A stretch of DNA of 64,000 nt from positions 3,637,908-3,701,907 of the forward strand of contig NZ_LMIS01000001.1 in NCBI RefSeq assembly GCF_001428805.1. The letters are read 5' to 3'. Below the pieces are notes generated by a model. That model was not told the DNA's origin. It ran no database searches and saw nothing but the letters and a program-made list of their open reading frames with translations. The translations under genes and the position numbers were made by a program. Below are positions 1 through 64,000 of the stretch, one piece after another. Positions within the stretch are counted from its first letter, which is position 1, and each line of letters opens with the position of its first letter. The DNA comes from Aeromicrobium sp. Root236. GTDB taxonomy: Bacteria > Actinomycetota > Actinomycetes > Propionibacteriales > Nocardioidaceae.

Positions 1-1032
1 CGGCTCGGTGAGCCCCTCGACCGAGCGGCGACGGCGCAGGCGCTGCGCACGGCGTTGGATCCCAACGGCTCCTGGATTCCTGAGGTGCTGACCGCGGCAC
101 ACACCCGCCTGATGGAGGTGCGCCGCGACGTCCCGGACGCCGGCGGCATGGTGATCGCGAGCGACCAGGACACCGCGCGGCAGTACGCCGCAGTGCTGGC
201 CGAGATCTCCGGTGCGGTGCCGACTGTCGTGCTGTCCGACGAGGCCGGCGCCAGTGCGCGGATCGCTGAGTTCTCCGCCGGCATGACTCCGTGGATGGTC
301 GCCGTGCGCATGGTCAGCGAGGGCGTCGACGTGCCACGCCTGTCCGTGGGCGTCTACGCCACCACGACCTCGACCCCGTTGTTCTTCGCCCAGGCGGTCG
401 GCCGGTTCGTCCGTGCCCGGCGCAAGGGCGAGACCGCCTCGATCTTCGTGCCGAGCGTGCCGCGGCTGCTGCAGCTCGCGTCCGACCTCGAGGCGCAGCG
501 CGACCACGTCATCGGCCGGCCGGTCAAGGACGAGGAGGACCTGTTCGCCGCCGAGGCCGAGCTGATGGCCAAGGCCAACGAGGACCAGGGTGCTTCGGAC
601 CAGCTGGGCGAGTACCGCGCACTCGGCAGCGACGCCTCGTTCGACCGGCTCGTCTACGACGGCGGCGAGTTCGGCTACGACGCGTTGTCGGACGACGACG
701 GCGAGCTGGACTTCCTCGGCATACCGGGACTGCTCGACCACGACCAGGTCGCCGAGCTCCTGCGTACGTCGCGGGCCAAGCGGGCCAAGGCGAAGTCCAA
801 GGACGCGTCTGCGCCGGAGGCCGACGTCGCGTTCGAGAAGCGCAGCGAGCTGCGGCGTGAGCTGCACGCCCTCGTCGGAGCGTGGCACCACCGCACGGGC
901 GCGCCACACGGCGTGACGCACAGCCGGCTGCGGCAGCAGTGCGGCGGACCCCCGGCGGCGCAGGCGTCGGCAGCGCAGCTGCAGGAGCGCATCGACGCCA
1001 TCCGTGCCTGGGCGCTCAAGGCCTCCGGCTAG
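1..1032 (+). CDS. DEAD/DEAH-box superfamily 2 helicase, C-terminal part (5' truncated)
   Basis: The reading frame is open from the first base, so the gene begins upstream and only the last 343 codons are visible. The fragment holds the second RecA-like lobe of an SF2 helicase. Motif V (EGVDVPR, about fragment residues 107-113) and motif VI (QAVGRFVR, about 131-138) are clear, and the arginine of motif VI should be the finger. A charged, Lys/Ala-rich tail follows. The Walker A and DEAH boxes must lie outside the window. It resembles the type III restriction/ERCC3-like helicases of actinobacteria. ATP-driven nucleic-acid unwinding is safe to infer, but the specific substrate is not. Confidence 0.85.
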   Translation, partial: RLGEPLDRAATAQALRTALDPNGSWIPEVLTAAHTRLMEVRRDVPDAGGMVIASDQDTARQYAAVLAEISGAVPTVVLSDEAGASARIAEFSAGMTPWMVAVRMVSEGVDVPRLSVGVYATTTSTPLFFAQAVGRFVRARRKGETASIFVPSVPRLLQLASDLEAQRDHVIGRPVKDEEDLFAAEAELMAKANEDQGASDQLGEYRALGSDASFDRLVYDGGEFGYDALSDDDGELDFLGIPGLLDHDQVAELLRTSRAKRAKAKSKDASAPEADVAFEKRSELRRELHALVGAWHHRTGAPHGVTHSRLRQQCGGPPAAQASAAQLQERIDAIRAWALKASG

Positions 1033-1113
1033 CTCAACCAGCGGGAGCCGCGGTTCGCTCTCTCCGGTGCCACCGAGCGTACGGCTCGCCGGGTGCGCCG
1101 GGGACCGAACGGC

Positions 1114-1119
1114 TACGCT
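1114..1119 (+). promoter_or_regulatory. -10 box (TACGCT) of a leaderless promoter
   Basis: TACGCT lies 7 nt before the GTG at 1127. This matches the spacing expected if transcription starts at the start codon itself, and it supports GTG 1127 over the in-frame ATG at 1139 or the longer upstream extension. Confidence 0.55.
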
Positions 1120-1126
1120 CGCGGGC

Positions 1127-2071
1127 GTGACCTCGACGATGGCGCTGCGTACGCGCGCGTTCGCAGCTCTGCTGGGCCTCGCGGAGAAGGGCATCGAGGA
1201 CGTCGTCGACCTCCCGGCGCACCGGGCCAAGCGGGTCAAGCTGCAACGCTCCCTCCCTGGCCGGTACGTCTTCGGGCGGCCCGACTCCCGTGCCGTCGTC
1301 GAGGAGATCACGGTCGGCGCCGGGTCCCGCGCGCTCGTCCATCGCCCTGCCGAGGCCACAGCACCGTTGCCCTGCGTCATCAACCTCCACGGCGGCGGCT
1401 GGGTGCAGGGCAACCCCGAGCAGTCGCAGTGGCTGACGACCCGCGTCGCCGTACGCAACCAGGCCGTCGTGATCTCGCCCACGTACGCGTTGGCGCCTGA
1501 GCACCCGTTCCCTGCCGGCGTCGAGAGCTGCTGGGCGACGCTGGAGTGGGTCGTCGCGCACGCCGACGAGCTGGGCATCGACGCAGAGCGCATCGCCGTG
1601 ATGGGTGACAGCGGCGGCGGCAACCTCGCCGCTGTGCTGGCGCTGCTCGCGCGCGACGCCGGCGGGCCCGCGATCCGTGCGCAGGTGCTGATCTATCCGG
1701 GCACCGAGATGTACGACCGTTTCCCGTCCGAGGACCGTCACGCCGAGGCGCCCGTCCTCACGTCGAAGAACATGCGCGCCTTCGCCCGGCTCTACATGGG
1801 GGAGCGGTACGGCGACGAGGACTTCCGGGCGTCGCCGATCCGGGCGGCGTCGCACGCCGGCCTGCCCCCGGCGTTCATCCTGACGGCCGAGCTGGACCCG
1901 CTGCTCGACAACGGGGCCCGCTATCGCGACGCGTTGGAGACCGCGGGCGTGCCGGTGCAGTACGCCGAGTACGCGGGAGCGATCCACGGATTCATGAGCC
2001 TGCCGGGGGTCGTGCCGGTGGCCAGACGTGCGCTCGACGACATCGTCGACTACCTCGACCGCACGCTCTGA
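1127..2071 (+). CDS. Alpha/beta hydrolase, hormone-sensitive-lipase family esterase
   Basis: This 314-residue protein has the HSL (bacterial group IV) esterase layout. The oxyanion-hole motif HGGGW is near residue 88, and the nucleophile motif GDSGGG puts the catalytic serine near residue 162. An Asp in ELDPLLDNG (about 256) and a His in AIHGF (about 286) complete the triad. It should hydrolyse short- to medium-chain carboxylic esters in the cytoplasm. There is no signal peptide. The GTG start is chosen because a -10 box sits 7 nt upstream. The upstream helicase is a separate unit. The physiological substrate cannot be read from the sequence. Confidence 0.88.
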   Translation: MTSTMALRTRAFAALLGLAEKGIEDVVDLPAHRAKRVKLQRSLPGRYVFGRPDSRAVVEEITVGAGSRALVHRPAEATAPLPCVINLHGGGWVQGNPEQSQWLTTRVAVRNQAVVISPTYALAPEHPFPAGVESCWATLEWVVAHADELGIDAERIAVMGDSGGGNLAAVLALLARDAGGPAIRAQVLIYPGTEMYDRFPSEDRHAEAPVLTSKNMRAFARLYMGERYGDEDFRASPIRAASHAGLPPAFILTAELDPLLDNGARYRDALETAGVPVQYAEYAGAIHGFMSLPGVVPVARRALDDIVDYLDRTL

Positions 2072-2075
2072 GGCA

Positions 2076-2104
2076 TTGTGACAGTGTCGCTGTCACGGTA
2101 ACGT
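2076..2104 (+). promoter_or_regulatory. Promoter with TetR-like palindromic operator before the MpaB-family gene
   Basis: A -35-like TTGTGA (2076-2081) and a -10 TAACGT (2099-2104) are separated by 17 nt. The spacer is filled by a perfect inverted repeat, GTGACAG-N5-CTGTCAC (2078-2096). The -10 lies 6 nt before ATG 2111, giving a leaderless start. A dyad of this size between the promoter boxes is typical of a TetR-family operator, where binding blocks RNA polymerase. No regulator gene is adjacent. Confidence 0.7.
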
Positions 2105-2110
2105 CAGGCC

Positions 2111-2983
2111 ATGCGACGTGACCACTGGCAACGCAGGATCGCCGAGCTCGACCCGGAGACCCAGTACGAGGAGATCGCGCGGATCGGCCTCCACCACGAG
2201 TTCCCCTGGGACTACCAGCAGGCGCTGAGCTTCGCGTTGTTCCGCACGTACGCGGTGCCGTCGATCGGCCGGCTGCTGTACGACACGGGGGAGTTCACCG
2301 AGCGGACCCAGAAGCGCCACGACGACACCGCGCTGGTGCTCGAGTCCGTGCTCGTCGACGGCATGGAGTCGCAGGACGGCCGGGCTGCTGTGCGCCGGAT
2401 GAACCAGATGCACGGCAGCTACGACATCTCCAACGACGACCTGCGCTACGTCCTGGCGACGTTCGTCGTGGTGCCGCACCGATGGCTGCAGGACTACGGC
2501 TGGCGCAAGCCCGGCGAGGGCGAGGTGACCGCCGGCGTCAGGTACTACCAGCGGCTCGGCGCACTGATGGGCATCAAGGACATCCCGCGGGATCTCGCCG
2601 GGTTCGAGGAGTTGATGGACTCGTACGAGGCGGAGCACTTCGCGCCCGATCCCAAGACCCGCGCGGTCGCCGACGCGACGCTGGAGCTGCTCGTCTCGTT
2701 CTATCCACGTGTTCTCGCCAAGCCGGTCGAGGTGTTCAGCCGGGCGTTGATGGACGACGCGCTGCTCGCAGCATTCGGCTACGAGAAGCCGTCACGCCTC
2801 GTCGTGACGCTGGCCCGCGGTGGCCTGCGGCTGCGAGGTCACGTCGAGCGGTTCATGCCGCCGCGCCGCAAGCCCCAGTACGCCCGCGACCTCAAGCGCA
2901 TCAAGTCCTACCCCGGGGGATTCATGGTGGAGCGCCTCGGCACCTTCCCCTCGACGATGCCGCAGATGGACGACGTCGCCTGA
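2111..2983 (+). CDS. Oxygenase MpaB family protein (DUF2236)
   Basis: This 290-residue protein matches the DUF2236/MpaB family, which includes latex-clearing protein and fungal MpaB and uses a b-type heme to cleave C=C bonds. Visible family features are the RMNQMHGSYDI stretch followed by LRYVLATFVVVPHRW, and a conserved central HEFPWDY region near residue 28. No signal peptide is seen. A palindromic operator overlaps its promoter, so it is probably repressed by a TetR-type regulator until a ligand, perhaps a lipid or terpenoid, is present. Substrate assignment would be a guess. Confidence 0.85.
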   Translation: MRRDHWQRRIAELDPETQYEEIARIGLHHEFPWDYQQALSFALFRTYAVPSIGRLLYDTGEFTERTQKRHDDTALVLESVLVDGMESQDGRAAVRRMNQMHGSYDISNDDLRYVLATFVVVPHRWLQDYGWRKPGEGEVTAGVRYYQRLGALMGIKDIPRDLAGFEELMDSYEAEHFAPDPKTRAVADATLELLVSFYPRVLAKPVEVFSRALMDDALLAAFGYEKPSRLVVTLARGGLRLRGHVERFMPPRRKPQYARDLKRIKSYPGGFMVERLGTFPSTMPQMDDVA

Positions 2984-3026
2984 GTTGGACATCCGCGTGA
3001 CTTTCGTGACGCACGTCTCGTTATGA

Positions 3027-3045
3027 CTCCCAAGTAACTTGGGAG
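3027..3045 (+). promoter_or_regulatory. Hairpin enclosing the Shine-Dalgarno of the M19-like gene
   Basis: CTCCCAAG-TAA-CTTGGGAG is a perfect 8-bp inverted repeat with a 3-nt loop. Its right arm contains most of the GGGAGG ribosome binding site, which ends 4 nt before ATG 3051. In RNA this would sequester the ribosome binding site; in DNA it could be a regulator site. Both readings are inference. Confidence 0.6.
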
Positions 3046-3050
3046 GCTTC

Positions 3051-5567
3051 ATGCGGCCGGTCTCACGCCACCGTCACTTCTGGCCCATCACGGTCGCGGT
3101 CACCACGATCGCCGTCACGATGGGCTCGTTCCCCGCCTACGCGAGCTGGGCGCAGCAGTTCCACGACCGGCCGGCCCAGGCGGCGACCGCGAGCGGCGGC
3201 GTGATCGACGAGTCGAAGCCCCACACGCACAACGACCCGGCGACCAAGAACGCGATCTCCCGCGCGCCGCAGTCGGCGGACACCGCCGACCCCACGACCC
3301 TCACGCAGGCGGTTGACCACCTCGGTGGCGTGACGGCGCAGCGTGACGAGCCGGACCCGACGCTCGTGCCCACGGCCTCGCCCGCAGCGAGAGCGGCCGT
3401 GCCGCAGGACCGCTACGCCATGGCAGGCGGGTGCTACGCCCTGCAGTCCGCGACGACTGGCAAGTGGGTCGTGCGGGACGGCGGTGGCTACGGCGCCACG
3501 GGCACCTCCCTCACGGGCGCGCTGCCGTTCCACTTCCAGGCGACCGACCTCGGGACCTACCTGCTGTTCGGCCCCGACAAGACGTACCTCGGTGCGAGCA
3601 CCCTGGCCCGGCCCAACCCGCACCTCAACCCCAGCACGATGTCCGACTGGACCGTGACCAGGACCGGCTCGACGTTCACGTTCACCCTGCCGGCGAAGAA
3701 GATCTCGCTCGGCCGCTCGTCGACCGGTGTGCTGGTCAACGGCACCGCCGCGCCGTTCAACCTCAGGCTGACGAGCGGTTGCGCGGCGTGGCCCGAGGTC
3801 GACGTCAACGTCACCGGCAACCCGTTCGCGGGCACGACGCCCTACCAGGAGGTGCGCGGCTACCTCGACGCGCACACGCACGGCATGGCGTTCGAGTTCC
3901 TCGGCGGCGACGTGCACTGCGGTCGTCCGTGGCACCCGTACGGCGTGGCGTACGCGCTCAAGGACTGCATCGACCACGAGCTCACCGGCGGCAGCGGCGC
4001 GGTGCTCGAGAACTTCCTCAAGGGCGGCACGATCGAGCCGCACGACACCGTCGGCTGGCCGACGTTCAAGGACTGGCCGGCACCGGACTCGCTGACCCAC
4101 GAGGGCACCTACTACAAGTGGCTCGAGCGGTCGTGGCGCGGCGGCCAGCGCATCCTGGTCAACCTGCTGGTGGAGAACGACCAGCTGTGCCTGCTCTACC
4201 CGCTGAAGCGCAACTCGTGCAACGACATGGACTCGATCCGGTTGCAGGCCTCCGACATGCGCAAGCTCGAGCGCTACATCGACGCACAGAGCGGCGGCCC
4301 CGGCAAGGGCTGGTACCGCATCGTGACCGACCCGTTCCAGGCGCGCCAGGTCATCAACCAGGGCAAGCTCGCGGTCGTCATGGGCATCGAGACCAGCGCG
4401 CTGTTCGGCTGCTCGAGCAAGCTCGACGTGCCGCAGTGCACCTCAGCCTCGATCGACAAGCAGCTCGACGAGGTGCAGGCGCTCGGCGTGCGGCAGATGG
4501 AGCTCGTCAACAAGTTCGACAACGCGCTCGCCGGCGTGGCGGGCGACACCGGCACCGCCGCCCCTCTGATCAACGCCGCCAACTTCCTCGAGACCGGGTC
4601 GTTCTGGGACATGCGCAAGTGCCCCGACGGCAGTGATCCCGAAGTGCACGACAAGGACCAGCTCGCGCTGCCGTCCGTCGCGCCGCAGCAGGACGCGCTG
4701 TTCGGCGCGATCGCCGGGCTGGCGGTGCCGATCAAGCTGCCGCTGTACGCCTCGGGACCGCACTGCAACGCGCGCGGCCTCACGAACCTCGGTGACCACA
4801 CGATCGAGGAGATGGCCAAGCGCAAGATGATCTTCGACCCCGACCACATGAGTGTCGTGGCCCGGAAGTCGTCGCTGGACCTCGCCGAGAAGCTGAAGTA
4901 TCCCGGCGTCGTGTCCAGCCACTCGTGGGCGACCCCCGACGCGTACCCGCGCATCTACGAGCTCGGCGGTGTCGTGACGCCGTACGCGGGGGACAGCGCA
5001 GGCTTCGTCGAGAAGTGGCGCAAGCACCTGACCTGGGCGGACCCGCGCTACTACTTCGGCTTCGGCTACGGCGCGGACATCAACGGTCTCGGGGCGCAGG
5101 GCAACCCGCGCGGCGCGGATGCCCCCGACAAGGTGACCTACCCGTTCACCGGTCTCGGCGGCGTCACGATCGACAAGCAGGTCAGCGGCAAGCGGACGTA
5201 CGACATCAACGTCGACGGCGTCGCGCACTACGGCCTCTATCCCGACTGGATCGAGGACCTGCGCAAGCAGGGTGGGCAGGAGATCGCCGACGACATGGCG
5301 CGAGGCGCTGAGGCGTACCTCGACATGTGGGAGCGTGCGGTCGGCGTGACGAACGATGCGTGCCGGGACTCCCGGGCCATCAAGGCCGAGAGCGTCATCA
5401 AGGGCATCCCGATCGGCACCACGGTGCAGAACGTGCTGCTCAAGGCCGGTCAGCCTCACACGCGGCTCGCGACGGCGTTCACCTACTGCGCACGCAACGC
5501 CGCCGGGACGCAGGTCACCCGCACCGTGACGTTCGGCCCGACGGGCAAGGTGACCAAGATCAGCTAG
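3051..5567 (+). CDS. Secreted membrane-dipeptidase-like (peptidase M19) protein with N-terminal beta-trefoil-like domain
   Basis: This 838-residue exported protein has a basic N-terminus and hydrophobic core ending near AYA-SWA (about residue 33), typical of a Sec signal peptide. A linker rich in Ala/Thr/Pro follows. Residues about 125-250 look like a beta-trefoil/fascin-like or ricin-like module (CYALQSATTGKW). The C-terminal TIM-barrel part carries metal-site motifs expected in M19 renal-dipeptidase relatives: DAHTHG near 274, a DPDHMS motif near 600 and SHSWATP near 623. Several Cys pairs suggest extracytoplasmic disulfides. The start at ATG 3051 is set by GGGAGG. Zinc-dependent dipeptide or amide hydrolysis is likely; the substrate is unknown. 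Confidence 0.75.
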   Translation: MRPVSRHRHFWPITVAVTTIAVTMGSFPAYASWAQQFHDRPAQAATASGGVIDESKPHTHNDPATKNAISRAPQSADTADPTTLTQAVDHLGGVTAQRDEPDPTLVPTASPAARAAVPQDRYAMAGGCYALQSATTGKWVVRDGGGYGATGTSLTGALPFHFQATDLGTYLLFGPDKTYLGASTLARPNPHLNPSTMSDWTVTRTGSTFTFTLPAKKISLGRSSTGVLVNGTAAPFNLRLTSGCAAWPEVDVNVTGNPFAGTTPYQEVRGYLDAHTHGMAFEFLGGDVHCGRPWHPYGVAYALKDCIDHELTGGSGAVLENFLKGGTIEPHDTVGWPTFKDWPAPDSLTHEGTYYKWLERSWRGGQRILVNLLVENDQLCLLYPLKRNSCNDMDSIRLQASDMRKLERYIDAQSGGPGKGWYRIVTDPFQARQVINQGKLAVVMGIETSALFGCSSKLDVPQCTSASIDKQLDEVQALGVRQMELVNKFDNALAGVAGDTGTAAPLINAANFLETGSFWDMRKCPDGSDPEVHDKDQLALPSVAPQQDALFGAIAGLAVPIKLPLYASGPHCNARGLTNLGDHTIEEMAKRKMIFDPDHMSVVARKSSLDLAEKLKYPGVVSSHSWATPDAYPRIYELGGVVTPYAGDSAGFVEKWRKHLTWADPRYYFGFGYGADINGLGAQGNPRGADAPDKVTYPFTGLGGVTIDKQVSGKRTYDINVDGVAHYGLYPDWIEDLRKQGGQEIADDMARGAEAYLDMWERAVGVTNDACRDSRAIKAESVIKGIPIGTTVQNVLLKAGQPHTRLATAFTYCARNAAGTQVTRTVTFGPTGKVTKIS

Positions 5568-5605
5568 CCGGGAAGCATCGGCGCGGGTCGCGCGTTGCCC
5601 ATGAC

Positions 5606-6643
5606 GTGAGACTTTCCGTGCTGGACCTCGTCCCCGTACGCACCGACCAGTCGACCGGCGACGCGTTGGCCGCGACTGTGTCCCTGGCCCAGGTCGCCGA
5701 CAGGCTCGGCTTCACCCGGTTCTGGGTCGCCGAGCACCACAACATGCCGGCCGTCGCCGCGACGTCGCCGCCGGTGCTGATCGCGATGCTCGGCGCGCAG
5801 ACCACCTCGATCCGGCTCGGCTCGGGCGGCGTCATGCTGCCCAACCATGCACCGTTGGCGGTCGCCGAGCAGTTCGCCCTGCTCGAGGCCGCGACGCCGG
5901 GCCGCATCGACCTCGGCATCGGGCGCGCCCCGGGCTCCGACCCGGTCACCTCGATGGCGCTGCGCGGGGCCGCCGGTCGTGACGACACGGACATCGAGAA
6001 CTTCCCGCAGTACCTCGACGACGTCGTGGCGCTCATGGGCGCCGAGGGCGTACGTGTGGCGGTGCCCCGCCAGAACTACGTCCTCAAGGCGACGCCGGCG
6101 GCGTCGACGGAGCCGCGCATGTGGCTGCTGGGATCGTCGATGTACTCGGCGCACCTCGCCGCGGCGAAGGGCCTGCCGTACGTCTTCGCGCACCACTTCT
6201 CGGGCCAGGGCACAGCCGAGGCGCTTGACGTCTATCGCTCAGAGTTCCAGCCCAGCGACCTGGCCTCGGAGCCGGTCACGTTCCTGACGGTCAACGCGTC
6301 GGTCGCGACGACCGAGGAGGAGGCCGCGGCGCTGATGCTGCCCAACCTGCACATGATGGCCCGCCTGCGCACGGGGCAGCCGCTGACGGCGCTCGACCTG
6401 GTCGAGGACGCCCAGGCGCTGGAGCTGCACCCGCAGGCGGCCGCGATCGTCGACTCCGCCCTGGCGCGAGCCGTGGTCGGGACGCCGGAGCAGGCCGCGA
6501 CGCAGGTCCGCGAGCTCGCCGCGCAGTTCGGCGTCGACGAGGTCATGGTCAACCCCGTCGCGTCGGCCCGGCGTGGCACGGATCCGCGTACGGCACCGGG
6601 ACGCGAGCAGACGCTGGAGCTGCTCGCGAAGGAGCTGCTCTAG
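5606..6643 (+). CDS. LLM-class flavin-dependent oxidoreductase (bacterial luciferase-like)
   Basis: This 345-residue protein starts at GTG 5606 (VRLSVLDLVPV). It shows the hallmarks of the F420/FMN luciferase-like superfamily: a conserved WVAEHHNMP near residue 40, then SPPVLIAMLGAQT, GSGGVMLPNH and a GRIDLGIGRAPG loop. Members use reduced flavin for monooxygenation or dehydrogenation in a TIM barrel. Its TAG stop shares bases with the TAG of the facing acetyltransferase gene (CTAG, 6640-6643). The specific reaction cannot be deduced. Confidence 0.87.
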   Translation: MRLSVLDLVPVRTDQSTGDALAATVSLAQVADRLGFTRFWVAEHHNMPAVAATSPPVLIAMLGAQTTSIRLGSGGVMLPNHAPLAVAEQFALLEAATPGRIDLGIGRAPGSDPVTSMALRGAAGRDDTDIENFPQYLDDVVALMGAEGVRVAVPRQNYVLKATPAASTEPRMWLLGSSMYSAHLAAAKGLPYVFAHHFSGQGTAEALDVYRSEFQPSDLASEPVTFLTVNASVATTEEEAAALMLPNLHMMARLRTGQPLTALDLVEDAQALELHPQAAAIVDSALARAVVGTPEQAATQVRELAAQFGVDEVMVNPVASARRGTDPRTAPGREQTLELLAKELL

Positions 6644-7125
6644 AGCTCGGCGTACATCACGTGGAGACCGACCCGGCCCTGCGCCGGGTGCTCGAACGCT
6701 CCGGGGACGGTGCCGACGATCGTGAAGCCGTGGCGCTCGTAGAGCTCGACCGCTGACGTGTTGGACGCCGCGACGGCGTTGAACTGCATGCCCGCGTAGC
6801 CGAGCCCACGAGCCCAGTCGAGGGCGTCGCGGACGAGTGCTCCGCCGACGCCTTGGCCGCGGGCGTCTGCGGCGACCATGAAGCTCGCCGTCGCGACGTG
6901 GGAGCCGGGGCCCGGGCGGTTGGTGTTCATGTGCGCGGTGCCGAGGACGGCGTCGCCATCGTGCGCGACGACGGTGCGCCCGGGCGGCGGCTGCACCCAG
7001 GTGGCGTAGGCCTGCTCGGCTGTCATCGCCGGGTCGTAGGTGAACGTGTCGGCAGCGCGTACGACCTCACGCACGATCGGCCACACCTGTGCCCAGTCGT
7101 CCGTCTCGAAATCTCGCAGCTGCAT
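6640..7125 (-). CDS. GNAT family N-acetyltransferase
   Basis: This 161-residue single-domain GNAT starts at ATG 7125 (MQLRDFETDDWAQVWPIV). The acetyl-CoA pyrophosphate-binding motif A reads ARGQGVGGALV, preceded by the beta-4 strand VATASFMV. Motif B includes AVELYERHGF. It lies 2 nt downstream of the Eis-like gene on the same strand, so the two are probably co-transcribed. The acceptor amine is unknown. An upstream in-frame extension runs into the Eis-like gene and is not credible. Confidence 0.85.
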   Translation of the reverse strand: MQLRDFETDDWAQVWPIVREVVRAADTFTYDPAMTAEQAYATWVQPPPGRTVVAHDGDAVLGTAHMNTNRPGPGSHVATASFMVAADARGQGVGGALVRDALDWARGLGYAGMQFNAVAASNTSAVELYERHGFTIVGTVPGAFEHPAQGRVGLHVMYAEL

Positions 7126-7127
7126 GC

Positions 7128-8420
7128 TCAGAACCAGATGCTCAGGAACGGCGCGACGGGGGAGCGGAACAGTGTCTCGAGCTTGCCGGCGTCGCCGTGA
7201 AGGCGTCCGGCCGACTGCAGCACACGGGGCGAGGTGCCGCCGAGGTAGATCACGGCGAGGTCCTCGATCGACAGGGACACGTCGGCCGGCTCGTCGGTCG
7301 AAGTGACGGTGGCCTCGCCCGCATCGTCGACCTCGAGGGCCAACGACCCCTCGCCCGCACCGAACGGGTCCGTCACGCCCAGGACCAGGCGTCCCGGCCC
7401 TGCATAGGTGCGCGCCTCCAGCGCAGCCGGGACGTCGAGGATGCGGATCCAGAGGTGGTCGAGCTCGGCGACCTTGACGGCCCGGAAGTCCGACACCATC
7501 CAGCGCACGGGTTCGTCGACCGGCCGCAGGTGCGCCTTCACCTCGGACACGAGATCCATCTCGAGGACGAACCGCCACAGCGCGGCATAGGCGTCGTCGG
7601 TCGCCGTCACCAGGTGCAGCAGGTCGAGCCGGTGCTGGGTGAAGTCGTCGGGGTTCTGGGTCAGCGTGTAGCTGGCCCACCCCTGCATCCGGCCGTGCTC
7701 GTCGTCGTAGCGGACGTGTCGCTGCTTCTTGGCGACCTCGTCGTCGACCATCAGGCCGAGCTGGCGGTCCCAGAGGATGCCGTCGTAGGCCATCTGGCCG
7801 GGGGTGGCGAGGCGTACGCGCTCGACCAGGGCAAGGCCGGGCTCGAGGAGCTGGTCGGCGTTGACGAAGTGGACCCGCCCGGCCGGCCGCGGGCCCGTCC
7901 AGCTCGCCCGCCGGGCGTCGATCGTGAGGTCGCGCGCCAGCGCCGCCGGACCGAAGCCGAAGTGGCCGTAGATGGTCGACTCGGACACCGTCAGCGTGGC
8001 GATGGGCGCGCCGTGCGCCTGTGCCGTGCGGAGCTCGGCCTCGATGAGGGCGCGAGCGACGCCGCGCCGCCGGTGGGTGGGCGCGACCGTGACGTCGCTG
8101 ATCGCCCAGGACTGGACCGCGCGGTGGCCCGGCACCGTGAGGTCTGCGGGCCAGACCATGGTCGTCGCGACCGGCTCCTCCGGCACGGGGAGGGAGTCGT
8201 CGTAGACCCCGGTGATGCGGCGGTCGGCGAAGTAGCCGTGACGCTGCTCGATCGCCGCGTCAGTCTGCAGGGGGCTGTGGAACCCGCGTGACTCGGCCCG
8301 CGCCCAGGCGGCGAACGCCGGCTTGTCGGAGATGTCGACGAGCTCGAGTCGCAGCCCTTCGGCGGCGAGCCGCTCGCGAGAGGCGGGGTCGATCGGCAGG
8401 TCGAGGTAGTCGTTGCCCAT
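7128..8420 (-). CDS. Eis-like GNAT acetyltransferase (enhanced intracellular survival family)
   Basis: This 430-residue protein has the three-part Eis layout: an N-terminal GNAT domain (DVTVAPTHRRRGVARALI near residue 115), a second degenerate GNAT region, and a C-terminal SCP2-like domain. It ends in a phenylalanine (SIWF). In characterised Eis proteins the terminal Phe carboxylate is the general base, and that residue is kept here. Eis enzymes multi-acetylate amines, including aminoglycosides and lysines. A TAGCCT -10 box 6 nt before ATG 8420 indicates a leaderless transcript. Whether it confers aminoglycoside tolerance is unknown. Confidence 0.85.
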   Translation of the reverse strand: MGNDYLDLPIDPASRERLAAEGLRLELVDISDKPAFAAWARAESRGFHSPLQTDAAIEQRHGYFADRRITGVYDDSLPVPEEPVATTMVWPADLTVPGHRAVQSWAISDVTVAPTHRRRGVARALIEAELRTAQAHGAPIATLTVSESTIYGHFGFGPAALARDLTIDARRASWTGPRPAGRVHFVNADQLLEPGLALVERVRLATPGQMAYDGILWDRQLGLMVDDEVAKKQRHVRYDDEHGRMQGWASYTLTQNPDDFTQHRLDLLHLVTATDDAYAALWRFVLEMDLVSEVKAHLRPVDEPVRWMVSDFRAVKVAELDHLWIRILDVPAALEARTYAGPGRLVLGVTDPFGAGEGSLALEVDDAGEATVTSTDEPADVSLSIEDLAVIYLGGTSPRVLQSAGRLHGDAGKLETLFRSPVAPFLSIWF

Positions 8421-8523
8421 CTGCTCAGGCTATCCATGCCGGCGGACAACCTGACGCCCACCGATCCTGCGGTGTTCATCCTGTCGTCGATCGCTCGTCG
8501 GCCCGGGGCGGGATCGTCGAGTC

Positions 8524-8643
8524 ATGTCAGACATCACGCTGCCGTCCCGCTGGTCGTTGCTGGCGCGTTTCCTCGCGGGTCCGACGCTCGTCGGGCTGGT
8601 CGTCGGATCGGTGGCCGCCGTCGTCGTGCCGCCGCGGTCCTAG
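8524..8643 (+). CDS. Predicted 39-residue small membrane protein
   Basis: A 39-codon ORF starts at ATG 8524 in the gap between two minus-strand genes. It has a basic N-terminal half (SRWSLLARF) and a single hydrophobic helix (LVGLVVGSVAAVVV) before a PPRS end. Third codon positions are almost all G or C, as in real genes here. Its TAG shares CTAG (8640-8643) with the pncA stop, as in three other gene pairs in the window. No strong ribosome binding site is seen. It could be chance, but the codon bias and membrane segment favour a real microprotein. Confidence 0.42.
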   Translation: MSDITLPSRWSLLARFLAGPTLVGLVVGSVAAVVVPPRS

Positions 8644-9191
8644 TCGCTGAACGCCACTCCGGCGTCGGCCCACTCACGGTGCACCGTCGGCAGGTTGTCC
8701 GGTGACACCGCGGCGGTGAGTCGTTCGAGGACGCGCACGGCGAACCCTTCGCGGGCGGCGTCCAGAGCAGTCGCACGTACGCAGTGGTCCGTGGCGATGC
8801 CGCACACGTCGACCGCGTCGACGCCGGCAGCGCGGAGCCAGTCGGCGAGGCGTACGCCGTCGGCGGACGAGCCTTCGAAGCCGGAGTATGCGGCGGCGTA
8901 CTCGCCCTTGTAGAAGATCTCGTCGAACATCGCCGGCTCGAGCGGCGGGTGGAGCTCCTCGCCCGAGGTGCCGACGACGCAGTGGCGCGGCCAGGAGTCG
9001 ACGAAGTCGGGATCGTCCGAGAAGTGCGAGCCCGGATCGATGTGGTGGTCGCGGGTCGCGGCGACCGTGGCGTACGCCTTGGTGGCGAGCAGCTCGGCGA
9101 CATCGGCGGCGACCTGGGCGCCACCGGCAACGGCCAGCGAGCCGCCCTCGCAGAAGTCGTTCTGCACGTCCACGACGATCAATGCTTTCAT
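8640..9191 (-). CDS. pncA: Nicotinamidase/pyrazinamidase (isochorismatase fold)
   Basis: This 183-residue cytoplasmic enzyme deamidates nicotinamide to nicotinate in NAD salvage. The cysteine-hydrolase triad Asp8 (VVDVQNDF), Lys95 (FYKGEYAA) and Cys137 (GIATDHCVRAT) is intact and nearly matches M. tuberculosis PncA numbering. The metal-site residues in RDHHIDPGSHF (48-56) are also present. The start overlaps the pncB stop by ATGA, so pncB-pncA are translationally coupled and the product feeds directly into PncB. The active site predicts pyrazinamide activation (established for the family). Confidence 0.95.
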   Translation of the reverse strand: MKALIVVDVQNDFCEGGSLAVAGGAQVAADVAELLATKAYATVAATRDHHIDPGSHFSDDPDFVDSWPRHCVVGTSGEELHPPLEPAMFDEIFYKGEYAAAYSGFEGSSADGVRLADWLRAAGVDAVDVCGIATDHCVRATALDAAREGFAVRVLERLTAAVSPDNLPTVHREWADAGVAFSD

Positions 9192-10486
9192 GTGCGCTCC
9201 TCGTAGACGGTGTCGATGGCCGGCTCGCCGCGCATGAGCTGCATCGCCGACTGTGGCAGCTCGGCGAGGGATGCCCGGAGCCGGCCGCGGGCGTCGTCGA
9301 GCGTCTCGTGGTGCACACGGACACCGTCGCGGACGAGCTCGACCAGCAGCGTACGGTCGTCGCCGTCGTCGACCGGGGTGAGATCGATGCCGATGACCTC
9401 TGCTTGCGCCGTGCCCCCGGTGTCGCGGCGGCGCAGCGCCGACTTGCGGCCGCCGACCGAGACCTTGTCCTTGCTCTTCTTGGCGACGGGCACCATCTCG
9501 CCGCCGGAGGCCTCGCGCGACACCAGCTTGTAGACGAAGCCGCTGGTAGGCGCCCCGGACCCCGTCACCAGGGCGGTGCCGACGCCGTAGCCGTCGACGG
9601 GTGCCGCGGCGAGGGCCGCGATGGCGTACTCGTCGAGGTCGCTCGTCACGGTGATGCGGGTCGACGTGGCGCCGAGGTCGTCGAGCTGCTTGCGGACCTC
9701 GGCGGCGAGGGCGACCAGGTCGCCCGAGTCGAGTCGTACGCCGCCCAGCTCGGGGCCGGCGACCTCGACCGCTGTGCGGATCGCCTCGGGGATGTCGTAG
9801 GTGTCGACCAGCAGCGTCGTGCCGGGACCGAGGGCGCGTACCTGAGCCTCGAACGCGTCACGCTCGGTGTCGTGCAGCAGCGTGAAGGAGTGGGCGCTGG
9901 TGCCGGTGGTCGGGATGCCGTACGTGCGACCGGCCTCGAGGTTGGAGGTCGCGGCGAACCCGGCGATGTACGCGGCTCGGGCCGAGGCGACGGCCGCCCC
10001 CTCGTGCGTGCGCCGGGAGCCCATCTCGATGCAGGGCCGGTCGCCGGCCGCGGTGATCATGCGCGCTGCGGCGGAGGCGATCGCCGAGTCGTGGTTGAGG
10101 ATCGACAGGAAAATCGTCTCGAGGATCACCGACTCGGCGAACGTGCCCTCGACGATCAGCACGGGGGACTGCGGGAAGTAGAGCTCGCCCTCGGGGTAGC
10201 CCCAGATCGTCCCGCTGAACCGGTAGTCGGCGAGCCACTGGATGGTGTCCTCGTCGACGACGTCGGCCTCGCGGAGCCAGTCGAGCTCGGCGGCTCCGAA
10301 CCGGAACGCCTCAAGCGCATCGAGGAGTCGCCCGACGCCGGCCACCACGCCGTACCGGCGGCCCTCCGGGAGCCTGCGCGCGAACAGCTCGAACACCGAG
10401 GGCCGGTGCGCCGTCCCGTCGCGCAGCGTCGCCTGCAGCATCGTGAGCTCGTAGCGATCGGTCAGCAGTGCCGTGGAGGCGTTCAC
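9188..10486 (-). CDS. pncB: Nicotinate phosphoribosyltransferase
   Basis: This 432-residue enzyme converts nicotinate and PRPP to nicotinate mononucleotide with ATP hydrolysis. Family landmarks include LTDRYELTML at the N-terminus, the GSRRTHEG and SNLEAGRTYGIPTTGTSAHSF segments (the His being the phosphorylated residue), and GVRLDSGDL. GTG 10486 is preceded 7 nt upstream by TAGGCT, giving a leaderless mRNA. It heads the pncB-pncA operon. In M. tuberculosis pncB1 likewise lies next to clpS. Confidence 0.95.
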   Translation of the reverse strand: MNASTALLTDRYELTMLQATLRDGTAHRPSVFELFARRLPEGRRYGVVAGVGRLLDALEAFRFGAAELDWLREADVVDEDTIQWLADYRFSGTIWGYPEGELYFPQSPVLIVEGTFAESVILETIFLSILNHDSAIASAAARMITAAGDRPCIEMGSRRTHEGAAVASARAAYIAGFAATSNLEAGRTYGIPTTGTSAHSFTLLHDTERDAFEAQVRALGPGTTLLVDTYDIPEAIRTAVEVAGPELGGVRLDSGDLVALAAEVRKQLDDLGATSTRITVTSDLDEYAIAALAAAPVDGYGVGTALVTGSGAPTSGFVYKLVSREASGGEMVPVAKKSKDKVSVGGRKSALRRRDTGGTAQAEVIGIDLTPVDDGDDRTLLVELVRDGVRVHHETLDDARGRLRASLAELPQSAMQLMRGEPAIDTVYEERT

Positions 10487-10581
10487 GGTGTCCAGCCTAG
10501 GACCCCGCGATCCGTGACGACGGGCACGTGGCCGAGCGCCCTGGGCGGTGCATCTCGTGACGAATCGCGGAGTATTGCGGG

Positions 10582-11073
10582 TCAGACCGCCGGAGGTACG
10601 TCGTCCTCAGTCAGGCTCCGGAGCAAGGAGCGGAGCCGTTCGGCGACATCCTCCCGGTCCTCGGGATGCTCACGCCACCGCTCGAGCAGCTGCATGAGCT
10701 CGTCGCCGTGGCCGGGCTTCCAGAGATCTGGGACATCTCCGACTGTCTCCAAGACCTCCTGTGCTGCGGCGTATGGGGACAGCTTCTTGTCCATCTGGTC
10801 GACGGCCCACCAGATCCCTTGCCAGTGACCGTGCCATGGTGCGTCGTCCCAGGGGAAGTGTGATGCGGGTTGCGCGAAGCCGAGCTCGTTCACGGCTCGC
10901 TGGAGCAATCCGACGGCGTCGTTCACCTGGTGCCGGGTGAGTCCGGCGAGCTCGCGGACCGCTGGGCTGTCCCACCCTTCGGTGAGCCACTGGGCCGCGA
11001 GCATCGGGAGGTCTCGGTCCTCGACGATACGTCCTTGGGCGGCCTGCTCCGGGGTGACGTCGAAACGTGTCAT
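10582..11073 (-). CDS. Hypothetical protein, 163 residues
   Basis: I do not recognise this protein. It is acidic and Trp-rich (FPWDDAPWHGHWQGIWWAVDQ near residue 75) and predicted soluble and mostly helical, ending in a charged helix (RWREHPEDREDVAERLRSLL). It contains no CGTACG word and has slightly lower G+C than its neighbours, so it may be acquired. It follows the small membrane protein gene on the same strand after 1 nt (TGACATG), so the pair is probably one operon. Confidence 0.6.
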   Translation of the reverse strand: MTRFDVTPEQAAQGRIVEDRDLPMLAAQWLTEGWDSPAVRELAGLTRHQVNDAVGLLQRAVNELGFAQPASHFPWDDAPWHGHWQGIWWAVDQMDKKLSPYAAAQEVLETVGDVPDLWKPGHGDELMQLLERWREHPEDREDVAERLRSLLRSLTEDDVPPAV

Positions 11074-11074
11074 G

Positions 11075-11440
11075 TCAGTCGGGCCGTCGTAGGCAGCCGC
11101 ACAGCCACATCACGACGCCAACCGGGATGAGCAGGAACGGGCCGAACACCGTGCTGTCGTACGCATCGCCATGAGCGGCGAGCCCGATCGCCGTGAGGAT
11201 GGCGCCGGCAACGACCAGTGCCGTCGTCTCCACGTTGCGGCGCGTCGGCCGGGCGTACGCGCGCACGGCCGGCAGCAGCGCGGATCCCAGGAGAGCGGCG
11301 CCGAAGACCGTCCAGAGCACGTCGGCCGCGTCGTGGTGATCGTGGCCGCCCGAATATCCCGCCATGACAGCAAGAGCGGGAATCACGGGGACGAACGCCC
11401 ACGACGGTGCGCGCATCATCTGTCCCCGGTCGGCCGGCAT
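11075..11440 (-). CDS. Small hypothetical membrane protein (121 residues)
   Basis: It starts at ATG 11440, with a CATACT box 6 nt upstream. Three or four hydrophobic helices are visible (for example [47 protein letters not shown] and [15 protein letters not shown]), with a His/Asp-rich loop ([10 protein letters not shown]) between the first two that could bind metal. No family is recognised. It is coupled to the following 163-residue gene. Confidence 0.6.
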
Positions 11441-11515
11441 GCGTCGAGTATGACGGAGGCGCGGAGAACGACAGCGCGGTTTCACTCCGTCAGGTGCCTG
11501 AGACACAATGGCCGT

Positions 11516-11812
11516 ATGACCACGCCGTCGCCCGTCGAGATCGCGGAGCCCGACGTTGACGAGATCGTCGAGCTCGAGGATCCCTGGGTCACCATCGTCT
11601 GGAACGACCCGGTCAACCTGATGTCGTACGTGGCCTACGTCTTCCGCAACTACTTCGGCTACACCGAGGAGAAGGCGCACGAGCTGATGCTCGCCGTGCA
11701 CCATGAGGGCAAGGCCGTTGTCTCGAGCGGCAGCCGCGAGCAGATGGAACGCCACGTGCAGGCCATGCACGAGTACGGCCTGTGGGCCACATTGGAACGG
11801 CAGGACGCATGA
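11516..11812 (+). CDS. clpS: ATP-dependent Clp protease adaptor ClpS
   Basis: This 98-residue adaptor delivers N-degron substrates to ClpC/ClpP. The core [19 protein letters not shown] (residues about 27-45) has the conserved N-D-P-x-N and hydrophobic-pocket residues. The HHEGKAVV motif and the final helix are also present. ATG 11516 follows a CACAAT -10 box by 6 nt. Its stop overlaps the DUF2017 start (ATGA), a pairing conserved in actinobacteria (Rv1331-Rv1332 in M. tuberculosis). Confidence 0.95.
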
Positions 11813-12393
11813 AGCCGTTCAAGAAGCGCCGTCGAGGTGGCATCACCGCGACATTCGAGGCCGGCGAGGCGCACCTGCTCGCCAGCCTGTCCGGCCAGGT
11901 CGTCGAGCTGCTGCGTGACCGCAACGGCGCCGACGAGTCGACCGCCGACCCCCTTGCGACCCAGCTGGGCATGGGCGGACCGTCGTTGCCGCCCGAGGAC
12001 CCGGTACTGCGCCGACTGCTGCCCGACGCCTACCGCGACGACGAGGAGGGCGCGGGGGAGTTCCGGCGGTTCACGGAGCGGTCGCTGACGTCGGCCAAGG
12101 TCGCCAACGCCGAGGCGCTGATCGGCTCCCTCGTCGACGGCGGTCTCACGTTCGGCACGCCCGTCGAGGACGACGAGCAGCAGATCGAGATCGAGCTCGA
12201 CGACGCCGAGGTGCAGGCGTGGTTGCGGGCCCTCACCGACGTACGCCTGTCGCTCGCCGTGCGGCTCGGCATCGAGGACGAGGACGACGCGATGCTCATC
12301 GCGCAGTCCGAGGACGAGGCGATCGCGGCGATGTCCGAGATCTACGACTGGCTGGGCTACGTGCAGGAGACGCTGATCTCCGCGCTCGACTGA
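11809..12393 (+). CDS. DUF2017 family protein (Rv1332-like)
   Basis: This 194-residue acidic protein begins [24 protein letters not shown]2017 proteins follow clpS in most actinobacteria; their function is not established, and a regulatory or ClpS-partner role is inferred from synteny. The basic N-terminal patch (KKRRR) is followed by a helical region and a long acidic stretch ([15 protein letters not shown]). Start ATG 11809 overlaps the clpS stop. It converges on the alpha/beta hydrolase gene with a 9-nt gap. Confidence 0.88.
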
Positions 12394-12402
12394 GCGCGGA
12401 GC

Positions 12403-13296
12403 TCAGGCGCTGCGCTCCAGCTCGTCGAGCTGACCGGCGACGACGAACGCCACGACCTGGCGCACGACCGCGTCGTCGCGCAGGATCCGGTGGTGACCGA
12501 GCCCTTCGACGGTGGTGAGCTGGGCACCGTCCCACGCGCTCACGAGCTCCGTGGCCGAGGCGAACCTCGCCAGCCGGTCCGCCGGGTCGTGGATCACGAG
12601 CAGGTCAGGACGCTCGATCTCATCGGCGATGCGTACGAGATCGACCTCGTCGACGGCCAGGCCGACGCGGTCGTACGCGCGCTGCTTGAGCCGCTCGCGG
12701 ATGCGCGGACCGAACCCCAGCCCGGCCTCGAGCGTTGGCAGGTGGTCGCCGATACGCACCATGGGCGCGACCAGCGCGAGCCGTTCGGTGCCGAGCCAGC
12801 CGTAGCGCAGCGCGAGCCCGGTGGCGAGACCGCCCATCGAGTGCGCGACGACCGCGTGGGCGGGACCGTGCACGGCCGCGACGGCGTCGAGTGCGCGACC
12901 CATCTCGACCGCATGGCCCTGGCCCGCGACGGCGCCGGGGCCGGAGCTGCCGTGGCTCGGCGCGTCATGCGTGACGACCGAGAACCCGGCTGCGAGGAGG
13001 GGCGGGACGAAGCGGGCGAGCTGGGTCTCGTTGCCGCCCCAGCCGTGCACGAGGTAGACCACCGGGCCGGATCCCCAACGGTGGCCGCGGACGACGTGGC
13101 CTTCGGACTCGACCTCGAACGCCGTGCCGCCGGGCGGCAGGTCGCTGACCGGGGAGGCCGGCAGGGTGAACCACCAGCGGTCGGCCCAGCGGGCCCCGAG
13201 CGCCGGTGCGACCAGCTCGAGCGCCCTGAAGCCGGCGCGGACGAGACGTTGAGAAGGCCGAACGGTCGTGCTTTTTTGTGAGGCTGTGACGGTCAT
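12403..13296 (-). CDS. Alpha/beta-fold hydrolase
   Basis: This 297-residue hydrolase has an oxyanion strand YLVHGWGG, nucleophile elbow HSMGG (Ser near residue 154), acid in IHDPADR and catalytic His in GLGHHRIL. The N-terminal 45 residues are an amphipathic or weakly hydrophobic lead (RAGFRALELVAPALG). An AAAGGA ribosome binding site precedes ATG 13296. It lies 18 nt behind the TetR gene on the same strand, so the two form an operon, and its substrate or product may be the TetR ligand. Confidence 0.85.
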   Translation of the reverse strand: MTVTASQKSTTVRPSQRLVRAGFRALELVAPALGARWADRWWFTLPASPVSDLPPGGTAFEVESEGHVVRGHRWGSGPVVYLVHGWGGNETQLARFVPPLLAAGFSVVTHDAPSHGSSGPGAVAGQGHAVEMGRALDAVAAVHGPAHAVVAHSMGGLATGLALRYGWLGTERLALVAPMVRIGDHLPTLEAGLGFGPRIRERLKQRAYDRVGLAVDEVDLVRIADEIERPDLLVIHDPADRLARFASATELVSAWDGAQLTTVEGLGHHRILRDDAVVRQVVAFVVAGQLDELERSA

Positions 13297-13314
13297 GACG
13301 GATTCCTTTGCGGG

Positions 13315-13899
13315 TTAGGCGGCGTGCGTGACGAGTGAGTCGAACGCGCGGTGCACGCGTTCGAGGGCCTTGGGGTCGCGGAGCAGCCGTGAGGCGTGCT
13401 GGTGGGCGAGGGTGAGGGCGTGGACCTCGTAGGCGAACTGCTCGAGGTCGAGGTCGTGGCGGAACTCGCCCTCGCTGACGGCGGTGCCGGCGACCGTGGC
13501 GATCATCTCGAGCCAGTCACGCTCGTCGCGCACCAGGGCGTCGCGGACCGGACCGGGCTGGTCGTCGAGCTCGGAGCTCGCGGCCACGAACAGGCAGCCG
13601 CCCTCCTCCATCGACTCGGACCAGGTGACCCACGCGTCGAACAGGACCCGGAGACGGGCGACGCCGCGTGGAGTCTGCAGCGCAGGGCGTACGACCTGGT
13701 CGACGAACCGCTCGCGGGTGTGGCGCAGGATCTCCAGCTGCAGCGCCTCCTTGGAGGCGAAGTGGGCATAGAGGCCGCTCTTGGACATCCCGGTGTGCGC
13801 AGCGAGCTGGCCGATCGTCATGCCGGTGAGCCCGACCTTGGCGGCGACGGCGGTCGCCTCGGTCAGGATCGCGTGTCGCGTCTCGTCGCCCTTGGACAT
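13315..13899 (-). CDS. TetR/AcrR family transcriptional regulator
   Basis: This 194-residue repressor has an N-terminal helix-turn-helix (MTIGQLAAHTGMSKSGLYAHF, about residues 26-46) and a TetR_C domain with a ligand pocket. It is the first gene of an operon with the hydrolase. The promoter is well formed (see 13907-13936), with transcription starting at or next to ATG 13899. It may autoregulate through the near-palindromic ACGACCGT just upstream of its -10 (inference). Confidence 0.9.
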   Translation of the reverse strand: MSKGDETRHAILTEATAVAAKVGLTGMTIGQLAAHTGMSKSGLYAHFASKEALQLEILRHTRERFVDQVVRPALQTPRGVARLRVLFDAWVTWSESMEEGGCLFVAASSELDDQPGPVRDALVRDERDWLEMIATVAGTAVSEGEFRHDLDLEQFAYEVHALTLAHQHASRLLRDPKALERVHRAFDSLVTHAA

Positions 13900-13906
13900 G
13901 CTTCCA

Positions 13907-13936
13907 GTTATAGCACGGTCGTTCTTTTCCTGTCGA
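13907..13936 (-). promoter_or_regulatory. Promoter of the TetR-hydrolase operon
   Basis: Read on the minus strand: TCGACA (-35, 13931-13936), an 18-nt spacer and TATAAC (-10, 13907-13912), then 7 nt to ATG 13899. The spacer contains the near-dyad ACGACCGT next to the -10, a plausible autoregulatory operator. Confidence 0.6.
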
Positions 13937-14012
13937 CTACTCCCACGGGCGTACGCCGGAATGCTCCGCCGGTGCGATGCCCCTGCAGTCCCGGTTCGCC
14001 TACCGTGAGGGC

Positions 14013-15143
14013 ATGTCCGTCGACCTGAGAGCCGTGCCGCGGCCCGCGCTCTTCGGGTTGGTCCCGTTGACGATCATCCAGGTCGCGGGCACCGTTGGCG
14101 CGAGCAGCCACCAGACCGGGCATCGCGGGCTCGACGCCTTGGCGGTCGTCATCGCGGTGCTGGGGCCGTTGTCCCTGGTGGCCTGCGTCAGGTGGCCACG
14201 GCAGGTGCTGGCGTTCGTCGTCGCGATCACCGCGGCCTACCTCCTGCGCGACTACGCGTACGGCCCGGTCTTCGCGAGTCTGGCCATCGCGACGGTCGTG
14301 ACCGTCGTCCGCGGTCATCGCCTCGTCGCGTGGGCCGGACTGGGCGCCGTCGTCGGGGTCTTCGCGATCCAACGGCTGGCGTACGACCATCCGTGGTCGT
14401 GGTCCGGGCTGTCCGGCGTCGTGGCCTGGGCGCTGCTCGTCGTGGCCGTCGGCGAGGTGATCCGGGTGCGGCGCGAACGCATCAGCGCGTCGCGGCAGGC
14501 CCGGGCCGAGGCGTCGCGCCGCCAGGCCAACGAGGAGCGCCTGCAGATCGCCCGCGAGCTCCACGACGTCGTCGCCCACCACATCTCGTTGATCAACGTG
14601 CAGGCCGGCGTCGCGCTGCACATCGTCGACCGCAAGCCCGAGCAGGCGCAGACCGCGCTCGAGGCGATCAAGGACGCCAGCAAGGACGCCCTCGTCGAGC
14701 TCAGATCGCTCGTCGGGGTGCTGCGGGACGTCGACGAGAAGGCGCCGCGCCGGCCGTCGGGCACGCTGGCATCGCTCGAGGACCTCGTCGAGCGCAGTGC
14801 CCACGCCGGGCTGCAGGTGCACAAGACCGTGCGCGGCGACGTGCGCCCGCTGCCGTCGTCGGTCGAGCTCGCCGCCCTCCGCATCGTCCAGGAGGCCATC
14901 ACCAACGTCGTACGCCATGCCGGTGCGACCCACGCCGAGATCGAGCTCGCGTACGACGAGGCGGCGTTGAGCGTGACGGTCGAGGACGACGGCCGGGGCT
15001 TCGCTCCGGGCGACGCCGGGGGCACGGGCATCATCGGCATGCGGGAGCGCGCCGAGACGCTCGGCGGCACGCTCGAGGTCGGCCGGTCCGCGGCCGGGGG
15101 CACCCGCGTGCACGCGTCGCTACCGCTGAGGAGCCGCTCATGA
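14013..15143 (+). CDS. Sensor histidine kinase, NarL/DesK-like (HisKA_3)
   Basis: This 376-residue membrane kinase has several transmembrane helices in residues about 10-150, a short coiled linker rich in Arg/Ala, then a HisKA_3 box ARELHDVVAHHISL with phospho-acceptor His184. HATPase_c motifs are QEAITNVVRHA (N box), DDGRGF (G1) and GTGIIGMRERAETLGGTL (G2). TACCGT 6 nt before ATG 14013 indicates a leaderless start. The stop overlaps the response-regulator start (ATGA). The signal is unknown; the downstream ABC transporter operon is the likely target. Confidence 0.92.
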   Translation: MSVDLRAVPRPALFGLVPLTIIQVAGTVGASSHQTGHRGLDALAVVIAVLGPLSLVACVRWPRQVLAFVVAITAAYLLRDYAYGPVFASLAIATVVTVVRGHRLVAWAGLGAVVGVFAIQRLAYDHPWSWSGLSGVVAWALLVVAVGEVIRVRRERISASRQARAEASRRQANEERLQIARELHDVVAHHISLINVQAGVALHIVDRKPEQAQTALEAIKDASKDALVELRSLVGVLRDVDEKAPRRPSGTLASLEDLVERSAHAGLQVHKTVRGDVRPLPSSVELAALRIVQEAITNVVRHAGATHAEIELAYDEAALSVTVEDDGRGFAPGDAGGTGIIGMRERAETLGGTLEVGRSAAGGTRVHASLPLRSRS

Positions 15144-15802
15144 TCCGGGTCGTGCTGGTCGACGACCAGGCGTTGCTGCGTGCGGGCTTCCGTGCGCTGA
15201 TCGACGCCGAGGACGACATCGAGGTCGTCGCCGAGGCCTCCGGCGGTGACGAGGCCGTCGAGGTGATCGCGCGCCACGTCCCCGACGTCGTGCTCATGGA
15301 CATCCGCATGCCCGAAGTCGACGGGCTCGAGGCGACGCGCCGGATCACCGCTGATCCGAGGCTCGAGGCGGTGCACGTCGTCATCCTGACGACGTTCGAC
15401 CTCGACGAGTACGTCTTCGAGGCCGTCCGCATCGGTGCGAGCGGCTTCCTCGTCAAGGACACCGAACCCGCAGAGCTGCTGGCCGGCATCCGCGCCGTCG
15501 CGGCGGGCGACGCGCTGCTGTCGCCGGGGGTCACCCGCCGGTTGATCTCGGAGTTCGCCGGCCGCAGCCGCGGCACGGTGAGCCCGGCTGTGCTCGAGCC
15601 GCTCACCGACCGCGAGCGGGAGGTCGTCGCCCTGGTCGGCGAAGGGCTCAACAACGACGAGATCGGCGCCCGGCTGTTCATGAGCCCTGCCACGGCCAAG
15701 ACGCACGTGAGCCGCGCAATGATCAAGCTCGACGCCCGCGACCGCGCCCAGCTCGTCGTGATCGCGTACGAGTCCGGCCTCGTACGCCCCGGCTGGTCCT
15801 GA
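15140..15802 (+). CDS. NarL/LuxR-type response regulator
   Basis: This 220-residue regulator has a receiver domain with acidic pocket DD8-9, phospho-acceptor Asp54 (VLMDIRMPEVDG) and Lys104 region (FLVKDTEP). A C-terminal LuxR helix-turn-helix follows (LTDREREVVALVGEGLNNDEIG...ATAKTHVSRAM). ATG 15140 overlaps the kinase stop, so they are coupled. It presumably controls the adjacent SHOCT-ABC transporter operon. Confidence 0.93.
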   Translation: MIRVVLVDDQALLRAGFRALIDAEDDIEVVAEASGGDEAVEVIARHVPDVVLMDIRMPEVDGLEATRRITADPRLEAVHVVILTTFDLDEYVFEAVRIGASGFLVKDTEPAELLAGIRAVAAGDALLSPGVTRRLISEFAGRSRGTVSPAVLEPLTDREREVVALVGEGLNNDEIGARLFMSPATAKTHVSRAMIKLDARDRAQLVVIAYESGLVRPGWS

Positions 15803-15809
15803 GGCGCCC

Positions 15810-15833
15810 CACGTACGCCCTCGGGCGTACGTG
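15810..15833 (+). terminator. Perfect 11-bp inverted repeat after the two-component genes
   Basis: CACGTACGCCC-TC-GGGCGTACGTG begins 8 nt after the response-regulator stop. Both arms are built from the genome's over-represented CGTACG word. No T-run follows. It is probably a factor-independent-like or pausing terminator, or alternatively an operator for the next operon. Confidence 0.5.
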
Positions 15834-15921
15834 AAGAGACTCCCCGTGGCCGATTCGCCGGCGACCGGTTCTCACGAGACTCGAGGAGTCAGTTGTTCAG
15901 TCTCGTTCAAGGAGTTTCGTC

Positions 15922-16170
15922 ATGTTGTCCACCCAGCTTCTCGCCCACGACAACTGGGACGGTCCGGGCCCGTGGTGGCCGCTGTTCCCGCTGTTCTGGA
16001 TCGCGTTCTTCGTGCTCGTCTTCGGCGTCTTCGGGCGCTTCGGTCGCCGCCGCTGGCACCGTGGCTCGTACGCGGGGGAGTCCCGCCTGGCCGAGCGCTA
16101 CGCCGCCGGCGAGATCGACGAGTCGGAGTACCGCGAGCGTCTCGCCGTCCTCCGGGAGCGGGACAAGTGA
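15922..16170 (+). CDS. SHOCT-domain small membrane protein
   Basis: This 82-residue protein has one hydrophobic helix (WPLFPLFWIAFFVLVFGVFG, about residues 19-38), a basic stretch (GRRRWHRG), and a C-terminal SHOCT motif (RLAERYAAGEIDESEYRERLAVL). SHOCT motifs are oligomerisation or membrane-association modules. AAGGAG lies about 10 nt before ATG 15922. The stop overlaps the ABC ATPase start (GTGA), so it is the first gene of the transporter operon and may be an accessory or stress sensor. Confidence 0.8.
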   Translation: MLSTQLLAHDNWDGPGPWWPLFPLFWIAFFVLVFGVFGRFGRRRWHRGSYAGESRLAERYAAGEIDESEYRERLAVLRERDK

Positions 16171-17075
16171 CCGCCGAGACGGTCGTCGAGATCCGTGACC
16201 TGACCAAGCGCTACGACGCGGTCACGGCCGTCGACCAGGTCAGCCTGAGCGTGCGGCGCGGCGAGGTCTACGGCTTCCTCGGCCCCAACGGCGCCGGCAA
16301 GACGACCACGCTGCGCATGCTGCTGGGCCTGATCCGTCCGACGAGCGGGGACCTCACGGTGCTCGGTCGCCGGCCGGGGGACGCCGGTGTGCTCGCACGG
16401 ATCGGCTCGATGATCGAGGGCCCGGCGTTCTACCCGTTCCTGACCGGCCGGGCCAACCTCGAGGTCGTCGCCCGCTACGCCGGCACCGGCTCAGGGCGGA
16501 TCGACGAGACGCTCGAGACCGTCGACCTGGCCTCGCGCGGCGGCGACAAGTTCTCGACGTACTCACTCGGCATGAAGCAGCGCCTCGGCGTCGCGGCGGC
16601 GCTGCTCAAGGACCCCGACCTCGTGGTGCTCGACGAGCCCACGAACGGCCTCGACCCGGCCGGCATGCGCGACATGCGGGCGCTGATCCGGCGCCTGGGC
16701 GACTCGGGCCGCACCGTGATCCTGTCGAGCCACATGCTCGGCGAGGTGCAGCAGATCTGCGACCGGGTCGGCGTCATCAACGCCGGGCGCATGGTCGTCG
16801 AGAGCACCGTCGAGGAGCTCCGCGGCGACAGCGAGCTCGTCATCCGCGCCGCACCGGCAGACGTTGTCAGGGCGACGCTCGACCAGCTCGCGTACGTCCA
16901 GTCCATCCGCACACTCGACGACGAGCTGCGCCTGCGCGTCGACGAGCGCCACACCGGCGAGGTCACCCGCGCCCTGGTGCTCGCCGGTGTCGACGTCCGC
17001 GAGGTGCGTCGCATCGACCGCCAGCTCGAGGACGTGTTCTTCGAGATCACCGCAAAGGAGTCCAGCCATGTCTGA
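16167..17075 (+). CDS. ABC transporter ATP-binding protein
   Basis: This 302-residue ATPase carries Walker A GPNGAGKTT (about residues 39-47), a Q-loop region, signature YSLGMKQR, Walker B DLVVLDEPTNG and H-loop LSSHMLGE. The GTG start overlaps the SHOCT stop. The C-terminal 80 residues are the regulatory extension common in CcmA/NatA-like exporters. It overlaps the permease by 8 nt. It probably exports a lipid, peptide or drug, controlled by the upstream two-component system. Confidence 0.93.
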   Translation: MTAETVVEIRDLTKRYDAVTAVDQVSLSVRRGEVYGFLGPNGAGKTTTLRMLLGLIRPTSGDLTVLGRRPGDAGVLARIGSMIEGPAFYPFLTGRANLEVVARYAGTGSGRIDETLETVDLASRGGDKFSTYSLGMKQRLGVAAALLKDPDLVVLDEPTNGLDPAGMRDMRALIRRLGDSGRTVILSSHMLGEVQQICDRVGVINAGRMVVESTVEELRGDSELVIRAAPADVVRATLDQLAYVQSIRTLDDELRLRVDERHTGEVTRALVLAGVDVREVRRIDRQLEDVFFEITAKESSHV

Positions 17076-17925
17076 TGTCGTCAACGTCTCGCGCGCCGAG
17101 CTGTTCAAGCTCGTGCGCCGCCCGGCGGCGTGGACGCTGCTCGCCGCCGCGGCGTTGCTGAGCCAGGTGTTCGGCTACCTGATCCCCTACCTGTCGTTCG
17201 CCGGCGACGGCTCCGGCCCCATCGAGGGTGCGTCTAAGGAGGCGATCCTGGCGAGCACGCTGCCGGACCAGATCGTCGCCAGCACGCTCGGCGGGTTCCC
17301 GGTCTTCGCCGGTGCCCTGGCTCTCGTGTTCGGTGCGCTGGTGCTCGGCAGCGAGTACGGCTGGGGCACGGTCAAGACCGTGCTGACGCAGCGCCCGGGA
17401 CGTACGACCGTGCTGGCCGGCCAGGCCATCGCCCTCGGCGTCTCGGTCGCGGTCGGCGTGCTGGTCCTCTTCGTCCTCGGCGCGGTGAGCTCGACCGCCA
17501 TCGCCCTCGGCCAGGGCGAGTCGACGGCGTTCCCGTCCGTGCTCGACCTGCTCGCCGGCTACGGCGCCGGCGTCGCGATCATGCTGATGTGGGCCGGCCT
17601 CGGCGGGATGCTGGGCGTCGTGCTCCGCGGTGTCGCCCTGCCGATCGGCCTCGGGGTCGTCTGGGTGCTCGGCGTCGAGAACCTCATCGCCGGCGTCGCC
17701 AGCTCGGTGCTCACGGCGTTGCGTCCACTCCGCGACGTGATGCCCGGCATCAACGCCGGATCGCTGGCGTCAGCCGTGATGCCCGCGCGTCCTCGGGGCA
17801 TGGAGTCGCCTCCCGGCGTCAACGCCGACGTCGCCGACGGCCGGGCGCTCCTCACGGTGGCCTGCTACGTCGTGGTCTGCCTCGCCGTGGCGCTGTGGAC
17901 GTACCGGCGACGCGACGTGGCCTGA
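17068..17925 (+). CDS. ABC transporter permease (ABC-2 type)
   Basis: This 285-residue integral membrane protein has about six helices and a periplasmic loop after the first (GDGSGPIEGAS). AAAGGAG is 7 nt before ATG 17068. It begins with the cytoplasmic coupling helix typical of ABC-2 permeases (NVSRAELFKLVRRPAAW). With the preceding ATPase it forms a homodimeric or heteromeric exporter. The operon ends at the inverted repeat at 17941-17969. Confidence 0.88.
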   Translation: MSDVVNVSRAELFKLVRRPAAWTLLAAAALLSQVFGYLIPYLSFAGDGSGPIEGASKEAILASTLPDQIVASTLGGFPVFAGALALVFGALVLGSEYGWGTVKTVLTQRPGRTTVLAGQAIALGVSVAVGVLVLFVLGAVSSTAIALGQGESTAFPSVLDLLAGYGAGVAIMLMWAGLGGMLGVVLRGVALPIGLGVVWVLGVENLIAGVASSVLTALRPLRDVMPGINAGSLASAVMPARPRGMESPPGVNADVADGRALLTVACYVVVCLAVALWTYRRRDVA

Positions 17926-17940
17926 CCCGCCCCGGCACGG

Positions 17941-17969
17941 CGTCTCAGCGGTTGACCGTCGCTGAGACG
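17941..17969 (+). terminator. Hairpin terminator after the ABC transporter operon
   Basis: CGTCTCAGCG and CGCTGAGACG form a perfect 10-bp stem with a 9-nt loop, 16 nt after the permease stop and before the mec promoter. No T-run is present, as is usual for actinobacterial hairpin terminators. Confidence 0.65.
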
Positions 17970-17985
17970 TCGTGACGCGGGCCGA

Positions 17986-17991
17986 TAAACT
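17986..17991 (+). promoter_or_regulatory. -10 box (TAAACT) of the mec-cysO-cysM operon
   Basis: TAAACT ends 6 nt before GTG 17998, so the mec mRNA is predicted to be leaderless. This decides the start, because there is no ribosome binding site. Confidence 0.55.
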
Positions 17992-17997
17992 CGGCAG

Positions 17998-18458
17998 GTG
18001 CTGACCATCGACCGAGCCACGCATGACGCGATCATCGCGCACGCGCGGCGCGACCACCCGGACGAGGCCTGCGGCGTCGTCGCCGGGCCGATCGGCTCCG
18101 ACGTGCCCGCGCGGTTCATCCCGATGCTCAACGCCGCGATGTCACCGACGTTCTACGAGTTCGACTCCGGCGACCTGCTCAAGCTCTACCGCGAGATGGA
18201 CGACCGTGACGAGGAGCCCGTCGTCGTCTACCACTCGCACACCTCGACCGAGGCCTATCCGTCGCGCACCGACATCAACCTCGCCGGCGAGCCCGGCGCG
18301 CACTACGTCCTCGTGTCGACCCGTGACGGTGCCGACCAGTCCGGACCCGTCGAGTTCCGGTCCTACCGGATCGTCGACGGCGAGGTCACCGAGGAAGAAG
18401 TTCGCGTCGTCGACCGTTATGAAGACGTAGCCGCAACCCAACAGAAGGCAGAACACTG

Positions 18459-18459
<1 letters not shown>
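17998..18459 (+). CDS. mec: JAMM/Mov34 metalloprotease, CysO-cysteine peptidase
   Basis: This 153-residue zinc protease has the JAMM set: Glu23 (DEACGV), His79 and His81 (YHSHTSTEAYPSRTD), and Asp92. In M. tuberculosis the homologue Rv1334 cleaves the cysteine adduct from CysO to release free cysteine. The gene is followed by cysO (1-nt overlap, TGATG) and cysM, the same order as Rv1334-Rv1336. It may also trim the CysO precursor, which here ends two residues past the diglycine (see findings). Confidence 0.93.
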
Positions 18460-19686
<1,227 letters not shown>

Positions 19687-19735
19687 TCCCGCCCAACCCG
19701 TATCGCGACGGCATGTCGTCGGTTAGCCTCGTGCC

Positions 19736-20713
19736 GTGAGCCAGATCGTGGTGTTCTCCGGAAGCGCTCATCGACCCCTCGCCGAGAAGATCTGTTCAGA
19801 GCTCGGTCAGCCCCTGTCGGCGTCCGACACGATCAGGTTCAGCAACGACTGCCTCCAGGTGCAGCTGCTCGCCAACTGCCGCAAGAAGGACGTCTTCATC
19901 ATCCAGCCGCTGGTCCCGCCGACGCAGGACCACCTCATGGAGCTGCTGCTGATGATCGATGCGGCTCGCGGAGCCAGCGCCGACTCGGTGACCGCCGTGA
20001 TCCCGCACTACGCGTACGCCCGCTCGGACAAGAAGGACGCGTCGCGCATCTCGATCGGCGGTCGCCTCGTCGCGGACATGCTCACCACCGCCGGCGCCGA
20101 CCGGGTCGTCACGATGACGCTGCACGCGCCCCAGGTGCACGGGTTCTTCAGCGTCCCGGTCGACCACCTCACGGCGATCGGCGAGCTCGCCGACTACTAC
20201 CGCAACCGCGACCTGACCGACACCGTCGTCGTGTCGCCCGACCTCGGCAACGCCAAGACCGCGTCGCTGTTCGCCCGACTGCTCGGCGTACCGGTCGCCG
20301 CCGGCAGCAAGCAGCGCCAGGCCGACGACAAGGTCGTCATCGACGCGATCGTCGGTGACGTGGCCGGCAAGACGGCGATCGTCCTGGACGACGAGATCGC
20401 CACCGGCGGCTCGATCATCGAGCTGATGGACAAGCTCGAGGCCGAGGGCTGCACCGAGGCCTCGGTCGCGTGCACCCATGGGCTGTTCACCGGCAAGGCG
20501 GTCGAGCGGCTTCGCAACCACCCGTCGATCACCGAGGTCGTCACGACCGACACCGTGCCGCCGCCGGCCGACTGGCCCGAGCTGCAGGTGCGTTCCGTGG
20601 CCGGCCTGTTCGCCGAGGCGATCGCCCGCATCCACGCCGGTGAGTCGGTCTCGTCGCTGTTCGACGGCGTCGACCCCGCGCACGCCCCGCCGCAGCCCAA
20701 GCTCCCGCTGTAG
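19736..20713 (+). CDS. prs: Ribose-phosphate pyrophosphokinase family protein (divergent)
   Basis: This 325-residue protein has the PRPP synthetase fold, with an N-terminal FSGSAHRPLAEKI and a PRPP loop VLDDEIATGGS. Typical enzymes have VDDxIDTAGT, and the flexible-loop region here is KKDASRISIGGR instead of RKDRGREPISAK, so this is a divergent subgroup. A TAGCCT -10 is 6 nt before GTG 19736. It may be a second PRPP synthetase. It sits between cysM and murI, where M. tuberculosis has a rhomboid gene. PRPP would also feed nearby pncB. Confidence 0.82.
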   Translation: MSQIVVFSGSAHRPLAEKICSELGQPLSASDTIRFSNDCLQVQLLANCRKKDVFIIQPLVPPTQDHLMELLLMIDAARGASADSVTAVIPHYAYARSDKKDASRISIGGRLVADMLTTAGADRVVTMTLHAPQVHGFFSVPVDHLTAIGELADYYRNRDLTDTVVVSPDLGNAKTASLFARLLGVPVAAGSKQRQADDKVVIDAIVGDVAGKTAIVLDDEIATGGSIIELMDKLEAEGCTEASVACTHGLFTGKAVERLRNHPSITEVVTTDTVPPPADWPELQVRSVAGLFAEAIARIHAGESVSSLFDGVDPAHAPPQPKLPL

Positions 20714-20789
20714 CTCCGCGCTGAGCGTGGGAGGTGAGACTCACGTGTGATCTGCGGCCAGTTCACTTTGTCGTAACACTCCGCCCCCG

Positions 20790-20795
20790 TAACCT
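20790..20795 (+). promoter_or_regulatory. -10 box (TAACCT) before murI
   Basis: TTGTCG (20768-20773), a 16-nt spacer and TAACCT lie 8 nt before GTG 20804. This is a complete sigma-70-like promoter with a leaderless or near-leaderless start. Confidence 0.6.
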
Positions 20796-20803
20796 TTTCG
20801 CTT

Positions 20804-21610
20804 GTGAGCAACGCACCGATCGGCATCTTCGACTCCGGCTTCGGCGGCCTGACGGTCGCCCGCGCCGTGCTCGACCAGCTGCCGCACGAACCGGTGCTCT
20901 ACCTCGGCGACACCGCGCGCCAGCCCTACGGCCCCAAGCCCATCTCCGAGGTCCGTGAGTACGCCTTGGAGTGCCTCGACCATCTCGTCGCCCAGGGCGT
21001 CAAGGCGCTCGTCATCGCGTGCAACTCCGCCAGCGCTGCGGTCCTCCGCGATGCGCGCGAGCGCTACGACGTGCCGGTCGTCGAGGTCATCGTGCCGGCC
21101 ACGCGGCGCGCCGTCAGTGCCACCCGCAACGGCTCGATCGGTGTCATCTGCACCGAGGCGACGGCGACCTCCCGGGCGTACGACGACGCGTTCGCGGCCA
21201 ATCCCGGCATCACGCTGCACACCCAGGCCTGCCCGCGGTTCGTCGACCTCGTCGAGGCCGGCATCACGAGCGGCCCCGAGCTCCTGGCGGCCGCCGAGGG
21301 CTACCTGCGGCCGTTGCTCGCCCTCGACGTCGACACGCTGGTGCTGGGCTGCACGCACTACCCGCTGCTCACCGGCGTCCTCTCCTACGTCATGGGCGAC
21401 GGCGTCACGCTCGTCTCGAGCGCCGAGGAGACCGCCAAGGACGTCTACGCCCTGCTGGTGCGTGAGGGCCTCGAGCGTGACCTGTCGCTGCCCGAGCCGA
21501 CCCACCGCTTCCTGACCACCGGACGGCCCGAACAGTTCCGCGAGCTCGGCCGCCGCTTCCTCGGGCCCGAGATCGAGACCGTCGACCAGTTCGCCTGGAT
21601 CGGCGTATGA
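20804..21610 (+). CDS. murI: Glutamate racemase
   Basis: This 268-residue enzyme makes D-glutamate for peptidoglycan. The two catalytic cysteines are Cys73 (ACNSAS) and Cys183 (LGCTHYP). The N-terminal [13 protein letters not shown] and GDTARQPYG are typical. It starts at GTG 20804 and overlaps the metallo-hydrolase start by ATGA, beginning the murI-MBL-rph-rdgB operon conserved with mycobacteria. Confidence 0.95.
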
Positions 21611-22371
21611 AGCTCACCGTGATCGGCTGTGCCGGCTCGTTCCCCGGACCGGACTCACCCGCGAGCTGCTACCTCGTCGAGGCGCCGTTCGAGGGCCGCA
21701 CCTACCGGCTGCTCATCGATCTCGGCTCCGGTGCGCTCGGCGAGCTGCAGCGCGTCTGCGACCTCCGCGACGTCGACGCCGTCGCGCTGTCGCACCTGCA
21801 CGCCGACCACTGCTTCGACCTGTCGGGCCTCTACGTCGTCAGCAAGTACCACCCCGACGGCCAGCTCGACCGCATCCCGGTGCTGGGCCCGGCCGGCACC
21901 GGCGACTTCCTCGCCACGGCGTACGGCATCCACGAACCGGTCGGCATGACCGAGCAGTTCGACTTCCGCGACTGGCAGGACGGCGGGACCGTCCAGCTCG
22001 GACCGTTCGCCGTCACGTCGGTGCTCGTCGACCACCCGGTGCCCGCGTACGCCATCCGTGTCGCCGCCGGCGGTCACTCGCTGGCCTACTCCGGTGACAC
22101 GGGACCGACCGACCAGCTGGTCGAGCTGGCCGCCGGCGCCGACCTGTTCCTGTGCGAGGCGTCGTTCGTCGAGTCCGCCGACAACCCGCCCAACCTGCAC
22201 CTCACCGGCGCCGAGGCGGGCACCTACGCCACCCGAGCCGACGTGGGCCGGCTGCTCGTCACCCACATCCCGGCGTGGACCGATCGCGCCGAGGTCGAGT
22301 CCGACGTCAAGACGACGTGGGAGGGCCCGTACGACCTGGTGACCGCCGGCTCGACCTACGACCTGTCCTAG
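21607..22371 (+). CDS. MBL-fold metallo-hydrolase, Rv1339-like
   Basis: This 254-residue metallo-beta-lactamase-fold protein has the metal signature SHLHADH (about residues 61-67). Further ligands are [21 protein letters not shown] and a distal THIP. The M. tuberculosis homologue Rv1339 has been reported as an atypical class II cyclic-nucleotide phosphodiesterase. It lies in the same place, between murI and rph. Phosphodiester hydrolysis is likely; cAMP as substrate is inferred from the homologue. Confidence 0.88.
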
Positions 22372-22372
22372 A

Positions 22373-22378
22373 TAGGCT
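22373..22378 (+). promoter_or_regulatory. -10 box (TAGGCT) before rph
   Basis: TAGGCT ends 6 nt before ATG 22385 in the 13-nt gap after the metallo-hydrolase, an internal leaderless promoter for rph-rdgB. Confidence 0.5.
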
Positions 22379-22384
22379 CGCGGC

Positions 22385-23104
22385 ATGACCCGCGAAGATG
22401 GCCGCAGTGCCGATCAGCTCCGACCCGTGACCATCACCCGCAACTGGCTCGACCACGCGCAGGGCTCGTGCCTCATCGAGTTCGGCAAGACCAAGGTGCT
22501 GTGCGCCGCCAGTGCGAGCGAGGGCGTGCCGCGCTGGCGCAAGGGCTCCGGGCTGGGCTGGGTCACCGCCGAGTACGCGATGCTGCCGCAGGCGACGCAC
22601 GACCGCTCGCCGCGTGAGTCGGTCAAGGGCCGGGTCGGCGGCCGTACGCACGAGATCTCCCGCCTCGTCGGGCGCTCGCTGCGCGCCGCGATCGACTACA
22701 AGGCGCTCGGCGAGAACACCATCACGATCGACTGCGACGTGCTGCAGGCCGACGGTGGCACCCGCACGGCCGCGATCACCGGGGCGTACGTCGCCCTCGC
22801 CGACGCCGTCGAGCACCTCCGTGGCAAGGGGGCGCTGACCGGCGAGCCGCTTGTCGAGTCGATCGCCGCGATCAGTGTCGGCATCATCGACGGCGTCCCG
22901 TTGCTCGACCTCCCGTACGTCGAGGACGTCCGTGCCGAGACCGACATGAACGTCGTGATGACCGGCGGCGGCAAGTTCATCGAGGTGCAGGGCACCGCCG
23001 AGGGCGCGCCGTTCGACAAGCCCGAGCTCGATGCCCTGCTCGAGCTCGCCGCCAAGGGCTGCGCCGACCTGACCAAGCTCCAGAACGAGGCTCTCGGCCG
23101 ATGA
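22385..23104 (+). CDS. rph: Ribonuclease PH
   Basis: This 239-residue phosphorolytic exoribonuclease trims tRNA 3' ends, which matters here because none of the three tRNA genes seen encodes CCA. Family motifs include [18 protein letters not shown], the arginine-rich [24 protein letters not shown] that contacts phosphate and RNA, and [16 protein letters not shown]. The stop overlaps the rdgB start. Confidence 0.96.
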
Positions 23105-23712
23105 CCCAGGTGGTGCTGGCGTCCAACAACGCCAAGAAGCTCGCCGAGCTGCGCCGCATCCTCGAGCCGCTCGTCCCCGGCATCGAGGTGCTCGGCCTCG
23201 CCGACGTGACGCCGTACGACGAGCCGGCCGAGACCGAGCCGACGTTCGAGGGCAATGCCTTGATCAAGGCGCGGGCCTGCCTCGCCGTCACCGGCCTCCC
23301 GTCGCTTGCCGACGACTCGGGACTGTGCGTCGACGCCCTCAACGGCATGCCGGGCGTGCTGTCGGCCCGCTGGTCCGGCGTGGCCAAGGACGCCGGGGGA
23401 GACGCGGCCAACAACGCACTGCTGCTGAGCCAGCTGTCGGACGTGCCCGACGAGCGCCGCACGGCCCAGTTCCGTTGTGCTGTCGCCCTGTGCACGCCCG
23501 ACGGCAGCGAGATCATCGAGCTCGGCGAGATGCCGGGCCGCATCCTGCGCGCTGAGCACGGCGAGGGTGGTTTCGGCTACGACCCGCTGTTCGCCGCCGA
23601 CGGCTACGACGTCTCGACCGCTGAGCTGCCGGCGGGGGAGAAGGACCGCATCAGCCACCGCGGCAAGGCGCTCACCGCCATCGCGCCCGCTGTGGTCGAC
23701 GCGCTGAGCTAG
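23101..23712 (+). CDS. rdgB: Non-canonical purine NTP pyrophosphatase (dITP/XTP)
   Basis: This 203-residue HAM1-family enzyme cleans dITP, ITP and XTP from the nucleotide pool. The N-terminal [17 protein letters not shown], metal loop [18 protein letters not shown] and C-terminal GGFGYDPLF and [10 protein letters not shown] are diagnostic. It overlaps rph by 4 nt and is the last gene of the operon. Its TAG shares CTAG with the facing SGNH hydrolase stop. Confidence 0.96.
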
Positions 23713-24413
23713 CGGGGGTCGAGCGCGGCGATGACCCGCCGCGCGATCGCCAGGCTGCCGTTGCGGTTGGGGTGCACGCCGTCGACCACACGGTCGGCGG
23801 TCAGCGCCCCTCGGGTGCTGACGAACTGGATGCCGTGCAGCTTGGCCTGCGCCGCGATGATCGCGGTGACCCGCTTCTGGTTCTGCGGGTCTCGGGGCCC
23901 CCACGGCGGCCCGAGCACGATGATGCGGGTCGACTTCGGCAGGAACGTCTGCAGGGTGTCGAGGTAGCGGTCGACCGCGTGGTCGATGACCCCGTCGGAG
24001 GCGGTGACGAACCGGCCGTCCTGGCAGGTGGCCCAGTCGTTGCGACCGCCCTCGACGATCAACAGTGACGGAGCCGGGCCGGAGTAGGCCTTGGGGCGAT
24101 CGATGAACGTGTCGCCCGTGCAGGAGTGACCGGGACGCAGGTAGCCCGAGCCCGACTGGGCGTAGCGGGTGACCGTCGCGTGGAAGTGGTCGCCGGTGAT
24201 GCTCCACCAGCCCTGGTCGGCATCGCCGGGCTTGTCGTTGTAGCGGGCCGTGATCGAGTCACCGACGACGACGATGCCCCGCGGTGCGAGCGGCGAGACG
24301 GCCACACGTTCGTCACCCGTGGCGCCCTGCCAGGCGATGAACGGGGCGACCAGCAGCGCGACCAGCACGGCGAGAACGACGGACCGTCGAGTGGTCACCC
24401 TGGGAATCGTCAT
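23709..24413 (-). CDS. SGNH/GDSL hydrolase, secreted or membrane-anchored
   Basis: This 234-residue protein has an N-terminal hydrophobic helix after TTRRS (residues about 10-28), so it is exported or anchored. The SGNH blocks are present: VVGDSIT (catalytic Ser, near 52), a block II Gly in the AQSGSGYLRPG region, GGRNDW (block III Asn) and DGVHPN (catalytic Asp and His). It probably de-esterifies or deacetylates an envelope glycan or lipid. It converges on rdgB. Upstream lies a TAGAGT -10 candidate with an AGAGAAAG ribosome binding site region. Confidence 0.85.
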   Translation of the reverse strand: MTIPRVTTRRSVVLAVLVALLVAPFIAWQGATGDERVAVSPLAPRGIVVVGDSITARYNDKPGDADQGWWSITGDHFHATVTRYAQSGSGYLRPGHSCTGDTFIDRPKAYSGPAPSLLIVEGGRNDWATCQDGRFVTASDGVIDHAVDRYLDTLQTFLPKSTRIIVLGPPWGPRDPQNQKRVTAIIAAQAKLHGIQFVSTRGALTADRVVDGVHPNRNGSLAIARRVIAALDPR

Positions 24414-24545
24414 GCGTGCGCTTTCTCTGCTGAAGTCAGCGCAACTCTAGGTCGGAAATCCCGCCCGGCCCGACAGAATGGCCGAAGTCAACCCAAAAGT
24501 CACCAAACCTCATCCGAACGGTTCATGAAAACCTGACTCGATGAG

Positions 24546-25019
24546 CTATTCGGGCAGTGCGAACCCCTGCTGACGCCAGGCCTCGAAGACCGCGACCGAG
24601 GCGGTGTTGGCGAGGTTCATCGAGCGCCGTCCAGGCAGCATGGGCAGTCGTACGCGGGCCGTGACGCGTGGGTCGGCGAGCACCTCGGGCGGGAGTCCTG
24701 TGGGCTCGGGGCCGAACATGAGGACGTCGCCCGGCTCGTACGTGATGTCGGTGTAGAGCTCGTCGCCGCCGGCCGTGAACGCGTACACGCGCGCCGGCGC
24801 CAGGGCGGCGAGGGCGGCATCGAGATCGGGATGCACCGACATGACCGCGAGGTCGTGGTAGTCGAGACCGGCACGCCGCAGCTTGGACTCCTCGAGGTCG
24901 AAGCCCAACGGCTCGACGAGGTGCAGCTCCGCGCCGGTCACCGCGGCGAGCCGGATCGCCGCACCGGTGTTGCCGGCGATGCGTGGTTCGAAGAACAGGA
25001 TGCGGAACACGTCAGCCAC
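24546..25019 (-). CDS. trmL: tRNA (cytidine/uridine-34 2'-O)-methyltransferase TrmL
   Basis: This 157-residue minimal SPOUT methyltransferase has the trefoil-knot motifs FGPEPTGLPPEVL and MNLANTASVAVFEAWRQ and the N-terminal LFFEPRIAGNTGAAIRLA. It 2'-O-methylates the wobble nucleotide of tRNA-Leu isoacceptors, and a tRNA-Leu gene lies 6 kb away. The GTG start at 25019 overlaps the benE stop by 8 nt, so trmL is translated from the benE transcript. Confidence 0.93.
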   Translation of the reverse strand: MADVFRILFFEPRIAGNTGAAIRLAAVTGAELHLVEPLGFDLEESKLRRAGLDYHDLAVMSVHPDLDAALAALAPARVYAFTAGGDELYTDITYEPGDVLMFGPEPTGLPPEVLADPRVTARVRLPMLPGRRSMNLANTASVAVFEAWRQQGFALPE

Positions 25020-26190
25020 GCCCCTTCGGGCTCCAGCTCAGCACGCCGTGGACCACGAGGCCCGCGACGATCGCCCATGCCGCCGACCCGATGTGGAGCG
25101 CCGTGACGCCCGAGGCGGCGACGAGGAACGTGACGACGGCTGCCTCCCGGCCCTTGCGCTGCGACATCGAGCCCTCCAGGGAGTCGGCCAGCGTGCCGAG
25201 CAGCGCCAGGCCGGCGACCGTGGCGATGACGCCGGTCGGGGCGACGGCGACGAGTGCGGCGAGCGCCGCCGACGATGCGGCCAGCACGACGTACGTGGCG
25301 CCGGCCGACTGCGACGCGATCCACCGACGGCTCTTGTCGGGTCCGGCGTCGGGCCCGGCGGCGAGGGCGGCGCTGATGGCGGCGAGGTTGACCGAGTGCC
25401 CGCCGGCCGACGCCCCGGCAACGGTGGCGAGGCCGGTCGTGACGATCGTGTCCCGCCACGGCACGTCGTATCCCAGCGACTTCATGATCGCCACCCCCGG
25501 CACGTTCTGGGACGCCATCGTGACGATGTAGAGCGGCAGCGCGATGCCGACGACCGCCTCCCAGGTCCACGACGGGGTCGTCAGGCTGAGCTCGGGCAGC
25601 AGGGACGACGCGGCGATGCCATCGCCGCGGCGGATCATGTCGATGCCGATCACGACGCCGGCGGTCACGAAGGCCGCGGGCACGGCCCAGCGCGGTGCGA
25701 GCCGTACGACGATCAGCCAGACCAGGGCGATCGGCACGATCGCTCCCGGGTTGTCGACCACGCCCTTGACCGGCTTGATGCACAGCTCGAGGACGACGCC
25801 GGCGAGCATCGCCTGTGCGACGGGTGCCGGGATCCGGCCGATCAACCGGCCGAGCGCCGGCCAGAAGCCGGTGATCACGTACGCCACTCCGGCGATCATG
25901 AACGCTCCGACCGCAGCGGTCCAGCCGCCGTCGACCGCGTCCATGCTCGCGAGCAACGCGGCCCCGGGGGTCGACCAGGCCAGGACGATCGGGATCCGGT
26001 GTCGCCGGCTGAGCCAGACGACCCCGACAGCCTGCGTGAGGCAGAGCGCCAACAGCCCCGATGCGGCTTGGTGGCGATCGGCCCCGACGGCGACCAGCCC
26101 GGTGAGGACCACGGCGAACGAGCTCGTGTAGCCCACGACCATCGCGATGATCCCGGCGCTGACCGGCTGCTGCAGCTCCGACCGGCTCAT
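25012..26190 (-). CDS. benE: BenE family benzoate/H+ symporter-like transporter
   Basis: This 392-residue transporter has about 12 hydrophobic helices and the BenE-family glycine-rich segments GYTSSFAVVLTGLVAVGA and AGASAGGHSVNLAA. The last is the 7-TM repeat substrate motif of the NAT-like fold. It may import benzoate or another aromatic acid, but no ben catabolic genes are near, so the substrate is uncertain. ATG 26190 overlaps the stop of an 11-codon micro-ORF (26187-26222). The leaderless promoter belongs to that micro-ORF, suggesting translational coupling. Confidence 0.88.
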   Translation of the reverse strand: MSRSELQQPVSAGIIAMVVGYTSSFAVVLTGLVAVGADRHQAASGLLALCLTQAVGVVWLSRRHRIPIVLAWSTPGAALLASMDAVDGGWTAAVGAFMIAGVAYVITGFWPALGRLIGRIPAPVAQAMLAGVVLELCIKPVKGVVDNPGAIVPIALVWLIVVRLAPRWAVPAAFVTAGVVIGIDMIRRGDGIAASSLLPELSLTTPSWTWEAVVGIALPLYIVTMASQNVPGVAIMKSLGYDVPWRDTIVTTGLATVAGASAGGHSVNLAAISAALAAGPDAGPDKSRRWIASQSAGATYVVLAASSAALAALVAVAPTGVIATVAGLALLGTLADSLEGSMSQRKGREAAVVTFLVAASGVTALHIGSAAWAIVAGLVVHGVLSWSPKGRG

Positions 26191-26222
26191 CCGCGACCCG
26201 AGACGATGCAGTGCCGCTCCAT
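26187..26222 (-). CDS. 11-codon leaderless micro-ORF upstream of benE
   Basis: MERHCIVSGRG is encoded from ATG 26222, 8 nt after a TAGGCT -10. Its TGA overlaps the benE ATG (ATGA). Without this micro-ORF, benE would have no ribosome binding site close to its start, so the micro-ORF may deliver ribosomes by termination-reinitiation. The single Cys and His could make it a sensor of charged-tRNA levels (inference). The alternative is that benE itself starts further upstream; a 20-residue in-frame extension from 26250 is possible. Confidence 0.4.
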   Translation of the reverse strand: MERHCIVSGRG

Positions 26223-26230
26223 GGCAAGTC

Positions 26231-26240
26231 AGCCTAGACT
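26231..26240. promoter_or_regulatory. Overlapping divergent -10 boxes (benE side and SRPBCC side)
   Basis: In AGCCTAGACT, the plus-strand TAGACT (26235-26240) lies 8 nt before ATG 26249, and the minus-strand TAGGCT (26231-26236) lies 8 nt before the micro-ORF ATG at 26222. The two hexamers share 2 bp, so polymerase can occupy only one direction at a time. Confidence 0.65.
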
Positions 26241-26248
26241 CACCGACC

Positions 26249-26674
26249 ATGGCCTCACCTCAGCGCGTCCACGTCACGCACACGTACACGTCCGATCCCG
26301 TCACCGTCTTCGAGAAGCTCTCGGAGCACGAGAACCTCGGGCCGATGTTCGGTGCCAAGATCACGCGCATCTGCGACGGCGACACGTCACGCAACGGCCC
26401 CGGTTCGACGCGGGCCCTCAAGATCGGGCCGCTGCCGGCGTTCCACGAGACCACCACCAAGGCCGAACCCCATCACCTGATCGAGTACAAGATCAGCAAG
26501 GGCAGCCCGCTCCGCAACCACTGGGGCGTCCAGAAGCTCACTCCGACCGCGGACGGCGGCACGCACCTCGACTACACGATCGGCTTCGACATGCTGGTCC
26601 CCGGCATGGCGGCCTTGGTCGGCAAGGTCGTCCAGGCGAACATCAAGAAGGGTCTGGCCAAGCTGACGCCGTGA
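26249..26674 (+). CDS. SRPBCC (START/Bet v1-like) family protein
   Basis: This 141-residue protein has a helix-grip fold pattern: an N-terminal strand RVHVTHTYTSDP, helix VTVFEKLSEHENLG, then a run of strands and a long C-terminal helix (MAALVGKVVQANIKKGLAKL). Such domains bind hydrophobic ligands or act as polyketide cyclases. Promoter TAGACT is 8 nt upstream, leaderless and divergent from benE. A link to aromatic ligands is possible from context, but there is no direct evidence. Confidence 0.85.
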   Translation: MASPQRVHVTHTYTSDPVTVFEKLSEHENLGPMFGAKITRICDGDTSRNGPGSTRALKIGPLPAFHETTTKAEPHHLIEYKISKGSPLRNHWGVQKLTPTADGGTHLDYTIGFDMLVPGMAALVGKVVQANIKKGLAKLTP

Positions 26675-26703
26675 CCGTCGGCCAGATTGTGTAACAATAT
26701 GGC

Positions 26704-27597
26704 GTGCGTCCCGTCCTGCTCGTCGTTGCCGCCGCGGTGTGCTTCGGCACGACTGGGACCGCGCAGGCGTACGGACCCGACGCGGCGTCGACCACCGCAG
26801 TGGGGCTGACCCGCATCGTCGCCGGCGGCAGCCTGCTCGCGGCGGTGGCGTGGTTGGCGGCTCGGCGTTCGCCCGTACGAGCGGCCGTGCCGAGACTGTC
26901 GCCGGGAGTCGTGCTGCTCGGCGGGGCCGCGGTGCTGGCGTACCAGCCGACGTTCTTCGCCGGCGTGCGCTCCAACGGTGTGGCTGTCGGCACCGTGATG
27001 GCGCTCGGCGCAGCGCCGGCGCTGACGGGACTGCTGGAGTGGCTGGTCACCCGCCGGCTGCCGTCGCGGCCGTGGTTCGTCGCCACCGGATGCGCCGTGA
27101 TCGGCGTGGGGCTGCTCGGCGGCCTGCTGGACGAGGCTGACGCGTCGATCAGCCTGCCCGGCATCGCCGGCTCGCTCGGTGCGGCGCTGTCGTACGCGAT
27201 CTATGCCCTCGCGGCCAAGCGCCTGCTCGACGAGGGGGCGAGCGCCACCACCGCGATCGGCAGCATCTTCGGTGTCGCGGCGGTGCTGGGCGCTCCGTTC
27301 CTGCTGCTGGTCGACCTCTCCTGGCTCGGTTCGGTGTCGGGGCTCGCCATGGTTGCCTGGCTCGCTGCCGCGACGGTGGCGCTGGCGTACGTCCTGTTCG
27401 CGATCGGCCTGCGGAGCCTCAAGGCCTCGACGGTCTCGACCCTGACCCTCGTCGAGCCCATGACCGCGTGCCTGCTGGGCATCGTGCTGCTCGACGAACG
27501 ACTGTCAGCGCCGGGCTGGGTGGGCCTCGGCATCCTGCTCTGCGGCGTGGTGCTGCTGGCGGTGCCGTCGCGTCGTGCGGCGGTGGTGGCCGTATGA
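26704..27597 (+). CDS. EamA/DMT family transporter
   Basis: This 297-residue protein has ten predicted transmembrane helices in two EamA halves. The conserved end-of-repeat motifs ERLSAPGWVGLGILLCGVVLL and AALSYAIYALAAKRL are visible. Start GTG 26704 follows a TAACAAT box by 5-6 nt. The stop overlaps the GntR gene start (ATGA), so the regulator is co-transcribed. Members export or import metabolites and amino acids; the substrate is unknown. Confidence 0.88.
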   Translation: MRPVLLVVAAAVCFGTTGTAQAYGPDAASTTAVGLTRIVAGGSLLAAVAWLAARRSPVRAAVPRLSPGVVLLGGAAVLAYQPTFFAGVRSNGVAVGTVMALGAAPALTGLLEWLVTRRLPSRPWFVATGCAVIGVGLLGGLLDEADASISLPGIAGSLGAALSYAIYALAAKRLLDEGASATTAIGSIFGVAAVLGAPFLLLVDLSWLGSVSGLAMVAWLAAATVALAYVLFAIGLRSLKASTVSTLTLVEPMTACLLGIVLLDERLSAPGWVGLGILLCGVVLLAVPSRRAAVVAV

Positions 27598-28220
27598 CTG
27601 AACGTGCGACCGGCGCCGATCGGCTCGCCGCCGAGCTGCGGCAGCGTGTGCTGTCGGGTGAGCTCGTGCCCGGCGCACCCCTGCGCGAGGAGGCGCTGGC
27701 CGAGGAGTACGCGCTCTCGCGGCACACCGTACGACGCGCCCTCGAGCGGCTCGTCGCGGATCGGCTGCTGGTCTCCGAGGCGTACCGCGGAGTCCGGGTC
27801 ACGTCGTTCAGCGACGCGGACGTCGTGGCCCTGCAACAGCTCCGCACAGCCCTCGAGTCGGAGGCTGTCCGGCTGATCCGTGCCGACCACGGCGAGTCAT
27901 GGCCGTCGGAGCTGGTCACGCCGTTGCTCGACGCGGCCGACCGCATGGCGATCGACCCCTCGCCGGAGCAGGCGCACTCGGCGTTCCACCGCGCCCTGGT
28001 CGCGGCGGCCGGAAGTCCCCGCATCACCGAGGCGTACGAGCGGCTCGACACCGAGATGCTGCTGTTCCTTCGGCAGCTGCGCTCGGCGTACGACGGCCAC
28101 CGCCTCTGCACGGAGCACCGCGACTACCTCAGCGCCGTGCAACGACGAGGCGATGCCGCCGTGCGTCAGCACCTGGCCGACTCGACGGCGATGCTGCTCG
28201 CTTCACGACTCAGTCCGTGA
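27594..28220 (+). CDS. GntR family transcriptional regulator (FCD type)
   Basis: This 208-residue regulator has an N-terminal winged helix-turn-helix (LREEALAEEYALSRHTVRRALERLVADRLL, about residues 30-59) and a C-terminal helical FCD ligand-binding domain with an Asp/His pattern (FHRALVAAAGS). It is coupled to the EamA transporter and probably controls it. It ends 11 nt into the convergent neighbour. Confidence 0.9.
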   Translation: MTERATGADRLAAELRQRVLSGELVPGAPLREEALAEEYALSRHTVRRALERLVADRLLVSEAYRGVRVTSFSDADVVALQQLRTALESEAVRLIRADHGESWPSELVTPLLDAADRMAIDPSPEQAHSAFHRALVAAAGSPRITEAYERLDTEMLLFLRQLRSAYDGHRLCTEHRDYLSAVQRRGDAAVRQHLADSTAMLLASRLSP

Positions 28221-28608
28221 GTCGCTCCCAGAGCGCCGCGGTCTGTGGCTCGACGCCCTCGGTGTGCATGCGCTGGAAGTTGCGACCACCCCGCGCGAAG
28301 GTGTGTGCCACGCCGGCCGGCACGAGGACGGGGTCCACGGGCTCGCGGATCCAGTCGGTGTCGCGGACGTTGACGAGGTCCACCTCGGCGCCGCCGGCGT
28401 CGTACCGCAGCGGCCCCGTCAGCCGCCCGACGTACGTCTCACCGTCCGGCGTACGCGTCCAGACGAATGCCTCGAGTGGCGCGGAGGCGAGCCGCTCCAG
28501 CCGGCGCTCGGCCCGGGGATCCGTGACCTCACCCATCCCGCACACGCCCTGGGCGAGCGCGCGTTGGACGGACATGGCCGGGTCGATGTCGTCGCGGCGC
28601 GACCGCAT
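28210..28608 (-). CDS. Hypothetical protein, about 132 residues (start uncertain)
   Basis: I do not recognise this protein. The likely start MRSRRDDIDP is at 28608; a longer form from 28668 is possible. Sequence features are a conserved-looking AQGVCGMGEV, a strand-rich middle (FVWTRTPDGETYVGRLTGPLRY), and AGVAHTFARGGRNFQRMH at the end. It is predicted soluble. It overlaps the 3' end of the GntR gene by 11 nt, tail to tail. Confidence 0.6.
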   Translation of the reverse strand: MRSRRDDIDPAMSVQRALAQGVCGMGEVTDPRAERRLERLASAPLEAFVWTRTPDGETYVGRLTGPLRYDAGGAEVDLVNVRDTDWIREPVDPVLVPAGVAHTFARGGRNFQRMHTEGVEPQTAALWERLTD

Positions 28609-28697
28609 CGGCGCGCGGTAGACCGGAGTCAACGTCGCTCCAGCTGGACGTCTGATTGGCGCCAGCACGGCAATGTCCCCGCACCGACGATGGACTC

Positions 28698-29456
28698 ATG
28701 ACCACGACACATGAGACCACCACTATCGCACTCGTCACCGGCGCCAATCGGGGGCTCGGACTGGCCACGGCGCGGCTGCTCGCGGAGGGCGGAGCCACCG
28801 TGCTCGTCGCCGCCCGCAGCACCGCGAAGGCCGAGCTCGCCGCGGCACAGCTGCGTGACGAAGGCCTCGCGTGCTGGCCGCTCACGCTGGACGTGGACTC
28901 GGAGTCGAGCGTCGTGGCGGCGGCCGAGCAGGTCGAGCGGGACCACGGGCGGCTCGACATCCTCGTCAACAACGCCGGGATCCTCCCGGAGGCCACGACG
29001 CCGGATGCAGACCGACCGCTCGACCTCGGGCTCTTCCGTCGTACGTTCGACACCAACGTGTTCGGTGCCGCCGCGGTGTCGCAGGCGTTCCTGCCGCTGC
29101 TCCGCGCCTCGGACGCCGGCCGCATCGTCAACGTGTCGAGCCGGATGGGTTCCCTGACCGACCAGCTGGATCCCACGTCGCCGTACGCCTCGATGGTGCT
29201 GCCGGCCTACCAGAGCTCGAAGGCCGCCCTCAACGGCCTGACCGTGGCGCTGGCGAAGTCGCTGAGCGACACCCGGGTGCGGGTCAACTCCGTGTGCCCG
29301 GGCTGGGTCCAGACCGATCTCGGCGGACCCGACAACCGCGCAGCGGCACCCACGCCGGCGATGGAGGCGGCGCGCACGGTCGTCCAGATGGCGCTCGTGC
29401 CGGCCGACGGCCCGACGGGTACGTTCGTCGATCTCGACGGGCCCATCCCGTGGTGA
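28698..29456 (+). CDS. Short-chain dehydrogenase/reductase (SDR)
   Basis: This 252-residue NAD(P)-dependent oxidoreductase has cofactor motif TGANRGLG (residues 14-21), NNAG near 97, catalytic Ser in NVSSRMG, and the Tyr-x3-Lys pair in YQSSK. The Arg residues after the glycine motif suggest NADPH preference. It resembles the carbonyl-reductase-like subgroup. It stands alone and converges on the methyltransferase. A GTGAGCC-C-GGCTCAC palindrome (29453-29467) contains both stop codons and may act as a shared terminator. Confidence 0.9.
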   Translation: MTTTHETTTIALVTGANRGLGLATARLLAEGGATVLVAARSTAKAELAAAQLRDEGLACWPLTLDVDSESSVVAAAEQVERDHGRLDILVNNAGILPEATTPDADRPLDLGLFRRTFDTNVFGAAAVSQAFLPLLRASDAGRIVNVSSRMGSLTDQLDPTSPYASMVLPAYQSSKAALNGLTVALAKSLSDTRVRVNSVCPGWVQTDLGGPDNRAAAPTPAMEAARTVVQMALVPADGPTGTFVDLDGPIPW

Positions 29457-29463
29457 GCCCGGC

Positions 29464-30843
29464 TCACGGTAGGTAGGCGGCCTTCAGGTTGAACGTGGCG
29501 TCGGCGTCGCCCGAGAGCGTGCAGGTCACGTCGATCCGGTCCGCCCGGTCCGCGCGGTCGTGCCGGCCGCCGACGAACATCGTGCTCGTCTCGCCGGGCC
29601 GCATCGAGGTGGTCGTCGTGACTCCAGCGGTGAGCTGCCCGGGCCTGGGCTTCCACGTCCATCGCGCCACGACCTCGTCACCGGCATGTGCGGTGGCGAC
29701 GATCTGGGTCACGGTGCCCGGATCGGTGAACCTGAAGCGCAGCCGCAGCGCCTCGAGCGACGTCACGGGGAACGAGACCCCGCCTCCGGAGCTCACGCTG
29801 CAGATCGCCAACGTCGGCCTGGCCGTCACCGTCGCGGGACCCACGGCTGACATCTCGGCCGCATCGACGTAGACGAAGTCACGGTGCGACGACAACGGCA
29901 CGGAGACGCTGCGGCGAGATCGTCCGGTCGCCTCGCGGACCCGACGCGACGGTCCGGGGTCGCGAGAGGCCACGACCAGCGACCAGGCGTTGGCGAGCGG
30001 CTCCACGTGATGGGCGTACAGGCCGGCGCCGGCGAGCATCGCCTTGAGCCGAGCCACGTCGAACACCGAGACGTGCCCCCACTCGGACTCGATCCGTCCG
30101 TGCATCGGGACCGAGAACAGGAGATCGGCGCCCTCGGGCAGCGACTCGGCGAGGGTCTTGAGGGCGAGCTCGGCGTCCGGCACGTGCTCGAGCACCTCGC
30201 AGCAGATGACGAGGGTGGCGCCGGTCTCCTCGATGCGCTCGCGGGTGAGCTCATAGAGGTCGCCGACCTCGAGGTTGAGGGACTCCGGCGACAGGTCGTT
30301 GACGCGGAACAGGTCGGTCGCGATCGGCACGTAGCGGTCGACGACGTCGATGCCGTGATAGCTCTGCACGCCGCGGTCCTTGATGAGCTGGGCCGCCAGG
30401 AGTCCACGTCCGAATCCGACGTCGAACACCACCTCGCCGTGACGGGCGAAGTCGAGCGTACGGCGGAACCTCAGCCGGTTCTTCCTGGTCTCGGGGACGA
30501 GCTGCTTGCCGTCGGACAGCGTGTAGGTGAGCTCGCCGATCGTCTCCTCGGCGTACGCGTGCCACGCCTCCGTCTCATGGCCGAACACCCGGTCGGCGCC
30601 CCGCTTGCTGAGCCGTTCGTGGGCGTCGAGCAGCAACCAGCCGGCCCGTACGGCGGCGGCCTCGGTCGGGTCGGTGCCCTCGCGGTCCAGCGGCTGTTCT
30701 CCGGGCGTGGGCTCAGCGGTGACGCGGAGCCAGCGGCCGGGTATGCCGTCGGCCGGGATGGGTGCGCCCGGACGAGGGGCGGCAGACGGGGTTCGGGAAA
30801 GGCGAGTGCGGACCCGGCTGAACAGGGACGGCGTCGAAGTCAC
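29464..30843 (-). CDS. SAM-dependent methyltransferase with C-terminal beta-sandwich-like region
   Basis: This 459-residue protein has a class I methyltransferase domain in residues about 125-290: motif I VVFDVGFGRGLL (near 137), GIDVVDRYV, and motif IV/V CCEVLEHVPDAELALKTLAESL. After about residue 320 comes a strand-rich region resembling carbohydrate-binding beta-sandwiches. It may methylate a glycan or lipid-linked sugar (inference). GTG 30843 is set by TAGTGT, 7 nt upstream; a longer frame runs through tRNA-Leu and is discarded. Confidence 0.78.
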   Translation of the reverse strand: MTSTPSLFSRVRTRLSRTPSAAPRPGAPIPADGIPGRWLRVTAEPTPGEQPLDREGTDPTEAAAVRAGWLLLDAHERLSKRGADRVFGHETEAWHAYAEETIGELTYTLSDGKQLVPETRKNRLRFRRTLDFARHGEVVFDVGFGRGLLAAQLIKDRGVQSYHGIDVVDRYVPIATDLFRVNDLSPESLNLEVGDLYELTRERIEETGATLVICCEVLEHVPDAELALKTLAESLPEGADLLFSVPMHGRIESEWGHVSVFDVARLKAMLAGAGLYAHHVEPLANAWSLVVASRDPGPSRRVREATGRSRRSVSVPLSSHRDFVYVDAAEMSAVGPATVTARPTLAICSVSSGGGVSFPVTSLEALRLRFRFTDPGTVTQIVATAHAGDEVVARWTWKPRPGQLTAGVTTTTSMRPGETSTMFVGGRHDRADRADRIDVTCTLSGDADATFNLKAAYLP

Positions 30844-30959
30844 CCGCTGAACACTAGTGCGCCGCGGTGACGGGCTCTCACCTGACGTGCCGTGGTGATC
30901 GGCGGGTGGGGTGCGTTCGGAGGTCTGGGCTCCGTCGCTCACGTGAGCGTTTCGTCGGG

Positions 30960-31041
30960 TGCCGATGACAGGACTTGAACCTGCACGTCCGAAGACACGG
31001 CATCCTAAGTGCCGCGTGTCTACCAGTTCCACCACATCGGC
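30960..31041 (-). tRNA. tRNA-Leu (anticodon UAG)
   Basis: This 82-nt cloverleaf has a 7-bp acceptor (GCCGATG/CATCGGC), a long variable arm typical of class II tRNAs, the T-loop GGTTCAAGTCC, and anticodon TAG in the loop CTTAGGA. Discriminator A is present and CCA is not encoded. It decodes CUN/CUA leucine codons. TrmL, encoded nearby, modifies the wobble base of some tRNA-Leu species. An HNH gene ends 15 nt upstream. Confidence 0.95.
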
Positions 31042-31055
31042 TTGCGGCACTGATC

Positions 31056-31553
31056 CTAGTCCTCCCCCTGAGAGCCGGTTGCAGTGAATCGGCCCCGGCT
31101 GCGCCCAGCGAAATTGGGGGTCTGACGGTGGCAGTTTGGACACAGAAAACGCAAGTTGGCCCTCTGGTTGTTGTGAAAGTCGCCGTCGATGTGATCGACG
31201 TCGAGAGTCAGCGGCGATCCAAGCCAAGAGCCGTCGTTGCGACACATGGCGCACATGTATGGAACCCCCGACTCAACCAGGGCTCGCCGAAGAAGCGCGG
31301 GCTTCTGACGCCTGCCTCGGTCCGATTGGCGAACCAGAACCTGTCCAGGTGAAAGTCGGACCCTTCTGGCGCCTGGCGGATATCGCTGGAAGTGCGAAGT
31401 ATCTAGGTCGAGCTTCTTGATCGTGCGGCTGATGTGCGTGTGGGTGCCGCCATCTTCCCGCAAACCGAGTAGTCGAACGACGCCTGCCACTGAGGTTGAT
31501 TGCGCGACCAGTGGGATCAGGAGTTCCCGGGTGTATTTGCGTGGGGTCCCCAT
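31056..31553 (-). CDS. HNH endonuclease (free-standing, likely acquired)
   Basis: This 165-residue protein has an N-terminal helix-turn-helix-like region (STSVAGVVRLLGL) and a C-terminal HNH nuclease: CAMC, then DVDHIDGDFHNNQRANLRFLCPNCH with its zinc-binding Cys pairs and catalytic His. G+C is visibly lower than the neighbours and no CGTACG word occurs, suggesting transfer from a phage or homing element. It is 15 nt from the 5' end of tRNA-Leu on the same strand. A TAGCTT box lies 6 nt before ATG 31553. Confidence 0.88.
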   Translation of the reverse strand: MGTPRKYTRELLIPLVAQSTSVAGVVRLLGLREDGGTHTHISRTIKKLDLDTSHFQRYPPGARRVRLSPGQVLVRQSDRGRRQKPALLRRALVESGVPYMCAMCRNDGSWLGSPLTLDVDHIDGDFHNNQRANLRFLCPNCHRQTPNFAGRSRGRFTATGSQGED

Positions 31554-31587
31554 GCGTCGAAGCTAGACGGGGGGACCGACACTGGAG

Positions 31588-32058
31588 CTATGCCCCGAGG
31601 CCGAGGTCCTTGCGGAGCTTCGCGACGTGGCCCGTGGCCTTGACGTTGTACTGCGCCAGCGTGATCGTGCCGCCGTCCACGACGAACGTCGACCGGATGA
31701 CCCCTTCGACGACCTTGCCGTAGAGCTTCTTCTCGCCGAACGCGCCCCACGCCTCGAGCACCGAGCGATCGGGATCCGACAGCAGCGTGATCGTCAGGCC
31801 GTCGCGCTCGCGGAACTTCGCAAGCTTCTCGGGCTTGTCAGGCGAGATGCCGAGCACCGTGTAGCCCTCGGCCTGCAGGCGATCGATCGAGTCGCTGAAG
31901 TCGCAGGCCTGCTTGGTGCAGCCGGGCGTCATCGCCGCGGGGTAGAAGTAGACGATGACCTTCTGGTCCTTGAGGTCCGACAGCGTGACCTCCTGGCCCG
32001 CGTCGTTCGTGAGGGTGAAGTCGGGTGCCGTGTCGCCAGGCTGCAGCCGCGTCGTCAT
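31588..32058 (-). CDS. bcp: Thioredoxin-dependent thiol peroxidase (BCP/peroxiredoxin)
   Basis: This 156-residue peroxiredoxin of the BCP/PrxQ type has peroxidatic Cys47 and resolving Cys52 in MTPGCTKQAC, spaced as in E. coli BCP. The conserved KVIVYFYP and FVVDGGTI are present. It reduces hydroperoxides with thioredoxin in the cytoplasm. ATG 32058 is preferred; a GTG two codons earlier is possible. It is divergent from the DUF3618 gene. Confidence 0.94.
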   Translation of the reverse strand: MTTRLQPGDTAPDFTLTNDAGQEVTLSDLKDQKVIVYFYPAAMTPGCTKQACDFSDSIDRLQAEGYTVLGISPDKPEKLAKFRERDGLTITLLSDPDRSVLEAWGAFGEKKLYGKVVEGVIRSTFVVDGGTITLAQYNVKATGHVAKLRKDLGLGA

Positions 32059-32131
32059 GGGCACTATCCTGACGTACGTGTGCAGGTGAGTGGCCTGCAC
32101 CCTCCGCAGACCCAGGTGAGCGAGGCGCGAC

Positions 32132-32380
32132 GTGGCGAAGGCCAAACCCGACGAGATGGTCGACGAGATCGACGAGATCCGCGAGCGACTGGCGGACACC
32201 GTCGACGCGCTGATCGACCGCACGAATCCTCGCAACATCGCGCGTCGTGGCCTCTACAGCCTCCGCTCGCGATTCGTCGACGAGACGGGCTCGCCCAAGC
32301 TCGGCACGATCGTCCCGCTGGTCGGCGGCACGGTCGCCGTGGTCGCGGGCATCATCGTCATTCGCCGACTCGTGCGCTGA
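32132..32380 (+). CDS. DUF3618 small membrane protein
   Basis: This 82-residue protein has an amphipathic N-terminal part (DEIDEIRERLADTVDALIDRTNP, the DUF3618 signature) and a C-terminal transmembrane helix (GTIVPLVGGTVAVVAGIIVI). DUF3618 proteins are common in actinobacteria, often beside phage-shock-like envelope genes; their role is unknown. GTG 32132 start. The FUSC gene follows 31 nt later. Confidence 0.82.
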   Translation: MAKAKPDEMVDEIDEIRERLADTVDALIDRTNPRNIARRGLYSLRSRFVDETGSPKLGTIVPLVGGTVAVVAGIIVIRRLVR

Positions 32381-32411
32381 CCATGCGTACGTCCTCGCGC
32401 CGGAGCTGACC

Positions 32412-33530
32412 GTGAGCCCGGCGCGTGACATCCCGCTGCGTCGCCTCCGGCTGCGCAAGCCGGCCGAGTCGCTGCAGGACCGGCTCTACGTGCTGCGCCG
32501 ACGGTGGCGCACCCTCGTACGCCTGAGCCTCGGCACGGCGATCGCCTACTACATCGCGACACACGTCCTCGACCACCGGCAGGCGTTCTTCGCGCCGATC
32601 GCCTGCATCATCGTGCTGATCGCCGGTGCCGGCCTGCGCGGCCGGACGTCGTACGAGCTGGTGGTCGGCGTGTCACTCGGCGTCCTGGTGGGGGAGCTCC
32701 TGATCCTCGGCATCGGTCGAGGGACGTGGCAGATGGCGCTCGTGGTGACGCTGACGGTCGTCGTCGGGACGTTGCTCGGCCTCAAGGGTCTGGCGCTCAC
32801 ACAGTCCGCGACGTCATCGGTCCTGCTCGCGGCGGTGATCCCGGTCGCGGGTTCGGGCAACCCGGCCGTGACGCGGTTCCTCGACGCCCTGGTGGGCGGC
32901 GCGGTGGGCCTCGCGATGGTGCTGCTGATCCCGCGCAACCCGGTCCGTGACATCGACCGCGAGGTTCAGGGCTTCCTGCGGCGGTTGGCGGGCATCCTCA
33001 GTCGTACGGCGCAGGCGCTGCGCACCGTCGATGCGGCACTCGCGGACATCGCCCTCGACGAGGCGCGATCGATGCAGCCGCAGGTCGAGTCGATGACCTC
33101 CACCGCGGCCAACGTCAGCGAGATCGCCCGCATGTCGCCGATGCGCTGGAAGCAGCGAGAGCACGTCGAGACGTACGTGGCGACGGTTCGCGACCTCGAC
33201 AACGCGATCCGCGACGCACGGGTGCTGGCGCGCAAGACCTCGACGCTCCTGCGTCGGGGCGAGGTCGTGCCGCCTGACATGGACCAGGCCATCGACGCCC
33301 TGGCCCGGGCCGTCGGCATCTTCGCCGACGACCTGTCGGAGCACGAAGACTTCGACCATGCGCGGCAGGAGCTCATCGAGGCAGCGCGGATGGCCACGGT
33401 CGCGCTGCCCGCGGCGATGACGATGAACAGCGCCTCGATCGCCGCCCAGGTCCGCTCGCTCGCCGCCGACCTGCTCTACGCCAGCGGCTACACCCGGGAC
33501 GAGATCGACGACCGCCTCGAGTTTGACTGA
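32412..33530 (+). CDS. FUSC family (aromatic acid exporter-like) membrane protein
   Basis: This 372-residue protein has six hydrophobic helices in residues about 35-185, followed by a long helical cytoplasmic domain (residues 190-372). This matches the ArAE/FUSC half-transporters that export aromatic acids. GGAG 6 nt before GTG 32412 sets the start. The last codons TTT-GAC-TGA lie within a dispersed repeat (33521-33611). Substrate unknown; an export role for aromatics would fit the BenE-like importer nearby, but this is speculative. Confidence 0.82.
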   Translation: MSPARDIPLRRLRLRKPAESLQDRLYVLRRRWRTLVRLSLGTAIAYYIATHVLDHRQAFFAPIACIIVLIAGAGLRGRTSYELVVGVSLGVLVGELLILGIGRGTWQMALVVTLTVVVGTLLGLKGLALTQSATSSVLLAAVIPVAGSGNPAVTRFLDALVGGAVGLAMVLLIPRNPVRDIDREVQGFLRRLAGILSRTAQALRTVDAALADIALDEARSMQPQVESMTSTAANVSEIARMSPMRWKQREHVETYVATVRDLDNAIRDARVLARKTSTLLRRGEVVPPDMDQAIDALARAVGIFADDLSEHEDFDHARQELIEAARMATVALPAAMTMNSASIAAQVRSLAADLLYASGYTRDEIDDRLEFD

Positions 33531-33611
33531 GGTCGAGCGAGTTCTGCGAGCGAGCGCCGAAGTCAGGTTGAGCGATCGCGCCGAAGGCGCCCGATGATGA
33601 AACCTCGCGAG
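33521..33611 (+). repeat. REP-like dispersed repeat, copy A
   Basis: This 91-nt element starts inside the last two codons of the FUSC gene and supplies its TGA. A second copy is at 53278-53367 on the opposite strand. It contains a 5-bp hairpin GCGCC-GAA-GGCGC nested in AGGTT...AACCT arms. Copy B has GCGGC-GAA-GCCGC, a compensatory change. Outside a 13-14 nt variable segment, 72 of 77 positions match. Confidence 0.8.
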
Positions 33612-33625
33612 CTCACCACTCAACG

Positions 33626-33679
33626 CCACCAAAGGTGGTTTCGAGGGCGGCCGCGGCCGGCCTCCGCACCTCAACCACC
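33626..33679 (+). repeat. Second palindromic unit beside copy A
   Basis: CCACC-AAA-GGTGG is followed by GGTGGTT (33634-33640) and AACCACC (33673-33679) as 7-bp outer arms around a GGCCGCGGCC core. This looks like a second, differently oriented REP unit, so the region resembles a BIME. It ends about 20 nt before the candidate PHO box. Confidence 0.6.
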
Positions 33680-33701
33680 GAGTCCCTCAGCCAACCTTCA
33701 G

Positions 33702-33733
33702 GTTCAAGTAGCGGTGAGTTCTCGCTGAGTTCA
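33702..33733 (+). promoter_or_regulatory. Candidate PHO box upstream of alkaline phosphatase
   Basis: GTTCT (33718-33722) and GTTCATCC (from 33729) are direct repeats 11 nt apart, with another GTTCA at 33702. Streptomyces PhoP binds 11-nt direct repeats of the GTTCACC type. The site is 24 nt before ATG 33757, consistent with phosphate-starvation control. Confidence 0.45.
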
Positions 33734-33756
33734 TCCACATTCGATGGGCTGCGGGC

Positions 33757-35172
33757 ATGAACTCATACAGGGGAAACATCAACAGACGAACCGTCGCCGG
33801 CATCGCAGCAGCAGCCGTCGTGGTCGGCGTCACCGCCGCCGGTGCGATCGGTGCGACACACGACCTCTCGGCCCACGGAGGTGCCACTCGGCTCTCCGGC
33901 GACCAGAGCAAGACCCTCAAGTCCGCCATCGACGGCGGCCGGGCTGACAACGTCATCCTGCTCATCGGCGACGGCATGGGCGACTCCGAGATCACCTCGG
34001 CACGCAACTACCAGTACGGCGCCGACGGCCGGTTCCCCGGCATCGACGCGTTGCCGTTCACGGGCCAGTACACGACGTTCTCGCTGACCAAGGACGGCAA
34101 GACCGACTACGTCCCCGACTCGGCCGCGACCGGAAGCGCTTGGGCGACGGGCACCAAGACGTACGACAACGCCGTGTCGGTCGACATCCGCGGCAAGGCG
34201 CAGCCGACCCTGCTCGAGCTGGCCAAGAAGCGCGGTCTCAAGACCGGCGACGTCACGACCTCGGAGATCCAGGACGCGACGCCGGCCGTGCAGGTCTCCC
34301 ACATCTCGGCCCGCTCCTGCTACGGCCCGGTCAAGACGGCCGCGACGTGCCCCGAGGCAGCGTTGGAGAACGGCGGCCCCGGCTCGATCAGTGAGCAGCT
34401 GCTCAAGACCCGTCCCGACGTGACCCTTGGCGGAGGCGCGGCGACGTTCAACGAGAAGGCGACGGCCGGGAAGTGGAAGAACCTCACTCTCCTCGACCAG
34501 GCCGAGCGCCGCGGCTACCAGCTGCCGACCGATCTGGCCTCGCTCAACAAGATCACGAAGGCCAACCAGAAGAAGCCGGTGCTCGGCCTCTTCGGTCCGG
34601 GCAACCTGCCGGTGCGCTGGGTCGGACCGGCCGCGACGATCGACGGCAGCAAGAAGCCGGCGGAACGCTGCAAGGACAACTCGGCGCGTCCGGCGTCGCA
34701 GCCGTCGCTGGCCGCGATGACCAAGAAGTCGATCCAGCTGCTCGACAGCGGCAACAAGAAGGGCTTCTTCCTCCAGGTCGAGGGCGCCAGCATCGACAAG
34801 CAGGACCACGCGGCCGACGCGTGCGGCCAGATCGGTGAGACGGTCGACCTCGACGAGGCGGTCAAGGTGGCCCTGGACTTCGCCAAGAAGGACAAGCACA
34901 CGACGGTCATCGTCACGGCCGACCACGCCCACACCAGCCAGATCATCGAAGCCGGCAGCACCTCGCCCGGCCTCACGACGAACCTGCTGACCAACGAGGG
35001 CAGCCCGATGACCCTCAACTACGGCACCTCGCCGGCCGGCGGCTCGCAGCAGCACACGGGCACGCAGCTCCGGGTCGCGGCGTACGGACCCCAAGCGGCG
35101 AACTTCGTCGGACTGACCGACCAGACCGACATGTTCTTCACCATCTCGCGGGCTCTGAAGCTCAAGCCGTAG
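33757..35172 (+). CDS. phoA: Secreted alkaline phosphatase (PhoA type)
   Basis: This 471-residue exported enzyme has a signal peptide with NRR before the hydrophobic core (possible Tat), cleaved near residue 33. The catalytic Asp121-Ser122 lies in [13 protein letters not shown], metal ligands in [10 protein letters not shown] (near 70), and later ligands are [14 protein letters not shown] and TADHAHT. A terminal His (GSQQHTG) is the other zinc ligand. It releases phosphate from organic esters outside the cell under phosphate starvation. Confidence 0.93.
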
Positions 35173-35246
35173 CCCGCCGCCGCAGCGGTCGCGGCCGTCC
35201 GACTCCGTCACGCACGGGGCTCGCGACGGCCGCGACACGCCGAATG

Positions 35247-35276
35247 TTTACAACATGTATCGGGATACGATACGTT
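35247..35276 (+). promoter_or_regulatory. Promoter with overlapping palindromes before the 31-codon ORF
   Basis: TTTACA (35247-35252), an 18-nt spacer and TACGTT (35271-35276). The spacer holds GTATC-GG-GATAC and TATCG-N5-CGATA, two overlapping dyads suitable for a repressor. The local sequence is A+T-rich compared with its surroundings. Confidence 0.55.
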
Positions 35277-35329
35277 TCTCTGACTGCTCCCAGCCGGAGC
35301 GACGAAACTGTAGAAGGAGGTGGACCTCA

Positions 35330-35425
35330 TGAAGAAGCTCAACACCACGACTCTCGCCCCGATCTGGCGCGATGCCGTCGCGTCTTTTGCCGGTCCCATC
35401 TCCGGAGCAGTGCACCTGAAGTAGC
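35330..35425 (+). CDS. 31-residue small ORF with near-perfect ribosome binding site
   Basis: ATG 35330 is preceded by AAGGAGGTGGACCTC, an extended match to the 16S anti-Shine-Dalgarno. The peptide begins MKKLNTTTLAPIW, contains RDAVASFAGP and ends GAVHLK. It is basic at both ends, with one Trp, no Cys and no clear transmembrane helix. It has its own promoter and intrinsic terminator (35446-35484). I do not recognise it. Possibilities are a leader peptide, a RiPP-like precursor or a regulatory microprotein. Confidence 0.55.
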
Positions 35426-35445
35426 CCACACTCGTTGGCACTTCT

Positions 35446-35484
35446 GCCGCTTCGGATCTTCGATCTGAGGCGGTTTTTCTTTTG
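35446..35484 (+). terminator. Strong intrinsic terminator
   Basis: CCGCTTCGGATC and GATCTGAGGCGG form a 12-bp stem (two G-U pairs) with a TTC loop, followed by TTTTTCTTTT. A true T-run is rare in this high-G+C window. It ends the small-ORF transcript and may act as an attenuator for the next gene. Confidence 0.88.
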
Positions 35485-35532
35485 TCCGAACATCTACTCC
35501 ACCCATCCAACCTTCAAGAGAGGAGGCGCGCT

Positions 35533-35781
35533 ATGACCACGAAGCCCGATACACGACTCATGCCCGCACAGAACCCGACCGATCCGACCACAGGAAACGA
35601 TCGAGAGGGGGTGAAGGCCGTGGGTATCCTCAACTCCCGTCAGGGCCGCAAGCGCGCCTGGGACGAGATGTCCGAGATCGACCGTGTCGTGCTCCTGGAG
35701 TCGGTGCGTCAGCGCCGCAAGGTCCAGAAGCAGAACCTCGCGATCCAGAACGAGATCTACCGTTTGCGTAGCATGCGCTGA
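35533..35781 (+). CDS. Hypothetical basic coiled-coil-like protein, 82 residues
   Basis: ATG 35533 has an AGGAGG ribosome binding site. A second in-frame start, GTG 35622, follows GAGAGGGGGTGA and would give a 53-residue form; two products are possible. The C-terminal half (EMSEIDRVVLLESVRQRRKVQKQNLAIQNEIYRL) is highly charged and helical, suitable for a coiled coil or RNA/DNA contact. The N-terminal 30 residues are Pro/Thr-rich. No family recognised. It lies behind the small-ORF unit and its terminator. Confidence 0.6.
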   Translation: MTTKPDTRLMPAQNPTDPTTGNDREGVKAVGILNSRQGRKRAWDEMSEIDRVVLLESVRQRRKVQKQNLAIQNEIYRLRSMR

Positions 35782-35841
35782 TCGCAGCTGAATGAGCGAG
35801 CGGCGGGCAGGGAGCAGTCCCCGCCCGCCGCTCGTCTGCGT

Positions 35842-36717
35842 TCAGCGCGCGGAGATGGCCTCGTCGAGGGCCAGGATGCGTCGCGCATCCCGTACGTGAA
35901 GCTCCTCGACCATGCGGCCGTTGAACGTCACCACACCCTGTCCTGCAGCCTTGGCCTCCTCGAACGCCGAGATCATGGCCTTGGCGTGCTCGACCTCGTC
36001 ATGGGAGGGCCCGAACACCGCGTTGGCCGGCTCGACCTGGCTCGGGTGGATCAGCGTCTTGCCGTCGAAGCCCATCTCGCGGCCCTGTCGCGCCTCGGCG
36101 TCGAAGCCCTCGAGGTTCTTCACGTCGTTGTAGACGCCGTCGAGGATGACCTTGCCGGCAGCGCGGGCGGCGAGCAGTGCGATCGACAACGAGGTGAGGA
36201 CCACGGGGTTGCGCCCCGGCACGTGAAGCCCGTACGTCTCGTTGACCACGTCGTTCGTGCCCATGACGATCACGGTGAGCCGGTCATGGGCAGCGGCGAT
36301 CTCGCCGGCCTGGAGCAGCGCGACCGGCGTCTCGACCATGGCCCAGAGCGCCGTCGTGTCGGGCGCACCGGCCTGCTCGAGCGCGGCGACGAGCTGGAGG
36401 ACCTCGGCGGCCGAGTTCACCTTGGGGACGAGCACGGCGTCGGGGCCGGCCTTGGCGGCCGCGGCGATGTCGGCGTCGTGCCACTCGGTGCCGATGCCGT
36501 TGACGCGGATCGCGAGCTCGCGGTGGCCGTAGTCGCCGGAGGTCACGGCGGCGCACACCCGGTCGCGTGCTTCGGGCTTGGCGTCGGGCGCGACAGCGTC
36601 CTCGAGGTCGAGGATCAGGGCATCGGCGTCGATGCCCTTGGCCTTCTCGAGCGCCCGTTCGTTGGCGCCGGGCATGTAGAGGACGGAGCGTCGGGGCCGC
36701 AGCAGGGTGTCAGTCAT
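35842..36717 (-). CDS. HpcH/HpaI aldolase family CoA-ester lyase or malyl-CoA thioesterase (CitE/Mcl2-like)
   Basis: This 291-residue TIM-barrel protein has RRSVLYMPGANERALEKA at the start and metal/CoA-site motifs DALILDLEDAVAP, WAMVETPVALL and FDGKTLIHPSQV. It belongs to the citrate-lyase beta-like group, which includes (S)-citramalyl/malyl-CoA lyases and Mcl2-type malyl-CoA thioesterases. AGGAG lies before ATG 36717. It follows an Mcl1-like gene on the same strand by 9 nt, the arrangement expected for a lyase plus thioesterase pair. Confidence 0.85.
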   Translation of the reverse strand: MTDTLLRPRRSVLYMPGANERALEKAKGIDADALILDLEDAVAPDAKPEARDRVCAAVTSGDYGHRELAIRVNGIGTEWHDADIAAAAKAGPDAVLVPKVNSAAEVLQLVAALEQAGAPDTTALWAMVETPVALLQAGEIAAAHDRLTVIVMGTNDVVNETYGLHVPGRNPVVLTSLSIALLAARAAGKVILDGVYNDVKNLEGFDAEARQGREMGFDGKTLIHPSQVEPANAVFGPSHDEVEHAKAMISAFEEAKAAGQGVVTFNGRMVEELHVRDARRILALDEAISAR

Positions 36718-36726
36718 GGGGAGCTC

Positions 36727-37785
36727 CTAGAGGTCGTAGGCGGCGGCGAGCTCGGGATCGCGCTCGGCGAGGGCCTTGGCGAGGTCGAGCATGACCTGGC
36801 ACTGCTTGCAGGAGGCGTCGTCCTCCATCTTGCCGTTGATCATGACGGCGCCCGAGCCGTCGCCCATCGCCTCGACGACCTCCTTGGCATGGGCGACGTC
36901 GGCCGGGTCGGGGGAGAAGACCTTGCGGGCGATGTCGATCTGCACGGGGTGCAGGCTCCACGCGCCGACGCAGCCGAGCAGGAACGCGTTGCGGAACTGG
37001 TCCTCGCACGCGACGACGTCCTTGATGTCACCGAACGGGCCGTAGAACGGCAGGATGTCGTTGGCCGCGCACGCGTCGACCATGCGCGCGATCGTGTAGT
37101 GCCAGAGGTCCTGCTGGTACGTCGTCCGGCCCGCGTAGAGGTCGTCGCCCTTGGGATCCTCGCGGACGAGGTAGCCGGGATGGCCGCCGCCCACGCGCGT
37201 CGTCTTCATGCGACGGCTCGCTGCGAGGTCGGCCGGCCCGAGGGAGATGCCCTGCATGCGCGGGCTCGCGGCGGCGATCTCCTCGACGTTCGTCATGCCT
37301 TCCGCGGTCTCGAGGATCGCGTGGACCAGGATCGGCCGGGTCAGGCCGGCGCGTGCCTCGAGCTGCGCGAGCAGGCGGTCGACGTAGTGGATGTCCTGCG
37401 CGCCCTCGACCTTGGGCACCATGACGACATCGAGCTTGTCGCCGATCTCGGTGACCAGGGTGATGAGGTCGTCCAGCGCCCACGGCGAGTCGAGGCTGTT
37501 GATCCGGGTCCACAGCTGGGTCTGGCCGAAGTCGGTCTGCTTCGCGATGTCGACGAGTCCCTGGCGGGCGGCTTCCTTGTTCTCGGTCTTGATGGCGTCC
37601 TCGAGGTTGCCGAGGATGATGTCGACCTTGGCCGCGATCTCGGGGACCTTCGCCTGCATCTTCTCGTTGCTCGGGTCGAAGAAGTGGATCATCCGGCTCG
37701 GCCGGAACGGCACGTCCGCCACCGGCGCGGGTGCGCCGACGGCCAGAGGACGAAGGAAGGCTCGGGGGTTTCGCACGCGGTTCAC
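36727..37785 (-). CDS. mcl1: L-malyl-CoA/beta-methylmalyl-CoA lyase-like protein
   Basis: This 352-residue HpcH/HpaI protein resembles Mcl1, which interconverts L-malyl-CoA with acetyl-CoA plus glyoxylate, and beta-methylmalyl-CoA with propionyl-CoA plus glyoxylate. Visible motifs are [39 protein letters not shown] and [12 protein letters not shown]. The GTG 37785 start has a GGAAGAG upstream. A Cys-rich C-terminus (SCKQCQ) is unusual. It points to an ethylmalonyl-CoA or related C2 assimilation route elsewhere in the genome. Confidence 0.82.
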
Positions 37786-37864
37786 TTCTCTTCCCTGATG
37801 AGGACAAAACTTCTCTCAGTATGTCCATCGGCCGAGGTCAGCGGCTAGGGCGGGGGTCACACCC

Positions 37865-38230
37865 TCACAGCCGGGTCAGGTCGACCGGCTCGAACGTGCG
37901 GTCGCCGCCGGCGTCGCCGGTGTTCACCGTGCCTTGCAGCTCGACCATCATGATCGCGGTCTCCGCCTCGGCCACCGGCCGGTGCTCGACGCCTCTGGGC
38001 ACCACGTACATGTCGCGTGGGCCGAGCACGACGTTGCCGTCACGCAGCTCGATCGTCAGCTCGCCGTCGAGCACTATGAAGAGCTCGTCGGAGTTGGGGT
38101 GGGCGTGCCAGATGAACTCGCCCTGGATCTTCGCGACCTTGACGTCGTGGTCGTTGACGGTTGCGACGAGGCGCGGCTCCCAGTGCTCGTCGAACGAGGC
38201 GAGGACGTCATCGAGACGGCACGAGTCCAT
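37865..38230 (-). CDS. Cupin domain protein
   Basis: This 121-residue single cupin has the two histidine motifs: WHAHPNSDELFIVLDGELTI (motif 1, His/His/Glu) and VVPRGVEHRPVA (motif 2, His). It probably binds a divalent metal and a small ligand. It is divergent from kdpF; the 100-bp gap holds the candidate KdpE repeats, so it might be co-regulated. Function unknown. Confidence 0.85.
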   Translation of the reverse strand: MDSCRLDDVLASFDEHWEPRLVATVNDHDVKVAKIQGEFIWHAHPNSDELFIVLDGELTIELRDGNVVLGPRDMYVVPRGVEHRPVAEAETAIMMVELQGTVNTGDAGGDRTFEPVDLTRL

Positions 38231-38251
38231 GTGGCCATCGTCTCACCTGCC

Positions 38252-38290
38252 GTCAAGGTTCCGTCAAGGTTCGCTAGCGCCGCGTCAAGG
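38252..38290 (+). promoter_or_regulatory. Candidate KdpE operator: 11-bp direct repeats upstream of kdpF
   Basis: GTCAAGGTT at 38252-38260 and 38263-38271 (11 nt apart) and GTCAAGG at 38284-38290 (21 nt further). OmpR-family regulators such as KdpE bind direct repeats one helical turn apart. A matching pair, GTCAAGAT at 47938 and 47949, lies upstream of the potassium-related genes at 46-48.7 kb. Confidence 0.6.
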
Positions 38291-38328
38291 CGGGCCGTGA
38301 ACGCGGGTCGTGGGTGTGCGATGAGGTC

Positions 38329-38418
38329 ATGACCTTCGATTCCGCAGTCCTGCTGGTGATCGTGATCGGCTTGCTGGCCTATCTCGTCGCCGCCCTGATC
38401 CTGCCCGACAAGTTCTGA
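38329..38418 (+). CDS. kdpF: KdpF, small subunit of the Kdp K+-ATPase
   Basis: This 29-residue peptide is a single transmembrane helix (VLLVIVIGLLAYLVAALI) ending LPDKF, the usual KdpF form. It stabilises the KdpABC complex. It lies 7 nt before kdpA and is too short for most gene callers. Confidence 0.88.
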   Translation: MTFDSAVLLVIVIGLLAYLVAALILPDKF

Positions 38419-38425
38419 GCCGCGC

Positions 38426-40084
38426 ATGAACGACACCGTCTCCGGCCTCCTCACGCTCGCTGCTCTCTTCGTTCTGCTCGCTGCCGTGTACGCCCCGCTC
38501 GGCGACTACATGGCGCGGGTCTTCACGACGTCGTCGCACTGGCGGATCGAGAAGCGCCTCTATCGCTTGATCGGGGTGAACCCGGACTCGGAGCAGACCG
38601 CGCGCTCGTACACGCTCAGCGTCCTCGGGTTCTCGCTGATCAGCATCATCGCGCTCTACGTGATCCTTGTCGGGCAGAGCCTCCTGCCCTTCGATCGCGG
38701 ATTGCCAGGCATGCCTTGGGAGATGGGGCTCAACACCTCGATCTCGTTCGTCACGAACACCAATTGGCAGTCGTACGGTGGTGAGTCGACGCTGGGCTTC
38801 GCCGCCCAGGCCGGGGGGCTCGCGGTGCAGAACTTCCTGTCGGCTGCGGTCGGAATCGCCGTTGCGGTCGCCCTGATTCGCGGGTTCGTGCGCTCACGCA
38901 GCGGTGAGCTCGGAAACTTCTGGGTCGACCTGGTGCGCGGAACTTTGCGCATCCTGCTGCCGATCGCGTTCGTCGGTGCCATCCTGCTGATCTCACAGGG
39001 TGCGATCCAGAACTTCAGCGACCACACGGTGCACGCGATCTCGGGCGGCTCTCAGGTGATCCCCGGTGGACCGGTGGCCAGCCAGGAGTCGATCAAGGAG
39101 CTCGGCACCAACGGTGGCGGGTTCTTCAACGCGAACTCCGCGCACCCGTTCGAGAACCCCACACCGTTCAGCAACCTGCTCGAGATGTTCTTCATCCTGG
39201 TCATCCCCGTCAGCCTGACCCGCACGCTGGGCACGATGGTCGGCAGTCGCAAGCAGGGCTTGTCGATCCTGGGCGCGATGACCTTCCTGATGGGTGTCGC
39301 CCTGGCCCTGACGACCTGGGCCGAGGTCGGTGCACACTCGCCGGCTGCCAGGCTCGCCGGCGGAGCGATGGAGGGCAAGGAGACCCAGTTCGGCACGTGG
39401 CTCTCGTCGATGTTCGCGGTGTTCACCACCGGCACCTCGACCGGGGCCGTCAACGCATCGCACGACTCCTTCACGCCGGTCGGTGGAGGGACGGTCCTGG
39501 TCAACATGATGCTCGGTGAGGTCTCGCCGGGCGGCGTCGGCGCCGGCATCTACGGCATCCTTGTCATGGCGATCCTGACCGTGTTCATCGCCGGGCTCAT
39601 GGTCGGGCGTACGCCAGAGCTCCTCGGCAAGAAGATCGGCCGCAAGGAGATGACGTACGTCGCCCTGTACACGCTGAGCGTGCCGGCGATCGTCTTGGTG
39701 GGCATCGGCGCGGCGATCGCACGATCGACCACACGTGACGTCATGGGCAATCCGGGCGGCCATGGATTCAGCGAGGTGGTGTACGCCTTCACGTCCGCAG
39801 GCAACAACAACGGCAGTGCGTTCGGCGGCATCACCGTGACCTCAGACTTCTTCCAGCTCTCCCTGGCGGCGGCGATGTTGCTCGGCCGGTTCATCCCGAT
39901 CATCTTCGTGCTCGCCCTCGCCGGCTCGCTCGCCAGACAGGGCAAGGTCCCGGTCACGGCCGGCACGTTGCCCACCCACACACCTTTGTTCGCTGGGCTC
40001 CTCGTCGGCGTGATCCTCCTGATCACCGGCCTGACGTTCTTCCCCTCGCTGGCCCTCGGACCCCTCGCGGAGGCTTTGTCATGA
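38426..40084 (+). CDS. kdpA: K+-transporting ATPase subunit A
   Basis: This 552-residue channel-like subunit has four pore-loop repeats. Visible selectivity-filter-like segments are [32 protein letters not shown] and [11 protein letters not shown]. About ten helices are predicted. It binds K+ with high affinity at the outer face and passes it to KdpB. The stop overlaps kdpB (ATGA). Confidence 0.97.
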
Positions 40085-42099
40085 CGCTCCACTCCCTGCT
40101 GTCTCAGCTGCCCCAGGCCTTGCTCAAGCTCGACCCGCGCCACCTGTGGCGCAGCCCGGTCATGTTCATCGTCTGGATCGGGTCCTTGATGACGACAGTC
40201 ATCGCGGTCACCGATCCCAGCGTGTTCGCCTGGACCGTCGCCGTGTGGCTCTGGCTGACGGTCATCTTCGGCAACCTCGCCGAAGCCGTCGCGGAGGGCC
40301 GCGGCAAGGCGCAGGCGGCCTCGCTGCGGGCCGCTCGTACGGATGTCACGGCGCTTCGGATCAACCCCGACGGCACCGAGTCGCAGGTCGCCGGCACGGA
40401 GCTCAAGAAGGGGGACCGCGTCCTGGTCCGGGCCGGTGAGGTCATCCCCGGAGACGGCGACGTCGTCGAGGGCGTCGCCTCGGTCGACGAGTCGGCCATC
40501 ACCGGCGAGTCCGCCCCCGTCATCCGGGAGGCCGGCGGCGATCGTTCGGCCGTCACCGGTGGCACCAAGGTGCTGTCGGACCAGATCGTCGTTGAGATCA
40601 CCTCGGCGCCGGGAGAGACCTTTCTCGACCGGATGATCGCGCTGGTCGAGGGCGCGTCACGCCGCAAGACGCCGAACGAGATTGCTCTCTCGATCCTTCT
40701 GGTGAGCCTGACGATCGTGTTCCTGCTCGCCGTGGCGACCCTGCGGCCGATGGCGGCCTACGCCGGCGCACCGCAGAGCACGTTGGTGCTTGTCGCCCTC
40801 CTGGTGTGCCTCATCCCGACGACGATCGGCGCGCTGCTGAGTGCCATCGGCATCGCCGGCATGGACAGGCTCGTCAGGGTCAACGTCCTCGCGATGTCGG
40901 GTCGCGCAGTCGAGGCCGCCGGTGACGTCAGCACACTGCTGCTCGACAAGACCGGCACCATCACGTACGGCAACCGGCAGGCCTCGCGGTTCGTCCCGGC
41001 GGAGGGGGTCACCGCTGAGCAGATGCGTGATGCGGCCCGACTCTCGAGCCTCGCGGACCAGACGCCGGAGGGCCGCTCGATCGTCGAGCTCGCGCTGGCT
41101 CAGGGCGCCGACGACAACGACCTTCCCGTCGGGGCGGAGTTCGTCGAGTTCACGGCGCAGACTCGGATGTCCGGAGTCGACCTTGCCGACGGACGAACCA
41201 TCCGCAAGGGCGCCGGTTCGTCCGTGGCCGCATGGGTTGGCCCTGCGACAGGATCGGGATCCACGGGATTGCCGGATGGAGTTCAGCTGACGATCGACGA
41301 GGTCGCCGGGAGCGGCGGCACGCCTCTCGTGGTCGCCGAGATGAATGCCGCTGGCACAAAGGTCCTCGGGGTCGTGCACCTCAAGGACGTCGTCAAGGAG
41401 GGCATGACCGAACGATTCGCCGAGCTGCGCCGCATGGGCATCCGGACGGTGATGATCACGGGTGACAACCCGCTCACCGCCGCGTCCATCGCACGTGAGG
41501 CAGGCGTCGACGACTTCCTCGCTGAGGCCACGCCGGAGGACAAGATGCGGCTGATCCACAAGGAGCAGGAGGGCGGTCACCTCGTCGCCATGACGGGTGA
41601 CGGCACCAACGATGCTCCCGCGCTGGCTGCTGCCGACGTCGGCGTGGCGATGAACTCAGGCACGTCCGCCGCCAAGGAAGCCGGCAACATGGTCGACCTC
41701 GACTCCGACCCGACCAAGTTGATCGACATCGTGGCGATCGGCAAGCAGCTGCTCATCACACGTGGAGCTCTCACCACGTTCTCGATCGCCAACGACGTGG
41801 CCAAGTACTTCGCGATCATCCCGGCGATGTTCCTGGCGGCATACCCCTCGCTGGACTCGCTCAACGTCATGAAGCTCTCGACGCCGACCTCGGCAATCAC
41901 GTCTGCCGTGATCTTCAACGCGTTGGTCATCGTGGCGCTGATCCCGCTCGCCTTGAAGGGGGTCAAGTTCCGCGCCGCTTCGGCTGAGTCGGTCCTGCGT
42001 CGCAACATCCTGGTCTTCGGCCTCGGAGGAGTCATCGCACCGTTCGTCGGGATCAAGCTCATCGATCTCATCGTCTCGACCATCCCAGGAATCGGGTAA
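40081..42099 (+). CDS. kdpB: K+-transporting ATPase subunit B (P-type ATPase)
   Basis: This 672-residue P-type ATPase has actuator motif TGES, phosphorylated Asp289 in DKTGT, a nucleotide domain, and hinge motif [18 protein letters not shown]. Seven helices are expected. It provides the energy for K+ uptake through KdpA. The kdpC start is 2 nt after its stop. CGTACG words are sparse here compared with housekeeping genes. Confidence 0.97.
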
Positions 42100-42101
42100 C
42101 C

Positions 42102-42680
42102 ATGAACACAGACTTCATCCGCCAGACCTTCGTCGGGCTCAAGATCCTGCTCGTCATGACCGTCGTGCTCGGGGTCGCGTACCCAGCAGCAGTGTGGGGC
42201 GTCGGGCAGGTAGCGTTCCACGACAAGGCGAACGGACAGATCGTGTCACAGCGCGGGCATGACGTCGGTTCGGCCATCATCGGCCAGAACTTCAAGGTTG
42301 CGGACGACCGGTGGTTCCACGGCCGGCCATCAGCCGCAGAGTACGACGGGCTGGCGTCGGCTTCGTCCAACCTCGGTCCGTCGAACCCGGACCTGCTGGC
42401 GTCGGTCAAGAAGCGCCAGCAGCAGATCGCGAAGGTGGAGGAGGTCCCCGTCTCGCGGATTCCCGCCGACGCAGTCACGGCCTCCGCCTCGGGTCTCGAC
42501 CCCTACATCTCGCCCGCCTATGCCGCATTGCAGGTCGCCCGTGTCGCCAGGGAACGTGGCCTGTCCGCTTCCAGTGTGAAGAGGCTCGTCGAGAGGTACA
42601 CGTCGGGGCGGCAGCTCGGCTTCCTCGGCGAGCCGAAGGTTGACGTGCTCGAGCTCAACCTGGCGCTCGAGCGACAGTGA
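42102..42680 (+). CDS. kdpC: K+-transporting ATPase subunit C
   Basis: This 192-residue protein has one N-terminal helix (LKILLVMTVVLGVAYPAAVWG) and an exported domain with GSAIIGQNF, RWFHGRPSA, YDGLASASSNLGPSNPDL and SGLDPYISPAYAALQVARVARER, all standard for KdpC. It acts as a chaperone for KdpAB and aids ATP binding. It is 12 nt before kdpD. Confidence 0.97.
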   Translation: MNTDFIRQTFVGLKILLVMTVVLGVAYPAAVWGVGQVAFHDKANGQIVSQRGHDVGSAIIGQNFKVADDRWFHGRPSAAEYDGLASASSNLGPSNPDLLASVKKRQQQIAKVEEVPVSRIPADAVTASASGLDPYISPAYAALQVARVARERGLSASSVKRLVERYTSGRQLGFLGEPKVDVLELNLALERQ

Positions 42681-42692
42681 GGCGTCCGCGAG

Positions 42693-45221
42693 GTGCACAC
42701 TGAAGACGTGCAGCACGAAGCGAGGCAGCGAGGTGTCCTGCGGGTCTACCTCGGCGCGTCGCCGGGGGTGGGCAAGACCTTCGCGATGCTCGATGAGGGG
42801 CAGCGCCGTGCCGCCAGAGGGACCGACGTGGTCATCGGATACGTCGAGACGCATGGGCGGGTCCACACCGAAGAGCAGATCGGCGAGCTTGAGCTGATAC
42901 CGCGCCGCACCATCGAGTACCTGGGGACGGCACGCCAGGAGATGGATCTCGACGCGATACTCGTTCGTCGACCTGAGGTGGTCCTCGTCGACGAGCTGGC
43001 TCACACCAACATCCCCGGTGCCCAGAACGAGAAGCGTTGGCAGGACGTCGAGGCACTTCTCGAGGCGGGCATCTGCGTCATCACGACGGTCAACATCCAG
43101 CACCTCGAGTCGCTCAACGACGTCGTCGAGTCGATCACGGGCATCCGTCAGCAGGAGACCGTTCCCGACAAGGTCGTCCGTCAGGCGGATGCGATCGAGC
43201 TCACTGACATGAGCCCGCAGGCACTGCGACGTCGCATGGCGCACGGCAACATCTACGCCGCCGACAAGGTCGACGCGGCGCTCTCGCAGTTCTTTCGCGA
43301 GGGCAACCTCACGGCGTTGAGAGAGCTCGCGCTGCTCTGGCTGGCCGATCGGGTCGACGAGGGGCTCGACCGGTACAGGGACCAGCACGGGATCGACTCG
43401 ACCTGGGCAGCTCGTGAGCGGATCGTTGTCGCGGTGACCGGGGGACCCGAGTCGGAGGTGCTGCTGCGGCGTGCTTCTCGCATCGCGTCACGCACCGGTG
43501 GCGGGGAGTGGATGGCCCTGTACGTGACCCGGGGCGACGGCCTCGTCCAGATGGACCCCGCTCGCCTCCACAAGCTGCACGTCATGACGGAGGACATGGG
43601 TGGGACGTTCCACACTGTCATGGGCGATGACCCGGCGGTGGCGATCCTCGACTTCGCCAAGGCCGAGAACGCGACCCAGGTCCTGATCGGTGCCAGTCGC
43701 CGCGGCCGGCTGTCGACGCTGGCCAACCCGGGCATCGGCGAAGTCGTGATCGCCGAGTCGGGTGACATCGACGTGCACATCGTCACGCACGACCAGGCGC
43801 GCAAGAAGCGCCGCACCATGCGCCGGGCCTCGGAGCTGAGCGGACGGCGGCGCGCGTGCGGCTTCGTCATGGGCGCCGTCGGGCCGTTGGTGCTGTCCGC
43901 ACTTCTGTTGGCCACGCCGGACTTCCACGGCCTGCCGACCGAGTCGATGCTCTACATGGCCCTGGTCGTGGCGACCGCCATCGCCGGCGGCCTCGTCCCG
44001 GCGGTCGTGAGTGCATTCGTCAGCGGTTTCGCGCTGAACTTCTTCTTCACGCCGCCGCTCCACAAGCTGACCGTGGCCAGTGGCGAGAACGCGTTCGCCC
44101 TGCTGCTGTTCGTCGTGGTGGCGATTGCGGTGTCGTCGGTCGTCGACCTAGCGGCTCGCCGAACCGTGCAGGCCGAGAAGGCGAGCGCGGAAGCTGATGC
44201 CCTCTCGGTCTTGTCGCACAGCCTGCTCCATGCCGGTGACATGCGAACGCTGCTGGCCGGAGCGTGTGAGCTGTTCGGGATGCGGGGCGCGGCGATTATC
44301 GGCCCCGACGGCGACGTCTCGATCGGCTACGGTGCGCCGGTCACCGATCTCGCCTCTGCGGACGTCACCGTGAGGGTTGATGACGAGTCCTACCTGGCGC
44401 TCGTCGGCCGATCCCTCGCCGCCGCCGACCAACGACTGCTCAAGGCGTACGCCGCACATGCGTCGGTGCTGGGCGAGCGCCGTCGTGCGATGAAGGAGAG
44501 CAGTGAGCGGCGCGTGCTCGAAGAGACCGACCGAACACGTACGGCACTCCTCGCCGCGGTCTCCCACGACCTGCGCTCGCCGTTGGCAGCCGTCAAGGCT
44601 GCCGTCAGCAGTCTCCGCAACGACCAGATCACCTGGTCGCCCGAGGATGAGCGGGCGCTGCTCGCAACCGTGGAGGAGGGGGCGGATCGCCTCGACGACC
44701 TCGTGGCCAACCTGCTCGACATGAGTCGACTGCAGATGGGTGTGGTCAACGCCCACGTCGACGAGGTCGAGGTGGAAGCAACGATTCGTACGGCTGTCGC
44801 GACGTTGGCCGGACGTCAGCGCGTTGACGTCACTGTCGCCCACGACGCGGCTCTCCTCGCCGGCGATGCGGGACTGCTCGAGCGCGTGATCGCAAATCTC
44901 GTCGGCAACGCTCTCACCTATGCTCGCGACGACTCCAAGGTCCAGGTCGACGCCTCGACGGCAGGGGAGCGCGTGCTGATCCGGATCGTCGACACAGGTC
45001 CGGGGGTGCCGCTGGACCAGCGCGATCGGCTGTTCGAGCCATTTCAACGGCTGGGCGACGTTCCGCGCGGTGAGGGCATCGGGCTCGGCCTGGCGGTCGC
45101 CCGCGGTCTCACCGAGGCGATGGACGGTACGTTGACCGTCGAGGACACCCCCGGCGGAGGACTGACGTTCATCCTCGACCTGCCGGGAACCCGCTCCGTG
45201 CTCGGTGGAGGGCAGCCATGA
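42693..45221 (+). CDS. kdpD: Sensor histidine kinase KdpD
   Basis: This 842-residue kinase contains an N-terminal KdpD ATP-binding domain with Walker A GASPGVGKTF, a Usp-like domain near 250-370, four transmembrane helices (DUF4118, about 390-500) and a GAF-like region. HisKA follows with His625 (AAVSHDLRSP), then HATPase (NLVGNALTYA, DTGPGV, GIGLGLAVARGL). It senses K+ limitation and turgor. The GTG 42693 start overlaps no gene. The stop overlaps kdpE by 4 nt. Confidence 0.96.
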   Translation: MHTEDVQHEARQRGVLRVYLGASPGVGKTFAMLDEGQRRAARGTDVVIGYVETHGRVHTEEQIGELELIPRRTIEYLGTARQEMDLDAILVRRPEVVLVDELAHTNIPGAQNEKRWQDVEALLEAGICVITTVNIQHLESLNDVVESITGIRQQETVPDKVVRQADAIELTDMSPQALRRRMAHGNIYAADKVDAALSQFFREGNLTALRELALLWLADRVDEGLDRYRDQHGIDSTWAARERIVVAVTGGPESEVLLRRASRIASRTGGGEWMALYVTRGDGLVQMDPARLHKLHVMTEDMGGTFHTVMGDDPAVAILDFAKAENATQVLIGASRRGRLSTLANPGIGEVVIAESGDIDVHIVTHDQARKKRRTMRRASELSGRRRACGFVMGAVGPLVLSALLLATPDFHGLPTESMLYMALVVATAIAGGLVPAVVSAFVSGFALNFFFTPPLHKLTVASGENAFALLLFVVVAIAVSSVVDLAARRTVQAEKASAEADALSVLSHSLLHAGDMRTLLAGACELFGMRGAAIIGPDGDVSIGYGAPVTDLASADVTVRVDDESYLALVGRSLAAADQRLLKAYAAHASVLGERRRAMKESSERRVLEETDRTRTALLAAVSHDLRSPLAAVKAAVSSLRNDQITWSPEDERALLATVEEGADRLDDLVANLLDMSRLQMGVVNAHVDEVEVEATIRTAVATLAGRQRVDVTVAHDAALLAGDAGLLERVIANLVGNALTYARDDSKVQVDASTAGERVLIRIVDTGPGVPLDQRDRLFEPFQRLGDVPRGEGIGLGLAVARGLTEAMDGTLTVEDTPGGGLTFILDLPGTRSVLGGGQP

Positions 45222-45892
45222 CATTCGTGCTCGCAGTCGATGACGACCCGGCCATCTTGCGGACGCTCTCGATCAATCTCCGGGCCAGAGGGTATGACGT
45301 CGAGACGGCGGGTGATGGTCGATCGGCGTTGCAGATCGTGGACGAACGGATGCCGGACGTCGTGATCCTCGACCTGGGCCTGCCCGACCTCGACGGCGTC
45401 GCCGTGCTCAAGCGACTTCGCGGCCACACCCGCGTGCCGGTCGTCGTCCTGTCCGCCCGCCACGAGTCGGACGACAAGGTCGAGGCGCTGGACGAAGGGG
45501 CGGACGACTACGTCACCAAGCCCTTCGACATCGAGGAGCTGCTGGCGAGGGTGCGGGCGGCGATCCGGCGAAGCGGAGGCGACGGTGCTCCGCTCGTCGT
45601 GGAGTCCGGGGAGGTACGCCTCGACATCACGGAACGCGTGGCCACGCGGTCAGGGGAGGACGTTCGCCTCACCCCGACCGAGTGGCACATCGTGGAGGTG
45701 CTCGCCCGTCGTGAGGGTCGCTTGGTGCGTCAGGGCGAGCTGCTCCACGAGGTGTGGGGCCCGGCATATGACCGCGAGACCAACTACCTGCGGGTCTACC
45801 TCGCACAGATCCGGCGCAAGCTCGAGCGCGATCCGTCCAAGCCGACGATGTTCCTGACCGATCCCGGCATCGGCTACCGGCTCGTCGTCTGA
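45218..45892 (+). CDS. kdpE: Response regulator KdpE (OmpR family)
   Basis: This 224-residue regulator has receiver residues Asp8-9, phospho-Asp52 (VVILDLGLPD) and Lys101 (YVTKPFD), then a winged-helix domain (LTPTEWHIVEVLARREGRLVRQGELLHEVWG...YLRVYLAQIRRKLE). It should bind the 11-bp repeats upstream of kdpF and probably those at 47938-47957. It converges on the APC permease gene with a 9-nt gap. Confidence 0.96.
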   Translation: MTFVLAVDDDPAILRTLSINLRARGYDVETAGDGRSALQIVDERMPDVVILDLGLPDLDGVAVLKRLRGHTRVPVVVLSARHESDDKVEALDEGADDYVTKPFDIEELLARVRAAIRRSGGDGAPLVVESGEVRLDITERVATRSGEDVRLTPTEWHIVEVLARREGRLVRQGELLHEVWGPAYDRETNYLRVYLAQIRRKLERDPSKPTMFLTDPGIGYRLVV

Positions 45893-45901
45893 GGTCTGCG
45901 G

Positions 45902-47845
45902 TCAGCCCACGTGGACGCGGGGACGTCGGTCCGGGTCCGGCTCGGCCTCCCGGAGCACCTCGCGCGTGACCGGCGCGATCTCCCCGTCCCCGACAAACAG
46001 GAACCTCAGGAAGTTGACGATCGGGTTGCCCTCGGTCCAGCTGAAGTACGCATGCGGGATCGTCCCGGTGCTCTCACGGATGTCCATCAGCAACGCAGCG
46101 ATCGTGTTGGCGATGACCGAGCTGCGCACCTTGAGGACCCGGTAGCCGAACCGCTCTTCGCCGATGACCTCCAGGTCGCCCTCGAAGTCGGAAGCATCAG
46201 CGACGGTGACTTCGACGAAGATCAGTGGCGCCCACGCCGGTATGCCGTTGTCCTCGCGCACCTCGGTGGCCTTCTCCCTGTACATGCGGGCGGTGCCCTC
46301 ACCCGGTTCCTTGGGAATCAGCCGAACGGTGCCGCACTTGGCTGCCCCGGCGATGTAGTGCGTGGCCGTCTCGTCCATCTCGATACTGACCGCCCGCAGC
46401 TCCAGCGACCGGCGCGTGCGGGACACGAACGAGACGAGCACGATCGCCAAGATGAAAAGGCCACCGATCTTGACCCCGTCTGGACGTTCGAAGACGTTCG
46501 CGATCGTGGTGTAGAAGAACACCGTGGACACGGCTGCGAAGGCGATCGTGGCATTGCGGTGCCGACGCCGGTACTCGGTCAGGGTCACCGCGACGGAGGC
46601 CGAGCTGATCAGCACCAGCACTCCGGTGGCGTACGCGCCGCCTTGCGCATCGACGCTGGCGTCGAAGATCCAGGTCACGAAGAACGCGACGGCCATGAAG
46701 ACCAGGACCAGAGGGCGAACTGCCTTGGTCCACGACGGTGCCATGCCATAGCGCGGCAGATAGCGGGGGACGAGGTTGAGCAGGCCGGCCATCGCCGACG
46801 CGCCGGCAAACCAGAGGATCGCGATGGTGCTGACGTCGTACACGGTCCCGAACGTGGCGCCGAGCTGTTCGTGCGCGAGAAACGCCAATGCGCGACCGTT
46901 GGCCTCGCCGCCGACCTCGAAGTCGTCCGGCTTGATCAAGAGGGCGGCCACAATGCTCGACAACACCAGGTAGATGCTCATGATGACGGCCGCTGTCAGC
47001 AGCAACTTGCGGGCCCCGATGATCCGACCTTCAGGCTTGGCTTCGGTGTCGTCCGGTGCTCCTGCGATCTGCGGCATGACCGCGACGCCGGTCTCGAACC
47101 CCGAGAGACCCAGGGCGAGCTTCGGAAAGACGATCAGAGCCACCGCGGCAACGGCGAACCAGTTGTGATTCTCGGACATCAGAAGCTTGTGCCAGTCGCC
47201 GAAGACGTGGGGATTGCGAGCGATCTCAATGAATGATGAGACGAGGACGACGGCGTTCAGAGCCAGGTATGCGATCACCAGGACCACGGCGATGCCGATG
47301 GCCTCCTTGAATCCGCGCAGGAACACTGCACCGAGCGCAGCGAGAAACACGAGGGTGATCAGGACGACGTGGCCCTCGAGGAAGTCAGGGGCGAAGGGGT
47401 TCTCGAGCACGTGCGCTGAGGCGTCGGCTGCCGAGAGCGTCATGGTGATGAGGAAGTCGGTGCACGCGAACCCCAACATCACGAGCACGAACAGCTTGCC
47501 CGCCCACCACGGCAGGACCTTCTCAAGCATGGCGATCGACCCTTCGCCATGTGGGCTCTCGCGGGCCACGCGGCGATAGACCGGCAGCGCGCCGAACAGC
47601 GTCAGCGCCACCAGCACGAGGGTGGCGATGGGCGCGACCGCGCCGGCCGCGAGGGCGGCGATGCCAGGTTGATAACCGAGCGTGGAGAAGTAGTCGACGC
47701 CAGTCAGGCACATGACCTGCCACCACGGGTGGCGGCGGTGATCCTCAGACACCTTGCCATGCGGGCCGTGTAGCTCACCGGCGGTGTCACTCAGCCCGTC
47801 CAACATCCACCGTCGAAGGCCTGTCCTGGGAGCCGTGCTCGTCAC
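45902..47845 (-). CDS. APC superfamily permease, likely K+ transporter (KUP/KimA-like)
   Basis: This 647-residue protein has about 12 helices in residues 45-470 and a C-terminal cytoplasmic domain of about 170 residues. The N-terminal part ([23 protein letters not shown]) matches APC transporters of the KUP/KimA neighbourhood rather than amino-acid exchangers; the C-terminal domain could bind a nucleotide. Position beside kdp and candidate KdpE repeats in its promoter support K+ transport. An amino-acid substrate cannot be ruled out. Confidence 0.75.
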
Positions 47846-47937
47846 TGGGTTGCGTCCTCACTGGACCACCGACTTGGTCGTCCGCGCCATCGTACGGACG
47901 AAAATTTGGCGGTTCATCCGTTCTGGGACCGCAGGGC

Positions 47938-47957
47938 GTCAAGATCGCGTCAAGATT
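47938..47957. promoter_or_regulatory. Candidate KdpE operator, second site
   Basis: GTCAAGAT at 47938 and GTCAAGATT at 47949 are 11 nt apart, the same word and spacing as upstream of kdpF. The site sits in the divergent gap between the APC permease (start 47845) and the KdpD-like sensor gene (start 47965). Confidence 0.55.
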
Positions 47958-47964
47958 TCGCCGC

Positions 47965-48771
47965 GTGACTGTCTACTCCGTTGTCGCGCGCAACCATGGA
48001 GGCATGGGAAACGCTTGGTTCGAGCGCCACCGCCCTGCCTTGATCGGCATCGCTGCAGGTCTGCCGCTCGTGTGGTGCTCGGTTGCCGCCCGGATGCGTG
48101 TGGACGTCACCGCAGCAACCGCGGCGCTCGTGCTGGTCGCCGTGGTCGTGGCAGCCTCCGCGACGGGAGATCGACTGGCCGGTGTGGTCGCGGCGGCCTC
48201 CGGAGGGTTGTGGTTCGACTACTTCCTCACCAAGCCGTTTCACCGGTTCACCATTGAGGACTCCGACGACATCGAGGTGACGCTTCTGCTGGTCCTGGTG
48301 GGAATCGGCGTGACAGAGCTCGCAATCTGGGGCGGACGTCAGCAGGCAAAGGCCAGTCGCCGAGCGGGCTACCTCAACGGGCTCATGGCGACCTCGCAGA
48401 TCGTCTCGGCGCAGGTGTCGACGACAGCCCTGATCGATCAGGTGGGCGCTCACATCGCCGAGCTGCTCGAGGTGGACGCGTGCGACTTCGTCGAGGCCGG
48501 CGCCATTCGTCGCGACAGTGCCGTGCTCGGACCCGACGGTGAGGTGACGATCCGCGGGAGTCTGGTCAACGTCGATCGTGACGGCCTGCCGGTGCTGGGC
48601 GAAGTCGTGCTGCCCGCTCGGCACCGCGGTGTGGTCGAAGGAGCGTTCTTGATCGTCGCAGCCACCAGGATCGTACGGCCGACGCTCGAGCAGCGACGGG
48701 TTGCGGTGGCGCTGGCAGACCAGGCGGGCGCGGCGCACGCGTCTCAGGAATCTGCGCCACCGCTTGACTAG
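47965..48771 (+). CDS. Stand-alone DUF4118/GAF-like protein resembling the KdpD sensor module
   Basis: This 268-residue protein (GTG 47965, or ATG 48004 giving 255 residues) has four transmembrane helices with the KdpD signature after them (YFLTKPFHRFTI; KdpD itself has FFFTPPLHKLTV). A helical linker and a GAF-like domain follow. Kinase, KdpD ATPase and Usp domains are absent. It could titrate, modulate or partner KdpD, or be an inactive remnant. The divergent KdpE-like site suggests it belongs to the potassium regulon. Confidence 0.7.
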   Translation: MTVYSVVARNHGGMGNAWFERHRPALIGIAAGLPLVWCSVAARMRVDVTAATAALVLVAVVVAASATGDRLAGVVAAASGGLWFDYFLTKPFHRFTIEDSDDIEVTLLLVLVGIGVTELAIWGGRQQAKASRRAGYLNGLMATSQIVSAQVSTTALIDQVGAHIAELLEVDACDFVEAGAIRRDSAVLGPDGEVTIRGSLVNVDRDGLPVLGEVVLPARHRGVVEGAFLIVAATRIVRPTLEQRRVAVALADQAGAAHASQESAPPLD

Positions 48772-49106
48772 GAATCGCCCCCGCACCTCCAGTTCGAGGT
48801 ATGACGCATCATGCAACCAAAATCGGCCTAAAAGTTGCGGGATCGGCCATTAAGGTCTAGTCATTATCCGCCCTAGTTCATCGGGACTAGGCGGTGTGGC
48901 CCGTCGTGATCAAATCTGCCTCGATCGCCGAAATTCCGGCCATTTCGGGACCGTTCGACGTGACGTAGCCCAGCCACGTGGCGTTGTCTAGGTGCACAGG
49001 TCACGGCGCACTCCCACTTGCCGCGGCCGACCCGCAGCCGAGGACTCCCCCTTGACTACGACTCGAACCGTTCCGTGCAGGGGCGATACGGATGGAGTTA
49101 TCTGTC
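48772..49106. other. 335-bp intergenic region before the LPXTG gene
   Basis: No credible ORF or tRNA was found. An imperfect hairpin at 48868-48894 (CCGCC-C-TAGT with ACTAGGCGG) probably terminates the sensor-gene transcript. Base composition is lower in G+C at 48810-48930. A TTGACT near 49052 and GGAG at 49094-49097 serve the next gene; I could not place a convincing -10 or recognise a riboswitch. Confidence 0.6.
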
Positions 49107-50750
49107 ATGAAAAAGATATTGCTCGTACTAGCGATGATTGCGGCCAGCGTGTTCCTCGCGCAGCCCGCCGTCGCCGACGAGGGAGACGCGCCGGCCGAGC
49201 CGGCCGTCGAGAACACCACAGACGCGCCGAAGGAGGCAGCTGACGAGGCTCCGGCACCGGAGACCTCCGAGCCGCAGCAGGAAGCGCCGGCCGAGACCAC
49301 GCCTCCGGCAGCCGATCCCGAGCCGGAACCGGTCGTCAACGACGACCCTGTCGCTCCCGTAGGTGACGCCAATGAGCCGGCCGACACGCCGGACGACTCT
49401 ACTTCGGGCAACGCACCCAACGAGGACGACACCGAAGGCGCCGCAGCATCTGCCGCCGCCGTCGATCTCGAAGCCAAGGTGACCATCTGCCACGTCCCGC
49501 CGGGCAACCCCGCAAACGCCCACGCCATCTCGGTGAGCTACAACTCCATCGTGAAGGGCGAGGGACACGGCAAGAACAACGCTGCCCACTCGCAGGACTG
49601 GATCCCCGCCTTCGAGTACATGGACGGCGACGACGTCAAGCAGTACCCGGGCCGCAACACCAACGCTGCGAACCCCTGTGGTGACGCGCCTGGGCTGACC
49701 GAGGTCGGGACCGATGATCCCACTCTGGTCGGGCCGACGTGTGTGGCTGACGGCTTCGTCCAGCTCCCGACGTCCGAGGGCGTGACGTACACGATCACAC
49801 CGTCGAACTCGCCTGGAGATGTCGATGTGGACGCGACGGCGAACGCGAACTACATCATCGACGACCAGGCGACGATTCACTGGGACTTCCTCGTCCTGGA
49901 GAAGCTGGCCGGCGACGATCCCCAGTGCGTGCTGGTGGACAGCACCGATCTGACGATCTGTCACCGCACCGACAGCAACGTCAACCCGTACAACGCGATC
50001 GGGCCGGCCACGGCCGGCATCGTCCACGGGCACGACACGGAGCACGAAGGCCCCCTGTGGGATCCGACGCTGAAGGCGCAGCACATCGAGTGGGGCGACA
50101 TCATCCCGCCGTACACGTTCGACAACGTGGAGTATCCAGGCCAGAACTGGACCGCCGAGGGCATCGCCTTCTACAACGACGGCAAGTGCGACGGCGCCGG
50201 GATCATCCCGGCCGAGATCACCGCTGATCCGCCGTTCGCCGATCCGGCTGACTGTGACGAAGACGGATCGCTCGTCCTGCCCGAGACCGACCACGTGCAG
50301 TACCTGGTCGAGCCGGTGTTCAACGGTCCCGGTGACTACACGATCACCGCGAGCGTGACGGACGAGGAGTTCGTGCTCGTCGGCCAGACGGTGTTCGAGG
50401 TCGCGGTCGGTGGCAAGCTGCCGACAGCGGACTGCGTGTCGCCGAACGACGACGAAGAGCCCGCCAAGGAGGACGACCTGCTGCCTGACACAGGTGGTCT
50501 GCCCCTCTGGGTGCTGCTCCTCGCAGGTCCGATGACGGCAGCAGGACTCCTGGTCCTGATGCGTCGCGAGCCGGTGAGCCACGCGTCCACCAGCGGTCGG
50601 ATGCCGTCCTACTCGCTGATCCTTCCGCCGGTGAAGAAGCCGGCCGGGATCAAGCGGGCGCACGCCTCGACACAGCACATCGGCTTCATGAAGGCCGTGG
50701 GCAACGTCGTGGCAGCGATCGGCTCGTTCCTCCGCGGAGGACGTCGCTGA
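49107..50750 (+). CDS. LPXTG surface protein with two Cys-His repeat domains and long C-terminal tail
   Basis: This 547-residue exported protein has signal peptide MKKILLVLAMIAASVFLAQPAVA, a Pro/Glu/Ala-rich stalk (about 25-115), and two related modules beginning VTICHVPPG (about 127) and LTICHRTDS (about 285). Each has a Cys-His start and downstream His and Trp-Asp-Ile/Ile-Pro residues, seen in other actinobacterial surface proteins. LPDTG (459-463) is followed by a helix, but 84 residues follow the motif instead of the usual 30-40, with a second amphipathic segment near the end. No sortase gene is in the window. Confidence 0.75.
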   Translation: MKKILLVLAMIAASVFLAQPAVADEGDAPAEPAVENTTDAPKEAADEAPAPETSEPQQEAPAETTPPAADPEPEPVVNDDPVAPVGDANEPADTPDDSTSGNAPNEDDTEGAAASAAAVDLEAKVTICHVPPGNPANAHAISVSYNSIVKGEGHGKNNAAHSQDWIPAFEYMDGDDVKQYPGRNTNAANPCGDAPGLTEVGTDDPTLVGPTCVADGFVQLPTSEGVTYTITPSNSPGDVDVDATANANYIIDDQATIHWDFLVLEKLAGDDPQCVLVDSTDLTICHRTDSNVNPYNAIGPATAGIVHGHDTEHEGPLWDPTLKAQHIEWGDIIPPYTFDNVEYPGQNWTAEGIAFYNDGKCDGAGIIPAEITADPPFADPADCDEDGSLVLPETDHVQYLVEPVFNGPGDYTITASVTDEEFVLVGQTVFEVAVGGKLPTADCVSPNDDEEPAKEDDLLPDTGGLPLWVLLLAGPMTAAGLLVLMRREPVSHASTSGRMPSYSLILPPVKKPAGIKRAHASTQHIGFMKAVGNVVAAIGSFLRGGRR

Positions 50751-50769
50751 TCAGGCACTGATCACGAGA

Positions 50770-50803
50770 GAGAAGGGGAGTCGCTTCGGCGGCTCCCCTT
50801 CTC
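50770..50803. terminator. 15-bp hairpin with TTCG tetraloop
   Basis: GAGAAGGGGAGTCGC and GCGGCTCCCCTTCTC pair over 15 bp (one G-U) around a TTCG loop, between the convergent LPXTG and paiB-like genes, so it likely terminates both transcripts. Confidence 0.85.
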
Positions 50804-50816
50804 GCGTCTGCGGGCG

Positions 50817-51431
50817 TCAGTCGTCCATGGCATCGGCGACGGCGGGGTCGCCGCCCTCGGCGCGCAGGCCGGCGACCACTCCGGCCCGGTCCGCATCCGA
50901 GCGGTTCTGGCTGAGCTTCGCCTTGGCCTCGACGCGCTCGACCGTCAGCTCCAGCCCGACGATCGCCTTGAGGTTCTTGGCGATGTACGTCTCGGGGGCA
51001 TCGGTCACGGCCCAGGGCTGCTCGCGCGGGTGCTCGTGGTGGTCGGTCAGGCGGGTCACCGCGTCGCGCACCCATGCCGGGTCGTCGTGCACCCGGACGG
51101 TGCCCGTGAGGTGCACCGCCGAGTAGTTCCAGGTGGGCACGACCCGGCCGTGCTCGGCCTTGGCGGCGTACCACGACGGCGAGATGTAGGCCTGGGGGCC
51201 GGCGACGATCGCGAGGCAGCGGGCGCCTTCGCCGATCTGCCGCCAGTGGTCGTTGGCCAGGGCCATGTGGGCGATGACGGTGCCGCCGTCGGCGCTCCAC
51301 AGCACGGGCAGGAGGGTCGCGACGGGGGTGCCGTCGGAGCCGATCGTCACGAGCTCAGCACTGCCGACAGCCTCGACGAACGCGCGGATGTCGTCGGGGT
51401 CGTCCATCACGTTGAAACGGGGGATGTACAT
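50817..51431 (-). CDS. PaiB-like FMN-binding negative regulator family protein
   Basis: This 204-residue split-barrel flavoprotein-fold protein starts MYIPRFNVMDD. The PaiB signature is visible in LPVLWSADGG, HMALANDHWRQI, YISPSWYAAK and WNYSAVHLTGTV. In Bacillus the family member PaiB is linked to repression of sporulation and degradative enzymes, but most homologues are uncharacterised, and enzymatic FMN binding is possible. It is 7 nt behind the DUF503 gene on the same strand. Confidence 0.85.
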   Translation of the reverse strand: MYIPRFNVMDDPDDIRAFVEAVGSAELVTIGSDGTPVATLLPVLWSADGGTVIAHMALANDHWRQIGEGARCLAIVAGPQAYISPSWYAAKAEHGRVVPTWNYSAVHLTGTVRVHDDPAWVRDAVTRLTDHHEHPREQPWAVTDAPETYIAKNLKAIVGLELTVERVEAKAKLSQNRSDADRAGVVAGLRAEGGDPAVADAMDD

Positions 51432-51438
51432 GCCGCTC

Positions 51439-51735
51439 CTAGACGTCGTCGCTGTTGCTGATGCCGCGGCGGGCGGAGAGGAGCTCGAGCTCGGGACGGC
51501 CCGCGACGAAGTTCTCCACGGCGTCGAGGACGTCGATGACGTGGCGGCTGTCGGCCCCGACGAGGCAGGCTCCCACGCCCGCGCGGCGGTGCAGGTCGAG
51601 ACTCCCGGTCTCGGCCGCCGAGACGCTGAACGTACGCCTCAGGTCGGCCACGAGCGGCCGCACGATCGACCGCTTCGTCTTGAGCGAGTGCACGTCGCCG
51701 AGCACGATGTCGAACTCGATCCAACCGATCCACAT
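51439..51735 (-). CDS. DUF503 family protein
   Basis: This 98-residue protein has the conserved DUF503 start (IGWIEFDIVLGDVHSLKTKRSIVRPLV) and the GVGACLVGADSRHV region. The family is small, often encoded near ribosome-associated genes, and of unknown function. A CATGAT box 6 nt before ATG 51735 suggests a leaderless start. It is in an operon with the PaiB-like gene. Confidence 0.85.
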   Translation of the reverse strand: MWIGWIEFDIVLGDVHSLKTKRSIVRPLVADLRRTFSVSAAETGSLDLHRRAGVGACLVGADSRHVIDVLDAVENFVAGRPELELLSARRGISNSDDV

Positions 51736-51744
51736 GCCACGATC

Positions 51745-52356
51745 ATGACAGGGGCTGCGAGGATCGTGTCCGTGGTGTCACAGCTCGTACGTCTCGTGGT
51801 GTCCTGCGCGATCCTCGGCGTCGGCGTCGCGATGATCCTGATCGCGGCCCTCGGCTCTGACGGCTACTCCACGATGATCAACGGGCTGTCGATCGCGCTC
51901 GACGTGGAGTTCTGGATCGTCAACCTCGTGGTCGGCATCGCTCTCGTCCTGATGGCCTGGGCGCGCGGGCTCAGGCCGGGGCTCGGCACGATCACCCAGC
52001 CACTCGTCGTCGGCTTCGTCGTCTCGGGGCTCCTGGACGCGTTCGCCGAGCCCGATGCCTGGTGGGCGCGCGTCGGGCTGCTCGTGCTGGCGTTCCCGGT
52101 GCTCGCCGTCGGGGTGGCGGGCTACCTCGCCGTCGACGCAGGCGCCGGGCCGACGGAGGCCGCGGCGCTGGCGTTCGACCCTCCCGTGCCGTTCAGGTGG
52201 AGCTACAGCGTCGTGCAGGCCGGCGGGGCGCTCCTGGGCTGGGCGTGCGGTGCCGCGGTCGGCCCGGGCACGTTGCTCGTGATCTTCTTGCTGGGCCCGC
52301 TCGTCGACCTGCTCTCTGCGCGGTTCTCCCTGCTCTCGATCGAGCGTGCGGGCTAG
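51745..52356 (+). CDS. YczE/YitT-like integral membrane protein
   Basis: This 203-residue protein has five or six hydrophobic helices, beginning LVRLVVSCAILGVGVAMILIAAL. The conserved YczE-type loops GSDGYSTMINGLS and LGPLVDLLSARF are visible. GTG starts at 51766 and 51772 are possible; a GAGGAT box is 7 nt before the latter. Function unknown. It shares CTAG stops (52353-52356) with the facing epimerase gene. Confidence 0.75.
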   Translation: MTGAARIVSVVSQLVRLVVSCAILGVGVAMILIAALGSDGYSTMINGLSIALDVEFWIVNLVVGIALVLMAWARGLRPGLGTITQPLVVGFVVSGLLDAFAEPDAWWARVGLLVLAFPVLAVGVAGYLAVDAGAGPTEAAALAFDPPVPFRWSYSVVQAGGALLGWACGAAVGPGTLLVIFLLGPLVDLLSARFSLLSIERAG

Positions 52357-53204
52357 GCAGCCTCGCCGTATCCGGCCCGCAGCTCGTCGACCAGGCTGGG
52401 CCGGGTCGGCTGCCAGCCGAGCTCGCTTCTCGCGCGCTGCCCGCTGGCCTGCTGGTCGAGGAGCAACGCCTCGCCGAAGCCGCCGAGGCGCTCGATGGTC
52501 GCGGCCGGGTCCTCCGCAACGACCTCACCGAGGGCCTCGCCGAGCTCCCGGACGGTCGGGTTCTGCCCGCTGACGCCGACGTACGTCCGACCGCCCGGCG
52601 CCTGTTCGAGCACGCGGACGTACAGATCTGCCAGGTCGTCGACGTGGACCGTGGTCCAGCGCTGGTCACCCGTGCCGAACAGCGCCACGGTGCCGGCCTC
52701 GGGCGAGGCGGCGAGCATCGCGGGGATGCCCTTGCCGTGGCCGTAGACGATGCCCGGCTGCACGACAGATGCCCTGATCCCGGACTCGAGCAGTCGCTGC
52801 TCGCTTGCCACGCGCCACGCCGTGAGGTCCGGCGCCGCGAGCGGGCTCGTCTCGGTAATGGCCGGGTTGTTGCCGTAGACCCAGATGCCGCCGGTGTGGA
52901 CGAACGGCTTCTGGGTGCCGCTGAACGCCGCGATCGCGGCGTCGATCACGGCCTCGTTGAGCTCGGCGTCGCGCTCGTCGCCTCCCGCCGCGGTGTGGAT
53001 CGCGGCGTCGTGGCCGCGCAGCTCTGCAGCGAGCCAGTCGGCATTGAACAGGTCACCGATGATGCCGGTGGCGCCGGCATCCTGGACGTGGAGCGAGGAC
53101 TTCTGGCTGCGGACGACGGCGGTCACGCGGTGTCCGGTGGCGACCAGCTGGTCGAGCACGGCTGACCCGATGAAACCGGTTCCCCCGGTGAGCAAGATCT
53201 TCAT
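52353..53204 (-). CDS. NAD-dependent epimerase/dehydratase family protein
   Basis: This 283-residue atypical/extended SDR has TGGTGFIG (residues 6-13), a conserved HTGGIWVYG (expected catalytic Ser replaced by Gly/Thr; Tyr present) and VDDLADLYVRVLE. The YxxxK motif is degenerate, so it may be a non-catalytic NAD-binding or isomerase-like protein. It is tail-to-tail with the YczE-like gene. Confidence 0.82.
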   Translation of the reverse strand: MKILLTGGTGFIGSAVLDQLVATGHRVTAVVRSQKSSLHVQDAGATGIIGDLFNADWLAAELRGHDAAIHTAAGGDERDAELNEAVIDAAIAAFSGTQKPFVHTGGIWVYGNNPAITETSPLAAPDLTAWRVASEQRLLESGIRASVVQPGIVYGHGKGIPAMLAASPEAGTVALFGTGDQRWTTVHVDDLADLYVRVLEQAPGGRTYVGVSGQNPTVRELGEALGEVVAEDPAATIERLGGFGEALLLDQQASGQRARSELGWQPTRPSLVDELRAGYGEAA

Positions 53205-53277
53205 GACAATGCCAACCGGGGGAGCGGGAGCGCTATTTCGTGACGTGGTTCACACGGTGGTTGCGTTGCGATGTCGG

Positions 53278-53367
53278 CTCGCCGGGTTTCGTCATCGGGC
53301 GGCTTCGCCGCGATCGCTCAACCTGACTTCGGCGCTCGGCCGCTGGCGGCCTCGACCTCAGTCAAAC
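53278..53367 (-). repeat. REP-like dispersed repeat, copy B
   Basis: This 90-nt copy on the minus strand begins in the last two codons of the zinc-finger gene and supplies its TGA, as copy A does for the FUSC gene. The inner hairpin is GCGGC-GAA-GCCGC; copy A has GCGCC-GAA-GGCGC. The variable segment here (GGCCGC-CA-GCGGCC) forms its own hairpin. Confidence 0.8.
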
Positions 53368-53624
53368 AGCTCGGTGAGCCAGTGCTCCTTCTTCTTCTTG
53401 CGGTACGGCTGCTGCCGGTTGTCATGGCGCGGCTGTTCGTAGCGCGGCTCCGCGTACTGCGGCTGCGCCGGAGCGGCAGCAGGAACGTCGGCCGTCGCGC
53501 GGTCGAGGATCTTGTCGAGCTCCCCGCGGTCGAGCCACACCCCACGGCACTCGGGGCAGTAGTCGATCTCGATGCCGGCACGTTCACTCATGACGAGGGT
53601 GGCGTTGTCGGTCGGACACTTCAT
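53358..53624 (-). CDS. zf-TFIIB domain small protein
   Basis: This 88-residue protein has an N-terminal zinc ribbon (KCPTDNATL...YCPECRGVWLDRGELDKIL) of the TFIIB-type, a Pro/Gln/Arg-rich middle, and a Lys-rich KKKKEHW tail. AAGGAGG lies before ATG 53624. The final F-D-stop is encoded in repeat copy B. A role in protein or nucleic-acid binding is likely; the target is unknown. Confidence 0.88.
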   Translation of the reverse strand: MKCPTDNATLVMSERAGIEIDYCPECRGVWLDRGELDKILDRATADVPAAAPAQPQYAEPRYEQPRHDNRQQPYRKKKKEHWLTELFD

Positions 53625-53663
53625 GGATGATTCCTCCTTGCCACGCTCAACTCGGCGCAGCGC

Positions 53664-54017
53664 TCAGGAGTTCCCACCGGCCGCATGCGTCACACACGTA
53701 CGGGCGACCGGCCGAGCCTCGAGCCGGCCGTCCGCGATCGGCTCGCCGCACACCTCGCAGCGGCCGTACGTGCCCTCGTCGATGCGGGCTCGTGCTGCGT
53801 CGACCTCGGCGAGGCGTCGTTCGGTCTGCTCGATCAACGCGCTGACCTGCGAGCGCTCGAACGCGATCGTCGAGCCCTCCGGGTCGTGCTCGTCGTCGGC
53901 GTTGGAGTCGAGGGAGGCATCGACGATGCCGGTGAAGTCGCGGGTCAGCGTCGCGAGCATCTGCAGGGCGGCCGAGCGTTCCTCGTCGAGCAGGACGAGG
54001 GCCCGGGCCTGGTCCAT
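53664..54017 (-). CDS. TraR/DksA family zinc-finger protein
   Basis: This 117-residue protein has a coiled-coil-like N-terminal region with acidic residues (SNADDEHDPEGS, comparable to the DksA tip) and a C-terminal zinc finger (YGRCEVCGEPIADGRLEARP...TCVTHA). AGGAGG precedes ATG 54017. It probably binds the RNA polymerase secondary channel. The gene lies 40 nt upstream of the zinc-ribbon gene on the same strand. Confidence 0.87.
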   Translation of the reverse strand: MDQARALVLLDEERSAALQMLATLTRDFTGIVDASLDSNADDEHDPEGSTIAFERSQVSALIEQTERRLAEVDAARARIDEGTYGRCEVCGEPIADGRLEARPVARTCVTHAAGGNS

Positions 54018-54039
54018 GCGGTTCGCCTCCTGAGAATGC

Positions 54040-54075
54040 GTGAAGGCCCCGTTCGGCGAGGAACGGGGCCTTCAC
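54040..54075 (-). terminator. Perfect 15-bp hairpin after tRNA-Lys
   Basis: GTGAAGGCCCCGTTC and GAACGGGGCCTTCAC flank a 6-nt loop. On the minus strand it follows the 3' end of tRNA-Lys by 2 nt and precedes the DksA-like gene. Confidence 0.85.
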
Positions 54076-54077
54076 AG

Positions 54078-55703
<1,626 letters not shown>

Positions 55704-55755
55704 GGCCCCAGACTAGGACCGGTTATGCCCTCGAGGTCGCGGGTACGTCGCGCGC

Positions 55756-56382
55756 ATGGAGCACGAAGGCGCCGAGGCATGGGTCCCGTCGACGCGCAGC
55801 GTCGCGAAGCTGGCCTCGGCGGCGGAGGAGTGTCGCGGTTGCGAGCTGTGGGAGGACGCCACGCAGGTCGTGTTCTCGCGCGGGCGAGCCTCGGCACGGC
55901 TGGCGCTGGTCGGGGAGCAACCCGGTGACCAGGAGGACCGGGCCGGCGAGCCGTTCGTCGGCCCCGCGGGCCGTGTGCTCGCCGATGCACTGGAAGCGGC
56001 AGACATCGATCCGTCGCGGGTCTACCTGACCAACGCCGTCAAGCACTTCCGCCACACGGTGCGCGGCAAGCGCCGCATCCACGAGAAGCCGGCCGTCGGG
56101 CACATCGTCGCCTGCCACCCGTGGCTCGAGGCGGAGCTGTCGGTCGTACGACCACACGTCGTCGTGTGCCTGGGCGCCACGGCCGGGCGGTCCGTCCTCG
56201 GGCGCGCCGTGCGGATCGGCGCCGAGCGGGGCCGGCTGATCGAACCGGAGCCGGGCGGCCCGCAGGTCGTCATCACGACCCACCCGTCCGCGCTGCTGCG
56301 CCTGCGGGACCGGAGCGAGTGGGGCGAGGCGTTCGACGGGTTCGTCGGCGATCTCCGGGTGGCGGCAGCCGCTGCGGACTGA
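55756..56382 (+). CDS. udgX: UdgX-type uracil-DNA glycosylase
   Basis: This 208-residue family-4-like UDG has motif A GEQPGDQEDRAGEPFVGPAG (53-72), a 4Fe-4S set (Cys26, Cys29, Cys120, Cys138) and the R-loop GKRRIHE with His109. In M. smegmatis UdgX that His attacks the abasic sugar, leaving the enzyme covalently bound. The KRRIH loop is the diagnostic. Predicted role: capturing uracil or abasic sites in DNA. It is convergent with alkD, separated by 3 nt. Confidence 0.93.
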   Translation: MEHEGAEAWVPSTRSVAKLASAAEECRGCELWEDATQVVFSRGRASARLALVGEQPGDQEDRAGEPFVGPAGRVLADALEAADIDPSRVYLTNAVKHFRHTVRGKRRIHEKPAVGHIVACHPWLEAELSVVRPHVVVCLGATAGRSVLGRAVRIGAERGRLIEPEPGGPQVVITTHPSALLRLRDRSEWGEAFDGFVGDLRVAAAAAD

Positions 56383-56385
56383 CGG

Positions 56386-57060
56386 TCAGAGGTGCTTGAG
56401 CGCCTCGCGCCGGGAGAGCCCGCTGAGCTCGGGATGCTCGGCGACGAACCGGCGCACCCAGTCCGGCTCGACGCGGGCGTACTCCCGCAGCGCCCACCCG
56501 ATCGCCTTGCGGACGAAGAACTCCCGGTCCGCGATGTTGGGCTCGATGACCGCCGACAGCAGTGCCGGGTCCACCCGGTCACGGCGGCCGAGCTGACTGA
56601 TGATCGCGAGGCGCCGCAGCCAGAGGTCGTCGGCGGTGCTCCATCGGAGTACGACGCCTGCCGCCTCGTCGGGGTGCGCGTCGTGGAGCTCGGCGATCCG
56701 GTGGGCGAGGTCGTCCACGTGGTCCCACCAGGCGCCGGTCGTGGCGAGGTGCTCGTACAGCGGGACGAGCTCGAGCCGCCCGGCGGCGAGCTTCGTCGCG
56801 AGCAGCCCGCTCGCGGCGTAGCGCTCCTCGCGGAACGTGGCCTCGTCCCACAACGTACGCACGGCGGATTCGAGCTCGTCGAGCGTACGGAGCGGCTGCG
56901 CCCGGAGCGCGGCCTTCGTGATCGCCCGTACGGCCGGCATCGGCACACCGAGGTAGGGCATCTCCGACTTCATGTACGCCTGCATGCGCGGGGCACGTTC
57001 GTCGTCCGCGGCAGCACGCAACGCATCGCGTATCTGCGAGACGAGGGGAGCGGCACTCAT
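56386..57060 (-). CDS. AlkD-like DNA alkylation repair protein
   Basis: This 224-residue HEAT-repeat protein starts near RMQAYMKSEMPYLGVPMPAVRAI, the AlkD signature, and contains WWDHVDDLAHRI and REFFVRKAIGWALREYARVEPDWVRRFV. It should remove positively charged alkylpurines (3-methyladenine, 7-methylguanine). Its neighbour on the opposite strand is UdgX. Confidence 0.88.
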   Translation of the reverse strand: MSAAPLVSQIRDALRAAADDERAPRMQAYMKSEMPYLGVPMPAVRAITKAALRAQPLRTLDELESAVRTLWDEATFREERYAASGLLATKLAAGRLELVPLYEHLATTGAWWDHVDDLAHRIAELHDAHPDEAAGVVLRWSTADDLWLRRLAIISQLGRRDRVDPALLSAVIEPNIADREFFVRKAIGWALREYARVEPDWVRRFVAEHPELSGLSRREALKHL

Positions 57061-57082
57061 GGCGAGAAGGATAAGGGAATGC

Positions 57083-57111
57083 TTGACGATGGTTGAAGGT
57101 TAAACTAGATT
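57083..57111 (+). promoter_or_regulatory. Sigma-70-like promoter of the pirin gene
   Basis: TTGACG (57083-57088), exactly 17 nt, TAGATT (57106-57111). The spacer contains GGTTGAAGGTTAAAC with GGTTGAA/GGTTAAA repeats that could be a regulator site. AAGGAG (57123-57128) lies 6 nt before ATG 57135, so this gene, unlike most here, has a leader. Confidence 0.72.
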
Positions 57112-57134
57112 GAGGACCTACCAAGGAGCATGAG

Positions 57135-58121
57135 ATGCCTGCTGTGAATGTCGCCGACTGGACCGTCCTGCCCCGCGTGATCGCGGCGCCGACCCAGACC
57201 GAGGACCGTGCGCCGGTCACCGTGACCACCGCGCCCAAGGGCTACGAGGGCGAGGGCTTCCCGGTGCGCCGGGCGTTCGCCGGTGTCGACCCGAGCAAGC
57301 TGGACCCGTTCATCCACATGGACCAGATGGGTGAGGTCGAGTACGCGCCCGGCGAGCCCAAGGGCACGCCGTGGCACCCGCACCGCGGGTTCGAGACCGT
57401 GACCTACCTGGTCGACGGCGTGTTCGAGCACCAGGACAGCCACGGTGGTGGCGGCTCGATCACCGACGGCGACACCCAGTGGATGACCGCCGGCAGTGGT
57501 CTCCTGCACATCGAGGCGCCGCCGGAGTGGCTCGTCGTCAAGGGCGGGCTGTTCCACGGCCTGCAGCTGTGGGTCAACCTGCCGAAGGCCGACAAGTGGC
57601 TGCCGCCGCACTACCAGGACATCCGCAGCGCCGACGTGGGCCTGGGCTCCACCCCCGACGCCGGGGCGCTCCTGCGGGTCATCGCCGGCGAGGTCGACGG
57701 CGTGAAGGGCCCGGGCTCGACCCACACGCCGATGGCCATGGTCCACGCCACCGTCCTGCCGGGCGCGGAGATGACCGTGCCGTGGCGCACGGACTTCAAC
57801 GCGCTCGTGTACGTCATGAGCGGCAGCGGCTACGTCGGCCGCGAGCGCCGGCCCATCGAGTCGGGCCAGCTCGCGGTCCTCGGGCACGGCGAGACGATCA
57901 CCGTCGGCGCCGATCAGCAGCAGGACAGCCGGCACCCCGCACTCGAGGTCGTCCTGCTCGGCGGCCTGCCGATCCGCGAGCCGATCGCCTGGGCCGGTCC
58001 GTTCGTCATGAACACCAAGGCCGAGGTCATGCAGGCGTTCGAGGACTTCCAGAAGGGCCGCCTCGGCACGATCCCGACGGTGCCGCACGCCGAGGTGCAC
58101 GGGGAGATGCTGCAGGACTGA
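57135..58121 (+). CDS. Pirin family protein
   Basis: This 328-residue bicupin has pirin metal-binding motifs in the N-terminal domain (PHRGFETVTYLVDGVFEHQDS and H-x-E in LLHIEAPPEW) and the HxE loop MHATV-like region near the second cupin. Bacterial pirins may act as quercetinases or redox-responsive modulators. It is a stand-alone unit with a strong promoter and leader. Confidence 0.92.
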   Translation: MPAVNVADWTVLPRVIAAPTQTEDRAPVTVTTAPKGYEGEGFPVRRAFAGVDPSKLDPFIHMDQMGEVEYAPGEPKGTPWHPHRGFETVTYLVDGVFEHQDSHGGGGSITDGDTQWMTAGSGLLHIEAPPEWLVVKGGLFHGLQLWVNLPKADKWLPPHYQDIRSADVGLGSTPDAGALLRVIAGEVDGVKGPGSTHTPMAMVHATVLPGAEMTVPWRTDFNALVYVMSGSGYVGRERRPIESGQLAVLGHGETITVGADQQQDSRHPALEVVLLGGLPIREPIAWAGPFVMNTKAEVMQAFEDFQKGRLGTIPTVPHAEVHGEMLQD

Positions 58122-58133
58122 TCCTGCGGCGGC

Positions 58134-58799
58134 TCAGTCGTCGAGCGGTTCGGAGGCGGGGCTGTGGTCGGAGGTGACACCTCGGGCCGCGGCCTCGCTG
58201 ACGCTCTCGCCGAGCCACGACTCGACCTCCCAGCCGGTCCCGCTCGATCCCTCGACGACGACGATGCCGGTGTTGACGACGTAGTGGTCGCTGACGAAGT
58301 CGAGGTCGACGTTGCTCGTACGTGCGGCGGTCCACGCGCGGATCATCGCCCCGTGGCTGACCAGCACCACGTTGTCGACGCCCAGTGACTCGGCCTCGGC
58401 GACGACCTCGTCGAAGCGCGCGATGACCTCCTGGCCCGTCTCCGCACCCGGCATGCGCACCTCGAGGTCACCGGCGCACCACGCGAGCAGCGTGTGGACG
58501 TACTGGTGGACCGAGTCCTCGTCGGACCGGCCCTCGACGTCGCCGGCGGCGATCTCGCGGAGCCCGTCGCGGACGACCGGCTCGAGCCCGCGTGCGGCGA
58601 CGAGCGGAGCCGCGGTGAGGTGGGTCCGGATCATCGACGACACGAAGATCGCGTCGATCTTCTCGTCGGCGAGCGCCTCGACGAGCTCCTCGGCCTGCTG
58701 CTGCCCGAGCACCGTGAGCCCTGGTCCGGGCACGGTCGATTCCAGGATGCCCTCGACATTTGCGGGGGTCTGGCCGTGGCGGACGAGGATCAAACGCAT
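58134..58799 (-). CDS. Histidine phosphatase family protein (phosphoglycerate-mutase-like)
   Basis: This 221-residue protein has the catalytic LVRHGQT motif (His8) and the second His in [11 protein letters not shown], with the acidic residues of the family in between ([12 protein letters not shown]). TAAGGT lies 6 nt before ATG 58799, a leaderless start. It is divergent from glpK, so it may be co-regulated. Substrate unknown. Confidence 0.9.
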
Positions 58800-58827
58800 G
58801 TTCTGACCTTATGCGTCGCCGTCTCGC

Positions 58828-58833
58828 TAGGCT
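58828..58833 (+). promoter_or_regulatory. -10 box (TAGGCT) of glpK
   Basis: TAGGCT is 7 nt before ATG 58841, a leaderless promoter in the 41-nt divergent gap shared with the histidine phosphatase gene, whose own -10 (TAAGGT, 58806-58811) faces the other way. Confidence 0.55.
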
Positions 58834-58840
58834 CTCGCGC

Positions 58841-60367
58841 ATGGCAACAGGGCAACAGGCGAGGTACGTCGGCGCGATCGACCAGGGCACCACCAGCACG
58901 AGGTTCATGGTGTTCGACCACGACGGGCACGAGGTCGCGCGGCACCAGCTCGAGCACGAGCAGATCCTGCCGCGCGCCGGCTGGGTCGAGCACGACCCGC
59001 ACGAGATCTGGGAGGCCACCCAGGACGTCATCGAGACCGGGCTGACGCGGGCCGGCATCACCGCCGACGGCCTCGTCGCGATCGGCATCACCAACCAGCG
59101 CGAGACGACCGTGGTGTGGGACCGGCGCACGGGTGAGCCCTACTACAACGCCATCGTCTGGCAGGACACGCGCACGGACTCGATTGCCAGCGCGCTCGAC
59201 AAGAGCGGAGACGGCGATCTGATCCGCGACCGCGCGGGCCTGCCGCCGGCCACCTACTTCTCCGGCGGCAAGATCCAGTGGATCCTCGAGAACGTCGACG
59301 GCGTACGCGCTGACGCCGAGGCCGGCCACGCGCTGTTCGGCAACACCGACAGCTGGCTGATGTGGTGGCTGTCCGGGGGACCGGACGGCGGGCTGCACCT
59401 CACCGACGTGACCAACGCGAGCCGCACGATGCTGATGGACCTCGTGACGCTGGACTGGGACGACGAGCTGTTGGCGCTGTTCGGCGTGCCGCGCGCGATG
59501 CTCCCCGAGATCCGGTCGTCGTCCGAGGTCTACGGCCACACGCGCGCCGACGGGCCGTTCGGCGGCGAAGTGCCGATCGCGGGCGATCTCGGCGACCAGC
59601 ACGCCGCACTCGTCGGCCAGGTGTGCTTCCAGCCCGGCGAGCTCAAGAACACGTACGGCACCGGCAACTTCCTGGTGCTCAACACCGGCACCGAGATCGT
59701 GAAGTCCACCAACGGGCTGATCACGACACCGGCCTACAAGTTCGGCGACGCCCCGGCGGTCTACGCGCTGGAGGGCTCGATCGCGGTGACCGGCTCGGCG
59801 ATCCAGTGGCTGCGCGACCAGCTCGGCATCATCAAGGCCGCTGCGGACTCCGAGAGCCTCGCCGAGAGCGTCGACGACAACGGTGGGGTGTACTTCGTCC
59901 CGGCGTTCTCCGGGTTGTTCGCGCCCTACTGGCGCAGCGACGCGCGGGGCGTGATCGTCGGGCTCTCGCGCTTCAACACCGTCGCCCACATCGCGCGGGC
60001 CGCTCTGGAGGCCATCTGCTACCAGAGCCGGGACGTCGTCGAAGCGATGGTGGCCGACGCCGGGCTGGACCTCACGATCCTGCGGGTCGACGGCGGAGTC
60101 ACGGCCAACGAGCTGTGCATGCAGATCCAGGCAGACGTCCTCGGCGTGCCCGTCAGCCGGCCCGTCGTCGCGGAGACGACGGCGCTCGGTGCGGCGTACG
60201 CGGCCGGGCTCGCGGTGGGGTTCTGGGCCGGCACGGACGAGCTCGTGGCCAACTGGCACGAGTCCAAGCGCTGGGAGTCGACCTCGACGCCGGAGCAGCG
60301 TGAGGCCGGTCACGCCCAGTGGAAGAAGGCCGTCGAGCGTACGTTCGGCTGGATCGACGTCGACTAG
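58841..60367 (+). CDS. glpK: Glycerol kinase
   Basis: This 508-residue FGGY-family kinase has the N-terminal ATP/Mg motif [24 protein letters not shown] and the FGGY signature region [14 protein letters not shown] (ending in [20 protein letters not shown]). It phosphorylates glycerol to sn-glycerol-3-phosphate. It is the first gene of a glpK-glpD unit. Confidence 0.95.
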
Positions 60368-60411
60368 CACCGAGGGTCGCTCCGTAACCGGCCGACTGAT
60401 TGACTGGGGGC

Positions 60412-62160
60412 ATGCGATCGGTAGCCCTGTCACCTGAGAACCGTCAAGCCGCTCTCGACGCGATGGCGGAGACCCCGCTGGACATTCTCGTCATCGGCGG
60501 TGGCGTCGTCGGCGGCGGAGCGGCCCTCGACGCCGCGACCCGAGGCCTGTCGGTCGGTCTTGTCGAGGCCCGCGACTTCGCCTCCGGCACGTCGAGCCGT
60601 TCCAGCAAGCTCATGCACGGCGGGCTGCGCTATCTCGAGATGCTCGACTTCCGGCTGGTTGCCGAGGCGCTCAAGGAGCGCGGCCTGAGCCTGCAGAAGC
60701 TCGCACCGCACCTCGTGCGCGAGGTCGGCTTCCTCTACCCGTTGACGCACCGCGTGTGGGAGCGGTTCTACGCCGGCTCCGGCGTCGCGCTCTACGACGC
60801 GATGAGCAAGGCGTCGGGCTACGGCCAGGGCGTGCCGCTGCACCGTCACCTGACCCGCAGGGGAGCGCGTCGCATGATGCCCGCACTGCGCAAGGACGCC
60901 TTGATCGGCGCGCTGCACTACTACGACGGGCAGGTCGACGACGCCCGCCACACGATGTTCCTCTCACGCACCGCTGCGGCGTACGGCGCACACGTCGCCA
61001 GTCGTACGCGCGTCGTCGGACTGCTCCGTGAGGGTGACAGGGTCACCGGCGCCACGGTGAAGGACCTGGAGTCGGGCCGCGAGTTCGACATCCGCGCCAA
61101 GCAGGTCATCAACTCCACCGGGGTCTGGACCGACGAGACGCAGGCGCTGACCTCCGAGCGCGGCCAGTTCCACGTGCGCGCCAGCAAGGGTGTGCACCTC
61201 GTGGTGCCGCGCGACCGCATCCGTGGCGAGTCCGGGTTGATCCTGCGCACCGAGAAGTCGGTGCTGTTCGTCATCCCGTGGGGTCGTCACTGGATCATCG
61301 GTACGACCGACACCGACTGGTCGCTGTCCAAGGACCACCCGGCGGCGAGCCGCAGCGACATCGACTACCTCCTCGACCACGTCAACTCGGTGCTCGTGGA
61401 GCCGCTGACGCACGACGACGTGGAGGGGGTGTACGCCGGTCTGCGGCCGCTCCTCGCCGGTGAGGACGAGGCCACCAGCAAGCTGTCCCGCGAGCACGCG
61501 GTCGGCACCAGCGTCAAGGGACTCGTCGTCATCGCCGGCGGCAAGTACACGACCTACCGGATCATGGCCAAGGACGCGGTCGACGCAGCGGTGCATGGCA
61601 TGTCGTCGTTGCTCGATCGCAAGGTCCCGGACTCGTGCACCGAGGACGTACCGCTGCTCGGCGCTGACGGCTACGAAGCGATGTGGAACCAGCGCCAGAT
61701 GCTCGCCGCGTCGAGCGGCCTCGGCGTCGGCCGCATCGAGCACCTGCTGCACCGCTACGGCTCACTGACGCTCGAGGTCCTCGACCTCGTCGCCGAGCGC
61801 CCCGACCTGGGCGAGCCGCTGACCGGCGCCGACGACTACCTGCGTGCCGAGGTCGTCTACGCGGCCACGCACGAGGGCGCCCGGCACCTCGACGACGCGA
61901 TCGCCCGTCGTACGCGCATCTCGATCGAGACGTTCGACCGCGGCACCGAGGTGGCCGTCGAGGTCGCCGAGCTGATGGCCGGTGTCCTGGGCTGGACCGA
62001 GGCGCAGCGCGACAACGAGGTCGACCACTACCTCAAGCGGGTCGAGGCCGAGCGCGAGAGCCAGACCATGCCCGACGACGAGACCGCCGACGCCGCGCGC
62101 ATGGGCGCCGAGGACGTCGTGCCGATCGCGACCACCGCGACGAAGGCGAAGACCGCCTGA
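60412..62160 (+). CDS. glpD: Glycerol-3-phosphate dehydrogenase (FAD, membrane-associated)
   Basis: This 582-residue enzyme has FAD motif VIGGGVVGGGAALDAATRGLSVGLVE, SRSSKLMHGGLRYLE, GRHWIIGTTDTDW and VVIAGGKYTTYR. It oxidises glycerol-3-phosphate to dihydroxyacetone phosphate and passes electrons to the quinone pool. ATG 60412 is preferred over an ATG 12 nt earlier; GGGGG lies immediately before. A C-terminal acidic/Thr-rich tail follows. It is 44 nt after glpK. Confidence 0.94.
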   Translation: MRSVALSPENRQAALDAMAETPLDILVIGGGVVGGGAALDAATRGLSVGLVEARDFASGTSSRSSKLMHGGLRYLEMLDFRLVAEALKERGLSLQKLAPHLVREVGFLYPLTHRVWERFYAGSGVALYDAMSKASGYGQGVPLHRHLTRRGARRMMPALRKDALIGALHYYDGQVDDARHTMFLSRTAAAYGAHVASRTRVVGLLREGDRVTGATVKDLESGREFDIRAKQVINSTGVWTDETQALTSERGQFHVRASKGVHLVVPRDRIRGESGLILRTEKSVLFVIPWGRHWIIGTTDTDWSLSKDHPAASRSDIDYLLDHVNSVLVEPLTHDDVEGVYAGLRPLLAGEDEATSKLSREHAVGTSVKGLVVIAGGKYTTYRIMAKDAVDAAVHGMSSLLDRKVPDSCTEDVPLLGADGYEAMWNQRQMLAASSGLGVGRIEHLLHRYGSLTLEVLDLVAERPDLGEPLTGADDYLRAEVVYAATHEGARHLDDAIARRTRISIETFDRGTEVAVEVAELMAGVLGWTEAQRDNEVDHYLKRVEAERESQTMPDDETADAARMGAEDVVPIATTATKAKTA

Positions 62161-62933
62161 TGGCAGAAGAGACCGTCGCGGACTACGACGTACGCTCACC
62201 GGCGTCGCGCACCCTGCTGACCGTGATCAGCACGATCGTGACCGTGCTGCTCCTCGGGGGCTTCGTGGTGGGCGCGTCGTTCGTCAAGCGCGACACCCGC
62301 GTCGCCACGGCCGACGTCGAGCTCGGCGAGCTCTCGCAGCTCGTGATCAACGCCGGGTCCGCCAACGTGCACCTCGTCGAGGGCGAGGAGGGCATGGTCA
62401 GGATCCGTTCGCGCATCACCTCGGGCCTGCAGAAGACCGACTACCAGCTCGGCCGCCGCGGCAACGAGATCAAGATCGTCTCGTCGTGCAAGACCTGGCT
62501 GTCGCCGGGCTGCGGCGTGTCGACCACCCTCGAGGTGCCCAAGGGCATGCCGATCGTCGTCAAGAGCACGACGGGCGACGTCAAGGCCGACTCCCTCTCG
62601 GAGGGGTCGCTCACCGTGAGGTCAGGCAGCGGCGACATCTCGGTGGCCGATCTCAAGGTCGACGAGCTCGACGCCAAGACCGGCTCGGGCGACATCAAGG
62701 CGACGTTCGCGACGCAGCCGTTCGGGCTCAAGGTCATCACCACGAGCGGCGACATCCGCGCGTCGATGCCGGCCGGCAAGCGCAAGTATGCCGTGGTGGT
62801 CTCGTCCAAGTCCGGCAACATCTCCAACTCGCTCGACGGTGACGTCAAGAGCTCGCTGTCCGTGGCCGATGCCCAGAAGGGCTTCGTCCGGGCGATCACC
62901 ACCAGCGGCGACATCCGCCTGGCCAACCAATGA
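62160..62933 (+). CDS. DUF4097 beta-strand repeat membrane protein
   Basis: This 257-residue protein has one N-terminal helix (LLTVISTIVTVLLLGGFVVGASF), then repeated DUF4097-type strands (SGSGDISVADLKV, SGDIKATFA, TTSGDIRASM, SGNISNSLDG, TTSGDIRLANQ). These pair into a beta-helix. ATG 62160 overlaps the glpD stop by 1 nt (TGATG), so it is translated with glpD. Role unknown. Confidence 0.88.
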   Translation: MAEETVADYDVRSPASRTLLTVISTIVTVLLLGGFVVGASFVKRDTRVATADVELGELSQLVINAGSANVHLVEGEEGMVRIRSRITSGLQKTDYQLGRRGNEIKIVSSCKTWLSPGCGVSTTLEVPKGMPIVVKSTTGDVKADSLSEGSLTVRSGSGDISVADLKVDELDAKTGSGDIKATFATQPFGLKVITTSGDIRASMPAGKRKYAVVVSSKSGNISNSLDGDVKSSLSVADAQKGFVRAITTSGDIRLANQ

Positions 62934-62934
62934 C

Positions 62935-62967
62935 AAGACCCTCGGTCCTTGCGGAACCGAGGGTCTT
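62935..62967. terminator. Bidirectional hairpin terminator
   Basis: AAGACCCTCGGT (62935-62946) and ACCGAGGGTCTT (62956-62967) form a perfect 12-bp stem, 1 nt after the DUF4097 stop and just past the 3' end of tRNA-His on the other strand. Confidence 0.87.
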
Positions 62968-62972
62968 CGTGG

Positions 62973-63046
62973 GGTGGACGACGGGACTTGAACCCGCGGC
63001 CACCGGCACCACAAGCCGGTGCTCTACCAACTGAGCTACGCCCACC
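62973..63046 (-). tRNA. tRNA-His (anticodon GUG)
   Basis: The anticodon loop is TTGTGGT (GTG). Acceptor GTGGGCG pairs with CGTCCAC. The encoded G at -1 (63046) faces discriminator C73, the tRNA-His identity pair. T-loop GGTTCAAGTCC is present. CCA is not encoded. Confidence 0.96.
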
Positions 63047-63106
63047 ACGCGTGCCGGGCATACGCCCGACACGGCGTCGGTCAGTCTAACGCAGGCCTGA
63101 GGCGGT

Positions 63107-63730
63107 TCAGACCGTAGCCCGGCCTTCGCCGGTCAACGAACCGGCGACCTCGGCGGCGATGGCCTTGGCGGTGTCGGAGTCGATCCCGGGATCCGGGGTG
63201 AAAACCGCGCGACGGTAGTAGCGCAGCTCCTCGATGCTCTCCTGGATGTCGACCAGGGCGCGGTGGTGGCCGGCCTTGGCGGGCGCCGCGAAGTAGGCCC
63301 GCGGGAACCACTGACGAGCCAGCTCCTTGATCGACGAGACGTCGATGACGCGGTAGTGCAGCCAGCCCTCGAGCTCGGCCATGTCGCGGGCGAGGAACGA
63401 CCGGTCGGTGCCGATCGTGTTGCCGGCCATCGGTGCCTTGCCGGGCTCCTTGACGAACTCCCGGACGTACGCGAGCACCTGCTCCTCGGCCTCGCGCAGG
63501 CTCAGGCCGTTGTCGAGCTCGGTGATCAGGCCGGAGCTGGTGTGCATCTCGCGGACGAAGTCGTTCATCTGCTCGAGCGCAGCCTGCGGGGGCTTGACGA
63601 TGAGGTCGATCCCGTCGCCGAGGACGTTGAGGTCGTAGTCGGTGACCAGGGCGGCCACCTCGACCAATGCATCGGTCTCGAGCGAGAGTCCGGTCATCTC
63701 GCAGTCGATCCACACCAGCTTGTCATTCAC
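63107..63730 (-). CDS. orn: Oligoribonuclease
   Basis: This 207-residue DEDDh 3'-5' exonuclease degrades 2-5 nt RNAs, including pGpG. Catalytic residues are Asp9 and Glu11 (WIDCEMTGL), Asp in GNTIGTDRSFL and the His/Asp of GHHRALVDI. GTG 63730 is preceded 7 nt by TAAGGT (63738-63743), so the mRNA is leaderless, and an upstream in-frame extension is not needed. Confidence 0.94.
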   Translation of the reverse strand: MNDKLVWIDCEMTGLSLETDALVEVAALVTDYDLNVLGDGIDLIVKPPQAALEQMNDFVREMHTSSGLITELDNGLSLREAEEQVLAYVREFVKEPGKAPMAGNTIGTDRSFLARDMAELEGWLHYRVIDVSSIKELARQWFPRAYFAAPAKAGHHRALVDIQESIEELRYYRRAVFTPDPGIDSDTAKAIAAEVAGSLTGEGRATV

Positions 63731-63792
63731 GCGCTCGACCTTAGTACGCCTGTCGGACGCGACATGTGGACACCGCCATTCGGGCGGGCCGG

Positions 63793-63798
63793 TAGGGT
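63793..63798 (+). promoter_or_regulatory. -10 box (TAGGGT) before the last gene
   Basis: TAGGGT gives a predicted transcript with a leader of about 60 nt; AGGAG lies 6 nt before GTG 63866. Confidence 0.4.
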
Positions 63799-63865
63799 CT
63801 GATGGAACCTTCAACGAGCGAGCCGCGTTGGTCCCCATGGTGACCGCCCGACCCAGGAGATATCA

Positions 63866-64000
63866 GTGAGCAACGAACGTCAGCAGCGTGCCGCCCGCGC
63901 CGAGCAGATGCGCAAGGAGCGCGAGAAGGCCGACCGCAAGCAGCGCAACCTGATCACCGTCGGGATCGTCGTCGTCGTCGTGGCCCTGATCGCCGTCGCC
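63866..64000 (+). CDS. N-terminus of a membrane-anchored protein (possibly DsbA/thioredoxin-like), 3' truncated
   Basis: GTG 63866 has AGGAG upstream. The 45 visible residues are a highly charged helix (RQQRAARAEQMRKEREKADRK) followed by a hydrophobic segment (LITVGIVVVVVALIAVA). This layout is common at the start of actinobacterial DsbA-like thiol-disulfide proteins, but the catalytic domain is outside the window, so the family is a guess. Confidence 0.5.
   Translation, partial: MSNERQQRAARAEQMRKEREKADRKQRNLITVGIVVVVVALIAVA

Follow-up and report, generated by a model that had tools for sequence, protein, structure and literature searches.

The stretch of the Aeromicrobium sp. Root236 genome analyzed here (64,000 nucleotides, genome positions 3637908-3701907, hereafter "the window") contains two copies of a short repeat, one on each strand. 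Both copies open with GTTTGAC-TGA, which forms the last codons and the stop codon of a FUSC_2 gene in copy 1 and of a Zn_ribbon_TFIIB gene (hereafter, zf-TFIIB) in copy 2 (Table 1). In the orientation of the host gene, the parts are ordered as follows: the gene end, which includes the TGA, then the inner hairpin, the mirror arm, the second hairpin (P2) and the tail. The mirror arm is a segment inside the element, located just 5' of P2, that is complementary to the host gene end; together, the host end and the mirror arm form the first hairpin (P1), which encloses the inner hairpin. P2 consists of GGTTGAG, a GAA-type loop and CGAAACC, and the tail of TCGYGAG plus about 20 nt, so that the tail of copy 1 probably extends about 20 nt past position 33611. 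An earlier note, made from the sequence alone, had reported that the two copies are near-identical outside a variable segment of 13-14 nt, that they start at the F-D codons and TGA of unrelated genes, and that they carry the inner hairpins GCGCC-GAA-GGCGC and GCGGC-GAA-GCCGC, respectively, which lie within P2. All of this was confirmed: we counted 5 differences over about 77 positions, and a 24-nt core of the repeat occurs exactly twice in the window and in none of 100 shuffled sequences. A second palindromic repeat, GGTGGTTTCGAGG...CCTCAACCACC, lies directly behind copy 1 (window positions 33634-33680); it has 13 matches in the genome at E <= 0.01, the window copy included, two of which lie directly behind the element copies L002 and L004.

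Table 1. Positions of the two repeat copies, their hairpin arms and their host genes in the window.
Feature	Position	Strand	Domain match
Copy 1, element as given (P1, P2 and start of tail)	33521..33611	+	
Copy 1, P1 5' arm TGACT (host TGAC plus T of the FUSC TGA)	33524..33528	+	
FUSC_2 TGA stop, within P1	33528..33530	+	
Copy 1, P1 3' arm AGTCA (mirror arm), complement of host gene end	33561..33565	+	
Copy 1, P2 hairpin GGTTGAG...GCGCC-GAA-GGCGC...GAAACC	33566..33604	+	
FUSC_2 protein, host gene of copy 1, ends LEFD-stop	32247..33530	+	PF13515, E 8e-15
Copy 2, element as given	53278..53367	-	
Copy 2, P1 5' arm TGACT (host TGAC plus T of the zf-TFIIB TGA)	53360..53364	-	
Zn_ribbon_TFIIB TGA stop, within P1	53358..53360	-	
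Copy 2, P1 3' arm AGTCA (mirror arm)	53324..53328	-	
Copy 2, P2 hairpin GGTTGAG...GCGGC-GAA-GCCGC...GAAACC	53285..53323	-	
Zn_ribbon_TFIIB protein, host gene of copy 2, ends ELFD-stop	53358..53624	-	PF13453, E 3e-19

The two window copies are members of a real dispersed family that is nearly restricted to Aeromicrobium. The genome-wide search for copies that the earlier note had proposed did find further ones: a DNA search of the 3.92 Mb single-contig genome gave 16 places at E < 1e-4, and a covariance model built from 12 copies (R1) gave 19 matches at E <= 0.1 in the source genome and up to 29 in one relative. At the latter threshold R1 matched 22 of 58 genomes, namely 22 of the 37 from Aeromicrobium and none of the 21 from other families of the order. 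A larger sample of the family, searched at E <= 0.001, gave matches in 27 of 294 genomes, 25 of which belong to Aeromicrobium; copies are numerous in G000, G021, G024, G025, G034 and G069 of the genus. The two others are G083, with 7 matches, and G126, with 1 weak match; G083 (locus L316) represents another genus of the family and is a 520-contig draft with 8% contamination, and its matches may indicate either a wider spread of the element or stray contigs. The relatives that recur below are taken as A. ginsengisoli JCM 14732 (G021), Aeromicrobium sp. 9AM (G024), Aeromicrobium sp. Root344 (G027) and A. endophyticum M2KJ-4 (G034). A scan of the window against Rfam gave only three tRNAs above threshold and no family for the element, the three sub-threshold matches at positions 33400-33760 (E up to 10) not being credible. 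No prior description of the element was found in a literature search of open-licence papers.

The element is a non-coding, dispersed, palindromic sequence of about 100 nt at the 3' edge of genes, and its fold is supported by covariation. Without any prior structure, RNAalifold predicted the same two hairpins, P1 and P2, from 12 copies, in which 90.2% of the paired cells could pair versus 79.8% after shuffling. For 98 distinct copies from 17 genomes, which were fitted to the model and are related rather than independent, these values were 94.7% versus 74.6%, with a covariation score of 0.517 versus 0.169 (reached in 0 of 500 shuffles), slid controls at 25-46% and two-sided changes at 25 of 25 pairs. 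Covariation, which the earlier note had suggested computing, is therefore strong in both P1 and P2. Support from folding energy is weak. As RNA, copy 2 exceeds its shuffled versions in stability (z -2.37), and copy 1 does not (z -0.44); when trimmed to 86 nt, both copies have minimum-energy RNA folds containing P1 and P2, but with other end points the minimum-energy fold of copy 1 lacks P1, and DNA parameters give other folds. The earlier note had also argued, from the pair swap between the two window copies, that the fold is under selection. The premise holds, since the fold is kept by paired changes, but the conclusion does not follow from it, because copying between hairpin arms yields an identical pattern. 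By eye, the inner hairpin of P1 occurs in unrelated forms (CGAG-CTCTG-CGAG, GGCCGCCCGCGGCC and others), and tandem G.A mismatches recur at fixed places. Several copies (L098, L114, L122 and L185; also L012, L015 and L200) contain a palindrome of 30-40 nt, TGGGGGTCCCCC...GAGCTCTGCGAGTAGGGGG, which is nested in P2 or replaces part of the element.

Copies of the element coincide with gene ends. Among the 99 matches obtained from 100 loci, which had been picked for matching, 71 have the stop codon of a sense gene, as called by codon scoring, within -25 to +20 nt of the start of P1; controls shifted by 100-600 nt averaged 1.6, with a maximum of 6. Most of these copies stand at one exact offset, and a second class stands at a second TGA motif. 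In 5 of the remaining 28 a sense stop lies 25-300 nt upstream, and in the other 23 none was detected; 17 of the 99 have the stop codon of an antisense gene at the 3' end of the element. Together with the pairing described above, this means that the further copies keep the stem pairing and mostly stand at gene ends; the lack of either would have made the features of the window copies look like chance. L010, L066 and L191 represent an element common to three species, located in a conserved intergenic stretch with no detected sense gene end.

Comparison with relatives shows which letters the element brings along. Element-borne F-D codons were considered and rejected: the FUSC protein ends in F-D and the zf-TFIIB protein in E-L-F-D in relatives that lack the element, G008 and G030 being element-free at both genes and retaining F-D at both, and TTTGAC is also found at the FUSC end of G027, where no such element is present. 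The shared F-D is therefore older than the element. With respect to the stop codon, on the other hand, the view of the earlier note that the element brings its own gains support at some sites. The cleanest filled/empty pair is L006, at which the empty genomes G021 and G027 read GTTGCC|TAG and the filled one GTTGCC|TGA; homology resumes at TAGAGCCC, the net gain is 101 nt, and no target duplication beyond CC or T is seen around the insertion point (GTTGCC^TAG). At L189/L183 the stop codon is TAG in the empty G027 and G000, TAA in G021 and TGA in G024, and at L176 both the last codons and the stop differ from the empty sites. Judged from these alignments, the element can supply a stop codon. Other filled/empty pairs have net gains of 60-149 nt and diverged flanks, L184 being not alignable downstream. 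The ends of the element do not resemble inverted repeats of each other by eye, and its 3' boundary is fixed at few sites. At eight sites (L176, L177, L179, L181, L188, L203, L061 and L063) the host end itself is unlike that of the empty sites, frequently through C to T changes at third codon positions, after which it pairs with the usual A of the element. These altered ends suggest either that the fitting runs both ways or that some of the host letters are derived from a donor.

At most sites the 5' arm of P1 consists of the host gene end and contains or adjoins the stop codon, and in most copies the 3' arm is fitted to that end. At least 4 contiguous host letters are matched by Watson-Crick pairs in 46 of 68 copies (1000 shuffles: mean 9.7, maximum 20), and at least 3 in 54 of 68 (mean 25.7, maximum 37), the register being free within limits that were identical for the shuffles. 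The 68 copies, which include copies related to one another, derive from the 71 gene-end copies: L088 and L185, whose stop codons lie 12 and 21 nt upstream, were excluded, and the first match of L220, which has no recognised P2 start, was dropped. At several sites the host letters predate the insertion, because the same letters stand in empty relatives. Thus, at L184 in G024, the end GCGCGGC|TGA is the same in the empty G000, G021 and G027, and the arm is TCAGCCGCGC; L206, L192, L002, L006 and L189 behave likewise over 4-6 letters. At L171, also in G024, the arm is TCGGACTTA and the host end TAAGTCCGA, whose codons AAG TCC are common to G000, G021 and G027. This comparison of sites used a fixed register of the last four letters, in which copies with a long arm, such as L184 and L198, score low.

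A simpler possibility, namely that the element falls into a hairpin that already existed at the gene end, was tried and rejected. In none of 25 site-genome checks, covering 9 sites, did the 200 nt downstream of the empty site contain the full arm, and 120 ends judged empty have a mean longest mirror match of 3.94 versus 3.93 for shuffled sequences. For 66 filled ends the mean is 4.29 versus 3.72 (maximum of the shuffles 4.00); matches of at least 6 letters number 10 versus 3.3 (maximum 8), and those of at least 5 show no excess (17 versus 11.1, maximum 18). In the comparison of sites above, filled and empty ends were called by a motif rule that mislabels some of them (L203 and L206 are flagged as nowhere filled), and the test for mirror excess used a similar rule. 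At the empty sites of L184 a piece of the arm, GCCGCGC (7 of 10 letters), lies 110-137 nt downstream. At L198, CACGAC (6 of 7 letters) lies 18 nt after the stop codon in G027 and G024 and forms a hairpin with the gene end; a pre-existing hairpin may therefore apply at L198, which is not counted as a clean case. In these two genomes (L285 and L286) the end reads GCGTCGTGGGC-TGAGCG, followed 18 nt on by CACGACGC, and the hairpin, which has no P2, is either an independent gene-end hairpin or a remnant of the element.

If arms were inherited with the element, copies with closely related P2 hairpins should have related arms. Among all pairs of the 68 copies that occupy different sites, with site groups set by hand from the flanks, 8 pairs match at 46-47 of the 47 P2-plus-tail positions, and none of them has the last 4 arm letters in common. 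Over the last 7 arm positions these pairs differ at 1, 3, 3, 4, 4, 4, 5 and 5 positions (mean 3.6), which is about equal to the difference of 53% per position between distant pairs; for example, L170 (G024) and L092 (G021) are identical over all 47 positions of P2 and tail and differ at 4 of 7 in the arm. At 45 of 47 positions, 2 of 18 pairs share the last 4 arm letters. The arm thus does not track the kinship of P2, and it looks derived from the site rather than inherited. Near-identical P2 hairpins with differing arms are what copying from the site would give, whereas slow compensation should not produce them. A little arm kinship is nevertheless visible when the identity of the whole body is considered, and this counts against templated rewriting: the nearest copy at another site has an equal arm in 4 of 31 cases versus 8% of all pairs, and the 11 pairs with a body identity of at least 0.90 differ at 3-8% of the body and 25-28% of the arm per nucleotide, with the arm common in 3 of 11, versus 44-49% in the arm for more distant body classes.

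At shared sites, pairing is retained while the sequence changes. The 92-nt elements L010 and L191, which stand at the same site, differ at two positions, and these are the partners of one pair. At the zf-TFIIB end of G000, G021 and G024 (L003, L092 and L116), three unrelated P1 inner hairpins are combined with an identical GTCA arm, as if modules had been swapped or rewritten with the stem kept closed. At the L197 gene end, pairing is kept across six species.

We tentatively favor the interpretation, to which we would give a little less than an even chance, that the arm is rewritten from the host template during insertion or shortly thereafter. Copying of the host arm would overwrite an arm that does not match it, possibly by a hairpin-primed template switch: the growing strand would fold back on P1, take the gene end as its template and then rejoin the element at P2. 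Later on, pairing would be kept by the same copying together with selection on the end of the protein, with synonymous sites of the host changing as well. Reverse-complement tracts and multi-base arm differences are seen among the standing copies, and may or may not stem from single switches of this kind. The more specific claim, that the element on arrival acquires within its own body a reverse-complement copy of the 4-9 final letters of the gene, is possible but doubtful. Some observations do not sit well with templated rewriting. Fewer than 4 host letters are matched in 22 of the 68 copies and fewer than 3 in 14, many copies retain G.A mismatches in P1, the host ends at the eight sites named above differ from their empty counterparts, and at L198 two relatives without the element have a gene-end hairpin of their own. 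The stem also usually ends exactly at P2 with a fixed length, which free template switching need not give and which would be more readily expected of a functional structure or an enzyme. The main and serious rival, alone or combined with copying, is selection for a paired 3'-end structure, in which point mutations restore P1 for the sake of mRNA stability, termination or translation. The survival of pairing through sequence turnover at the zf-TFIIB and L197 ends, the two-sided change between L010 and L191, the synonymous TTC to TTT changes in hosts that pair the usual A of the element, and the sense orientation at 71 of 99 gene ends are all in line with it, as is the finding that relatives without the element at L198 also pair their gene end. 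The result at L198 makes selection slightly more likely and rewriting slightly less so. However, arms that differ equally between copies with near-identical P2 and distant copies are unexpected under slow compensation, many of the gene ends stand without the element in close relatives, and the empty ends as a class show no excess of pairing. On balance, selection as the explanation of the fitted arm seems less likely to us than rewriting. In the cell, the hairpins probably lie in the 3' end of the mRNA, where they would be tolerated or mildly useful.

Two further explanations were considered. A guide of 4 nt at the foot of P2 could pair with a host tetranucleotide and direct insertion there, so that the match would come before the insertion, as in IS608, where the host tetranucleotide is likewise at the left flank and its partner 5' of the hairpin base according to the sections cited of PMC5934647. 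The clean insertion at L006 would suit this, as would the G at position -3 in 37 and the T at -4 in 23 of 44 distinct sites, which are raw counts read against no background. But a guide should be inherited, and the 4-nt arm is common to none of the 8 pairs with near-identical P2 and to 4 of 31 nearest neighbours, versus 8% of all pairs. Moreover, the matches of 7-9 host letters at L184, L171, L218 and L016 exceed a tetranucleotide, and a Y1 transposase was detected in 0 of 49 Aeromicrobium genomes; we regard insertion by such a guide as improbable. Alternatively, both arms may travel together, with recombination between similar gene ends (F-D, F-A or F-G followed by the stop) converting the last codons of the recipient to those of the donor. 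The TTT codons and altered last codons at the filled L177, L181, L188, L176, L061 and L063, the recurrent TTTGNN-TGA and the partial arm kinship by whole body could all be read in this way. However, at L002, L006, L184, L192, L206 and L189 the host letters are those of the empty site and the arm fits them, and no donor with the end of L184 or of L171 is present among the 68 copies compared, which makes joint transfer a poor candidate. The reading that we consider least credible, and largely refuted, is that of the earlier note: a REP-type element that is moved by a RAYT transposase and carries its own TTT-GAC-TGA, or else a mobile terminator module. The element is indeed palindromic, lies near 3' ends and sometimes supplies the stop (L006 and L183), and PMC3733652, in the sections cited, describes REPs supplying a TAG stop. 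But F-D is ancestral, and the Y1_Tnp domain (PF01797) was found neither in the source genome nor in any of the 49 Aeromicrobium genomes searched, with controls found in 5 of 14. The terminator module has no support from the window copies, in which neither hairpin is followed by a T-run, P2 being followed by letters of the TCGYGAG type.

With respect to known systems, the element can be compared with REP/BIME sequences and their RAYT transposases; in the portions cited of PMC3733652, REPs are short dispersed palindromes, mostly intergenic and near 3' ends, that can give a stop codon. The extragenic position near 3' ends is shared (71 of 99). By eye, however, the GTAG/CGTC tag at the foot of the REP hairpin is absent, and most copies have the variable mirror arm followed by GGTTGAG or GGTCGAG; furthermore, the element resides in a genus in which no Y1 transposase was found (49 genomes), reaches tens of copies at most, and has an arm whose sequence changes from one host site to the next. 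YPAL/RU-2, ERIC, RUP and Correia elements are, in the descriptions at hand, also non-coding, dispersed, shorter than 200 nt and provided with stem-loops, and those descriptions do not mention pairing with host letters. In contrast to them, neither terminal inverted repeats nor a consistent target duplication were seen in the present element. The MIRU of mycobacteria are short intergenic actinobacterial repeats that overlap stop and start codons, and we know of no pairing between MIRU and the host sequence. To our knowledge, the only close geometric parallel is IS608 of the IS200/IS605 family. In the sections cited of PMC5934647 and PMC8266576, IS608 has the target TTAC, a host tetranucleotide at its left flank and a guide, the partner of that tetranucleotide, at the 5' foot of a hairpin. 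Guide and target are both fixed in IS608, whereas the partner in our element, though present, differs per site, may comprise 7-9 nt and lies behind an additional hairpin, and TnpA was not found. Quasipalindrome mutation by template switching is similar in that it involves reverse-complement copying between imperfect hairpin arms, with multi-base paired changes, and can both create and repair stems, as the parts cited of PMC8794818 describe. It differs in being a general process tied to no element, while here it would have to act in a similar way each time at dozens of sites where a single repeat has inserted. Likeness to attC-type core sites and to a hammerhead-like core (CTGATGACGAAAC) was informally weighed and set aside.

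What looks like an ordinary palindrome at gene ends thus has an unusual trait, in that most copies have one arm of the first hairpin matched to the preceding gene, which may point to rewriting of the repeat at each site. Paired changes in stems are routinely read as proof of selection for an RNA structure, and short tracts give little power to separate copying from compensation (PMC8794818, in the part cited). The family described here offers dozens of replicated cases for this question: it combines many insertions with known empty sites and near-identical P2 hairpins, and because only one of the two arms is protein-coding, copying between the arms can be distinguished from slow compensation. 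If the arm is written at insertion, this would represent a novel mode by which repeats become established at gene ends, by an inverted rather than a direct copy of the target, with the first hairpin closed by the host end and stop codon. Such an insertion mechanism would be unlike those of REP/RAYT, IS200/IS605, small mobile sequences, quasipalindrome mutation and MIRU. The other type of repeat may carry a mirror arm too: at L099 in G021, a convergent end beside the thymidine kinase gene, GGTCGACTT-GGTTGAGG comes after the gene end AAGTCCGAC-TGA.
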